From a virus: a stretch of DNA of 33,932 nt. Under the pieces are notes generated by a model. That model did no database searches, had not been told where the DNA came from, and saw nothing but the letters and a program-made list of their open reading frames with translations. Where the stretch lies: IMG/VR virus record IMGVR_UViG_3300032820_000053, positions 1-33,932 of that record, one strand, 5' to 3'. The position numbers were made by a program, and so were the translations under genes. This document shows, piece after piece, positions 1-33,932 of the stretch (its first letter is position 1; every line of letters starts with the position of its first letter).

Positions 1-135
1 GTCGGCGCACTCCCGTTCCAGGCTCAGTTCTTTGCCGTTACGGTCAACCGTGATCACCGTCTCGATCGCCGGATAGCCCCGCTCCTGTAGCCAGTCAGAG
101 AACAGGCGCAGGTAGGAATAGGTGCCCGGTCGCTC
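1..135. repeat. Left copy of terminal repeat (map seam)
   Basis: These 135 bases recur at 33798-33932 in the same orientation. The two copies differ at only two bases, near positions 127 and 130. The open frame on the minus strand continues without a break when 33797 is joined to 1. This is what a circular or circularly permuted genome looks like when linearised with an assembly overlap. A true short direct terminal repeat is the alternative. Confidence 0.9.
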
Positions 136-255
136 GCCCCCGGTGTCTGCGAACAGGATCAGATCCACGGGCTCGCCCCGCTCGACCATGCCGATCAGCA
201 TGGCCGTGCTGTTGGTGCCGCCGCCGTAGGAAACGACAACCGGGGCGGACGTCAC
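1..255 (-). CDS. PP-loop ATPase, PAPS-reductase-like: N-terminal part, cut by the map seam
   Basis: First 85 residues of a protein of about 262 residues whose remainder lies at 33264-33797. The nucleotide-binding PP-loop is visible as SYGGGTNST at residues 9-17, followed by FADTGGE at 35-41, the order seen in the PAPS reductase/DndC-like superfamily that adenylates substrates. The start is GTG at 255, overlapping the TGA of the upstream gene as GTGA, which indicates coupled translation. The gene is the last of a leftward operon with the repressor-like, initiator and loader-like genes. Its role in phages is not established: sulfur transfer, nucleotide modification and sulfate metabolism have all been proposed for relatives. 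The family call is firm; the substrate is unknown. Confidence 0.8.
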   Translation of the reverse strand, partial: MTSAPVVVSYGGGTNSTAMLIGMVERGEPVDLILFADTGGERPGTYSYLRLFSDWLQERGYPAIETVITVDRNGKELSLERECAD

Positions 256-824
256 TTCTCAGCCCTCCGCGCCATCTCCGCATCGTAGTGCTCCAGGGCG
301 GGCCTGAGCCCTCGCCGCAGGGTCTCTTTGTGCAGCCAGTCGGCGTGCCCGCGCGGCAGGCTGCTGGCTGGCTTGAGCCGGTAGCCTGAGCGGCGCAGGA
401 CCTGGGTGACCGTGGGCTGACCCATCCAGCCTGCCCGGCTCGCCCAGTAGCTCCCGGCGCTGCAGTCGCAGATGACAAGGCACGGGAACTCAGCCCCGCC
501 GGGCCCAGCCTCCAGCACCATCACCCGGCCTCGGTCGCACTGGCGCGGGCAGTCGGGATCTTCGGGCGCGCCGTCCGGGCTCTCGCCTGTGCCGGGAGTC
601 CGCCGGAAGTGGTAGAGAACGTCGTCGAAGTGGAGCGGGCGGTAGCGAGTCGTCCCCGCAGCGTCGGCGCGCGCCGCATCAAATGCGGCCTGCAGGCGCT
701 CGGAGTCGATGCTGCCGATCTGGCGGTTGAACTCATCCACCCAGGTCTGCGCCTCGGCTCCGCTGGGAGTCCGGGATCGGATGAGTTGCAGGTTGCGGGC
801 TACGATGTCAATAAGCGAGGGCAT
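252..824 (-). CDS. Probable replication partner (helicase-loader-like position), hypothetical
   Basis: A 190-residue protein directly downstream of the initiator-like gene, overlapping it by 17 bases. The N-terminal 75 residues look all-helical. The middle contains cysteines in CPRQC and CDC arrangements (about residues 92-120) that could bind metal. Loaders commonly follow initiators in phage replication modules, and the small helical N-terminus would fit a helicase-interacting domain, but no AAA+ Walker motif is present, so it is not a DnaC-type ATPase. The job is inferred from position only. It ends in a GTGA overlap with the PP-loop gene. Confidence 0.6.
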   Translation of the reverse strand: MPSLIDIVARNLQLIRSRTPSGAEAQTWVDEFNRQIGSIDSERLQAAFDAARADAAGTTRYRPLHFDDVLYHFRRTPGTGESPDGAPEDPDCPRQCDRGRVMVLEAGPGGAEFPCLVICDCSAGSYWASRAGWMGQPTVTQVLRRSGYRLKPASSLPRGHADWLHKETLRRGLRPALEHYDAEMARRAEK

Positions 825-1713
825 CGGGATCTATTCCTTTCGCTCGGAGGTTGGCTTCTACTTCGGCTTTGACGTCTTCCAGCGTGCGCTCCCAGGGTGG
901 GCGGTTGCTCTGTGGCTGCTGTGCTGGCTGTGCTGGCCTTCCGGCCTGATCCCATACCCTGGCCTCGTCAATGCGGGCCTCGGCTTTCTCGGGATCGTTC
1001 AACCACTTTCCGGGCCCAGCTTTGAACAGGTCCGATCCTGTGGCGTTCTCGCCGCGCCACCATGCCGAGCCTGCGATGTGCTCGGTGAGCAGCCGCAGAT
1101 CGGCGGGATCGTAGTCCTTGAGGTAGCGGGCCCATCGGGCCAACCTCTTCTTGCTGGCTGCGCTGTTCGCTCTCGGCTTCGCTCCGCTCAGATCCTGCCA
1201 GTGCTGATCCAGTTCCTGGGCTTGGGCTGATCTGGATGAATTGGCTGGGTGCTTTGCACCTGTCTTATTAAGAGGATCAAAGGAAAGAGGATCAGAGGAA
1301 AGAGGGCGATTGGGTCGCGAGGTTGTCGGACCCGTGTTCAGAGAATCTCGCGGCAGGCTTCGGAGAATCTCCGAACCGTCGCCCTGGTCTGGTTCCGGGT
1401 GCCTGCTATCTGGCTCTTGGTGGTGCGGCTTCTGCCATGTGGTGAAGCCGGGTAGGAGAAGGTAGCCCTTGGCGGCGACCGTGTACAGCCTCACGCAGTC
1501 AACGCTCACAAGCTCGCTCAGGATCGCGCCGATGTCTAGGCCCGGCTCGTAGGGGAAGGCGGCAGCGTGTACCTGCATCGGCACCCAGCGCAGCCGACCC
1601 TCACGATCTGCCAGGGTCCACAGGCAGACAAACAACAGGCGAGCGTGCGGACTGATGCCGCCTAAGCCCTCGTGCATGAAGAACTCCGGCGAGACGCTGC
1701 GCTTTCTAGCCAT
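808..1713 (-). CDS. Replication initiator / replisome organiser-like protein
   Basis: A 301-residue protein. The N-terminal 100 residues have the look of a winged-helix phage replisome-organiser domain: a short basic start, ARLLFVCLWTLADREGRLRW, then a phrase ending in FTTWQKPHHQEPDS, typical of phage initiators with a W-Q-K-P-H motif. The centre is low-complexity and polar and carries a repeated peptide (LSSDP, LSFDP). The C-terminal 150 residues are helical and charged. Lambda O and its relatives share this plan: a DNA-binding N-terminus, a linker whose DNA holds origin iterons, and a helicase-contacting C-terminus. It overlaps the repressor-like gene by 8 bases. Initiator assignment is likely; origin recognition is inferred. 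Confidence 0.7.
   Translation of the reverse strand: MARKRSVSPEFFMHEGLGGISPHARLLFVCLWTLADREGRLRWVPMQVHAAAFPYEPGLDIGAILSELVSVDCVRLYTVAAKGYLLLPGFTTWQKPHHQEPDSRHPEPDQGDGSEILRSLPRDSLNTGPTTSRPNRPLSSDPLSFDPLNKTGAKHPANSSRSAQAQELDQHWQDLSGAKPRANSAASKKRLARWARYLKDYDPADLRLLTEHIAGSAWWRGENATGSDLFKAGPGKWLNDPEKAEARIDEARVWDQAGRPAQPAQQPQSNRPPWERTLEDVKAEVEANLRAKGIDPDALAY
1272..1310. repeat. Iteron-like tandem repeats, candidate replication origin
   Basis: Two adjacent 15-base repeats, GAGGATCAAAGGAAA (1272-1286) and GAGGATCAGAGGAAA (1287-1301), differ at one base, and a degenerate third start (GAGGGCGAT) follows. They lie in a purine-rich, locally A-rich stretch inside the initiator gene, where lambdoid phages keep their origin. 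On the coding strand they read as repeated LS-S/F-DP. Origin function is inferred. Confidence 0.5.
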
Positions 1714-1978
1714 CGGCGCGCCCCACCAACCGGGACATCACCTCATATTCGAAGGACTCGTGCTCATCTAGCCAGTCGGTGACCTTCACGGCCCCGCCGG
1801 TCCGGGCCTGTAGCAAGCAGGCGAGGCCAGTGCTAGGCCGGGCCCTTCCGGTGACGAGGTGCGAAACCATCCCCGCCGAGATGTTGAGATCCTCCGCTAG
1901 CGTGGCTTGTGTGTAGCCCGCCCTGCTGTCGATCCACGCCCTAAGACGGCTAGCCCCTGCACTGTCTGTGTTATCCAT
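1706..1978 (-). CDS. Small HTH repressor-like regulator
   Basis: A 90-residue protein with an XRE/Cro-type helix-turn-helix at about residues 22-45 (TQATLAEDLNISAGMVSHL), followed by RARPS, a common tail of these domains. ATG at 1978 was chosen because a purine-rich GAAAGGGG lies just upstream; the open frame continues to 2038 but the earlier start has no ribosome site. It is the first gene of the leftward operon and faces the rightward recombination operon across 118 bases of promoter sequence, the usual place for a switch repressor. There is no peptidase domain, so it is not a LexA/CI-like self-cleaving repressor. It could also be a Cro-type protein. Confidence 0.75.
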   Translation of the reverse strand: MDNTDSAGASRLRAWIDSRAGYTQATLAEDLNISAGMVSHLVTGRARPSTGLACLLQARTGGAVKVTDWLDEHESFEYEVMSRLVGRADG

Positions 1979-1999
1979 GTATGCCCCTTTCGTCCCCAT

Positions 2000-2027
2000 A
2001 AAGTACACGCCTGAGAAAAATAGGCAA
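2000..2027 (-). promoter_or_regulatory. Leftward promoter of repressor/replication operon
   Basis: On the minus strand TTGCCT (2027-2022) and TACTTT (2005-2000) are separated by 16 bases and lie just upstream of the repressor-like gene. The elements are moderately close to sigma70 consensus. It is back to back with the rightward promoter at 2032-2060. Confidence 0.45.
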
Positions 2028-2031
2028 GCTA

Positions 2032-2060
2032 TTGACACACGAATTCAAATGAATTAGCGT
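2032..2060 (+). promoter_or_regulatory. Rightward promoter of recombination operon
   Basis: A perfect -35 TTGACA (2032-2037) is followed after 17 bases by TAGCGT, a weak -10 matching TA and the final T. The weak -10 suggests an activated or regulated promoter. The spacer contains the palindrome at 2042-2055. The first gene starts at 2097. Confidence 0.5.
2042..2055. promoter_or_regulatory. Palindromic operator candidate
   Basis: AATTCAAATGAATT has two perfect 6-base arms (AATTCA, TGAATT) around AA and is very AT-rich for this genome. It fills the spacer of the rightward promoter, so a bound dimer would block RNA polymerase. The adjacent HTH protein is the obvious candidate ligand. Confidence 0.5.
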
Positions 2061-2096
2061 TCCTCTAGTCGGGCATGCCGCCCGGCGGAGGACACC

Positions 2097-2348
2097 ATGC
2101 TGCACGCTGCACGCAGATACTTCGTTGATCTTGAGGTCCGGGGCGAATGGCTCCGGCTCGCCAGCTTCGACACGGCGCGAGGGGCGAGCAACTTTGTCGC
2201 CTTCACCCGCGACCCCGTGGGCTCTCGCCTGCGCATCCTCTCACGGCCCACCGTGGGCCCCGAGCAGTCGGTGGTGTGGGAGGTGGTCGAGGCCCGGTTT
2301 CCACGAGGCGCGCGCGGGTTGCGCAGGGTGCGAGCAGATGAGCAATAG
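2097..2348 (+). CDS. Hypothetical early protein
   Basis: An 83-residue basic protein, first gene of the rightward operon. No family is recognised. The sequence reads as a small alpha/beta protein ending in an Arg-rich stretch (GARGLRRVRADEQ). Its ATG sits 7 bases after GGAGGACACC, the strong ribosome site used throughout the phage, and just upstream is a short hairpin, GCCG-CC-CGGC (2077-2086). It overlaps the next gene by 11 bases. First-position early genes often encode host-takeover or regulatory proteins, but nothing in the sequence shows that here. Confidence 0.7.
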   Translation: MLHAARRYFVDLEVRGEWLRLASFDTARGASNFVAFTRDPVGSRLRILSRPTVGPEQSVVWEVVEARFPRGARGLRRVRADEQ

Positions 2349-2559
2349 CCGCATCCGCGCCGCCCTCGGCGACTACGATCCAGGCGTGCGCAAGCAGGCT
2401 ACCGGCTTTGAGCCGCCGATCTTCTGCGACTTCTGCGGAGCCGAGGCGCTCCACGTCATGGCAGAGCATGGCCGATCCACCTTCACCGCCCGGTGCGCTG
2501 ACTGCACCGCGCACCACCTGATTGCAAACGCCACAAGGAGGACAACCAATGGCAAGTAA
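2338..2559 (+). CDS. Small zinc-finger-like protein
   Basis: A 73-residue protein with two CxxC pairs, CDFC (about residue 32) and CADC (about residue 57), the spacing of a treble-clef or zinc-ribbon fold. ATG at 2338 lies inside the end of the upstream gene. The open frame continues upstream to 2125 but that part is out-of-frame shadow. Its end overlaps the annealase start by 11 bases, so it is probably co-translated with it. It is likely metal-binding and may bind nucleic acid; no specific function is recognised. Confidence 0.65.
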   Translation: MSNSRIRAALGDYDPGVRKQATGFEPPIFCDFCGAEALHVMAEHGRSTFTARCADCTAHHLIANATRRTTNGK

Positions 2560-3271
2560 ACACGGCAGCTTAGCGGAGGCACTGGCAGCCGCTCAGGCAG
2601 AGATGCCGATGCCCAAGCGCAACTGCTACAACCCGCACCACAAGTACCACTACGCCGACCTCACGGCCTGCATTCAGGCGATCGTGCCAACGCTGTCCAA
2701 GCACGGGATCGCGGTGGTGCAAGAGGTGGTTGGCGATCAAGGCACCGTCACTGTCTCAACGCGGCTACTCTTTGGCCCCAGCGAGATCATGGACTGCGGG
2801 AGCCTAACGCAGGGCTATCAGGCCGGTCGCAACGCCAGCCAAGCTATGGGCTCAGCGATTACCTACGCCCGGAGGTTCACTTTGTGTTCTGCTGTCGCGG
2901 TGGCACCTGACGAGGACCTGGGCGAGGACGGGATCGGCGACGATGACGCAGAGTCCCTGGCTGGGGTGCGCCCTGAATCAAGCCCGCAGCGCGCACCACG
3001 GGCACCCCGCGCCACCAAGGCCCAGCAGTTGGCGGCTCAGCAACTGGCGAAGGTCAAGCAGATCCTGCACAAAGAGGTCGGCTGCGCTGGCGAAGAGGAC
3101 GCAGACACGGTGATCCGCTGGGTCACTGGCGGCTGCTGGTCGCTCGCTACCTGGGAGCAAGACCCCGGCGATGTACTGGCTGCGCTGCAGGAGCGCAACG
3201 ACTCAAACCCGCCTTACGAGTTCATGCTCAGCGCGGCGACGGAAGACGGCCGCAAGGAGGCGAAGCAATGA
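2549..3271 (+). CDS. erf: Erf-family single-strand annealing recombinase
   Basis: A 240-residue protein with the Erf/Rad52-like signature: an N-terminal block ending in PHHKYHYADLTACIQAI, then a LSKHGIAVVQEV strand-helix and the conserved SAITYARRFTLCSA segment before an acidic linker (DEDLGEDGIGDDDAES). Erf proteins form rings that anneal complementary single strands and are used to circularise or recombine phage genomes. ATG at 2549 follows AAGGAGG by 7 bases. SSB and RusA lie just downstream, giving a coherent recombination module. No exonuclease gene is obvious, so the partner nuclease is either hidden among the unknowns or host-supplied. Confidence 0.9.
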   Translation: MASKHGSLAEALAAAQAEMPMPKRNCYNPHHKYHYADLTACIQAIVPTLSKHGIAVVQEVVGDQGTVTVSTRLLFGPSEIMDCGSLTQGYQAGRNASQAMGSAITYARRFTLCSAVAVAPDEDLGEDGIGDDDAESLAGVRPESSPQRAPRAPRATKAQQLAAQQLAKVKQILHKEVGCAGEEDADTVIRWVTGGCWSLATWEQDPGDVLAALQERNDSNPPYEFMLSAATEDGRKEAKQ

Positions 3272-3666
3272 GGATCAACACGATCACGATCACGGGTCAC
3301 CTTGGCCGCGACCCCGAAGAGGTGCAGGGCAGCAACCGCACCTTTGTCAAGGGCAGGCTAGCCGCCAGCCAGGGCAGGGAGAAGCCCACGATCTGGCTCG
3401 ACCTCGTGTGCTGGAGCAAGTACGCCAGCGAGGATCTGCTGAAGGCAACCAAGGGCGACTGCGTGACGGTGAGCGGCAGGCTCACGCTGCGCGAGTGGAC
3501 CGACCGAGACGGCAACACCCGGCAGGATCTGGGCATCTCGTGCGAGACCGTCGAGGTGCACAACGGCCCGACCCCTCACGATCTCGGCGCGAGCGAGCGC
3601 CAGTATCGCAAGGCCCCGAGCCACGGCAGCGGCACAGCGGATCCCGACGATGATATCCCGTTCTAA
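3268..3666 (+). CDS. ssb: Single-stranded DNA-binding protein
   Basis: A 132-residue OB-fold SSB. The start MRINTITITGHLGRDPE, the central WLDLVCWSKYA, and the VSGRLTLREWTDRDGNTRQ strand pair are all standard. The C-terminal tail ends in DDDIPF, the acidic tip that recruits replication and recombination partners. It overlaps erf by ATGA, so the two are translationally coupled. It protects single strands during replication and works with the annealase. It is shorter than a typical bacterial SSB because the Gly/Pro linker is brief. Confidence 0.95.
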   Translation: MRINTITITGHLGRDPEEVQGSNRTFVKGRLAASQGREKPTIWLDLVCWSKYASEDLLKATKGDCVTVSGRLTLREWTDRDGNTRQDLGISCETVEVHNGPTPHDLGASERQYRKAPSHGSGTADPDDDIPF

Positions 3667-4141
3667 GCCAATGCCGCCCGGCGCGGACCTGTTGCGGGCA
3701 TGGCTCGACCTGCACGGAGTGTCGCAGCGGGCGCTGAGTCGCAGGCTGGGATCCTCGCAGGCCACGATCTGTAACATCCTCAAGGGGTCGGCGCGCCCCG
3801 GGCTTGCCCTGGCTGAGCGGATCGAGATAGCGACCCGCTATCCCGACGAGGCGGCCCGCGCTCCGGTTGCTGGTGTCCCCGCTTCAGCATGGCTCACAGA
3901 GCGCGACCGCGCCGCCCTCGCCCCGCTCAAGGCAGCGGCCGAAGAGGTCGAGGCCCGCGCCCGGCAGGATGTGATCTCGGCTGTAGCTCGCTGGGCTGAG
4001 TGGATGCAGAGCGAGCGAGACCGGCTGATCCTTGAGATCGGCGGCAAGCGGCAGGCAATGCCTGCCATGATGGAGAGTCTCTTTGAACACGAGCGGCTGA
4101 TCGCGGCTGCTCAGAACCTGATCGGAGCATGCCATGAGTAG
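3650..4141 (+). CDS. HTH (XRE-type) regulator with helical C-terminus
   Basis: A 163-residue protein. Residues 12-50 form an XRE helix-turn-helix (VSQRALSRRLGSSQATICNI), followed by GSARPGLALAERIEIAT, typical of Cro/C1-type DNA binders. The C-terminal 90 residues are strongly helical and charged, perhaps for oligomerisation. It begins at ATG 3650 inside the SSB tail; a second ATG at 3671 is possible and neither has a strong ribosome site. Lying in the early rightward operon opposite the leftward repressor, it is placed like a Cro or delayed-early regulator. The binding site is unknown. Confidence 0.75.
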   Translation: MISRSKPMPPGADLLRAWLDLHGVSQRALSRRLGSSQATICNILKGSARPGLALAERIEIATRYPDEAARAPVAGVPASAWLTERDRAALAPLKAAAEEVEARARQDVISAVARWAEWMQSERDRLILEIGGKRQAMPAMMESLFEHERLIAAAQNLIGACHE

Positions 4142-4418
4142 CGACCCCAGCCATTACGGTCGGCCAATCAACGACTGCGACGACGGCACCGAGCACTTTG
4201 GCCACAGCCGACGAGCCTGGCCGCGAAAGTCGGCCGCAGAGATCGGCTGCGAGATCCCGAAGCCGCCGCCGGTCAAGCGCCCGCCGGTCAAGCGCCCACC
4301 GCTGGGCTGCGACTGGGACGATCTGGACGAGCCGCTGACCGACGCCGACCGATGGGAGATCCGGCGCGAGCAGATCGAAGCCATCAACGGAGATCCGCTG
4401 CGGTGGCGCCGTGGCTGA
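4134..4418 (+). CDS. Hypothetical protein with PPVKR repeat
   Basis: A 94-residue polar protein that overlaps both neighbours by 8 bases. A 15-base tandem repeat at 4266-4295 encodes PPVKR twice, giving a proline- and lysine-rich linker between a His/Asp-rich N-terminus and an acidic, Trp-containing C-terminus (DWDDLDEPLTDADRWEIRRE). No known domain is recognised. The repeat has probably changed length by slippage. It is co-expressed with the HTH regulator and RusA. Confidence 0.65.
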   Translation: MSSDPSHYGRPINDCDDGTEHFGHSRRAWPRKSAAEIGCEIPKPPPVKRPPVKRPPLGCDWDDLDEPLTDADRWEIRREQIEAINGDPLRWRRG

Positions 4419-4887
4419 CGTCGAGGGCCTGGAGTGCTGGACCTGCACCCTGCACGGGGATCCCGTGTCCAAGGGTCGGCCCAGGTTCGCGCGGCGAGGT
4501 GCCAAGGTGATCAGCTACACGCCTGCGCGAACGTCAATGTTTGAGGCCGAGGCCGCTGCGCTCATGGCCATGGAGTGGGGCAAGCGCGCGCCAATCAGCA
4601 CCGCCTGCGAACTGACGGTGGTGAGCGTCTTCCAGCGACCCGGGCGCCTGCGGTGCAAGCACAAGCGGCCCTGTGAGTGTGACCCCGGGCGAGCCCCGAA
4701 GATCACGCGCCCCGATCTGGACAACTGCCTGAAGGCGGTGAGCGACGCCATCCAGCGCGCGGGCGTTGTCCACGATGATGCCTGCGTCGCGGCCTTGCAC
4801 GCGATCAAGGTCTGGGCAGCCGAGGGCGAGAGCCCGCGCACCGAGATCCGCCTGTGCTGGGGTCCTGCTGTCGAGGCGATGCGGTGA
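4411..4887 (+). CDS. rusA: RusA-family Holliday junction resolvase
   Basis: A 158-residue protein with the RusA signature: GDPVSKGRPRF at residues 16-26, and RPDLDNCLKAVSDAI (100-114) followed by HDDACV (121-126). The aspartates at about 102, 104 and 122-123 correspond to the metal-binding catalytic acids of RusA. The enzyme cuts four-way junctions made by recombination or replication and can debranch DNA before packaging. An inserted Cys/His-rich loop (RCKHKRPCECD, about 81-91) is unusual and might bind zinc. The start is GTG at 4411, overlapping the previous gene. Its last codons share a 24-base repeat with the end of the next gene. Confidence 0.9.
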   Translation: MADVEGLECWTCTLHGDPVSKGRPRFARRGAKVISYTPARTSMFEAEAAALMAMEWGKRAPISTACELTVVSVFQRPGRLRCKHKRPCECDPGRAPKITRPDLDNCLKAVSDAIQRAGVVHDDACVAALHAIKVWAAEGESPRTEIRLCWGPAVEAMR

Positions 4888-4890
4888 GGT
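4867..4890 (+). repeat. 24-base direct repeat, copy 1 (stop/start junction)
   Basis: This 24-base stretch spans the last residues (VEAMR) of RusA, its TGA, and the overlapping GTG start of the next gene. An identical stretch lies at 5373-5396 over the next stop/start junction. Confidence 0.85.
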
Positions 4891-5393
4891 GGGAGGTGAT
4901 CACCCGCTGCGATCCTCGCGGTCGCGCCATCGCGGATCGGCACTATAACCGCCAGTCCGTGGGAGCCGTGGGCTTCGTGCCGCCCGGCCGGTGCGTCGTT
5001 TTGCTGGCGACCTGCGGGCGCGCGCTGTGGGTGACCTCTTGGCCTTTTGCGGAATACGTCAAGCACGATTGGGCCGGAGCCTGGGTCTGCTCCTGCTTCC
5101 GAAACGAGGGCGCCGGGCTCAGCAGCGAACTGATCTTGGAGGCCGTCTCCGCCACCCGATCTGTCTTTGGCGAGCCGCCGCCGCTGGGGATGATCACCTT
5201 TGTTGATCGAGGTAAGACGAAGCCGAAGCGAGACCCCGGGTTCTGCTATCTGTGCGCCGGTTTTACCCCGGTGGGCAGGACAAAGATCAACGGGCTCCAC
5301 GCCCTGCAACTGCTGCCGGAGAACATGCCACCCGCAGAACCTCCTGTCTTTGGCTCGTTAAGCCTGTTTCCCGCTGTCGAGGCGATGCGGTGA
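4884..5393 (+). CDS. Conserved-looking phage protein, possibly GNAT/Mom-like
   Basis: A 169-residue protein starting at GTG 4884 (GTGA overlap with rusA). It has a compact alpha/beta look: ADRHYNRQ near the N-terminus (about residue 13-20), FVPPGRC, then GAWVCSCFRNE, a helix with SSELILEAVSATRS, and a GMITFVDRGK strand followed by CYLCAGFTPVGRTK. A helix preceding a strand and then a G-rich AGF..VG.T turn resembles acyltransferase folds of the GNAT type, and the order loosely recalls phage Mom DNA-modification proteins. This resemblance is by eye only. Its place beside recombination genes and upstream of a methyltransferase would suit DNA modification. I do not recognise it firmly. Confidence 0.7.
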   Translation: MRWEVITRCDPRGRAIADRHYNRQSVGAVGFVPPGRCVVLLATCGRALWVTSWPFAEYVKHDWAGAWVCSCFRNEGAGLSSELILEAVSATRSVFGEPPPLGMITFVDRGKTKPKRDPGFCYLCAGFTPVGRTKINGLHALQLLPENMPPAEPPVFGSLSLFPAVEAMR

Positions 5394-5396
5394 GGT
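5373..5396 (+). repeat. 24-base direct repeat, copy 2 (stop/start junction)
   Basis: Identical to 4867-4890. It encodes the same VEAMR C-terminus on the 169-residue protein and the GTG start of the following gene. The copies are 506 bases apart, the size of the intervening gene. Confidence 0.85.
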
Positions 5397-5680
5397 CCTG
5401 GGAGAACCTGCGCTTGGCTGCTGACTGGGCAGTCGAGAACGCGGATCGCTGCGACTGGTGCGGCTACATGACCGGCCACAACGTCGCGGTGCCGTGCGAG
5501 CTTCGCGCGCAGATGGATCCGCCTGTGCTGATCGTCTCGGTGATCTGCCAGGACTGCGCCGAGGCGATGCAGGAGACCATCGCGATCTGCCGTGGCGAGG
5601 GCGAGCCCCGGACCTGCTCCGGCTGCGGCGCTCAGAATGACCGGCCCGGCAAGTGCTGGGAGTGTGGCGAGAACCTATAA
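5390..5680 (+). CDS. Double zinc-ribbon-like protein
   Basis: A 96-residue protein starting at GTG 5390 by GTGA overlap. It has CDWC (about residues 21-24) with CQDC (about 54-57), and a second set, CSGC and CWEC, near the C-terminus (about 76-93), enough ligands for two zinc sites. No catalytic motif is seen. Small zinc-ribbon proteins often bind nucleic acid or act as adaptors. The gene is separated from the next by only 14 bases holding a strong ribosome site. Confidence 0.7.
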   Translation: MRSWENLRLAADWAVENADRCDWCGYMTGHNVAVPCELRAQMDPPVLIVSVICQDCAEAMQETIAICRGEGEPRTCSGCGAQNDRPGKCWECGENL

Positions 5681-5694
5681 CCAAGGAGGTTGAG

Positions 5695-6093
5695 ATGTCT
5701 GTTTTTATAACTCGATGGGACGACGGAACCGCGCACATTGGCGCAGCGCGAAGCGAAGAGGACCTTATGGATCTGTTGGATGAGGTTGGCTCGCCGACCG
5801 TCGCCCGGTGGAGTCGGGCCAGGGGCCAGATCGCGATCGACGTGTCGGCTCCGGTGTTCTGTCCCGACGCCGGGCTCGACTTCACGATCACGATCAGCGG
5901 GTGCGACTCGGGGCACGCCCTGCGCGAGCTTCTATCTAGCGGGTATCCGCACCTGCGGGCGCTGTCTGAATCGCATTGGGAGGCCGGAACCGCGCCGACC
6001 GCAGACGCGTGGAGCGCGGCACTTGATGCCGATCTAGGCACGTCTCCGATTGGCTGGAAGCGTGGCAGGATCCCGCGCCGCGAGACCGGGTGA
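5695..6093 (+). CDS. Hypothetical early protein
   Basis: A 132-residue acidic protein. ATG at 5695 was chosen because AAGGAGG lies 7 bases upstream; an open frame from 5653 reads through the previous gene in another phase. The N-terminus (FITRWDDGTAHIGAARS) and a following acidic helix (EEDLMDLLDEVGS) suggest a small alpha/beta fold. No known family is recognised. It overlaps the next gene by four bases (GTGA). Confidence 0.7.
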   Translation: MSVFITRWDDGTAHIGAARSEEDLMDLLDEVGSPTVARWSRARGQIAIDVSAPVFCPDAGLDFTITISGCDSGHALRELLSSGYPHLRALSESHWEAGTAPTADAWSAALDADLGTSPIGWKRGRIPRRETG

Positions 6094-6428
6094 GCCCGCG
6101 CCGCGTCCACTGGAGAGGGCACGAGTACCCGTCCATCGGCTGGGCCTTGGGTGACATCCTGCTTGCCTTCCCGGGTGCGAGCGATCAGCAGGTCGCCGAG
6201 TGGCTGAGCGTGACCCCGCAGACGGTGTGCTACTGGCGGCACAAGGTCGGGATCGCGGAATTCCGCAGCAGGTCCAGCAACCCCTACCTGCTACGGTCAC
6301 GCCTCGCGAGGTGCTCCGACTGCCTGCGCTCATTCCGGCTGAAGCCCGCCCAGTGGCGGCGAGCCTGCCCGCGCTGCGGCAAGGTGATCGAGTTGACGGC
6401 TGCCGAGGTGGGCGAGGCTCGGCGGTGA
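6090..6428 (+). CDS. HTH plus zinc-ribbon DNA-binding protein
   Basis: A 112-residue protein starting at GTG 6090. Residues 20-55 form a helix-turn-helix (SDQQVAEWLSVTPQTVCYW), and residues 75-97 form a zinc ribbon with CSDC and CPRC. An HTH joined to a ribbon of this type suggests a sequence-specific DNA-binding protein, possibly a middle or late transcription regulator, since no other late activator is obvious. It overlaps both neighbours by GTGA. Function is inferred from the domains only. Confidence 0.75.
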   Translation: MSPRRVHWRGHEYPSIGWALGDILLAFPGASDQQVAEWLSVTPQTVCYWRHKVGIAEFRSRSSNPYLLRSRLARCSDCLRSFRLKPAQWRRACPRCGKVIELTAAEVGEARR

Positions 6429-7036
6429 GCGCAACGAACCGATCCGCAGTGCGTCGAGCCGATGACTTCTACCGGACCCCGGCGTGGGTGGTGCGTGCGC
6501 TGCTGGAGTCTCAGCCACTGCACGGGCCCACCCTTGAACCCGCCTGCGGGGACGGCGCGATCATGGGCGAGTTGGTGGAGCGGCATTACGAGCCGCTGAT
6601 CGGGGTGGAGTTAGATCCAGATCGCTACCGGGCCGCTCAGACTCAGGAGGATCCGGGCCGCTCCTGCCGGGTGTTCTGCGGCGACTACCTGCAGCCAGAC
6701 CGGCACTTGCAGCAGACCCTGGGCGCGTGGCGCTTCGCCAGCGTCGTCAGCAACCCACCCTACAAGCAGGCGGCGCAGTTCGTCCGCTCATCGCTGGCGC
6801 GGGTGCAGCCGGGCGGGCGCGTCTGCATGCTGCTACGCCTCAACTTCTTGGGCTCGTCTCGGAAGCGCCTGGATGTTGTGGGCCCGGGATCAGGGCTGGC
6901 TCGGGTGATCGTGCTGGCTCGGCGGCCCAGCTTCACAGGCGGCGGCACCGATGCCTGCGAGTACATGTGGGCAGTCTGGGTGCGGGGCTACGCTGGCGAG
7001 CCGAGGATCTCCATCTACACCGAGCCCGCGCCGTGA
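6425..7036 (+). CDS. N6-adenine DNA methyltransferase (orphan)
   Basis: A 203-residue class I SAM-dependent methyltransferase. The N-terminal phrase DFYRTPAWVVRALLE is typical of phage adenine methylases. Motif I is LEPACGDGA at residues 37-45 (SAM binding), the acidic motif II is GVELDP (about 60-65), and the catalytic motif IV is NPPY at 110-113, characteristic of adenine-N6 or similar amino-methylation. No separate target-recognition domain is seen, which is common for small phage enzymes. There is no restriction endonuclease nearby, so it probably protects phage DNA or tunes expression. GTG start at 6425 overlaps the upstream stop. It is the last gene of the operon before a strong hairpin. 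Confidence 0.88.
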   Translation: MSATNRSAVRRADDFYRTPAWVVRALLESQPLHGPTLEPACGDGAIMGELVERHYEPLIGVELDPDRYRAAQTQEDPGRSCRVFCGDYLQPDRHLQQTLGAWRFASVVSNPPYKQAAQFVRSSLARVQPGGRVCMLLRLNFLGSSRKRLDVVGPGSGLARVIVLARRPSFTGGGTDACEYMWAVWVRGYAGEPRISIYTEPAP

Positions 7037-7084
7037 TACCGTAGCGCACCCCCTTGGCCTGACCCCTCATCCCGGGCCAAGTCT

Positions 7085-7120
7085 GCAACGCCTCGCCAGT
7101 GTCCTCCGGTGAGGCGTTGC
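7085..7120 (+). terminator. Strong hairpin after the methyltransferase operon
   Basis: A 13-pair stem (one G-U), 7085-7097 with 7108-7120, begins and ends with GCAACGCCTC and GAGGCGTTGC. The 10-base loop is AGTGTCCTCC. No T-run follows, so it is not a classical intrinsic terminator; it may mark an operon end, stabilise the 3' end or act in regulation. The loop is the exact complement of the phage's ribosome-site motif GGAGGACACT. Confidence 0.6.
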
Positions 7121-7122
7121 TA

Positions 7123-7197
7123 TGTGGGGTGCTGCTCTGCTGTGGGGATTAAATGTGGGGACCAAATGTAATTACTTGCTTGCGCTTTGCTGTGGGG
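7123..7197 (+). repeat. Four TGTGGGG copies upstream of an early promoter
   Basis: TGTGGGG occurs at 7123, 7141, 7154 and 7191 in the gap between the methyltransferase operon and the small-gene block. The last copy lies inside the promoter spacer at the place where the related minus-strand promoters also carry CGTGGGG or TGTGGGG. This looks like a set of protein-binding sites. Confidence 0.45.
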
Positions 7198-7207
7198 TCG
7201 GTATCAT
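7168..7207 (+). promoter_or_regulatory. Early promoter family, copy 1
   Basis: GTAATTAC (7168-7175), then TTGCTTGCGC with -35 TTGCGC (7180-7185), 16 bases containing TGTGGGGTCG, and -10 TATCAT (7202-7207). The same layout is found at 8245-8285 (plus) and at 33177-33215 and 31987-32025 (minus). It drives the block beginning at 7246. The shared leader that follows has a hairpin and AGGAGGAC. Confidence 0.65.
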
Positions 7208-7217
7208 CTCTGTAGTT

Positions 7218-7232
7218 GCTGCATTGAGCGGC
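7218..7232 (+). promoter_or_regulatory. Leader hairpin before ribosome site
   Basis: GCTGC-ATTGA-GCGGC forms a 5-pair stem (one G-U) ending two bases before AGGAGG. The identical hairpin and ribosome site occur at 8296-8310. Confidence 0.5.
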
Positions 7233-7245
7233 ACAGGAGGACACC

Positions 7246-7431
7246 ATGAAGAGCAAGATCACCGTTACCGTCAACCTCGACACGCTGGACGCGCTCAACC
7301 TCGACCCGGAGCGGCGCAAGGTATGGGAGCAGGCGATCACGGCCCTCGCCGAGGAGTTCCAGTCGGAGGCTTCACAGAGGGCCCACGATGATGTCACCGA
7401 GATGATCGAGAAGCTCAACGCCACCGACTAG
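7246..7431 (+). CDS. Small hypothetical early protein
   Basis: A 61-residue, mostly helical, charged protein. It begins MKSKITVTVNLDTLDALNLD and continues as a long amphipathic helix. No family is recognised. It has an excellent ribosome site (AGGAGG, 5 bases of spacing) behind a hairpin and is the first gene after early promoter copy 1. Thirty bases covering its ribosome site and first six codons (7234-7263) are identical to those of the unrelated gene at 32255-32614. Confidence 0.75.
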   Translation: MKSKITVTVNLDTLDALNLDPERRKVWEQAITALAEEFQSEASQRAHDDVTEMIEKLNATD

Positions 7432-7448
7432 CGGCCCACCCACAACCC

Positions 7449-7460
7449 GCCCCAAGGGGC
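7449..7460 (+). promoter_or_regulatory. Intergenic hairpin before ribosome site
   Basis: GCCCC-AA-GGGGC is a perfect stem that ends two bases before AGGAGG of the gene at 7476. The same 12 bases occur on the minus strand just upstream of the gene starting at 31607. Confidence 0.5.
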
Positions 7461-7475
7461 ACAGGAGGACACACC

Positions 7476-7850
7476 ATGGACCTACACGAACACCAGCGGC
7501 AGCAGAACTACCGGAGCAAGCTCCGCAAGGAGGTCGCGGCCCTCGCGCTGATTGTCCAGGGCATCGACTCCGCCCGCCGCCGGGGCGCGATCAGCGCCGA
7601 CGACGAAGCGTTTCGGCTGCGCCACGCTGCCGCCACGTTCCTGAGCGCCACAGACGCGCACGACTACCACTGCACCGGAGGCTGGCCCGGCTCGCCCGGC
7701 ATCCGTATCACCGACTACGCCGAGAAGTCCTTGGGCTCTCCCTGCCTGAGCCCCGTCCCCGGCGAGCATGAGCCCGGCGAGTGGTGCAGCGGCTGCGGCG
7801 GCAAGTGGCCCAACGGCGGCTGCGTGTGCCCGGGACGGGTCCGGCTGTGA
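7476..7850 (+). CDS. Hypothetical protein with C-terminal Cys cluster
   Basis: A 124-residue protein. The N-terminal 60 residues are helical and basic (RQQNYRSKLRKEVAALALIV); the C-terminus carries CSGCGGKW followed by CVC (about residues 103-118), likely a zinc site. No recognised family. The ribosome site AGGAGGACACACC and a hairpin lie immediately upstream. Its stop overlaps the GTG of a 22-codon open frame. Confidence 0.7.
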   Translation: MDLHEHQRQQNYRSKLRKEVAALALIVQGIDSARRRGAISADDEAFRLRHAAATFLSATDAHDYHCTGGWPGSPGIRITDYAEKSLGSPCLSPVPGEHEPGEWCSGCGGKWPNGGCVCPGRVRL

Positions 7851-7915
7851 GGCTGGCTGCGCTGCGCGCCGTGTTCCTGAACGACTGGATCAAGGCCCAA
7901 GGAGAGACACTGTGA
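7847..7915 (+). CDS. 22-residue micro-ORF coupled on both sides
   Basis: GTG at 7847 overlaps the upstream TGA (GTGA), the frame runs 22 codons (VRLAALRAVFLNDWIKAQGE, then TL), and its TGA at 7913-7915 overlaps the GTG of the next gene, again as GTGA. The peptide could form an amphipathic helix with hydrophobic L, A, V, F and W on one side. It fills what would otherwise be a 61-base gap. It may be a true microprotein or a coupling leader that carries ribosomes to the next gene. Too short to identify. Confidence 0.45.
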   Translation: MRLAALRAVFLNDWIKAQGETL

Positions 7916-8205
7916 AACCATCCAAGCTCGCGGCGCACCGCCGCAACTATGAACACGCGCCCCGCGCCCGCTGGCTGATAGAGGCCCACAGCGACGGCAG
8001 CTTGGATCACCGCGGCAGAGAGGGCGAAGACTACGCCGACGACTACGATCTGCTCACGACCCAGCAAGCAGCGGCCCGGCTGCGCGGTGACGAGGTGATC
8101 CGCTTCCATCGGCTGCGCGGTGACGAGGTGATCGACTGCTGGCACCTCGATCTAGTCACCGGAAGCACAGACGACCACAGGCTCAGGAGAGAGAGCGAGA
8201 CCTAA
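7912..8205 (+). CDS. Hypothetical protein with RLRGDEVI duplication
   Basis: A 97-residue hydrophilic protein beginning at GTG 7912 with AAGGAGAG upstream. A 24-base sequence at 8077-8100 returns at 8110-8133 (period 33 bases), so RLRGDEVI appears twice, each followed by three residues (RFH, DCW). The copies are identical at DNA level, so the duplication is recent or kept uniform. The rest is rich in Arg, His and Asp. No family is recognised. The 24 bases around its stop (8201-8224) recur at 8898-8921. Confidence 0.65.
   Translation: MKPSKLAAHRRNYEHAPRARWLIEAHSDGSLDHRGREGEDYADDYDLLTTQQAAARLRGDEVIRFHRLRGDEVIDCWHLDLVTGSTDDHRLRRESET
8077..8133 (+). repeat. Internal 24-base direct repeat (RLRGDEVI)
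   Basis: Two identical 24-base copies, 8077-8100 and 8110-8133, 33 bases apart and in frame. Confidence 0.9.
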
Positions 8206-8244
8206 CCACCCACGCCACGCCCCGCGCTGCCGCCAAAAGAAAAC

Positions 8245-8285
8245 GTAACTACTTGCTTGACCCCAGCCGACCCCACGGCTACGCT
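8245..8285 (+). promoter_or_regulatory. Early promoter family, copy 2
   Basis: GTAACTAC (8245-8252), -35 TTGACC (8257-8262), a 17-base spacer and -10 TACGCT (8280-8285). In this copy the spacer carries AGCCG-ACCCCA-CGGCT, the reverse orientation of the GTGGGG motif in the other copies, and forms an inverted repeat. The following leader is nearly identical to that of copy 1. It drives the gene at 8327. Confidence 0.65.
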
Positions 8286-8295
8286 CTCTGTAGAT

Positions 8296-8310
8296 GCTGC
8301 ATTGAGCGGC
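8296..8310 (+). promoter_or_regulatory. Leader hairpin before ribosome site
   Basis: Same GCTGC-ATTGA-GCGGC stem as 7218-7232, again two bases before AGGAGG. Confidence 0.5.
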
Positions 8311-8326
8311 ACAGGAGGACGAGACA

Positions 8327-8587
8327 ATGACCAACCTCATCGACATCACCGACCTCACCGCCACTAGCCACCGCGCCCGTGTTGCCGAGGAGGTCGGCCT
8401 GATCGCCGCCGCCGACCGCAGCGTCACCGCCGAAGTGACCCAAGACGCCATCGAGTTGTTTGACTTGCACGTCGCAATGGGATCGCAATACGCCAACGGC
8501 ACCGACTGGGCCGAGGTCTGTCCGGGCGATGTCGCCGCTGAGTTCGTCGCAATGTCGCTGGCACGCCTTGACCGCGACCTGCTCTAA
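8327..8587 (+). CDS. Small hypothetical acidic protein
   Basis: An 86-residue acidic protein (MTNLIDITDLTATSHRARVA at the start), predicted mainly helical, with no cysteines except one near residue 66. No known family. It is the first gene after promoter copy 2 and has AGGAGG 9 bases before its ATG. The small size, acidity and early promoter are typical of phage host-inhibition proteins, but there is no direct evidence of that. Confidence 0.7.
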   Translation: MTNLIDITDLTATSHRARVAEEVGLIAAADRSVTAEVTQDAIELFDLHVAMGSQYANGTDWAEVCPGDVAAEFVAMSLARLDRDLL

Positions 8588-8601
8588 CCAACTCACGGCC
8601 C

Positions 8602-8618
8602 GCCGGAGCCCATCCGGC
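8602..8618 (+). promoter_or_regulatory. Intergenic hairpin module (GCCGGA...TCCGGC)
   Basis: A perfect 6-pair stem with a 5-base loop directly abuts AGGAGGACAC of the gene at 8630. The surrounding 27 bases (8594-8620) recur on the minus strand at 32624-32650 and 31640-31666. Confidence 0.55.
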
Positions 8619-8629
8619 AGGAGGACACT

Positions 8630-8902
8630 ATGACCTACTTTAAAGCGGTGGCCTACGGCAACACATCATCAGGGGAGCTTGAACCCACAAACGGGATCAG
8701 GAGTCTTGCTGATTTGGCGGACTGGATAGAGCGAAAAGTTGCGGGGGAGGGGTGCCGCCGGTACATCCACGGGAGCGATGAGCGCTACTTTTCGGGCGCG
8801 ATCTTCCGCTGCACCACAGCAGGAATAGGCGCGATCCCAGAGCGCATCACCCACTACACGCAGGCCGATGGCTGGACTGCTGAGCCGCTAACCACCACCT
8901 AA
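8630..8902 (+). CDS. Small hypothetical protein
   Basis: A 90-residue protein with a mixed alpha/beta look: an N-terminal strand (YFKAVAYGN), an acidic helix (SLADLADWIERKVAGEG) and a C-terminal half with two cysteines. Not recognised. Its codons are less GC-rich at the third position near the start than those of its neighbours. ATG follows GGAGGACACT, the variant that exactly pairs with the hairpin loop at 7098-7107. Confidence 0.7.
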   Translation: MTYFKAVAYGNTSSGELEPTNGIRSLADLADWIERKVAGEGCRRYIHGSDERYFSGAIFRCTTAGIGAIPERITHYTQADGWTAEPLTTT

Positions 8903-8915
8903 CCACCCACGCCAC

Positions 8916-8933
8916 GCCCCGGGCTTGCGGGGC
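8916..8933 (+). promoter_or_regulatory. Intergenic hairpin before ribosome site
   Basis: GCCCC and GGGGC arms with an 8-base loop, ending two bases before AGGAG of the gene at 8947. The preceding 24 bases (8898-8921) are a copy of 8201-8224. Confidence 0.5.
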
Positions 8934-8946
8934 ACAGGAGCACACC

Positions 8947-9195
8947 ATGGCCCCACGAGAACCCTACCCGCCCGAGCAACTCCAGCGAACCCGCAACCTG
9001 CGCGTGAGCGATGCCGAATGGGCCACCCTGGCTGCCGCTGCAGAGCGCGCAAACATGGGGCTTACCACGTTCATCCGCGAGGCAGCATTGGCCATCGCCG
9101 CCGAAGAGGATCCAGCAGCCAGGATCCAGGCGCGCCAGCAGGCGGAACGGATCGTCGCGCTGCTGCAGGAGGCAGCCGAAGCGGTCAGCGAGTAG
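8947..9195 (+). CDS. Ribbon-helix-helix/MobC-like DNA-binding protein
   Basis: An 82-residue protein. RNLRVSDAEWATLAAAAERA followed by MGLTTFIREAAL is the strand-helix-turn-helix pattern of Arc/CopG/MobC-type ribbon-helix-helix proteins: a strand that enters the major groove, a helix, a G-x-S/T-T turn and a second helix. Such proteins dimerise and repress promoters. It could control the early promoter family upstream, but this is inference. It is the last rightward gene, and its end overlaps the end of the convergent u-spanin candidate by 11 bases. Confidence 0.7.
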   Translation: MAPREPYPPEQLQRTRNLRVSDAEWATLAAAAERANMGLTTFIREAALAIAAEEDPAARIQARQQAERIVALLQEAAEAVSE

Positions 9196-9631
9196 CGATC
9201 AGGACCAGCAGCACCGCCAGCAGGCTCGCGCCTGCACCGGCTCCGGCACCCAAGGCGAACAGGCGCGGCTGCATCTCGCGGGCGATCCGTAGCTGTTCCT
9301 CGCGGGCCTGGATCACACCGAGGGCATACTGCCGATCCGACTCCCTGCCCCGGTAGCTCAGGTCGAGAGCCTTGCGCGCCTCGACCAGCAGTTCGGCCTC
9401 GTCAAGCAGACCCACCAGCCGACCCGGCGGCACCAGCATCCCCACGCAGCCGACATCGATCCCGGGCCCGATGGGCTGGGTGTTCTCGCACCAGCCCGAC
9501 TCGTGCGCCGGTTGCTGGACTTCAGGCAGCGAGGCTCTAGGGAAGCCGTCAAGCAGCGCGGTAGTTGTCGGGGAGGTATGGGCACACCCTACGGCGGCGA
9601 AGGCCACAGCGGCCAGCACAGCGCCTCTCAC
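9185..9631 (-). CDS. Candidate unimolecular spanin (u-spanin)
   Basis: A 148-residue protein with a lipoprotein signal (MRGAVLAAVAFAAVGC, lipid cysteine 16) and a single membrane helix at its very C-terminus (about residues 127-146, GASLLAVLLVLIATR). A protein tethered to the outer membrane by lipid and to the inner membrane by a C-terminal helix is the plan of T1-type u-spanins, which fuse the two membranes in the last step of lysis of diderm hosts. The periplasmic part contains a helical region (EAELLVEARKALDLSYRGRE). GTG start at 9631 overlaps the upstream TGA. Last gene of the late operon. The topology is clear; the function is inferred. Confidence 0.65.
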   Translation of the reverse strand: MRGAVLAAVAFAAVGCAHTSPTTTALLDGFPRASLPEVQQPAHESGWCENTQPIGPGIDVGCVGMLVPPGRLVGLLDEAELLVEARKALDLSYRGRESDRQYALGVIQAREEQLRIAREMQPRLFALGAGAGAGASLLAVLLVLIATR

Positions 9632-9978
9632 GGGCTGTTTATCCGGTCGGCCAGCGCGTCAAGATCCAGGGTCTCGGCTGGATCGGCTGGATCCGCGATG
9701 GCGTCGATCCGATCCTGCACCTCGGCAACCCGCTTGTGCTCTGCAATCAGCGACGCCTTGTGATCCTTGAGCGCCGTCTTGATCTGGCGCTTCTGCTGGA
9801 CCGAGCGGCGGGCCCGCTTCATGTCGCCGCCAGCAGCCACCAGAGCCACCAGCAAGGCCGCCACGCCCGCCACGGCAGCCGCCGCAGCCACCAGCCCTGC
9901 CCGGACCTTCGGCAGCTTCCACGCTGCCACAGAGAGCCCCACGGCCATCAGGACGCAGACGACGATCGCGGCGATCAC
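9628..9978 (-). CDS. Two-helix membrane protein with charged tail (lysis cassette)
   Basis: A 116-residue protein starting at GTG 9978, chosen because it overlaps the upstream stop as GTGA; the open frame extends further but in shadow. Two hydrophobic helices (about residues 2-20 and 28-49) are followed by a basic, coiled-coil-like segment (MKRARRSVQQKRQIKTALKD) and an acidic end. The plan fits a two-TM holin or a membrane-anchored lysis helper; i-spanins usually have one helix. Position between a holin-like protein and a u-spanin candidate supports a lysis role. Confidence 0.6.
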   Translation of the reverse strand: MIAAIVVCVLMAVGLSVAAWKLPKVRAGLVAAAAAVAGVAALLVALVAAGGDMKRARRSVQQKRQIKTALKDHKASLIAEHKRVAEVQDRIDAIADPADPAETLDLDALADRINSP

Positions 9979-10337
9979 TCGTGCACCCCTGCGCCGTTCA
10001 GGACTCGCGCCACGGCGGCGGGCAGCGCCTTCTTGGCGGCGATGTAGATCCCAGGACTGAGGCCGCCGCCGAGGCAGCCCAGCAGCGGGCCCCAGGCAGG
10101 GAGCAGCGAGTCGGGCCAGAGCGGCAGCAGGCCGATTGCGCCGCCCAGCGTCACCGCCAGGGCTCGGGTGAGCCACCGGAAGAACGCCTCTTGGCCTGCG
10201 CTGAGCCTGCCGCCGCCGCAGCGCCAGCGAGCCACCAGCCGCAGGCCGGGCTTGATGACCTGACCGACTAGGATGTAGCTGCAGACCCCGATGGCGCAGC
10301 AGCGCACCGCGAGATCGAAGTACTCAGGGGCGCCCAT
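9975..10337 (-). CDS. Holin-like multi-span membrane protein
   Basis: A 120-residue protein with three hydrophobic stretches (about residues 9-27, 57-75 and 80-100), a basic loop, and a short C-terminus with AAKKALPAAVARVL. The size, three helices and place beside the endolysin fit a class I holin, which makes inner-membrane holes at lysis time. ATG overlaps the previous stop as TGATG. Two other membrane proteins in the cassette are alternatives for the holin. Confidence 0.6.
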   Translation of the reverse strand: MGAPEYFDLAVRCCAIGVCSYILVGQVIKPGLRLVARWRCGGGRLSAGQEAFFRWLTRALAVTLGGAIGLLPLWPDSLLPAWGPLLGCLGGGLSPGIYIAAKKALPAAVARVLNGAGVHE

Positions 10338-10495
10338 CAGCGGGCCGCACTGTCGTCGTCGCCTGCGCTGTCGTCGTCGCTGGCTGCGCTGTCGTCGTCA
10401 TCTGCTGCGGGCCCTTGCCACTGCAGCGCCACGATGGCGCCCAGCAGCAGCAGGATCGCTCCTGCGATAAGGCTCTGTCTTGCTCTTGTCGTCAT
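10337..10495 (-). CDS. 52-residue membrane protein with DDDSA-repeat tail
   Basis: Starts at ATG 10495, overlapping the endolysin stop as ATGA; upstream in-frame sequence is shadow. One N-terminal membrane helix (SLIAGAILLLLGAIVALQW) is followed by a very acidic low-complexity tail with three D-rich repeats (DDDDSA, DDDSA, DDDSA). The basic N-terminus and acidic tail predict a tail outside the inner membrane. Position suggests a lysis accessory such as a small holin or antiholin; no homologue is recognised. The repeated acidic linker recalls those of some Myxococcota surface proteins. Confidence 0.65.
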   Translation of the reverse strand: MTTRARQSLIAGAILLLLGAIVALQWQGPAADDDDSAASDDDSAGDDDSAAR

Positions 10496-11097
10496 GGTGT
10501 CCACTCGTTCAGTAGGGTGTAGGTGAAAGACTCCCAGCCGCGTTCCTTGCGCTGGAGCCTGCAGAGTTTCATGAAGCTTCGGAAGGACTCCGTTGACCGC
10601 CAGACCTGACATCCGCCGGACCAGACCCCAACGGAGTCGCGGACCTGATCTCGGGTGTATGGCGACGAGCTTGAGGCGTGCAGGTTGATGCCGTAAAGGC
10701 CCGATTCTTGGGGCGCGTCATAGTCCCAAGCGCCGTCTTGATCGTTGTCCCTGGCGACCCTGACGGGCCCTCGCTGGCAGAGCGCCTCGTAGCGCGACTT
10801 GCCGTGGCGGGCGATGCGGTACGCCCCACGGTACTGGCCCGGCACGAGGATCGCCGTGCCCGCTGGGTTGAGTTGCTTGCTCTTGGACACGAGATAATGC
10901 TTGCCCGGCGATGTGGTCGCCTCCCACCACAGGTCCCGCCACTCGCCGTTGACTTTGAAGAGGCAGTGGATCTGGTCGTTCCACAGATCGACCACGCCGT
11001 CCCGCTTGCGGATCCCCACGATGTTTAGGTTGTAGTCACCCTCAGTGAACACGGCGCCGCCGATCGCCTCGACTCGCTGCAGGATCGGATGCAGCAT
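10492..11097 (-). CDS. Endolysin-type protein with L,D-transpeptidase-like signature
   Basis: A 201-residue protein; ATG 11097 was chosen for its TGATG overlap with the upstream gene. The C-terminal half has GINLH (His 140) and, 20 residues on, SVGVWSGGCQVW (Cys 163), the His...S-x-G-C arrangement of YkuD-like L,D-transpeptidase or related peptidoglycan-processing folds, followed by an FRSFMKLC helix. In phage genomes this arrangement in a lysis cassette suggests a wall-cleaving enzyme rather than a cross-linking one. It lacks a signal peptide, so export would need a holin. It sits between a TM/coiled-coil protein and membrane proteins. Catalytic specificity is unproven. Confidence 0.65.
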   Translation of the reverse strand: MLHPILQRVEAIGGAVFTEGDYNLNIVGIRKRDGVVDLWNDQIHCLFKVNGEWRDLWWEATTSPGKHYLVSKSKQLNPAGTAILVPGQYRGAYRIARHGKSRYEALCQRGPVRVARDNDQDGAWDYDAPQESGLYGINLHASSSSPYTRDQVRDSVGVWSGGCQVWRSTESFRSFMKLCRLQRKERGWESFTYTLLNEWTP

Positions 11098-11384
11098 CAG
11101 CGACACTGCGCCCCGGTGGCTTGGCAAATGGCGGCGAGGCTGGCGGCCTGCCGGGCCACGTCGTCGCGGAGGGCGCGCTGCTCTGTGACCAGCACCTCAA
11201 GCTTGGCGCTCGTGACGGGGTGCGCGGGCAGGTCCTCGTGCTCTTCAAGGTCGCTCGCCACCTCGACCACCCGCTCCGAGATCGCTGCGGTGTCTCGCTG
11301 CGAGAGGGCCCAAAAGCCGCCAGCCGCAAAGACGAGGCCGCCCGCCGCGATGGCGATCTTGATGCGCTGATCGATGGCGGTCAC
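11097..11384 (-). CDS. Membrane-anchored coiled-coil protein (lysis cassette)
   Basis: A 95-residue protein with one N-terminal membrane helix (about residues 8-26) and a long soluble helix (about 34-85) with heptad-like hydrophobics, ending in two cysteines. This is the shape of i-spanins and of some holin-associated proteins. It precedes the endolysin with TGATG overlap. If the 148-residue protein is a u-spanin, this one would not be needed as an i-spanin, so it may instead regulate holin action or be a holin itself. Confidence 0.6.
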   Translation of the reverse strand: MTAIDQRIKIAIAAGGLVFAAGGFWALSQRDTAAISERVVEVASDLEEHEDLPAHPVTSAKLEVLVTEQRALRDDVARQAASLAAICQATGAQCR

Positions 11385-12283
11385 TCAATCGCCTCGAAAA
11401 TGTCTTGCAGCGCGGTCTCTCCGACGTCCGCAGAGAACAGCCCGAACGGGCCCCATCGCCAGCCGTCGAAGGCTGCAGGGGTGCCGCTCATCGCCATGCC
11501 CAGGTTGAGGCCGTCTTTGCCATGCGCGGAGGCTCCGGTGGTGGTCTGGACGTTTCCCCAAACGTCGCCTACGGCCACCACGTACAGCGTGAAGTTGTCG
11601 CCGGACGTCTGGCGCCAGCCCAGGAAGTACCAGGTATTGATCGCCATCACCGAGGCCGTTGTCATGTCTAGCGTGTTGGGTGCAGAGATGCGAGCCTTAC
11701 CCAGCGTCGCGGAGCCTTTGTAGAAGCCGATGCCGTTAAATGAGTTGCTGGTGCTGGTGGTGCTGGAGTCTCCGTAAAACTGAAGGATCGAGCCGTAGTT
11801 TGCAGAATTCCAGTTGGCCCCTGAGTTCTTGAAGAACAGAAATCCCGAGAATGCGCCGGTCTGCGTGGTGAGGTAGGTGTCGAGGTCCGACGACTGCGTG
11901 CCACCTGCGTCGATGGCGCAGAAGTTCGATCCGTCCGATTGGATGGACTCAAGGCACGAGGTCAGCGACGTCGCGGTGCCGATGTTGTCGGCGACTACGG
12001 AGAAGTTGCCCGTGCTCGCGACGATCGCCAGCATGTCCGGGTTGGCTTCGGTTCCCATCGAGCGCATCGCGGTGGCGTCGTCGGCGAGGCTCCCGGCCGC
12101 TGCTCCGTTGGGAGACCACCACGCCGTGACGTCGGACGTCGCGTCGACCTGGGCTGCGAAGGCGTCGCCGCCACCGCCGCCGTTCTCATCCTGTGGTGCG
12201 GATCTCGTCCCGCCGCCCGGCGCGCCTCTTGTGCCGCCGCCCGGCGACGTCGCGGCCGACCCGGGCTGTCTCGTCGCCGACAC
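11381..12283 (-). CDS. Tail-fibre/receptor-binding-like protein
   Basis: A 300-residue protein with GTG start at 12283, three bases after the upstream stop. The N-terminus is Gly/Pro-rich with a duplicated GGGTR-x-AP unit, a likely flexible or collagen-like stalk. The rest is Ser/Thr/Asn/Gly-rich and beta-type; the C-terminal part (TASVMAINTWYFLGWRQTSG and WRWGPFGLFSADVGETAL) resembles laminin-G/concanavalin-like lectin folds seen in adhesins. Its place at the end of the tail genes and before lysis fits receptor binding. The fold is inferred from composition and aromatic pattern. Confidence 0.6.
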   Translation of the reverse strand: MSATRQPGSAATSPGGGTRGAPGGGTRSAPQDENGGGGGDAFAAQVDATSDVTAWWSPNGAAAGSLADDATAMRSMGTEANPDMLAIVASTGNFSVVADNIGTATSLTSCLESIQSDGSNFCAIDAGGTQSSDLDTYLTTQTGAFSGFLFFKNSGANWNSANYGSILQFYGDSSTTSTSNSFNGIGFYKGSATLGKARISAPNTLDMTTASVMAINTWYFLGWRQTSGDNFTLYVVAVGDVWGNVQTTTGASAHGKDGLNLGMAMSGTPAAFDGWRWGPFGLFSADVGETALQDIFEAIE

Positions 12284-12286
12284 GGC

Positions 12287-12661
12287 TTAGCCCCGAATGG
12301 CCTGGATGTAAAAGGTCAGGTTGGCTGTCTTGCCCGCGCTGGTCCCGTCGCCCTGAACAACGAAGTACGGGGTTTCAAACAGTGGGATCGCAGAACTCAT
12401 CAGATCGCTCTTGTTCACCGCTGAGTCAGAAAAGTCAAACTCGACCTCATACATGAGCGACGTGCTTGAGGCGTCGTCATAAACCCGGACGGTGGCCTTG
12501 CCTCCGGTGCTCGACAGCTTGGCGTGCACTCCCCACAGCAGGCACTTACCGATGCCGCCTGAGTTTGTTGTGATCGCCGCTGCGGCGGTTTCCGTGCCAT
12601 CGGCGATCGACGCGCTCGTGATGGTGTCTGTGTCGATGTAGATCGGGATCGTTTGTGCCAT
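12287..12661 (-). CDS. Structural beta-rich tail-tip protein
   Basis: A 124-residue Thr/Ser/Ala-rich protein with alternating strands (GKATVRVYDDASSTSLMYEV, TANLTFYIQAIRG). No enzymatic motif. It has the look of a small beta-sandwich virion protein. A good ribosome site (AGGAG) precedes the ATG at 12661. It lies between two other Ser/Thr-rich structural genes and is probably a tail-tip or fibre-associated component. Confidence 0.6.
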   Translation of the reverse strand: MAQTIPIYIDTDTITSASIADGTETAAAAITTNSGGIGKCLLWGVHAKLSSTGGKATVRVYDDASSTSLMYEVEFDFSDSAVNKSDLMSSAIPLFETPYFVVQGDGTSAGKTANLTFYIQAIRG

Positions 12662-12711
12662 TGTCGAGGCTCCTTGGCTTCGCGCCGCTGCTCGCAGGGC
12701 GGCGCGTTGGG

Positions 12712-13293
12712 TTATGCGTTGATGTCGATCACGTGGATGGCGTACTTGCCCGCCAGTTCCGCAGTCGCGCCGGTGGCCATGCTTGCATTTACGTATTCAG
12801 AGGTACCCCAAAGGTGGACCTCTTCTCCTGTGCCGCCCTTGTTTTTGATGTTTCCAAAAGCGCCCGTGGAGGTGCGCACATCAAGGGCTTGCATGAGGTT
12901 GGCGTAGCTGGTGCTGGCGCCAGAGCCCACCCCGACGTCGATCGTGCAGGTGTCGCCAGCGACCGTGCTCACGTAGATCAGGACGCGTGTGATGATTAGG
13001 ACGGTGCCGTAGGTGTTCCTCTCTTGGAAGACTCCGGCCGCCGCGTCGCTTGGTGTGAGCGAGCCCTGCAGCCAGTGCCCGTTATACTTGGAGGATTGAT
13101 CCCGTTGGAGACCGTTGGCCAGGGAGGAGCCAGCGTCCACGATCCCGAGCTTGCCGGTGGTGCTGCTGACCTCGATGGAGGTGGTGTCCGCTGCGGTGCT
13201 CTTGAGCGCCTTATCTCCGACGCTCTGTGACGTAATTTCGCCACCGCTCTCGATCACGCTCATGTCGCCGATGTAGCTGATTCCGCCCGGCAT
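12712..13293 (-). CDS. Structural beta-rich minor tail protein
   Basis: A 193-residue protein. It opens MPGGISYIGDMSVIESGG and is dominated by short strands with G, S, T and D, including TCTIDVGVGSGAST and YAIHVIDINA. It resembles small virion adhesin or decoration proteins and the 124-residue neighbour in style, but no family is recognised. AGGAGC precedes the ATG. It follows directly on the large tail-hub gene. Confidence 0.6.
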   Translation of the reverse strand: MPGGISYIGDMSVIESGGEITSQSVGDKALKSTAADTTSIEVSSTTGKLGIVDAGSSLANGLQRDQSSKYNGHWLQGSLTPSDAAAGVFQERNTYGTVLIITRVLIYVSTVAGDTCTIDVGVGSGASTSYANLMQALDVRTSTGAFGNIKNKGGTGEEVHLWGTSEYVNASMATGATAELAGKYAIHVIDINA

Positions 13294-13302
13294 GCCCTGC
13301 TC

Positions 13303-15378
13303 CTATCCTGCCCGGTACGTGCCGGGTCTCTGTTGACCGAACCGGGACCGATCCCGCTCCGGCTCTTTGTGCTCGGCCACTTGCATGGCCTTGTCCTTGC
13401 GTGCCACTTCGCCCTCGACGCTGACCACCTTGGGCACTGAGGGTTGGTGATATGATCGCACCGTAACAGCCTGCGTGTCCAGATCAAGCCTCATCGATCT
13501 GATCTGACCCGGGCCGCTGTACACCCCTTGGATGGCGTAGGCGATCACGTCGCCCAACTCCTGCCGGAACGACGGGTAGCCGTGGACCGCTTCCAGCACC
13601 GGCTGTGGCCTGGATCGCTCAGCCTCCAGCAGCCCAGCCACTGCCTCGAATGTGGCGTCGTCGCGGAAGTTCCAGCCGAGCATCGGGATCTTCTGCTCGA
13701 CCACGAGCCCGGTCGCGGTGTCGCTCTGCTCCGGCAGGTCGACCAGTTCAGCCAGCCGGGTCAGCGCGACCTCCATCTCGCCGGAAGAGCTACCGCTGCC
13801 CGGCTCCGCGAAGTATTCAGAGGTCTCCACCGTGGTAGCGTTCGCATACACCCCGTCCGGGTCGCTCCGATGGCGCGTTCCGATGTTGGGCGTGCTGACC
13901 ACCAGATCGGCCTCCGTGAAGGTGCGGACCGGCGCATCCCCGGGCTGCTGCCTGGGCACTGCGTAGAACTTGCGGACGTAGGTCTGTGAGGACGGGTCTC
14001 TCTTCATTACCAGATCGGCAGGGATCGACTGCATGAAGCCCTGCACTGCGCGCCGAAACGAGATCGGCTCGTCCGTCAGTCGCAGCGGCAGCGCACAGGT
14101 GCGGTTATCCGATCCCACGGGCAGGTAGTTCAGCACGAAGGTTGAGATGTCCTGCACGGAGTCGGGGTGCAGGCTCTGAGGCGAGCCGAGCAGCGTGCTG
14201 ATCATGTCCTCAAAGACCAGCCCAGGCTTGCTCTTGGTGTCGGTGCCGTAGACGTCCGGGATGGCCTCTGCGTGGCCTGACGAGTTGTCGCCCAGCGTGT
14301 TGTCGCCGTAGGGAAATGTCGGCCCGTAGGTCGCCGGACGGCTGATCGCGTTGGGTCCTCCGGCGACCTTGCCGAAGGCGCGAGCCCCGCCAGTCGGCGA
14401 GAAGTCGCCCAGCGTGGTAAAGCGCATGCAGGTCCCAATCGGGCCGACCCTGGGATCTTCGTTGTTGAAGCAGATCAGGGTTGACACAATGGCGCTGCAC
14501 TGCACGAGCCCGCCGCCGTCCTTCTCGTACCAGACGTCGAAGCAGAACTGATCGAAGCGCGGCGACACCAGGGCAAACCAGACAGTGTTGTCCACCCCGT
14601 AGATCACCAACTCTCGGTAGAGTGAGTCGACGCTGATCCCGCCGTACAGTTGCCCGAGCCACTTGCCCTTGTGGTCGGGGTTCAAGTAGTAGGCTGCTGG
14701 CACCGTCTTGGGCCACGAGCCCAGCCCCATACCGCCGGACCCAGGCTCGATCCATTGGTCGGTGCCATTCGGCACCTGATACGAGGGCCACTGGAGCGTC
14801 GGTGGCAGCGCGTCGCCCACGTCGATCGTCATCTTGAAGGATCGATCCGTCATGTCGGTCGGGTCTCTGTCCCACGAGCCCTGTGCCACGGTCTCCAGGT
14901 GATCAGGATCGTCAAGATCGACCAGCGTGAAGCGCACGGGCTGCCCGCGCCACCGGCCGTGCACGGCCATGTCCCGCAGCGCGGAGACGTCAAGCTGAGC
15001 GGTTGGGCCGAGATCGTCGTCACCCAGGTCGACCGTCAGCGTGATCTGGGAGACTGCCTGCAGGTTCTGCTTGAGCGTGCCGAGCGTCTTGTCGAAGATG
15101 CAGCGCGACAACCTGCCCTCGAAGCCCTCACGCGCGGTGGTGTAGCGCTTGTCATGCGGGTGGCCCTGCGTCAGATCGTCCAGTGATATCGCCTCGTGCA
15201 CCGCGACGCCATCCACCGAAGCCCGCGCCAGCAGCCCGCTGCCGGTCCTATCCTTGGGCCCGCACCAGCGCACCACGTGCCGACCTCCGAAGCTGTCCCG
15301 GAAGACTCCCTCAACCAAATAGGCGATCCGCAGGTGCGGCTTGTCCCAGTCGATGGGCAGGGCGAGCGGCTGCACCAT
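13303..15378 (-). CDS. Large tail-tip/hub protein
   Basis: A 691-residue protein with mixed beta structure throughout, in the position of the central tail hub (after distal tail protein, before fibres). The N-terminal 200 residues contain repeated strand-rich segments (SQITLTVDLGDDDLG, VRFTLVDLDDPDHLE); the middle has SDNRTCALPLRLTD followed by a helical FRRAVQGFMQSIPADLV; the end is charged (EHKEPERDRSRF). Size and order match siphovirus hub proteins that cap the tube and open to release DNA. No peptidase motif was seen. ATG overlaps the upstream stop (TGATG). Confidence 0.6.
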   Translation of the reverse strand: MVQPLALPIDWDKPHLRIAYLVEGVFRDSFGGRHVVRWCGPKDRTGSGLLARASVDGVAVHEAISLDDLTQGHPHDKRYTTAREGFEGRLSRCIFDKTLGTLKQNLQAVSQITLTVDLGDDDLGPTAQLDVSALRDMAVHGRWRGQPVRFTLVDLDDPDHLETVAQGSWDRDPTDMTDRSFKMTIDVGDALPPTLQWPSYQVPNGTDQWIEPGSGGMGLGSWPKTVPAAYYLNPDHKGKWLGQLYGGISVDSLYRELVIYGVDNTVWFALVSPRFDQFCFDVWYEKDGGGLVQCSAIVSTLICFNNEDPRVGPIGTCMRFTTLGDFSPTGGARAFGKVAGGPNAISRPATYGPTFPYGDNTLGDNSSGHAEAIPDVYGTDTKSKPGLVFEDMISTLLGSPQSLHPDSVQDISTFVLNYLPVGSDNRTCALPLRLTDEPISFRRAVQGFMQSIPADLVMKRDPSSQTYVRKFYAVPRQQPGDAPVRTFTEADLVVSTPNIGTRHRSDPDGVYANATTVETSEYFAEPGSGSSSGEMEVALTRLAELVDLPEQSDTATGLVVEQKIPMLGWNFRDDATFEAVAGLLEAERSRPQPVLEAVHGYPSFRQELGDVIAYAIQGVYSGPGQIRSMRLDLDTQAVTVRSYHQPSVPKVVSVEGEVARKDKAMQVAEHKEPERDRSRFGQQRPGTYRAG

Positions 15379-16571
15379 CAGCGCACCTGCTCCAGCGTGA
15401 TCTCGCCGGAGATGAAGTCAGACGCCGCGCCGCCGTAGTCGTCCTCGCTGTAGTCCTGCAGGGCTGCCCACAGCAGGAACCCCTTGTCAGCCTCGTCGTC
15501 GGGGTCATAGGTGCCGTCGGCCACCTTGCTCCACCGGAGCGACCAGACCAGCCCAGCGGCCCGGCCGCCGCGCACCACCTTGGTGACAACGCTGCGGTAG
15601 TCGCTGGCCTCCCAGTTGTCGAAGTTCAGCGGAGCGCGCCAGACCTGCAGCCGCTGGCTGGGATAGTAGCTGCGCACACCGAGGGCCGGGGTGCTGTCGA
15701 TCAGTCCGTGACTGCGAAGCTGGGTCACCTGGCGGCTGCTGCTGCCGTACTCCACCAGAGCCTTGAGCAGCCCCACGGCGTGCAGCGGATCTTCGTCAAA
15801 ATAGCGCCACGAGAACGCCCAATACCGGTAGCTCATCGCCGCGCCAGCGGTGTCAAACGCGATCTGGATCTTGTTCTGGTCCTCGTTTGGGCGGTTGCTG
15901 AACGTCAGTGTCTTGGCCGCGCTCGTCTCCCACAGGGATCGATCTGTGGGGCTCAGGTTGCTGGCGCTGCCGTACAGCTTGACGACGCTGGCGGCTGTGT
16001 TCCATGCCACATCATCGCCGCCCTCAAGGATGCACGCACCCAGGGTAAACCCCTTGGCCGAGCCGAAGTCAAAGACCGCCCAGTGGTCGGTGCCATAGCG
16101 CGCGTCGGGCGCTGTGTAGGACGCGGAGCCTGTCATGTCCACTTTGTCGAAGCCGAGCCAGGGGCGCACCGTCGCGCCGTCTGCGTGGGAGCCCGTGCCC
16201 CACAGGATCGAGAAGTCGGATCCCGCTGAGATCTGGAACCGCGCAACGGTCGCGTTGTACACCACCGCGTAGGTGTTGCTCGTGCCGGAGTCTGAGTTGA
16301 TGGCGGACTGCAGTTGCTGTGCCACTGACGGCCCGCTGCCGACGCAGTGCGGCAGCTTCACGGCGACCTCACCGCCGCCCTCATCGAGGTCGATGTACTG
16401 GCTCCGGTCGATCGAGTAGTAGCCATCGGCCGGGGTCTGCCAGACCACGCGCGGTCGGTCGTTGAGAGCGTTTCTGAGCGGCGACGCTGGGCGCTCACCG
16501 TTGGGCCCGAGCGTCGCGATGGTCTGCGCCGCGCTCAGTTTGTCGTCCATAAAGAATGCCGTCCGAGCCAT
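15378..16571 (-). CDS. Distal tail / minor tail protein
   Basis: A 397-residue protein directly after the tape measure, the usual place of the distal tail protein. It contains VAQQLQSAINS and TVARFQISAGSDFSILWGTG followed by LGFDKVD and YTAPD, a strand-rich module I associate with phage tail proteins, then a domain with repeated W and F (YRYWAFSWRYFDEDPL). No catalytic motifs. Coupled to both neighbours by TGATG. The assignment rests mostly on order. Confidence 0.65.
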   Translation of the reverse strand: MARTAFFMDDKLSAAQTIATLGPNGERPASPLRNALNDRPRVVWQTPADGYYSIDRSQYIDLDEGGGEVAVKLPHCVGSGPSVAQQLQSAINSDSGTSNTYAVVYNATVARFQISAGSDFSILWGTGSHADGATVRPWLGFDKVDMTGSASYTAPDARYGTDHWAVFDFGSAKGFTLGACILEGGDDVAWNTAASVVKLYGSASNLSPTDRSLWETSAAKTLTFSNRPNEDQNKIQIAFDTAGAAMSYRYWAFSWRYFDEDPLHAVGLLKALVEYGSSSRQVTQLRSHGLIDSTPALGVRSYYPSQRLQVWRAPLNFDNWEASDYRSVVTKVVRGGRAAGLVWSLRWSKVADGTYDPDDEADKGFLLWAALQDYSEDDYGGAASDFISGEITLEQVR

Positions 16572-18781
16572 CAGGCGCTCCCGTAGCGCGCGCGCTCGCC
16601 GTAGGGCAGCCCGCGCTCTTGTGATCGGATCAGGTGCGTGTCAACCGTCTGGCCCAACACGTGACCGTCGATCTCCAGCACAGTGTTGACAACCGTAGGC
16701 TGGCCTCCGGATCGCTGCGTCAGCATCTCGGAGATCGCCCGGGTGCCGACCGGATCCAACACCATCTCATCATTGCGGATCGCTAGCATGGTGTGGTTGT
16801 TCAGCCCGGCGGCGCGCAGGGCGCCCGGAGGCAGCCCCGCATCGGCTACGCCCTGGATCGTCGTCGCGACGATTGCCGCGATGTTGGCGGCGCCGGTTGC
16901 GCCCGCCACGATCATCGCTGGCACGCTCTGCGGATAGCCCAGCGCATTGGCCTGAGCGATGGCGTCGAACATCGCCACCGTAGCCCGCGCGATATGCATG
17001 GACTGGCTGATCCCAAACATCACCTTGGCGGCCTTCTTGGCCTCTTCGTTCTCCTCACCCATCACGGTGATCATGAGTGCGGATAGTTGCTCGACCATGC
17101 TCGCGATAGCCCCGAAGGCGCCCTGCCACTCGCGCGCATAGCGGGTCGCAGCCCTGGCGGCGGCCTCCTCCTGCTTCTTCAGCGCCTCCTCTTGTCTCCG
17201 GTTCAGATCTTCCAATTCGGCCCGCTCGTGCGCGATCAACTCGTCAAACAGTTGCCGCTTCGTGTCCATGAACTCTTGATAGGACCGCCCCTCGAGAGCC
17301 CAAGCGTCGGCCTGATCCTTGGCGGTTCGCTGGATCAGGGCCACCCGCCCCTCATGAGCAAGCCTTGCGATCTCCAGCTTGGACATCCCGCTCTTTCTAA
17401 ACCGCTCCAGGGCTTCCTCGTCTGCCCTTCTTTGGCGCTCAGCAACAGACTCGCCCGGGGCGCCCGGCTTGCCCGGCTTGCCCGGCTTGCCCGCCGTCCA
17501 CGACTCCCGCTCCCGGTCGAGCGCATCGATCCGATCCTGCAGGTCTCGGTCAAGCTGGCGCATTGGGTCGCTGGCTGCCTTGATGGCGCCCACCATCAGG
17601 CGGATGTTTTCATCCCAAGCTGCCGTCGACTTGGCGATCTTGCCCGCCGCGCCAACCATGTCCTGCATGCCGGACTTTAAGAGCTTGAACCGCTGGATCG
17701 CTCCGATGTTGAACGGATCCGAGACTGCGATCCATGCCTTAAGCATGGGCTGCGTGACGATCAACAGGGCATGCGTGGCCTTGGCCCAGCGCATCGTCTC
17801 GATCGCCAGCAGCGCGACCGACGCGGCGAGCCTCTCGCCCAGCCCCACCACAGACTCGTCCGGCAGGCTCGCCGCGATCTCAGCAAAGCCGTCGGCGACC
17901 CCGGAGAGCGGCAGCAACATAGGCTCAAGCGCCTTTGTCTTCAGGCCGAAAAGCGCCTTCCGCGAGCGCAGGATCGAGTCCTGCAGATCCTCGGACGCGG
18001 TCACCGCTTCATTGCTGGCGACTCCGAAGCGGGCGATGTCTTCGATCGCCGCCTGCAGGCCCGCTCGGCCACCCTCAAAGGTGACAAGCATATCCTTGCC
18101 CGTGCGCCCCAGCAGCAGCCCGGCGACCTGGGCGCGCTCGGCGTTCGTCGCCAAGTTGTCCATGCCATCGGAGATCAGAAGCATCCGCTCGGTGAGCGGG
18201 ATCCGCGCCAAATCAGCGGCGCTCAGGTTCAGCGCATCGAAGGCGTCGGTGTAGGACTTGGTGCCCTTCATCGCCTCGCCCATGCCCTGGTTGAGCTTCT
18301 GGAGAGCCTTCATGGCCTTATCGGACTCGATGCCCGACAACTGCATGGCCCCGATCAGCGTCTGGAATTGCTCGGGATCTGCGCCGATCGAGCGGGCCTT
18401 CTTGCCAACCGTGTCAAGCTCCTCGGAGAGCTTCACAGCCTCGCGCAGAACCCCTCGGTACGCCTTCGCCAAGCCCTCGACTGCCTTGACGGTGGCCCAT
18501 ATGCCGACGGCCGAGACGGCGAGCACGCCCACGCCGCCCACGGCGGCCATGCCCGCAGGGCTCATCACCGCGCTCTTCATCTTTCCGAAGGCACCCGTCA
18601 CGGCCGCAGCGCCCAAGCTCGCCGTGCCCAGCGCGCCGCCCATAGCAGCCGCGCCAGCAGCCCCGGCCTTCGCGCCCTTGCCCATCGCGCTCGCGGCGTC
18701 GCCCGTCTTCTTCAGTTCCCGCTGGACCTTGCCCGCGCCCTCGACCCCGAGCCTTACGTTGATGTCGCCGCCGCTAGCCAT
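16571..18781 (-). CDS. Tail tape measure protein
   Basis: A 736-residue protein: a short N-terminal strand segment (GGDINVRLGVEGAGKVQREL), an Ala/Gly-rich hydrophobic region (about 40-115), long helices, the typical GLLLGRTGKDMLVTFEGG loop (about 224-240), a charged coiled coil (about 440-560) and a hydrophobic C-terminal region ending with NDEMVLDPVGTRAIS. Tape measures set tail length: 736 residues at about 0.15 nm each would give roughly 110 nm. A collagen-like Gly-Lys-Pro run encoded by three perfect 9-base repeats interrupts the middle. The start overlaps the end of the frameshifted chaperone by 8 bases. Confidence 0.9.
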   Translation of the reverse strand: MASGGDINVRLGVEGAGKVQRELKKTGDAASAMGKGAKAGAAGAAAMGGALGTASLGAAAVTGAFGKMKSAVMSPAGMAAVGGVGVLAVSAVGIWATVKAVEGLAKAYRGVLREAVKLSEELDTVGKKARSIGADPEQFQTLIGAMQLSGIESDKAMKALQKLNQGMGEAMKGTKSYTDAFDALNLSAADLARIPLTERMLLISDGMDNLATNAERAQVAGLLLGRTGKDMLVTFEGGRAGLQAAIEDIARFGVASNEAVTASEDLQDSILRSRKALFGLKTKALEPMLLPLSGVADGFAEIAASLPDESVVGLGERLAASVALLAIETMRWAKATHALLIVTQPMLKAWIAVSDPFNIGAIQRFKLLKSGMQDMVGAAGKIAKSTAAWDENIRLMVGAIKAASDPMRQLDRDLQDRIDALDRERESWTAGKPGKPGKPGAPGESVAERQRRADEEALERFRKSGMSKLEIARLAHEGRVALIQRTAKDQADAWALEGRSYQEFMDTKRQLFDELIAHERAELEDLNRRQEEALKKQEEAAARAATRYAREWQGAFGAIASMVEQLSALMITVMGEENEEAKKAAKVMFGISQSMHIARATVAMFDAIAQANALGYPQSVPAMIVAGATGAANIAAIVATTIQGVADAGLPPGALRAAGLNNHTMLAIRNDEMVLDPVGTRAISEMLTQRSGGQPTVVNTVLEIDGHVLGQTVDTHLIRSQERGLPYGERARYGSA
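17462..17488 (-). repeat. Three 9-base tandem repeats (Gly-Lys-Pro) in the tape measure gene
   Basis: GCCCGGCTT (plus-strand reading) occurs three times without change and encodes a GKPGKPGKPGAPGE run. Confidence 0.85.
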
Positions 18782-19196
18782 TGCGGGCCCGCCGTTCTGC
18801 GACCTGCGCGTGATACGCCCCGATCAGATCCTGCTCCAAGTCAAGCACGGCGAAGGCTTCCACAAGCTGCGCCTCTTGATCCTGCACGCAGCCGGGCCCG
18901 GGCATGCCGCCCAGCCTGCGCCAAGCCGACCATACAGCCAGCAGGCGCCACTCTGAGGGCTTCACCTCGCGCACAGGGCACCGGGATAGCTTGCGGCCCT
19001 CGGGGTGCGCACCGGGCGGCCTGCGGCTTCCTGTGGGCATCATTGCGGGCGACCTCCATGGCTTGCCTTCGCCCTGGCAGCGAGTGCCGCCGCAGGAGCC
19101 CCACAGCTTGCATCCGCGCCAGCCGTCGCCCCACAACTCGATCTGCTCTGCGGTTGGTGCCGGGCGGGCCGCGTACTGGAGCGCCGCCCTCAGCCT
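18774..19196 (-). CDS. Tail assembly chaperone, frameshift extension (gpT-like)
   Basis: This frame has no good start of its own and is reached by a -1 shift at the end of the upstream gene. It adds about 140 residues, giving a 275-residue fusion. The extension begins RLRAALQYAARPAPTAEQIELWG and includes a Cys-containing stretch (GCKLWGSCGGTRC) and a helical end (QDQEAQLVEAFAVLDLEQDL) before stopping eight bases into the tape measure gene. Siphoviruses make a G and a G-T fusion in this exact position; both coat the tape measure during tail assembly. The protein-level reading is convincing; the shift is inferred. Confidence 0.7.
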   Translation of the reverse strand, partial: RLRAALQYAARPAPTAEQIELWGDGWRGCKLWGSCGGTRCQGEGKPWRSPAMMPTGSRRPPGAHPEGRKLSRCPVREVKPSEWRLLAVWSAWRRLGGMPGPGCVQDQEAQLVEAFAVLDLEQDLIGAYHAQVAERRARNG

Positions 19197-19600
19197 TTTT
19201 CCGCTGGGTCTGTGAGGGTCCCGGCAGAGATGATCGCATTGAACACCTCTTCCCGGAGGCCTTCGTTGTCGAGCAGGAAGACCATCGCCTCCGAGAGATC
19301 GACCGCCTTGCCGTCGAGGGTGAGGCCCTCGATCCCAACGATCAAAGCGTGCAGGATCTCGTCGCGGAATACCTGCACTTTGGCGGTCCAGTCCGACACC
19401 CGCTCGGCGAAGCCGTCCTCGCCTGTGCGCTCGGCGAACTGTTCCGGGTCCAGGGTCGGGGCCCATATCGCCAACTCTCGCCAGCGTGCCATCCAGCCTA
19501 CGCTCGGAGGATGGTAGACGATGACGCATGGCTCAGGTTCCGTGTCATTGCCGCCCCAAGTCGGGGTGAAGCGGCGGCGTTTCCAGCTTTGAATGTCCAC
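19190..19600 (-). CDS. Tail assembly chaperone, short form (gpG-like)
   Basis: A 136-residue protein between tail tube and tape measure, starting at GTG 19600 with GGAG seven bases upstream. The C-terminal half (DLSEAMVFLLDNEGLREEVFNAIIS) is the helical pattern usual in these chaperones. It ends at TGA 19190 just after an A-run at which a -1 shift would fuse it to the next frame. The short form is expected to be the major product. Confidence 0.75.
   Translation of the reverse strand: MDIQSWKRRRFTPTWGGNDTEPEPCVIVYHPPSVGWMARWRELAIWAPTLDPEQFAERTGEDGFAERVSDWTAKVQVFRDEILHALIVGIEGLTLDGKAVDLSEAMVFLLDNEGLREEVFNAIISAGTLTDPAEKG
19193..19204 (-). promoter_or_regulatory. Candidate -1 ribosomal frameshift site
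   Basis: On the coding strand the zero-frame codons are GCG GAA AAA GGC TGA. Slipping back one base at GAA-AAA gives AGG CTG and opens the 140-residue extension. The A-site codon re-pairs perfectly (AAA on AAA); the P-site re-pairing (GAA to GGA) is imperfect, so this is not a textbook heptamer. Confidence 0.55.
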
Positions 19601-19627
19601 AGGGCGCTCCGTGGTTGAGGGTTAGTG

Positions 19628-21091
19628 CTATCCAAACATCAAAATGATCTCATCTGCTCCGCTGCTGGTGCCTTCGCAGCGTCCTGCCAGGTCCAGGGTG
19701 ACCTCTTCGGATCCACGGTCAAGGCTCACGTCGGTGGTGCGCAGCCTGGGCGCGACCCATCCGAACATCTGCCCCTCGGTCTGCCCGCTGACCACCGCAA
19801 CGCTGATCTGCTGAGAGCTTGCCCCGGCGATGTCGGTGGTCTGGAACGCCTGCATGGCGGCCTTCATGTTGTTCTCGTACAGCGTCCAGCCGCTCAGCGT
19901 GGCGCTCACCTCGCGCGGCGACATCACAAATCCCGAGATCTTGAATAGGCTCCCCATGACATCCTCGCGGTATGCCAACCCGAAGCCGCAATCCAGGGTG
20001 GCCTCGCTGCACTGCAGTTCGATCGGGGTGGTGCCGCCATAGGTCGAGAAGACCATCTGCCCGCTGGTCGCTGGCACAGGGTCGCCCGCGTAAGTGCCGG
20101 TGGGCCGATAGGGCTGCAGCTTGGTGCCAGCGGCCCAGGTAGTGCCCGGGTCAGAAGTGCCGAGCGCGCGCCTGGTGATCGTCCACGTGGAGCCGGAGAT
20201 CGCCGTGAGCTTGACCGTCTCGGCTGTGGTCGCGCCGTCGTCAAAGGTCCAGTAGGTGTTGATCAGGTCGCCCGCGGAAGCGAGGCCGTCGTTGACGGTG
20301 ATGCTGACTCCAGTGGTGCCACCCGTCGAAAGCGGAGACGCTAGCTCGGTCTGGAACAGCCGATCTTGGCGGCGGGCTGTGCCGCTGATCGAGAAGCGCG
20401 CCGCGTCCTCGCCGCCCATCGTCAGCGAGATGGTGCCAGGGGTCCAGCCGCCGAGCCTGTCGGCGCTGTTGTTGTTCAGGATCCAGGCGCACAGGGCGTC
20501 CTCGTCGGAGTCGCGAACATCCGAGGGCGAAAAGGCGATGGCTCCCTTCACGTTCGCCGACGCTGCTGGCGTGAAGCTAAGGGGAGGCTCCACTGTGATG
20601 TTGGTGCCGCCCGTGTCGATCGCAGAGACGCGGCGCATCTCATACAACGAGGTCCCGTTTCCCGTCTCCACGATCACAGCGTCGCCAACCGCGAAGCCGG
20701 TCGAGGCAGCAACGTCCACCTGCGCCGACGTGCTGCTGCCGCCGCTGACGGTGGTTGTCGTCCCGCTGCGGTCGACCTTCTCCCAGCCGCTGCTGGTCAG
20801 CAACTCGTCAATGTCTGGCGCGGTGGTGCGCGTGCCGCTGGGCATCACGTAGCCCTCGATGCTGCCCTCGGCCGTGCGCTTCTGCTGGATCCCGGGCACT
20901 GCCGTGGCGGTGCCAAACTTATCCTCGCGCGGGTTGTAGGCCATGGTTCCCGACGCGCTGCTGCCGATCACGCGGATGGCGTCGGCTGCCTCGGGGTAGC
21001 TCTCGCCCGCCGTGTCGGAGAGGGTGAGGCCGGATTGGCTGGAGACGAAGACAACAAGGTCTCTGCCAATGTCAACTTTGGGGCCGGTCAT
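19628..21091 (-). CDS. Major tail tube protein
   Basis: A 487-residue beta-rich protein just before the chaperone genes, where the tube protein lies in siphoviruses. The start MTGPKVDIGRDLVVFVSSQ is followed by long Ser/Thr/Gly-rich regions and a C-terminal part (FKISGFVMSPREVSATLSGW, VTLDLAGRCEG) fitting the tube fold. It is larger than typical tube proteins (150-300), so it probably contains added surface domains; the TTTVSGGSSTSAQVDVAAST region (about 112-131) looks like an inserted Ig-like or hairpin module. A good AGGAGA ribosome site precedes the ATG. Confidence 0.75.
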   Translation of the reverse strand: MTGPKVDIGRDLVVFVSSQSGLTLSDTAGESYPEAADAIRVIGSSASGTMAYNPREDKFGTATAVPGIQQKRTAEGSIEGYVMPSGTRTTAPDIDELLTSSGWEKVDRSGTTTTVSGGSSTSAQVDVAASTGFAVGDAVIVETGNGTSLYEMRRVSAIDTGGTNITVEPPLSFTPAASANVKGAIAFSPSDVRDSDEDALCAWILNNNSADRLGGWTPGTISLTMGGEDAARFSISGTARRQDRLFQTELASPLSTGGTTGVSITVNDGLASAGDLINTYWTFDDGATTAETVKLTAISGSTWTITRRALGTSDPGTTWAAGTKLQPYRPTGTYAGDPVPATSGQMVFSTYGGTTPIELQCSEATLDCGFGLAYREDVMGSLFKISGFVMSPREVSATLSGWTLYENNMKAAMQAFQTTDIAGASSQQISVAVVSGQTEGQMFGWVAPRLRTTDVSLDRGSEEVTLDLAGRCEGTSSGADEIILMFG

Positions 21092-21102
21092 GGAAAATTC
21101 TC

Positions 21103-21624
21103 CTAGTAGGCTTCGCTTGTGCGAACGAGAAGGTCAGTCAATAGTGCCACATTGGGAACCGCAAGCCCCGGGTCTGCGCCCGGCGTCTCGGCCGTGATGG
21201 TGGCCCTGATAATGCCGCTCGCCTGCCCCAGTGTCCAGCCCTGAGATCCGGCACCGGTGCGGCGCTGCATGATGGTGTTCAGCGCGGCCCCATATCTCCA
21301 CATCGCGGTCACTACATCGACCTCGTTTCCGTCGATGTTGGCATCGAGGACGACGAGTCCAAGCTGGATCCGCACGTCATAGAATCGGGAGTTCGCCTCG
21401 ACCTCGCCGCTGGTGCTGTCCACGGTGATCGAAAGGTACGGAAAGGCGTTCGCCTGGGCGGCCCGGTGGTACCACTTCTCAACGGTGGCAACGTCGGGCA
21501 GGATGCTGCTGTCGACTCCGAGCGCAGTGCGCAGGGCGGGCAGGGTCTCGGCATTGAGCCCGGTAGTCTCGTCCACGAGGTACTCGTACACCGCATCGAC
21601 CGCGCGCTCTGTGAAGGTCGCCAC
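21103..21624 (-). CDS. Neck/tail-completion protein
   Basis: A 173-residue protein. GTG at 21624 is preferred, because the long in-frame extension upstream is a shadow of the previous gene and the GTG lies four bases after that gene's stop. It has an N-terminal helix (ERAVDAVYEYLVDET), a strand-rich middle with RFYDVRIQLGLVVLDANI, and a final helical NVALLTDLLVRTSEAY. Size, position after the gpG-like neck protein and before the tube, and fold pattern fit tail-completion (terminator) proteins. Not recognised by motif. Confidence 0.6.
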   Translation of the reverse strand: MATFTERAVDAVYEYLVDETTGLNAETLPALRTALGVDSSILPDVATVEKWYHRAAQANAFPYLSITVDSTSGEVEANSRFYDVRIQLGLVVLDANIDGNEVDVVTAMWRYGAALNTIMQRRTGAGSQGWTLGQASGIIRATITAETPGADPGLAVPNVALLTDLLVRTSEAY

Positions 21625-21628
21625 AACA

Positions 21629-22351
21629 TCACCGGGTCTTGAGGCGCATAACGCCGCGCCGCATCTTCTTGAAGTCAAAGCGATCAGAGAACAACTCGTC
21701 AGCGTGCGCCTGCTTGCGGGCGCGGATGATGTGGACTTGGAACAGTTGCGCAATGGCGGTCCCCAGGGGCACCGTGCCGCCCTGGCCGACCTGCTTGATC
21801 CCCTTATCCCAGACGGACGGATCCCAGCGCACTGGCGGACGTGGCCTGCGCTGTGCGCCCTCATAGGCTGGGCCCCGGGCGAACTGGTGCGCCACAGCGT
21901 ACTTGCCGACGTCGGAGCCAGGGTCGATCCCGACCTCAAGCCACCGATCCCCGCGCTGCCCCTTCTTGCCGCCGATAGATCCCGGGCCACCTCCTACCAG
22001 AGCGTCCCGGAGCGCCCCGGTTCGCACCAGTATCGGGCGGCCCGGGAAGTGCTTCCGCTTCCACGCCGCGTACTTGGGCGAGAGCTTCGGCCAGCGAGGG
22101 CCGGTTTGCTTGCCCTGAGTGCGGAACTGATCGCGCTCGTGCTTGCGGAACAGCTTCACCACGTCGTCAAAGACCGGGCCGAAGTCATCGATCAGATCCG
22201 CCCACTGCTCAAAGCGAGCTTGGATCTCGGTCGGCGCAGGCTCGATCCTCATGGTGAACATCCGGCCGGGCTGGCCGCCGCCTCGGCGCGCGTCGCTCAT
22301 GGCGACCGAGAGCGTGCCCCGTCCCGATCCGTACTTGGTGGAAAGCGCCAT
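21629..22351 (-). CDS. Virion morphogenesis/neck protein (Mu gpG-like)
   Basis: A 240-residue basic protein starting at ATG 22351 (TGATG overlap). The central FRTQGKQTGPRWPKLSPKYA, followed by HFPGRPILVRTGALRDAL, is the hallmark of phage virion morphogenesis (tail completion) proteins: a polar loop with W-P-x-L-S, then R-P-I-L-x-R-T-G. It probably joins head and tail. The C-terminus is very basic (FKKMRRGVMRLKTR). An in-frame TTG just before the ATG is unlikely to be the start. Confidence 0.8.
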   Translation of the reverse strand: MALSTKYGSGRGTLSVAMSDARRGGGQPGRMFTMRIEPAPTEIQARFEQWADLIDDFGPVFDDVVKLFRKHERDQFRTQGKQTGPRWPKLSPKYAAWKRKHFPGRPILVRTGALRDALVGGGPGSIGGKKGQRGDRWLEVGIDPGSDVGKYAVAHQFARGPAYEGAQRRPRPPVRWDPSVWDKGIKQVGQGGTVPLGTAIAQLFQVHIIRARKQAHADELFSDRFDFKKMRRGVMRLKTR

Positions 22352-22845
22352 CAAAGATCCGAGCCGTCAGGAAAAATCGGCGTGGCCGCGAACGGAACAT
22401 TGTCCCCGCCGGGATCCGGGTCCCAGTCGGGATCCTTGGCGCGCGTCCAGTGGCTGCCGATCCGGCTGTCGCTGCTGCCCTTGTCAGCGGTCGCCCCGTT
22501 GTCGAGCAGCATCATCCGCACCAGGGGCAGGCGCGCCAGCATGGACTCGCCCATTTCGATCAGGTTGGGTGCTGTGCTCTCGGCGTTGATGCCGATGGAT
22601 CCCTTGGCCATCAGCACGGCGCCAGACGTGAGCAGCATCTCGGCCCGCTGGGCCCAGCCCTCGGCGATGCTGGAGCCGGTGAGGCTCGTACCGATGCCGG
22701 TGGCAAGCAGAGCGGCGCGGACCTGATCATAGGCCGCCGTCCAAATCACCGTGGCTTGCGTGCTGGTCGGGGTGCTGGTGGCAGACAGAGTGCCAAGTTG
22801 AGGGGCCATCGAGGTCGCCGTGGCTAGGTCTGCATTGTATGCCAC
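22351..22845 (-). CDS. Head-tail connector protein
   Basis: A 164-residue protein starting at GTG 22845 with AGAGG upstream. The N-terminal helices (ATVIWTAAYDQVRAALLATG) and central IAEGWAQRAEMLLTSGAVLM resemble small adaptor proteins that stack beneath the portal. The acidic C-terminus (DPDWDPDPGGDN) may be flexible. Placement between the head genes and the Mu-gpG-like protein supports a connector role. Confidence 0.65.
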   Translation of the reverse strand: MAYNADLATATSMAPQLGTLSATSTPTSTQATVIWTAAYDQVRAALLATGIGTSLTGSSIAEGWAQRAEMLLTSGAVLMAKGSIGINAESTAPNLIEMGESMLARLPLVRMMLLDNGATADKGSSDSRIGSHWTRAKDPDWDPDPGGDNVPFAATPIFPDGSDL

Positions 22846-22854
22846 GGGATCCTC

Positions 22855-23031
22855 TTACTCTTCGGCGGCCTTGGCCTTCTTCTTGGTGGCTTTCTTCGGA
22901 GACGCCGCAGGAGCCGCACAGCCGCGCTCTATCAGCTTGCGGGCGCTGTACTCGCTCGGCTCGTCAAACGTGTCTCCTGGGGCAAGCTGGGTGCCCTGGT
23001 GGCTAAGTTTGCACAGCGCTCGGAGCTTCAC
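22855..23031 (-). CDS. 58-residue basic-tailed head-neck protein
   Basis: A short gene starting at GTG 23031 (GTGA overlap with the upstream stop) and ending at TAA 22857-22855. The core LRALCKLSHQGTQLAPGDTF followed by YSARKLIERGCA is a compact strand-helix pattern seen in small proteins of phage head gene clusters. The end is a Lys/Ala-rich tail (SPKKATKKKAKAAEE) like DNA-binding or nucleoid-protein tails, so it may sit near the packaged DNA or neck. Confidence 0.75.
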   Translation of the reverse strand: MKLRALCKLSHQGTQLAPGDTFDEPSEYSARKLIERGCAAPAASPKKATKKKAKAAEE

Positions 23032-23390
23032 CCTGCGATCTCCAGTTCACCGATGCGCTCCTCGATGGCATCGCGTCCACCCTTGCGGGCCTCGACCTCG
23101 TGCATGGCGCGCAAGGTGTCGACGTCAGACACGCCAGCCAGGGCGGCGGGCATGGCCTTGATGGTCACGTGCTTGATGGTGGCGGGGTCGGCTGGGTTGA
23201 ACCCACCGCGCGCGCTGCCGGGCACCGGCTCGGGCTCTGGTCGCGATGCGGGTTGTGACTTGCGCACCTCCACCAGCACGCCAACAGCGCACAAGGTGTC
23301 AACGTCGCAGCCGCTGGGAGCCAGTGCCCCGGCTCGGTAGCGGCGACCGCTGTGGATCAACTCTTGACCTGCGGCAACTTCGTAACTCAT
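23028..23390 (-). CDS. Hypothetical head-neck protein
   Basis: A 120-residue protein. The N-terminal 45 residues form a small strand-rich unit (YEVAAGQELIHSGRRYRAGA), followed by a Pro-rich linker (SRPEPEPVPGS) and a helical end (DVDTLRAMHEVEARKGGRD). Not recognised. It lies between the capsid-adjacent gene and the 58-residue gene, and all are coupled, so it is probably a virion or assembly protein. GGAG lies upstream of the ATG. Confidence 0.65.
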   Translation of the reverse strand: MSYEVAAGQELIHSGRRYRAGALAPSGCDVDTLCAVGVLVEVRKSQPASRPEPEPVPGSARGGFNPADPATIKHVTIKAMPAALAGVSDVDTLRAMHEVEARKGGRDAIEERIGELEIAG

Positions 23391-23414
23391 AGGGGCGCTC
23401 CTACTTGTCCTGGG

Positions 23415-23771
23415 TTATGCGTGGCTCAGGACGCCCATGGTCTCCCACGAGGTACCGTCGCACATGAAGATGCCCCACTTGCCCTGGCCGAGGGTTTCCT
23501 TGGTTCCGGGTGCTCCCGTGTCATCCATGACCACCAGATTCTCAGCGCCGCCTGCGGTGTTCTTGATGATGAAGAACAGCCCTTGGCTTGCCTCTTCGGC
23601 GGGCAGGGTCACGTCGCGGTGTGAGCCGTCAGGATCGAGCAGTTGGAACTGCGCATCCTGCGGAAGCAGCGTCTTGTCGTCCGCGAGCGTCTCGACGTTG
23701 TGGCCGAGGCGCACGCGCAGACCGTTGACCGGGTTGACCGCAACGCTTTGCGGGATGAGTGTCTCAGCCAT
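23415..23771 (-). CDS. Small beta-rich head protein
   Basis: A 118-residue protein with alternating strands (FQLLDPDGSHRDVTL, LFFIIKNTAGGAENLVVM) and a terminal WGIFMCDGTSWETMGVL, resembling capsid-surface decoration or head-fibre folds. It directly follows the major capsid gene with a strong AGGAGG site, implying high expression. Function in capsid decoration is inferred. Confidence 0.6.
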   Translation of the reverse strand: MAETLIPQSVAVNPVNGLRVRLGHNVETLADDKTLLPQDAQFQLLDPDGSHRDVTLPAEEASQGLFFIIKNTAGGAENLVVMDDTGAPGTKETLGQGKWGIFMCDGTSWETMGVLSHA

Positions 23772-23780
23772 GGCAGCCTC

Positions 23781-24737
23781 CTAGCTGACGGCGGTGGAGT
23801 ACAGGTAGCCCAGGGCAGGAGTGGGAACGGCGTACTGGTCGTTCCAGAGCATATCGATCTGCTCGACATACGGGGTAGGCTCCCACCGCCTCACGGCACC
23901 GTCCGTGCTGCCGGTCATGCGGAACCGCTGCAGGCAACTCTGCGGGGTCATCGCCGCCGGGCTGCTCTTGATGTGGGCGAAGAGGACCATTTTCTGCCAG
24001 ATAAATGCATTTGTCTCTGTCTGACCCTCATAGGCGGAGTTGGCCACAGCCTTGCCGACCCAGATGGTATCGACATCCAGGGCTCTCGCGAGGTCGTCGT
24101 TGGTCAGAACGCCCGCCGTGTTGGCGGTGCGGCTGGTGTACTCCAAGATCAGCGGGTGCTGCCTGAGCGACTTGTAGACCTCATAGCCCATGATGGCGAC
24201 ATTGGGAGTCTCGCCGCTGTTGGTGATGATCGAGTCGCGGGCATCCTGCGCCTTGCTGATCGGGTCGCTGGCTGCGTTGTCCCACTGGTCAGTGCCAGAG
24301 AGCGCGGCGGTGTAGCCCGAGAAGGTGGTGGTATTGAAGATCAGCGCGGCGGCGGTGCGCTCGCGGTGGATCATGCACTGCCGTGCCAGCACTGCGGCGT
24401 TGGCCTTGCGCAAGTCGAGCCCGTTGCCCTGGGCATATTCGGCGCTGCTCTTGTTCATCTTCACGCCGAGGCCGTTGACGTTGACGTCCCAGCCGGTGAC
24501 CTTGCTGACCGAAGTGCTGATCTGCAGGGGCGCGTCTTGTCCGTCTGCGATGATCAGATCGTGGCCCGGCGATGCCGAAGCGAACCCGCCGCCCACAGAG
24601 TAGAAATTCCCGGTCTTGGCGCTCACATCGACGCTGGGCGCGATCCCATCGGCCATGAAGCTACCGAGAGACGGGCCCAGCAACCGCGTGTAGTTGGTGA
24701 GCATCCGGTCATTGACGAGCCCTTGAATATTAACCAT
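23781..24737 (-). CDS. Major capsid protein (HK97-like)
   Basis: A 318-residue protein, the size expected for an HK97-fold capsid subunit without a fused scaffold. The recognisable parts are an N-arm and E-loop region (residues 30-85), a spine helix with NAAVLARQCMIHRERTAAA, the P-domain phrase NVAIMGYEVYKSLRQHPLIL, and DDLARALDVDTIWVGKAV in the A-domain. Order (protease/scaffold, decoration, capsid) is standard. AGGAGA lies 8 bases before the ATG. It forms the icosahedral shell. Confidence 0.9.
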   Translation of the reverse strand: MVNIQGLVNDRMLTNYTRLLGPSLGSFMADGIAPSVDVSAKTGNFYSVGGGFASASPGHDLIIADGQDAPLQISTSVSKVTGWDVNVNGLGVKMNKSSAEYAQGNGLDLRKANAAVLARQCMIHRERTAAALIFNTTTFSGYTAALSGTDQWDNAASDPISKAQDARDSIITNSGETPNVAIMGYEVYKSLRQHPLILEYTSRTANTAGVLTNDDLARALDVDTIWVGKAVANSAYEGQTETNAFIWQKMVLFAHIKSSPAAMTPQSCLQRFRMTGSTDGAVRRWEPTPYVEQIDMLWNDQYAVPTPALGYLYSTAVS

Positions 24738-24768
24738 GGTCTGAGTCTCCTAGTGCGAGCCGGTGAGG

Positions 24769-25173
24769 CTAGCCAAGCTCGTAGTAGCTGGGTGCGAACA
24801 GAAACGCGCCGACATCGCCGGACGCGTGGGTTTCGAGGGCGATTCCGAAGGCGTACTTGCCGGTGGCAACGGCGACGGCCGTGCCGTCCGCTGCCGCCAT
24901 CGCCAGATCCCCAGCGGTGAGCCCGCCGGATCCAACCTTGACCTTGATCATGCCGCCGCACTGGACCGGCACGCTGACCGGGATCGATGCGGTGCCAGCA
25001 GCAACGTCGTTGGTGAGTGCGCCGATGCACAGATCGCCCGTGGCGGTTGATGTGGTCCCGGCTACCTCAATGTCGTCATCGCCGACGCAACTGACCAGCA
25101 ACCACTCAGAGGACGAGAGGTCGTCGTTGCACTTGCGCGTGATAACCAGGGTGGGATTGAAGGGTGTTGACAT
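24769..25173 (-). CDS. Capsid decoration protein (DUF2190-like)
   Basis: A 134-residue protein rich in Gly, Ala and Val. The pattern IPVSVPVQCGGMIKVKVGSG followed by GDLAMAAADGTAVAV and YAFGIALETHASGDVGAFLF matches small beta-barrel capsid cement proteins, in which a repeated GD turn precedes each strand. It sits between scaffold/protease and capsid genes, the usual place. It probably binds at capsid threefold axes and stabilises the shell. AGGAG site upstream. Confidence 0.8.
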   Translation of the reverse strand: MSTPFNPTLVITRKCNDDLSSSEWLLVSCVGDDDIEVAGTTSTATGDLCIGALTNDVAAGTASIPVSVPVQCGGMIKVKVGSGGLTAGDLAMAAADGTAVAVATGKYAFGIALETHASGDVGAFLFAPSYYELG

Positions 25174-25182
25174 CGTGCGCTC

Positions 25183-25707
25183 CTACTGGTCGAGGCTTTC
25201 GGCCTCATAGGCCGCGAGCTTGGTGGGGTCAGCGAGGACCGTTGACATCGCCCGAGAATAGGCGGCGGCTTCGGTGAGGTTGGTGTCCTTCTGGATCTTC
25301 TCGGCCAGGGCTTCCACCTCGGCCTCGATCGCGCTGGCATGGGTGCCTGTGGCGGGCGCGTCGGCTTCGGTGGTCTCGCGACCGACCGGGAGGCGCCCCT
25401 CGGCGAAGATGCGGTTGGCCTTCTCCTCACCCAGGGTCTGGCACACCTGCCAGTAGTCCTCTCGCTCGGCAGGAGCGATACGGCCGATGGTGCAGGCGCT
25501 GTCGAGGGTGCGCACCTTCTCGCGCTCTTCGAGGATCGAGTTGCGGTCGCGGAGGCCTTCGACCTCCTTGGTTGCCGTCTCCAGCGTCTCGGTCAGCACC
25601 GTCACCTTGTCGGCTTCGGTCTGGAGTCGCCGCACCTCGGCCAGTAGCTCGGGTGCCTCTGTGGGCAGCCCGGTAGCCTCGGCCAGCTTGACGAGAATAT
25701 CAGTCAT
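25183..25707 (-). CDS. Nested scaffold protein (internal start)
   Basis: A 174-residue product starting at ATG 25707 within the protease gene and in the same frame. AGGAG lies 9 bases before this ATG, an independent ribosome site. The sequence is a charged coiled coil (about residues 25-70, LQTEADKVTVLTETLETATK) followed by a helical acidic C-terminus, the usual scaffold build. Mu (I/Z) and lambda (C/Nu3) also nest scaffold in the protease gene. It would fill the procapsid and be cleaved by the protease. Confidence 0.75.
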   Translation of the reverse strand: MTDILVKLAEATGLPTEAPELLAEVRRLQTEADKVTVLTETLETATKEVEGLRDRNSILEEREKVRTLDSACTIGRIAPAEREDYWQVCQTLGEEKANRIFAEGRLPVGRETTEADAPATGTHASAIEAEVEALAEKIQKDTNLTEAAAYSRAMSTVLADPTKLAAYEAESLDQ

Positions 25708-26745
25708 CGGGGTGATCTCCTGCTGAGCTTCGGCACCTTCGCAGAGGTGGATCCGGCTCGGGGTTGGGTCTGTTGCGGCGAGCGTAACAGACGGATCGTT
25801 TCCTTGCATAGCGCAATCAGAAAAAATGGTAGGACGCGCCATAGATGGCACGAACGGTTGATTTGTGAGCGTGGCCCCTACCACCGTCCAGCCGCCGAGC
25901 GGTTGCCCTGTTTGCTTGCTGGTGGCTGCGGTCGGCGGGATAAGCTCAGCGGAGATCCCGGCGAACTCCTTGGCGCCGACTCGCTGCGCACCCTCGTCGG
26001 TCCACGAGAACAGGCCCCACAGACTCACCCCGCCCTTGTCGTTGGGCCTGACCTCGACCTGCTTGATCCTGGCGGCGGCCTTGGTGCTGGCTGGGTCCAT
26101 GTTGCCAGCGGCGAGCGCGTGGTTGTAGCCCACCGGAGCACCGCCAGAGAACCACTGCTCGGCCAGCACGGTCTCATAGTTGCGCGCCATCGCGTACACG
26201 TCGGCCTCGGTCAACTCGACCTTCCTCGGCTTCGGCCCGGTGTTGCCGTAGAACGTGCCAGAGCGCACCACCTCGACCCAGGACTCCGGGCCCTCGCTGA
26301 GCAGCAGCGGAGCGGACCAGTAGCCCTCGGCGTAGTAGCGGCGGCTCGCGGGGTTGCCCATGCCGCCCCTCGCCTTGGCCTTCTCCTTGCGCTCGGCCTC
26401 GGCCTTGGCTTCTGCCTCTTCGCGCGCCTTGCGCTCCTCTTCGGTCTCGGCCAGATCCTCGGACTCATCACGCAGCAGGTTCCGCGCCTTGTCCTGCAGC
26501 GCGCGCATCTTGTCAGCGGTCAAGCCGGGAGCGGTGCTCTGCGGGATCCGGCCGATGGCGTTGCGCAGGTGCGGGAGATCCACGTCGCCCTTGCTGTCGC
26601 GGTAGGGGAAGTAGCGCAGGGAGCGCGGCTTGGTCTTGCCGTCGTCGTCCTCTTCGCCGCCGGGCGCGATGTACAGGAACGCGCTGTCGGGCAGGTCGTT
26701 GACGTAGGCAGTCGTCCAGACTGCAAGGTTGATCTGGTCGTTCAT
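25183..26745 (-). CDS. Prohead protease-scaffold fusion (Mu gpI-like) with extra N-terminal domain
   Basis: A 520-residue protein. Residues 1-95 form a small domain with SLRYFPYRDSKGDVDLPHLR, found at the front of some phage proteins (DUF6582-like by eye). Residues 96-130 are a charged Glu/Lys/Ala helix. Residues 136-310 are the Mu gpI-like protease, with VGYNHA (His 209) and FAGISAEL (Ser 265) as likely catalytic positions, and TLTNQPFVP as the conserved closing strand. Residues 347-520 are the scaffold, also made separately from an internal start. The protease matures the head by cutting scaffold. Confidence 0.8.
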   Translation of the reverse strand: MNDQINLAVWTTAYVNDLPDSAFLYIAPGGEEDDDGKTKPRSLRYFPYRDSKGDVDLPHLRNAIGRIPQSTAPGLTADKMRALQDKARNLLRDESEDLAETEEERKAREEAEAKAEAERKEKAKARGGMGNPASRRYYAEGYWSAPLLLSEGPESWVEVVRSGTFYGNTGPKPRKVELTEADVYAMARNYETVLAEQWFSGGAPVGYNHALAAGNMDPASTKAAARIKQVEVRPNDKGGVSLWGLFSWTDEGAQRVGAKEFAGISAELIPPTAATSKQTGQPLGGWTVVGATLTNQPFVPSMARPTIFSDCAMQGNDPSVTLAATDPTPSRIHLCEGAEAQQEITPMTDILVKLAEATGLPTEAPELLAEVRRLQTEADKVTVLTETLETATKEVEGLRDRNSILEEREKVRTLDSACTIGRIAPAEREDYWQVCQTLGEEKANRIFAEGRLPVGRETTEADAPATGTHASAIEAEVEALAEKIQKDTNLTEAAAYSRAMSTVLADPTKLAAYEAESLDQ

Positions 26746-26748
26746 GGT

Positions 26749-29325
26749 CTATCCCTTCGGCACAAATATCACGATGCAGTTGCACTGATCGCCGCCGAAG
26801 CAATCAGGATCGGGCGTGGCGTACTCGTCAAGCTCGGCGATCTCAAAGGTCGCCCCGTCCTTGCTCAAGCACACGTCACAGGTGCTGCTTTCCAGCATGG
26901 CGGATCGGATGCCGGTCTCGGCCTCTTGGGCGCGAGCCTCCTGCATGCGGCCGAGACCAAAGATCGTGTTGGTGTCTCGCTGGGCCTGCACGAGATCCTT
27001 GCCTGGGCTCAGTTCGCGCACAGCGCCTGCCACGGTCTCCACGATCAGCGCCGTCGCCATCACCCCGCCGATGCTGCCGGACTGGACGGCGGTGATGCTG
27101 GCGTCCTTCACCCGGTCAGCAGCAGCCAAGGCGGACGTCCTGGCGATGTTCTCGATGGCCTCCTCGGGATCGATCTCGTCGGCCACAGACTCGCCCTCGG
27201 CCTTCGGCGCCTCGGCCTCGACCTTGCGGCCCGCCGGAGCCAGCAGCAAGGGCTCACCATCGCCCAGGCTCGTCAGGTAGCGCAGGCCGGTCAAGCCTCC
27301 CCGCTGCTGGCCGGTCCATGCGAACGAGGTCTGCTCGCTGAGCGTCTCCGTCTCGGCTGGGAGATCCACCACGATGTCGTCGCGGGTGACCTCAAAGTCT
27401 CCCGACTCAAGGGCAGGCAGCAGGTCGGGCGACTCCGCGATCCGATCCATCTCTTCGCGCACCGACGACTGCCCAGCCCGGTACGCCTTGCGCAGTTCGA
27501 TCCTGAATGCCTCACCCAGCTTGCCCACGTCTGGCACGTCCGCGCCGCGCATCTTGATCAGGTCGCCAGCACGCGCCATCCGGTCGGCGTACCTCTCGGC
27601 GATCAGTTCGCGCCAGTCCTCGGCAGCCTGAGCCATCGCGTCCTTCACGCTGACCATCGGCGCAAGCGTCTCGTCAAGGCGCACATAGCGCTCCTCGGCG
27701 CGTAGCTCCCGGCCGCTGACTGCCGTGGGTCGGCGCAGGCTCTCGGCCAAGGACTCCATCTCCTTGGCCTCCCGCTCGGTCTCGTCGGCCTGATCGTCGG
27801 TGATCTCAGTGACGGCGGGCGCCTTGCTCTTGACCTCGGTGCGCTCGATCTGCTCCACCTCGGTCTTGACTTCTGCAGGGCGCGCATTGATCAGCCGGTG
27901 CTCCATCTCCTCGCGGCTCTCGTGCTCGGGCATCTCAGGCAGGCCCAGCGCAGCGCGGACAGACTCCTCGACGCCGCGATCAGGTAGGAGCGCCCCGCCC
28001 TCGGCTGCGGTCTTGATGGCCTCCACCAACTGCTTCGGGTCTCCGATGCTGATCGAGCCGGGCACCAATTTGGGGAAGCCCTCGGTGCGGTTGTAGTTCC
28101 AGCGGCAGAGCCTTTGGATTAGGGAGTCGCTACCGTGGCTGAGCGCCGCGCCGATCATGTCTGCGGCCGTCTGCAACGCCATCGTGAAGAAATCTTGCTG
28201 CCCTTTTATGAGCGAAAAGGCCCCACTGCGCTCTCCGGTGTGAAGAAAGGTTGCCAGGGTGGCGCGGGCCATATCCTGACCAGCAGCGATCCGAGCCTCG
28301 CGCAGATCGGCGCCCTTCATGGGGAAGTCGGCGAACTGCAAATTGAACCCGGGAGGGAAGGCGGCCCAGGCCCTGGCACCCGTGCGAAGCTCTCGCAATA
28401 TCTCGTTGACGGTATCGGAGTCCCCGGCCCGAGCGCTGGGATCGACGGTGACGAATGGGATGCCATAGGCTCCGCGCTCGTAGCCGGTTGCCTCCAGCTT
28501 CAGCATCAGCCGCCGAGACTTCCAGCCCGCATAGCAGGGGCGCAGGATGCTCATTCCCTCGGGGTCGTCGCCGCTCTGATCCCAGACGACGTGTAGCAGC
28601 TTCTCAGGCGGCAGGCTCGCGCCTCCCTCGGGCGGTGCTGCGCCAACGTCGGAGTCGCCTTGATAGGGCTCCTGCGTCACGCCCCAGCGGCCCGACTCGT
28701 AGCGGTTCCAGCTATAGACCGTGTTCGGCAGCATCGGGCTCAGTTGATCCAGCCGGGTCTGCTTGCTGTCGCGGTCGAAGCGGGCGACGATCTCGAATAG
28801 CGAGAAGCCGCGCCAGACGGCAGCCACTGCCTGCTCGACGAACTGATAGAAGCCACCGCGCAGATACTCAAACAGGTTGGCACGGATGAACTCAGCCTCT
28901 TCCAGCGCTTGCCGGTCATCGCCTCCGGGCTCGACCTTCCAGTGGCTGCGGATGATCGGCAGGGTCCACGAGAGGCAGATCGCCTTGATGACCGGATCCT
29001 CCATCCGCATCTGGTCGACCACGCCCACCTGCGTGCCGTAGCCCCGCCAGACGTCCGGCGTGAGCCCCGGGTTGCTGTCCATGTTGACGACCCCGCTCAT
29101 CGGGTAGGTGCCGATGTCGGTCATGCGCCTCGCCATCATGGAGGCATTGGCCCGCTTGGGCTTGCCGCCCATCTGCCCAGGCAGCGAGATGTACTCGCTG
29201 AGCGCCTCCATGCCCTCCGGGTAGATCCGCACAGCCTGCCCGCTTGCGGCTGCCTGCTCGGCTGCTGCTTGAGTCACGTACAGCGGCCCGAGCTTGGCCC
29301 AGGTTGCGGGGTCGGGTTCGCTCAT
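26749..29325 (-). CDS. Portal protein fused to MuF-like head morphogenesis domain
   Basis: An 858-residue protein. The first 480 residues are a Mu gp29/DUF935-like portal: DPVIKAICLSWTLPIIRSHW, a GFSLFEIVARFDR strand, LPPEKLLHVVWDQSGDDPEG followed by SILRPCYAGW. The 12-mer portal is the DNA channel at the capsid vertex. Residues 480-740 are helical and acidic. The C-terminus has STCDVC (816, 819) and C842, C848, C850, the Cys pattern of MuF/SPP1 gp7-type minor head proteins. Usually portal and MuF are separate genes. It overlaps terL by one base. Confidence 0.85.
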   Translation of the reverse strand: MSEPDPATWAKLGPLYVTQAAAEQAAASGQAVRIYPEGMEALSEYISLPGQMGGKPKRANASMMARRMTDIGTYPMSGVVNMDSNPGLTPDVWRGYGTQVGVVDQMRMEDPVIKAICLSWTLPIIRSHWKVEPGGDDRQALEEAEFIRANLFEYLRGGFYQFVEQAVAAVWRGFSLFEIVARFDRDSKQTRLDQLSPMLPNTVYSWNRYESGRWGVTQEPYQGDSDVGAAPPEGGASLPPEKLLHVVWDQSGDDPEGMSILRPCYAGWKSRRLMLKLEATGYERGAYGIPFVTVDPSARAGDSDTVNEILRELRTGARAWAAFPPGFNLQFADFPMKGADLREARIAAGQDMARATLATFLHTGERSGAFSLIKGQQDFFTMALQTAADMIGAALSHGSDSLIQRLCRWNYNRTEGFPKLVPGSISIGDPKQLVEAIKTAAEGGALLPDRGVEESVRAALGLPEMPEHESREEMEHRLINARPAEVKTEVEQIERTEVKSKAPAVTEITDDQADETEREAKEMESLAESLRRPTAVSGRELRAEERYVRLDETLAPMVSVKDAMAQAAEDWRELIAERYADRMARAGDLIKMRGADVPDVGKLGEAFRIELRKAYRAGQSSVREEMDRIAESPDLLPALESGDFEVTRDDIVVDLPAETETLSEQTSFAWTGQQRGGLTGLRYLTSLGDGEPLLLAPAGRKVEAEAPKAEGESVADEIDPEEAIENIARTSALAAADRVKDASITAVQSGSIGGVMATALIVETVAGAVRELSPGKDLVQAQRDTNTIFGLGRMQEARAQEAETGIRSAMLESSTCDVCLSKDGATFEIAELDEYATPDPDCFGGDQCNCIVIFVPKG

Positions 29326-30746
29326 CAGAAGTCTCCCAGGTGCAGATCTCCCGCACCATACCCCACCGCGTGCGATTGGGTAGAGCCCGAATTGTCAAGG
29401 CTCATATTGAGCGCCGCGATGTCGGGCTGTTCGACTACCCCGTGGCGGGCGACGACGTAGTAGCGCAGCGCGTCCATGCTGTGATCGTGCAGCCCGTCCT
29501 TGTGCGGCTCGTTGGTGTGCTGCCTCTTGGTTGGGTACTTGTAGCCCATCAGCCCGCCGTGGATGCCGACCGTGCCCTCGGGGTAGCGGCTGGTCCTGCT
29601 CTGCTCGGTCAGCGCCCTGGCGACGAACAGGCGCCGCCTACCGGCATGGTCCTGCAGCCTGCACCGGGTAGCCTCGACACCGTTGGGAATGTGGCGCTCT
29701 ACTGGGCCGCGAGGGTGCTGCATGTGGCCAGAGAGCACACCGGCAGCGCGGAACGTGTCCTCATAGACCCGGTGGCTGCTAAGGCCGGTCATGCTGTTTC
29801 TCGCGCGCCCTGCCGGGTCGCAGTAGCATTCCAGCATGGTCAGCCCCAGCCGCTGCAGGTGCTCGGCACAGTCCCGGGCGTGGCGGCTCTCCAGCACGTT
29901 GGCAGCCACCACCTCCTCGACCACCACCTCCCCGCAGTCATGGTCTTGGACGATGCCGAAGTAGGGCTTGCGCCCGCCGAAGTCGAGCATGCCAAAGGTC
30001 GGCTTGGTGGGGTCTGGCTCCACGTCCACGATGCTCTCGTCGGTGTAGCTCCAATAGACCACGCCCTCCAGCACCACAAACTCGCCGTGGATGTACGCCC
30101 TCGCCAGTCGGTCGCTCAGGTTCAGGTGCTCGACGTAGCCCTCGGGCAGGTGCGGGTTGTCGGTGGTGCTGCCTCGGATGACCGCGCGGTTTGGGTGCGG
30201 CTTGCCGAACTCATCCCACATCCAGCCCATCGCGGGAACACCGGCCACAGCGCGCCGCAGGTGCTTGCTCTGAGGGTCGCGGATGCGGGCATTGAAGATG
30301 CGCCACGCCTCGTGCCTGACCAGCCTGGGCTCGTCAAGGCAGCCCCAAGCGTAGCTCGCGCCTTCGAGCGATCCGACATTATCCGCCGAGCAAAAATACC
30401 AAGACCCTCCGTTCCACATGGTCAAAACGCGGTCACTCGCTGACCAGTCCTTCACCAGCGGGCCCAGGCAGTCGCGGGCATTGGCTGCGCCGCTCGGCCA
30501 CCGCTTGGCCTCGGGGAAGATGTCCACGATCGCCCGGTACAGCGTGCGCCTCTGCAGCGGGAAGGTCGGCGACACCAGCACGCCAGGGCGGCCAGGGTTC
30601 TCCACCGTCAGCCGCAGAGCCTCGGCGATCAACCACCACGTCTTGCCCGAGCCCCAGCCGCCAGCAAAGAGCACCGTATCCTGCGGCGCTGTGTGCGCTC
30701 GGACTTGGGCAGGGTGCGGCCTGTAGTCGACGCTGAGCGTCCTCAC
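29325..30746 (-). CDS. terL: Terminase large subunit
   Basis: A 473-residue packaging motor. Walker A is GGWGSGKT (29-36) and Walker B is CLDEP (136-140), with the catalytic Glu after Asp. The nuclease domain has the three acidic sites expected of RNase-H-type terminases: LDFGG (Asp 255), CYCDPAG (Asp 310) and HDHSMDALRYY (Asp 421 and 425). It translocates DNA into the prohead and cuts it. ATG at 30746 overlaps terS as ATGA, and its stop shares a base with the portal ATG. Confidence 0.95.
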   Translation of the reverse strand: MRTLSVDYRPHPAQVRAHTAPQDTVLFAGGWGSGKTWWLIAEALRLTVENPGRPGVLVSPTFPLQRRTLYRAIVDIFPEAKRWPSGAANARDCLGPLVKDWSASDRVLTMWNGGSWYFCSADNVGSLEGASYAWGCLDEPRLVRHEAWRIFNARIRDPQSKHLRRAVAGVPAMGWMWDEFGKPHPNRAVIRGSTTDNPHLPEGYVEHLNLSDRLARAYIHGEFVVLEGVVYWSYTDESIVDVEPDPTKPTFGMLDFGGRKPYFGIVQDHDCGEVVVEEVVAANVLESRHARDCAEHLQRLGLTMLECYCDPAGRARNSMTGLSSHRVYEDTFRAAGVLSGHMQHPRGPVERHIPNGVEATRCRLQDHAGRRRLFVARALTEQSRTSRYPEGTVGIHGGLMGYKYPTKRQHTNEPHKDGLHDHSMDALRYYVVARHGVVEQPDIAALNMSLDNSGSTQSHAVGYGAGDLHLGDF

Positions 30747-31126
30747 TTCGGAAGGGGCCCAGGGACGTGCAGATTGACCGTGACGGGCTGTGCGTCGATC
30801 TCAGCGGCTCTCTCGACCCCGGTGATCTTGCTCTCCAGGGTCATCATGGCAGCGAGCGGTCCGAGCTTGCCAGCCTCCAGGGCTGCGCGTTGGTGGCCTC
30901 GGATCCTGTCGAGGAACTCCGAGCGCATCTCGTCAAGGTCACGCTCCGACATCTCAAGCCGGGTGCGCTCTATGACGCGCTCCCGGTACGCGTAGATCGT
31001 ATCTCGGTGCACGCCGATCTCTGCTGCAAGGTCGAGGGCGATCTGAAGCGACCAGCCGCGATCACCGATCCGCTGCTGCACGATGGCCATGCGCCGTTCG
31101 ATCTCTGCCTGGGTCGTCTTTGGCAT
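30743..31126 (-). CDS. terS: Terminase small subunit
   Basis: A 127-residue protein with an N-terminal helix-turn-helix (about residues 24-52, LQIALDLAAEIGVHRDTIYA) followed by a basic and acidic coiled coil (ERVIERTRLEMSERDLDEMR) and a C-terminal tail. This is the architecture of small terminases: DNA recognition, then an oligomerisation core. It directs the motor to the packaging site. First gene of the late operon, with a promoter-like TATAGG five bases before the ATG and no clear ribosome site. Confidence 0.85.
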   Translation of the reverse strand: MPKTTQAEIERRMAIVQQRIGDRGWSLQIALDLAAEIGVHRDTIYAYRERVIERTRLEMSERDLDEMRSEFLDRIRGHQRAALEAGKLGPLAAMMTLESKITGVERAAEIDAQPVTVNLHVPGPLPK

Positions 31127-31139
31127 GCTGCCCTATAGC

Positions 31140-31168
31140 GGTGCAAGTCTCTAACCAGTCTATGCACC
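31140..31168. promoter_or_regulatory. Inverted repeat upstream of the late operon
   Basis: GGTGCA (31140-31145) and TGCACC (31163-31168) are perfect arms 17 bases apart, just upstream of terS. This is a candidate operator or activator site for the late promoter; a minus-strand TATAGG at about 31137-31132 could be the -10. Confidence 0.4.
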
Positions 31169-31194
31169 TTCGCGCCAGTGTCCAGAACCAGCAA

Positions 31195-31208
31195 CGCCCG
31201 CCGGGGCG
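31195..31208. terminator. GC-rich hairpin between small-gene block and late operon
   Basis: CGCCC-GCCG-GGGCG gives a 5-pair stem. Read on the minus strand it is followed by TTGCTGGTTCT, moderately U-rich, so it could end early transcripts before the late operon. A weak example. Confidence 0.4.
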
Positions 31209-31238
31209 GACGCTGTGGCCTGAGCGGGGTTGGTGGGT

Positions 31239-31607
31239 CTAGCGCGTGAACGCGTCGCGGGAGATCCTGCGCTCGGAGGGCAGGCACCGAGAGCCAGCCA
31301 TCAGGCTCTCTGTCTCGATAGCGCAGCCCTCTAGCCAGCAGAGTTCCTCGGCGCGGTCTTCCGCTGTGGTCGAGTTCTCCCACTCGATGCCAGCCTGCAG
31401 CCGTGACTGGTATTCCAGCCAACCGTTATAGTCCTCGGCCTCATACTGGCTGCACGGTTGACCGTCGCGACCGGGGTGAGCCTCTAGCCTCGCCGCCAGA
31501 TCGTCAAGGTGGGACTGGTGGACCTTCCATGCCTTGGCGCGGCCCGTTGCTGTTCGCGTGTAGTGGGTCCAGGTTACGGGGTCTTTGCGGCTGGTGGCTT
31601 CGTTCAT
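31239..31607 (-). CDS. Hypothetical early protein
   Basis: A 122-residue hydrophilic protein, Trp- and Glu-rich (GWLEYQSRLQAGIEWENSTT, then EDRAEELCWLEGCAIETES). Mostly helical by composition, with three cysteines in the second half. No family recognised. It is the last gene of the minus-strand small-gene block, preceded by two intergenic hairpins (the GCCGGA module and GCCCC-AA-GGGGC) and GGAGGACAAGACA before the ATG. Confidence 0.7.
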   Translation of the reverse strand: MNEATSRKDPVTWTHYTRTATGRAKAWKVHQSHLDDLAARLEAHPGRDGQPCSQYEAEDYNGWLEYQSRLQAGIEWENSTTAEDRAEELCWLEGCAIETESLMAGSRCLPSERRISRDAFTR

Positions 31608-31623
31608 TGTCTTGTCCTCCGTG

Positions 31624-31666
31624 CCCCTTGGGGCGGTTGCTGCCGGATGGGCTCCGGCGGGCCGTG
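31624..31666 (-). repeat. Two leader hairpin modules in tandem
   Basis: The gap before the gene at 31607 contains the 27-base GCCGGA/TCCGGC module (31640-31666, shared with 8594-8620 and 32624-32650) followed by GCCCCAAGGGGC (about 31624-31635, shared with 7449-7460). It combines modules that are found singly elsewhere. Confidence 0.7.
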
Positions 31667-31679
31667 GGGTTGGTGGTGG

Positions 31680-31946
31680 TTAGTTGCCAAGGGTTCCGTG
31701 TACCCAGCCTCGCTGTCGGGCGAGCGCGCGTCCTCTCCAGGTCAGCGCGATGGCGACGACGGTTCCTGAATGGGAGGATGAGATCCTGGTGCCTGGCTTT
31801 AGGACGGCAAGACCGCGATCAATGGCAGCGTCAAGGGCGGCACCGTCGATGGCGAGGTTTAGAGTGTGCGATACCTTGTGCTGCGGTTGGCGCGCGAGGA
31901 TCTCAACTGCGGCCTCGGCTGCGGTCTTGGCGTCGGCTGCGGTCAT
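31680..31946 (-). CDS. Small hypothetical protein
   Basis: An 88-residue protein. ATG 31946 was chosen because CCGGAG lies about 10 bases upstream and because the in-frame extension to 32048 would run through a promoter. The N-terminus is Ala-rich and helical (MTAADAKTAAEAAVEILARQ), then strand-rich (TRISSSHSGTVVAIALTW) with a basic end (RGRALARQRGW). Not recognised. It is the first gene after early promoter copy 4. Confidence 0.65.
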   Translation of the reverse strand: MTAADAKTAAEAAVEILARQPQHKVSHTLNLAIDGAALDAAIDRGLAVLKPGTRISSSHSGTVVAIALTWRGRALARQRGWVHGTLGN

Positions 31947-31986
31947 TGTCTTAACTCCGGTGGCTTGATTGCCCTCAACTGTCCTA

Positions 31987-32025
31987 ATGGTAGTCGTCCC
32001 CACAGCTACGGTCAAGCACGTAATG
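31987..32025 (-). promoter_or_regulatory. Early promoter family, copy 4
   Basis: Minus strand: ATTACGTGC, -35 TTGACC (32015-32010), a 17-base spacer with GTAGCTGTGGGGACG, and -10 TACCAT (31992-31987). It is almost identical to copy 3 from -35 through the spacer. It sits between 32063 and 31946 and drives the gene at 31946. Confidence 0.65.
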
Positions 32026-32062
32026 TCACTTTCTCCAATCTCATCCACCGCAGGCCCGCAGT

Positions 32063-32245
32063 CTAGCGTCTGGCCTTCCGGTATTCGCCGCGCATCAACT
32101 CAGCGCCGCAGCCCTGGCAGATGATCGCCGACCAGCCAGCCCAGGCGACCGTGCGGCCTTTGCCGCAGCCGGGGCAGGTCACGTTCACGATGTACGCGCC
32201 GGAGCCGTTAGGATGCCGCCGCTTGTGCGAGAGGGTGCCTTTCAT
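32063..32245 (-). CDS. Small zinc-ribbon protein
   Basis: A 60-residue protein with CPGC (about residues 24-27) and CQGC (about 43-46), a standard two-knuckle zinc ribbon with basic ends (MKGTLSHKRRHP, YRKARR). Likely to bind nucleic acid or act as an adaptor. The ribosome site TAGGAGCAC starts at the stop codon of the upstream gene, 10 bases away. No enzymatic domain. Confidence 0.75.
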   Translation of the reverse strand: MKGTLSHKRRHPNGSGAYIVNVTCPGCGKGRTVAWAGWSAIICQGCGAELMRGEYRKARR

Positions 32246-32254
32246 GGTGTGCTC

Positions 32255-32614
32255 CTACTCCTTGTTGTCAGCGTCGATCTCAGCGAGCCGCACATCGTTC
32301 TGCTGCTCCCGTCGCACCTTTGCGAGGCGACGCGCTTCCTTGCTCCCGTCGCGCACAGCCTCTTCCTGGGAGTTAGCCACGTTGAAAGCGATGCGCTGCC
32401 CTGCCCATGAGCATCGGAGGACGTGGCTCCGGTTGGCCGCGACGTGCATGAGTCGCCACACATAGGGGGAGTCGGCCTCCCTGCTCAGGGGCCAGCTTTG
32501 TACGAGGGTGATGCCCGCGCCCCCCGTGTGGCGCATTTCGTCAACGTATGCCACGTCAGGGCGGTGGCGGGTCAGGTGGTCGAGGATTGCGAGTGTGGTG
32601 ATCTTGCTCTTCAT
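32255..32614 (-). CDS. Hypothetical early protein
   Basis: A 119-residue protein starting MKSKITTLAILDHLTRHRPD. The middle has strands (GAGITLVQSWPLSRE, YVWRLMHVAA) and a basic, helical C-terminus (EEAVRDGSKEARRLAKVRRE). Not recognised. Its ribosome site and first six codons are identical over 30 bases to those of the gene at 7246, although the proteins then diverge completely. The 27-base hairpin module precedes it. Confidence 0.7.
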   Translation of the reverse strand: MKSKITTLAILDHLTRHRPDVAYVDEMRHTGGAGITLVQSWPLSREADSPYVWRLMHVAANRSHVLRCSWAGQRIAFNVANSQEEAVRDGSKEARRLAKVRREQQNDVRLAEIDADNKE

Positions 32615-32623
32615 GGTGTCCTC

Positions 32624-32650
32624 CTGCCGGATAGGCTCCGGCGGGCCGTG
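32624..32650 (-). repeat. Intergenic hairpin module, minus copy
   Basis: A 27-base sequence containing GCCGGA-GCCTA-TCCGGC abuts AGGAGGACACC of the gene at 32614. It matches 8594-8620 and 31640-31666 except for one loop base. Confidence 0.75.
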
Positions 32651-32665
32651 GGGGTTGGTGGTGAG

Positions 32666-32989
32666 TTAGTCCTGGGGCGGTCGGTATCCGCGAAGCGCTG
32701 CGAGGATGTTGTGATCAGCCATTCTCACCGAGAGACCCTCAGAGATAGAATCTAGCGGTATAAATCGCGCAATCTTCGCGGCGGTATGCGTGAATCCGTA
32801 TTTGCCGCTCTGTCGGCTGTGGGCGTATTCGATCACCTCTCGGATCGTGAGATCGGTGGTGCCTGCCTTGATCGCCCAGTCAATTCCAGAGAGCGAGTTA
32901 AGGCTAAACAGGGCTGCTAGTTCCACAGCGATCGCCTTCTGCTCGTGGGTCAAGGTCGGGTATGTGGCTGCCTCCGCTGCGTTGCTCAT
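32666..32989 (-). CDS. Hypothetical early protein
   Basis: A 107-residue protein, mostly helical: LTHEQKAIAVELAALFSLNS followed by GIDWAIKAGTTDLTIREVIE. Not recognised. The coding sequence near its end is somewhat AT-richer than its neighbours. It lies second in the minus-strand block, behind CGGAGGACACT and a hairpin that overlaps the stop codon of the upstream 54-residue gene. Confidence 0.7.
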   Translation of the reverse strand: MSNAAEAATYPTLTHEQKAIAVELAALFSLNSLSGIDWAIKAGTTDLTIREVIEYAHSRQSGKYGFTHTAAKIARFIPLDSISEGLSVRMADHNILAALRGYRPPQD

Positions 32990-33001
32990 AGTGTCCTCCG
33001 T

Positions 33002-33014
33002 GCGGCTAGGCCGC
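33002..33014 (-). promoter_or_regulatory. Hairpin spanning a stop codon, before a ribosome site
   Basis: GCGGC-CTA-GCCGC (minus strand) is a perfect 5-pair stem. The stop codon TAG of the 54-residue gene lies within it, and CGGAGGAC of the next gene begins two bases later. Ribosomes ending the first gene would open it. Confidence 0.5.
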
Positions 33015-33170
33015 GAGTGCCCTTAGCTGGGCGCGGGTGGTTCGCTTCAGAGTCGCCTTGACTCCGGCGCGGTGAAGCTCTTGGACTCGTCGCATGGCAG
33101 CCTTGGCTGTGCCTCGCACCTGCTCGGCGTCGCGTCCCGGGGCTTCGATGGTGTAAATTCGAACTCTCAT
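33006..33170 (-). CDS. 54-residue basic protein, probably leaderless mRNA
   Basis: ATG at 33170, stop TAG at 33008-33006. The protein starts MRVRIYTIEAPGRDAEQVRG and is strongly basic in its second half (AAMRRVQELHRAGVKATLKR). A strand-then-helix start and basic surface suggest a nucleic-acid-binding protein, but no family is recognised. The -10 of promoter copy 3 ends 6 bases before the ATG and no ribosome site lies between, so transcription should begin at or next to the start codon. First gene of the minus-strand block. Confidence 0.7.
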   Translation of the reverse strand: MRVRIYTIEAPGRDAEQVRGTAKAAMRRVQELHRAGVKATLKRTTRAQLRALAA

Positions 33171-33176
33171 GACTTG

Positions 33177-33215
33177 ATGATAGCGTCCCCACGGCTACGG
33201 TCAAGCGGTAGTTAC
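33177..33215 (-). promoter_or_regulatory. Early promoter family, copy 3
   Basis: Minus strand: GTAACTAC (33215-33208), -35 TTGACC (33204-33199), a 16-base spacer with GTAGCCGTGGGGACG, and -10 TATCAT (33182-33177). It is the closest copy to consensus and drives the small-gene block. It lies in the 93-base gap after the PP-loop gene. Confidence 0.7.
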
Positions 33216-33263
33216 GCATTAGATCAAATCAGTTGCGCTGTCAGCCTCCAGTGTCACGATCAG

Positions 33264-33932
33264 CTAGCCGTCATAGCACCCGCAAGCGGTGTCTATGTGG
33301 TGGCTAAACATCTTGAGTTGTGCTTCGTCTGCCTTGATCACGCTCTCCCACGTCCAGTCTCTACCCAGTCCCACGATCACCCCGCGACAATTCGGCGCGG
33401 CCCTGCGTTCGATCTCCAGTGCCCGCTCTAGCAGATCGGGGTGACACTGCTTGAGCCGCAGGATCTCGCGGGGCTTCATGGCAGGGCAGAAGAAGCAAGA
33501 CGACTTACCGGGCTGCGGCAGTCCCGCCGCTTCGATCGCGTCCTCGCATTCTTCCCTACCCCAGACCCACTCGATCAGTGGGTGCCGCCAGATCCACTTA
33601 TCAGACTCCATGCCCTGCTGACGCTGTGCCCTGCCTGGTTCGTCTGCGTCAAAGCCGATCGCCTTGATCACCTTTTCGCCCCTGCTCCACGCATCGCGAG
33701 CGGGTTGCCAGTTGTTCACGAACTTCTCTTGAGGGCTGATCTTGAACTTTTGGCTGCACTTCTTAAACCCGTATGCAAGCGACGGAAGCCTGCCATTGTC
33801 GGCGCACTCCCGTTCCAGGCTCAGTTCTTTGCCGTTACGGTCAACCGTGATCACCGTCTCGATCGCCGGATAGCCCCGCTCCTGTAGCCAGTCAGAGAAC
33901 AGGCGCAGGTAGGAATAGGTGCCAGGACGCTC
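33264..33932 (-). CDS. PP-loop ATPase, PAPS-reductase-like: C-terminal part plus repeated segment
   Basis: Joined to 255-1, this gives a protein of about 262 residues; the piece at 33798-33932 repeats the N-terminal region. Visible family features are KKCSQKFKISP (Cys 99), IGFDADEPGRA, and SCFFCPAMKPREIL (Cys 186 and 189). The ECGLH redox motif of true assimilatory PAPS reductases is absent, so it is more likely a PP-loop enzyme that adenylates another substrate, possibly with a metal or Fe-S site on the cysteines. A GTG at 33854 is within the open frame but the real start is 255. Confidence 0.8.
   Translation of the reverse strand, partial: ERPGTYSYLRLFSDWLQERGYPAIETVITVDRNGKELSLERECADNGRLPSLAYGFKKCSQKFKISPQEKFVNNWQPARDAWSRGEKVIKAIGFDADEPGRAQRQQGMESDKWIWRHPLIEWVWGREECEDAIEAAGLPQPGKSSCFFCPAMKPREILRLKQCHPDLLERALEIERRAAPNCRGVIVGLGRDWTWESVIKADEAQLKMFSHHIDTACGCYDG
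33798..33932. repeat. Right copy of terminal repeat
   Basis: A copy of 1-135 with two differences, both in third codon positions of the PP-loop gene. Joining 33797 to 1 gives the unit length. Confidence 0.9.

Follow-up and report, generated by a model that had tools for sequence, protein, structure and literature searches.

Hairpin-plus-Shine–Dalgarno leader modules before small genes in an uncultivated siphophage lineage

Why do small phage genes begin, again and again, with a hairpin placed just before a strong Shine–Dalgarno (SD) sequence? The question is raised by the window analysed here, a stretch of 33,932 bases which represents an entire virus record. Positions 1–135 match 33,798–33,932 at 99% (a terminal direct repeat of 135 bp), so that the record is probably a near-complete phage genome with overlapping ends, either circularised or terminally redundant. 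The minus strand encodes TerL, portal, protease, major head and tape-measure proteins, and the window also encodes a replication initiator, homologues of Erf, SSB and RusA, and a methyltransferase. A phosphoadenosine phosphosulfate reductase-like protein is encoded at 33264–33854 (minus strand). By DNA, no close relative was detected with blastn among 50,697 phage records, and protein matches to cultured phages are remote (25–40% identity). The relatives are metagenomic virus contigs only, labelled L### and G020, and most of them are contig fragments; the head proteins of L005–L011 are 87–96% identical to that of the window. The modules described here belong to this uncultivated siphophage lineage, which comprises the window and its relatives.

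Nine starts carry a perfect GC-rich hairpin: 2097, 7246, 7476, 8327, 8630 and 8947 on the plus strand, and 32989, 32614 and 31607 on the minus strand. In all nine, the 3′ end of the hairpin lies 0–3 nt 5′ of GGAG, and the SD reads (C)(A)GGAGGAC in eight, the exception being GGAGCAC at 8947. A first-pass annotation which had counted at least eight such genes is confirmed in number, in coordinates, in the stems it had named (all are present) and, apart from 8947, in the form of the SD. The interval 7218–8933, given there as the location, contains five of the nine modules; the other four lie outside. Its statement that each gene has a different hairpin holds insofar as there are six hairpin types, but three pairs repeat: 7246 and 8327 have the same hairpin, 8630 and 32614 (both type A) differ in the loop alone, and the stem of 7476 (type B) is common to 31607. 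The loops within the window modules are ATTGA, GCCYA, CTA, CAAG, GGCTTG and ATGCC.

On the plus strand, the first module (2068–2096, before the ORF 2097–2348) consists of the hairpin GTCGGGC-ATGCC-GCCCGGC (2068–2086) and the SD GGAGGACACC. The type D module (7217–7245, before the ORF 7246–7431) is composed of TGCTGC-ATTGA-GCGGCA (7217–7233, with one U·G pair), CA and GGAGGACACC; its second copy (8295–8326, hairpin 8295–8311 followed by the SD) precedes the ORF 8327–8587. Between these two lies the type B module (7449–7475, before the ORF 7476–7850), in which GCCC-CAAG-GGGC (7449–7460) is followed by ACA and GGAGGACACACC. The type A module (8602–8629, before the ORF 8630–8902) comprises GCCGGA-GCCCA-TCCGGC (8602–8618), A and GGAGGACACT. 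Lastly, GCCCCG-GGCTTG-CGGGGC (8916–8933), ACA and GGAGCACACC form the module 8916–8946 before the ORF 8947–9195, whose product is Arc/NikA-like.

On the minus strand, the type C module (32990–33014, before the ORF 32666–32989) contains GCGGC-CTA-GCCGC (33002–33014), AC and GGAGGACACT. A type A module with the loop variant GCCTA (32615–32642; hairpin 32626–32642, then A and the SD) precedes the ORF 32255–32614. The module 31608–31658, before the ORF 31239–31607, is a tandem in which an A hairpin (31642–31658), AGCAACC, a B hairpin (31623–31634), AC and GGAGGACAAGACA follow each other; the same A+B tandem is present in L006, L038 and L053. The non-structural starts without a hairpin are 2549, 3268, 5695, 7912, 32245 and 31946. 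The last of these belongs, as a weak case, to a family which does form the hairpin in relatives: its promoter-proximal type E leader CAGTTGAGGGCAATCAAGCCACCGGAGTTAAGACA (31947–31985, minus strand) is weakly paired in the window and forms strong hairpins in relatives.

In a genome of 65% GC, an equally good hairpin arises at 9.5% of random positions and in about 7% of dinucleotide-shuffled leaders. A single hairpin therefore carries no meaning, but the set of nine does. The comparison with shuffled sequence which the first-pass annotation had proposed gave, for SD-led non-structural starts of the window, nine hairpins in 15 leaders against 1.03 expected (P = 5.5e-8, dinucleotide shuffles, repeats counted). 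Copies spread by recombination inflate such counts; with copies collapsed, six of the 12 independent leader types have a hairpin, where 0.82 would be expected (P = 4.4e-5, dinucleotide shuffles). The starts of the structural operon are at the expected level (1/10 vs 0.9).

In the relatives, all starts with the extended SD GGAG[GA]A[CTG]..ATG in family contigs were taken irrespective of a hairpin. Among 106 non-redundant leaders of this kind, 47 have a hairpin at 0–3 nt, compared to 6.0 (sd 2.5, maximum 13) in 200 shuffles. Sorted by exact offset between hairpin and SD, the counts are 5, 22, 35 and 18 at 0, 1, 2 and 3 nt and 0–7 farther out, which places the peak of the hairpin 3′ end 1–3 nt before the SD. 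Control phage contigs have hairpins in 17/195 leaders, with a flat profile and no positional peak. Type A is over-represented among the relatives because L031–L038 were retrieved by the type A pattern itself; contigs retrieved by head, terminase or SSB protein (L006, L009, the G020 contig, L067 and L069–L071) have the same architecture with other stems. The hairpin-plus-SD modules are real and beyond chance. A separate search of 84,980 prokaryote genomes for the type A DNA pattern returned three matches, none followed by a start codon, which corresponds to chance; two of the three lie in apparently homologous coding sequence of Acetobacteraceae.

Does the hairpin act as RNA or as a DNA palindrome? 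Across the window's family, 28 distinct stems occupy the same position and compensatory changes are present, in line with the covariation which the first-pass annotation had suggested looking for. In stems with a single defect, the defect is G·U in eight cases, which are partly related and perhaps represent four independent ones, and A·C in none. The occurrence of G·U but never A·C points to folding as sense-strand RNA since a DNA palindrome would not favour one over the other. A MAFFT alignment of all promoter-proximal leaders misplaced the stems, and an ungapped 15-column set was used instead. In this fixed-register set (18 leaders, five pairs), 96.7% of the positions are paired vs 56.8% when shuffled, with 29 double changes vs 9.6, and slid registers are paired at 35–44%. 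As the 18 leaders were chosen as hairpin-like, these values overstate the pairing, and we give more weight to a test of the outer pairs. For this test, 2.9 million contigs were scanned for the exact string CCGG-GGCMTNGTA-CCGG, which fixes the four inner pairs only. The 33 distinct matches (the L095 array described below left out, copies in the known L037 and L046 kept) include 19 which directly adjoin an SD and ATG. The next outer pair is formed in 19/19 of these SD-adjacent matches (C-G 14, G-C 4, U-G 1) compared to 5/14 of the others, and the second outer pair in 15/19 compared to 3/14. Taken together, comparative data provide good evidence that the hairpin pairs as RNA, with a stem of free sequence.

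Two placements of the modules can be distinguished. Types D and E, together with eight copies in L046, a relative of 44 kb, lie after a predicted promoter: a CTTGACC-like −35 element and a −10 element are followed at 5–7 nt by (A)GUUG and the hairpin. These promoter-proximal copies begin a few nt past the predicted transcription start, and hairpin and SD make up their entire predicted 5′ UTR. In the window, a putative plus-strand promoter of weak consensus, TTGCGC-N16-TATCAT, with a TGTGGGG element in the spacer, is located at 7180–7207; with a predicted transcription start at ~7214, the 5′ end of the mRNA would be the type D hairpin. Upstream of the second type D module, sequence comparison indicates a putative promoter TTGACC-N17-TACGCT (8257–8285, plus strand) with a predicted start at ~8292. 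Both plus-strand promoters are derived from alignment to L037 and L039, and a consensus scan reports neither of them. The scan does report both minus-strand promoters, namely TTGACC-17-TACCAT (32015–31987) upstream of the type E leader and the promoter-like TTGACC-16-TATCAT (33204–33177) directly before the ATG of a 54-aa gene. This gene (33006–33170, minus strand) begins 6 nt past the −10 element, and its mRNA may therefore be leaderless. The remaining module types are intercistronic: type A stands right after the upstream stop codon, and the type C hairpin overlaps the TAG stop of the 54-aa gene.

Direct repeats GTGGATAC with a spacing of about 22 bp, often on either side of the −35 element, are also present in the promoters upstream of promoter-proximal modules (window 7130–7200, 8245–8280, 31990–32015 and 33185–33205; also L037, L053, L006 and L009). 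In appearance they are similar to a DnaA box or to an operator. The repeat element varies by phage, with TGTGGGGAC in the window and GTGCACA in L033/L038, which perhaps reflects repressor specificity.

Behind the conserved leaders, the genes themselves change. Clustering the proteins of 64 module-led genes gives about 49 clusters, a lower bound given that weak matches hold part of the largest one together. At the type C site of five phages, the upstream 160 nt, with the orthologous 54-aa gene as the conserved left flank of the joint, and the leader are ~80% identical; five unrelated genes follow, and identity is at the random level (0.53–0.57) beyond 40 nt past the ATG. Type A is conserved in the interval from −40 to 0 only (0.87), with flanks at 0.57–0.64 and a random level of 0.58. 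Conversely, one gene family (MKLTYWHA/MRLTYWHA) is preceded by type D in L037 but by type E in L038, and leader and gene are therefore separable units. Homology stops at the module and unrelated genes come after it, as at a mosaic boundary. Since the leaders persist and the genes which follow are replaced, the modules appear to head the cassettes of a hypervariable array and to serve as its mosaic joints. The role as recombination joints proposed in the first-pass annotation is well supported in this respect, and the alignments are good evidence that the modules act as mosaic joints. The identity among type A copies could reflect homogenisation or a sequence-specific ligand instead of pure structure. 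Furthermore, GGAGGACACCATGAAGAGCAAGATCACC is common to window positions 7236–7263 and 32597–32624, at two genes whose leaders differ (types D and A) and whose C-terminal parts are unrelated; this looks as if an exchange had joined both genes at the start codon.

The nearest described system is formed by the start-associated sequences (SAS/ESAS) of cluster K mycobacteriophages, which have been surveyed in 188 genomes (PMC12699233). The analogy had been drawn in the first-pass annotation and is apt: both are repeated elements of ~40 nt with an inverted repeat and an SD part, at the starts of some small non-structural genes. The inverted repeats of cluster K do not support RNA pairing; DNA-binding sites were suggested and a use in recombination was mentioned (Pope et al. 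2011, PMC3203893). SAS consists of a single fixed 13-mer, and ESAS of a conserved 17-bp inverted repeat which is unpaired as RNA, whereas the stems of the window's family are 4–8 bp long, free in sequence and covarying; the constant part is the loop or else the GGAGGAC extension. The SAS 13-mer GGGATAGGAGCCC, searched with up to 2 mismatches, matches the window once (1.16 by chance) and not at a start, where 11–19 copies would be expected near starts; in the cluster K phage Anaya, an SD-adjacent hairpin occurs at 1/17 SAS sites. The window modules are thus not SAS/ESAS, although they occupy the same niche.

Phage T4 possesses stable intercistronic CUUCGG hairpins with a UUCG loop. These are likewise stable repeated hairpins close to translation starts, but the UUCG tetraloop is absent from the window modules. 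In lambdoid phages, mosaic boundary sequences are short conserved gene borders at which non-homologous genes are exchanged. The window's family has such short borders too; here, however, the border itself is a structured leader with an SD and occurs in many copies per genome. Types D and E, with a hairpin at the predicted 5′ end and then an SD, resemble the 5′-terminal stem-loop stabilisers of the E. coli ompA/papA type (PMC3997798), which are single elements of one gene, unlike the many and also intercistronic copies found here. Rfam yields 0 matches in the window at the gathering threshold and, in L046, nothing beyond sub-threshold, chance-like matches.

How far do such leaders extend? An intercistronic subtype, CCGG-GGCMUNGUA-CCGG before an SD and ATG, is present in 15 or more phage contigs, for the most part unrelated, of 44–67% GC (L085, L086, L091, L092, L101, L102, L103, L104, L108, L114, L116, L117, L118, L124 and L125), with three copies in L104. 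In a comparison of the fetched flanks of all but L092 and L101, most contigs have no detectable protein in common, either among themselves or with members of the window's family; proteins are shared, however, by L103 with the window and with the 44-kb relative, by L086 with L091, and by L102 with L108. Nothing in Rfam matches the subtype, and an exact-string search of the open literature gave no match. Weak matches in cultured phages were discarded (Skulduggery without the loop, Gilgamesh without a strong SD). A wider RNA class beyond the window's family is plausible from these comparisons. Whether it amounts to a widespread undescribed phage RNA header, i.e. a free-stem hairpin 0–4 nt before the SD (with the GGCMUNGUA loop in one subtype) which would serve as a plug-in 5′ module of accessory genes in unrelated phages and as an exchange point, is a more tentative proposal to which we give somewhat less than even odds. 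The same loop, GGCYTCGTA, is seen in a different setting: L095:1190–2945 (IMGVR_UViG_2898597404_000001, 73% GC) contains 33 hairpin repeats CGCCCGAGCCGGGGCYTCGTACCGGCGAC at intervals of mostly 43–51 nt, interrupted by two larger gaps; the short spacers are unique, the stems covary and there is no tRNA. This array is CRISPR-like in look.

The modules are a previously undescribed variant of phage start-associated leaders, with a presumed function in expression. We favour the reading (probability roughly 0.6) that they are portable leaders, composed of an RNA hairpin and an extended SD, which head a hypervariable array of small genes. The preferred function of the hairpin would be to protect the 5′ terminus of an mRNA or processed cistron against 5′-end-dependent decay. 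Protection of mRNA ends was among the roles offered in the first-pass annotation, and the promoter-proximal copies, with their position close to the predicted transcription start, would agree with it. The SD would stay free beside it, and any gene placed behind would obtain standard expression. As the headers recur near-identically within and between genomes, they could provide short homologies for the phage's Erf-type annealing recombinase, and exchange at these sites would swap single genes with expression unbroken. The presence of Erf, SSB and RusA homologues is in line with the exchange step. On the other hand, intercistronic copies would need processing to become 5′ ends, and several SD-led small genes lack a module.

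Control of ribosome access, which the first-pass annotation had offered as a function, finds no support in folding predictions: the SD is unpaired at 0.43 in native and 0.43 in shuffled leaders (P = 0.66), and the upstream context matters little to its predicted exposure. The same values leave unsupported the idea of insulation, in which the hairpin would keep the SD open whatever lies upstream. They also speak against an SD-sequestering regulatory hairpin or riboswitch, as the SD is no more paired than in shuffled leaders.

The modules might instead be pure expression elements, that is 5′-UTR mRNA stabilisers or translation enhancers, with gene swapping as a by-product of their repetition. 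The fixed geometry with free stems and the 5′-terminal placement at predicted promoters agree with this proposal, and 5′ hairpins are established stabilisers which hinder RppH/RNase E (review, PMC3997798); yet it leaves the near-identical A, B and C sequences before unrelated genes of different phages unexplained, and we consider it rather unlikely as the whole account. Less probable still are binding sites of a phage or host RNA-binding protein, a translational regulator which would read the loop and the position of the stem, the loop classes ACGRA, AATYAA and GGCMUNGUA being distinct specificities. Loops are indeed better conserved than stems within classes, and contigs which are for the most part unrelated have the GGCMUNGUA loop ahead of SDs, but the loops differ widely inside the single genome of the window and no candidate RNA-binding protein was identified. 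Recombination sites proper, i.e. DNA palindromes or cruciforms of a site-specific or gene-cassette system, would account for the exchanged-gene junctions falling at modules. They are improbable given that G·U defects without A·C and free stems favour sense-strand RNA and that the modules are always oriented and phased to the SD and start codon; in addition, no recombinase for them was noticed among the window proteins searched, in a search not aimed at recombinases. Intrinsic terminators of the upstream gene, accidentally preceding the next SD, would also be GC-rich and intergenic, but they are very improbable: a U-tract is absent, a terminator scan found 0 sites in 7040–9200 and one unrelated site in 31100–33300, and promoter-proximal copies have no upstream gene in their transcript. 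Chance hairpins, although the same threshold is passed so readily in GC-rich DNA, are contradicted by the shuffle enrichment, the offset peak, the pairing tests and the flat control contigs, which reduces them to a negligible prospect.

The GGCMUNGUA subtype is a candidate for an RNA family, one for which a binding partner can be tested, and contrasts with the cluster K ESAS, the role of which has been open since 2011. More generally, phages hold many small genes of no assigned role, which are gained and lost often. If the portable-leader reading is correct, and one leader both ensures expression wherever a gene lands and supplies the homology for swapping, genome mosaicism would be linked to expression. 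The modules would then also offer a sequence signature for finding arrays of accessory (e.g. anti-host) genes in uncultivated phages.
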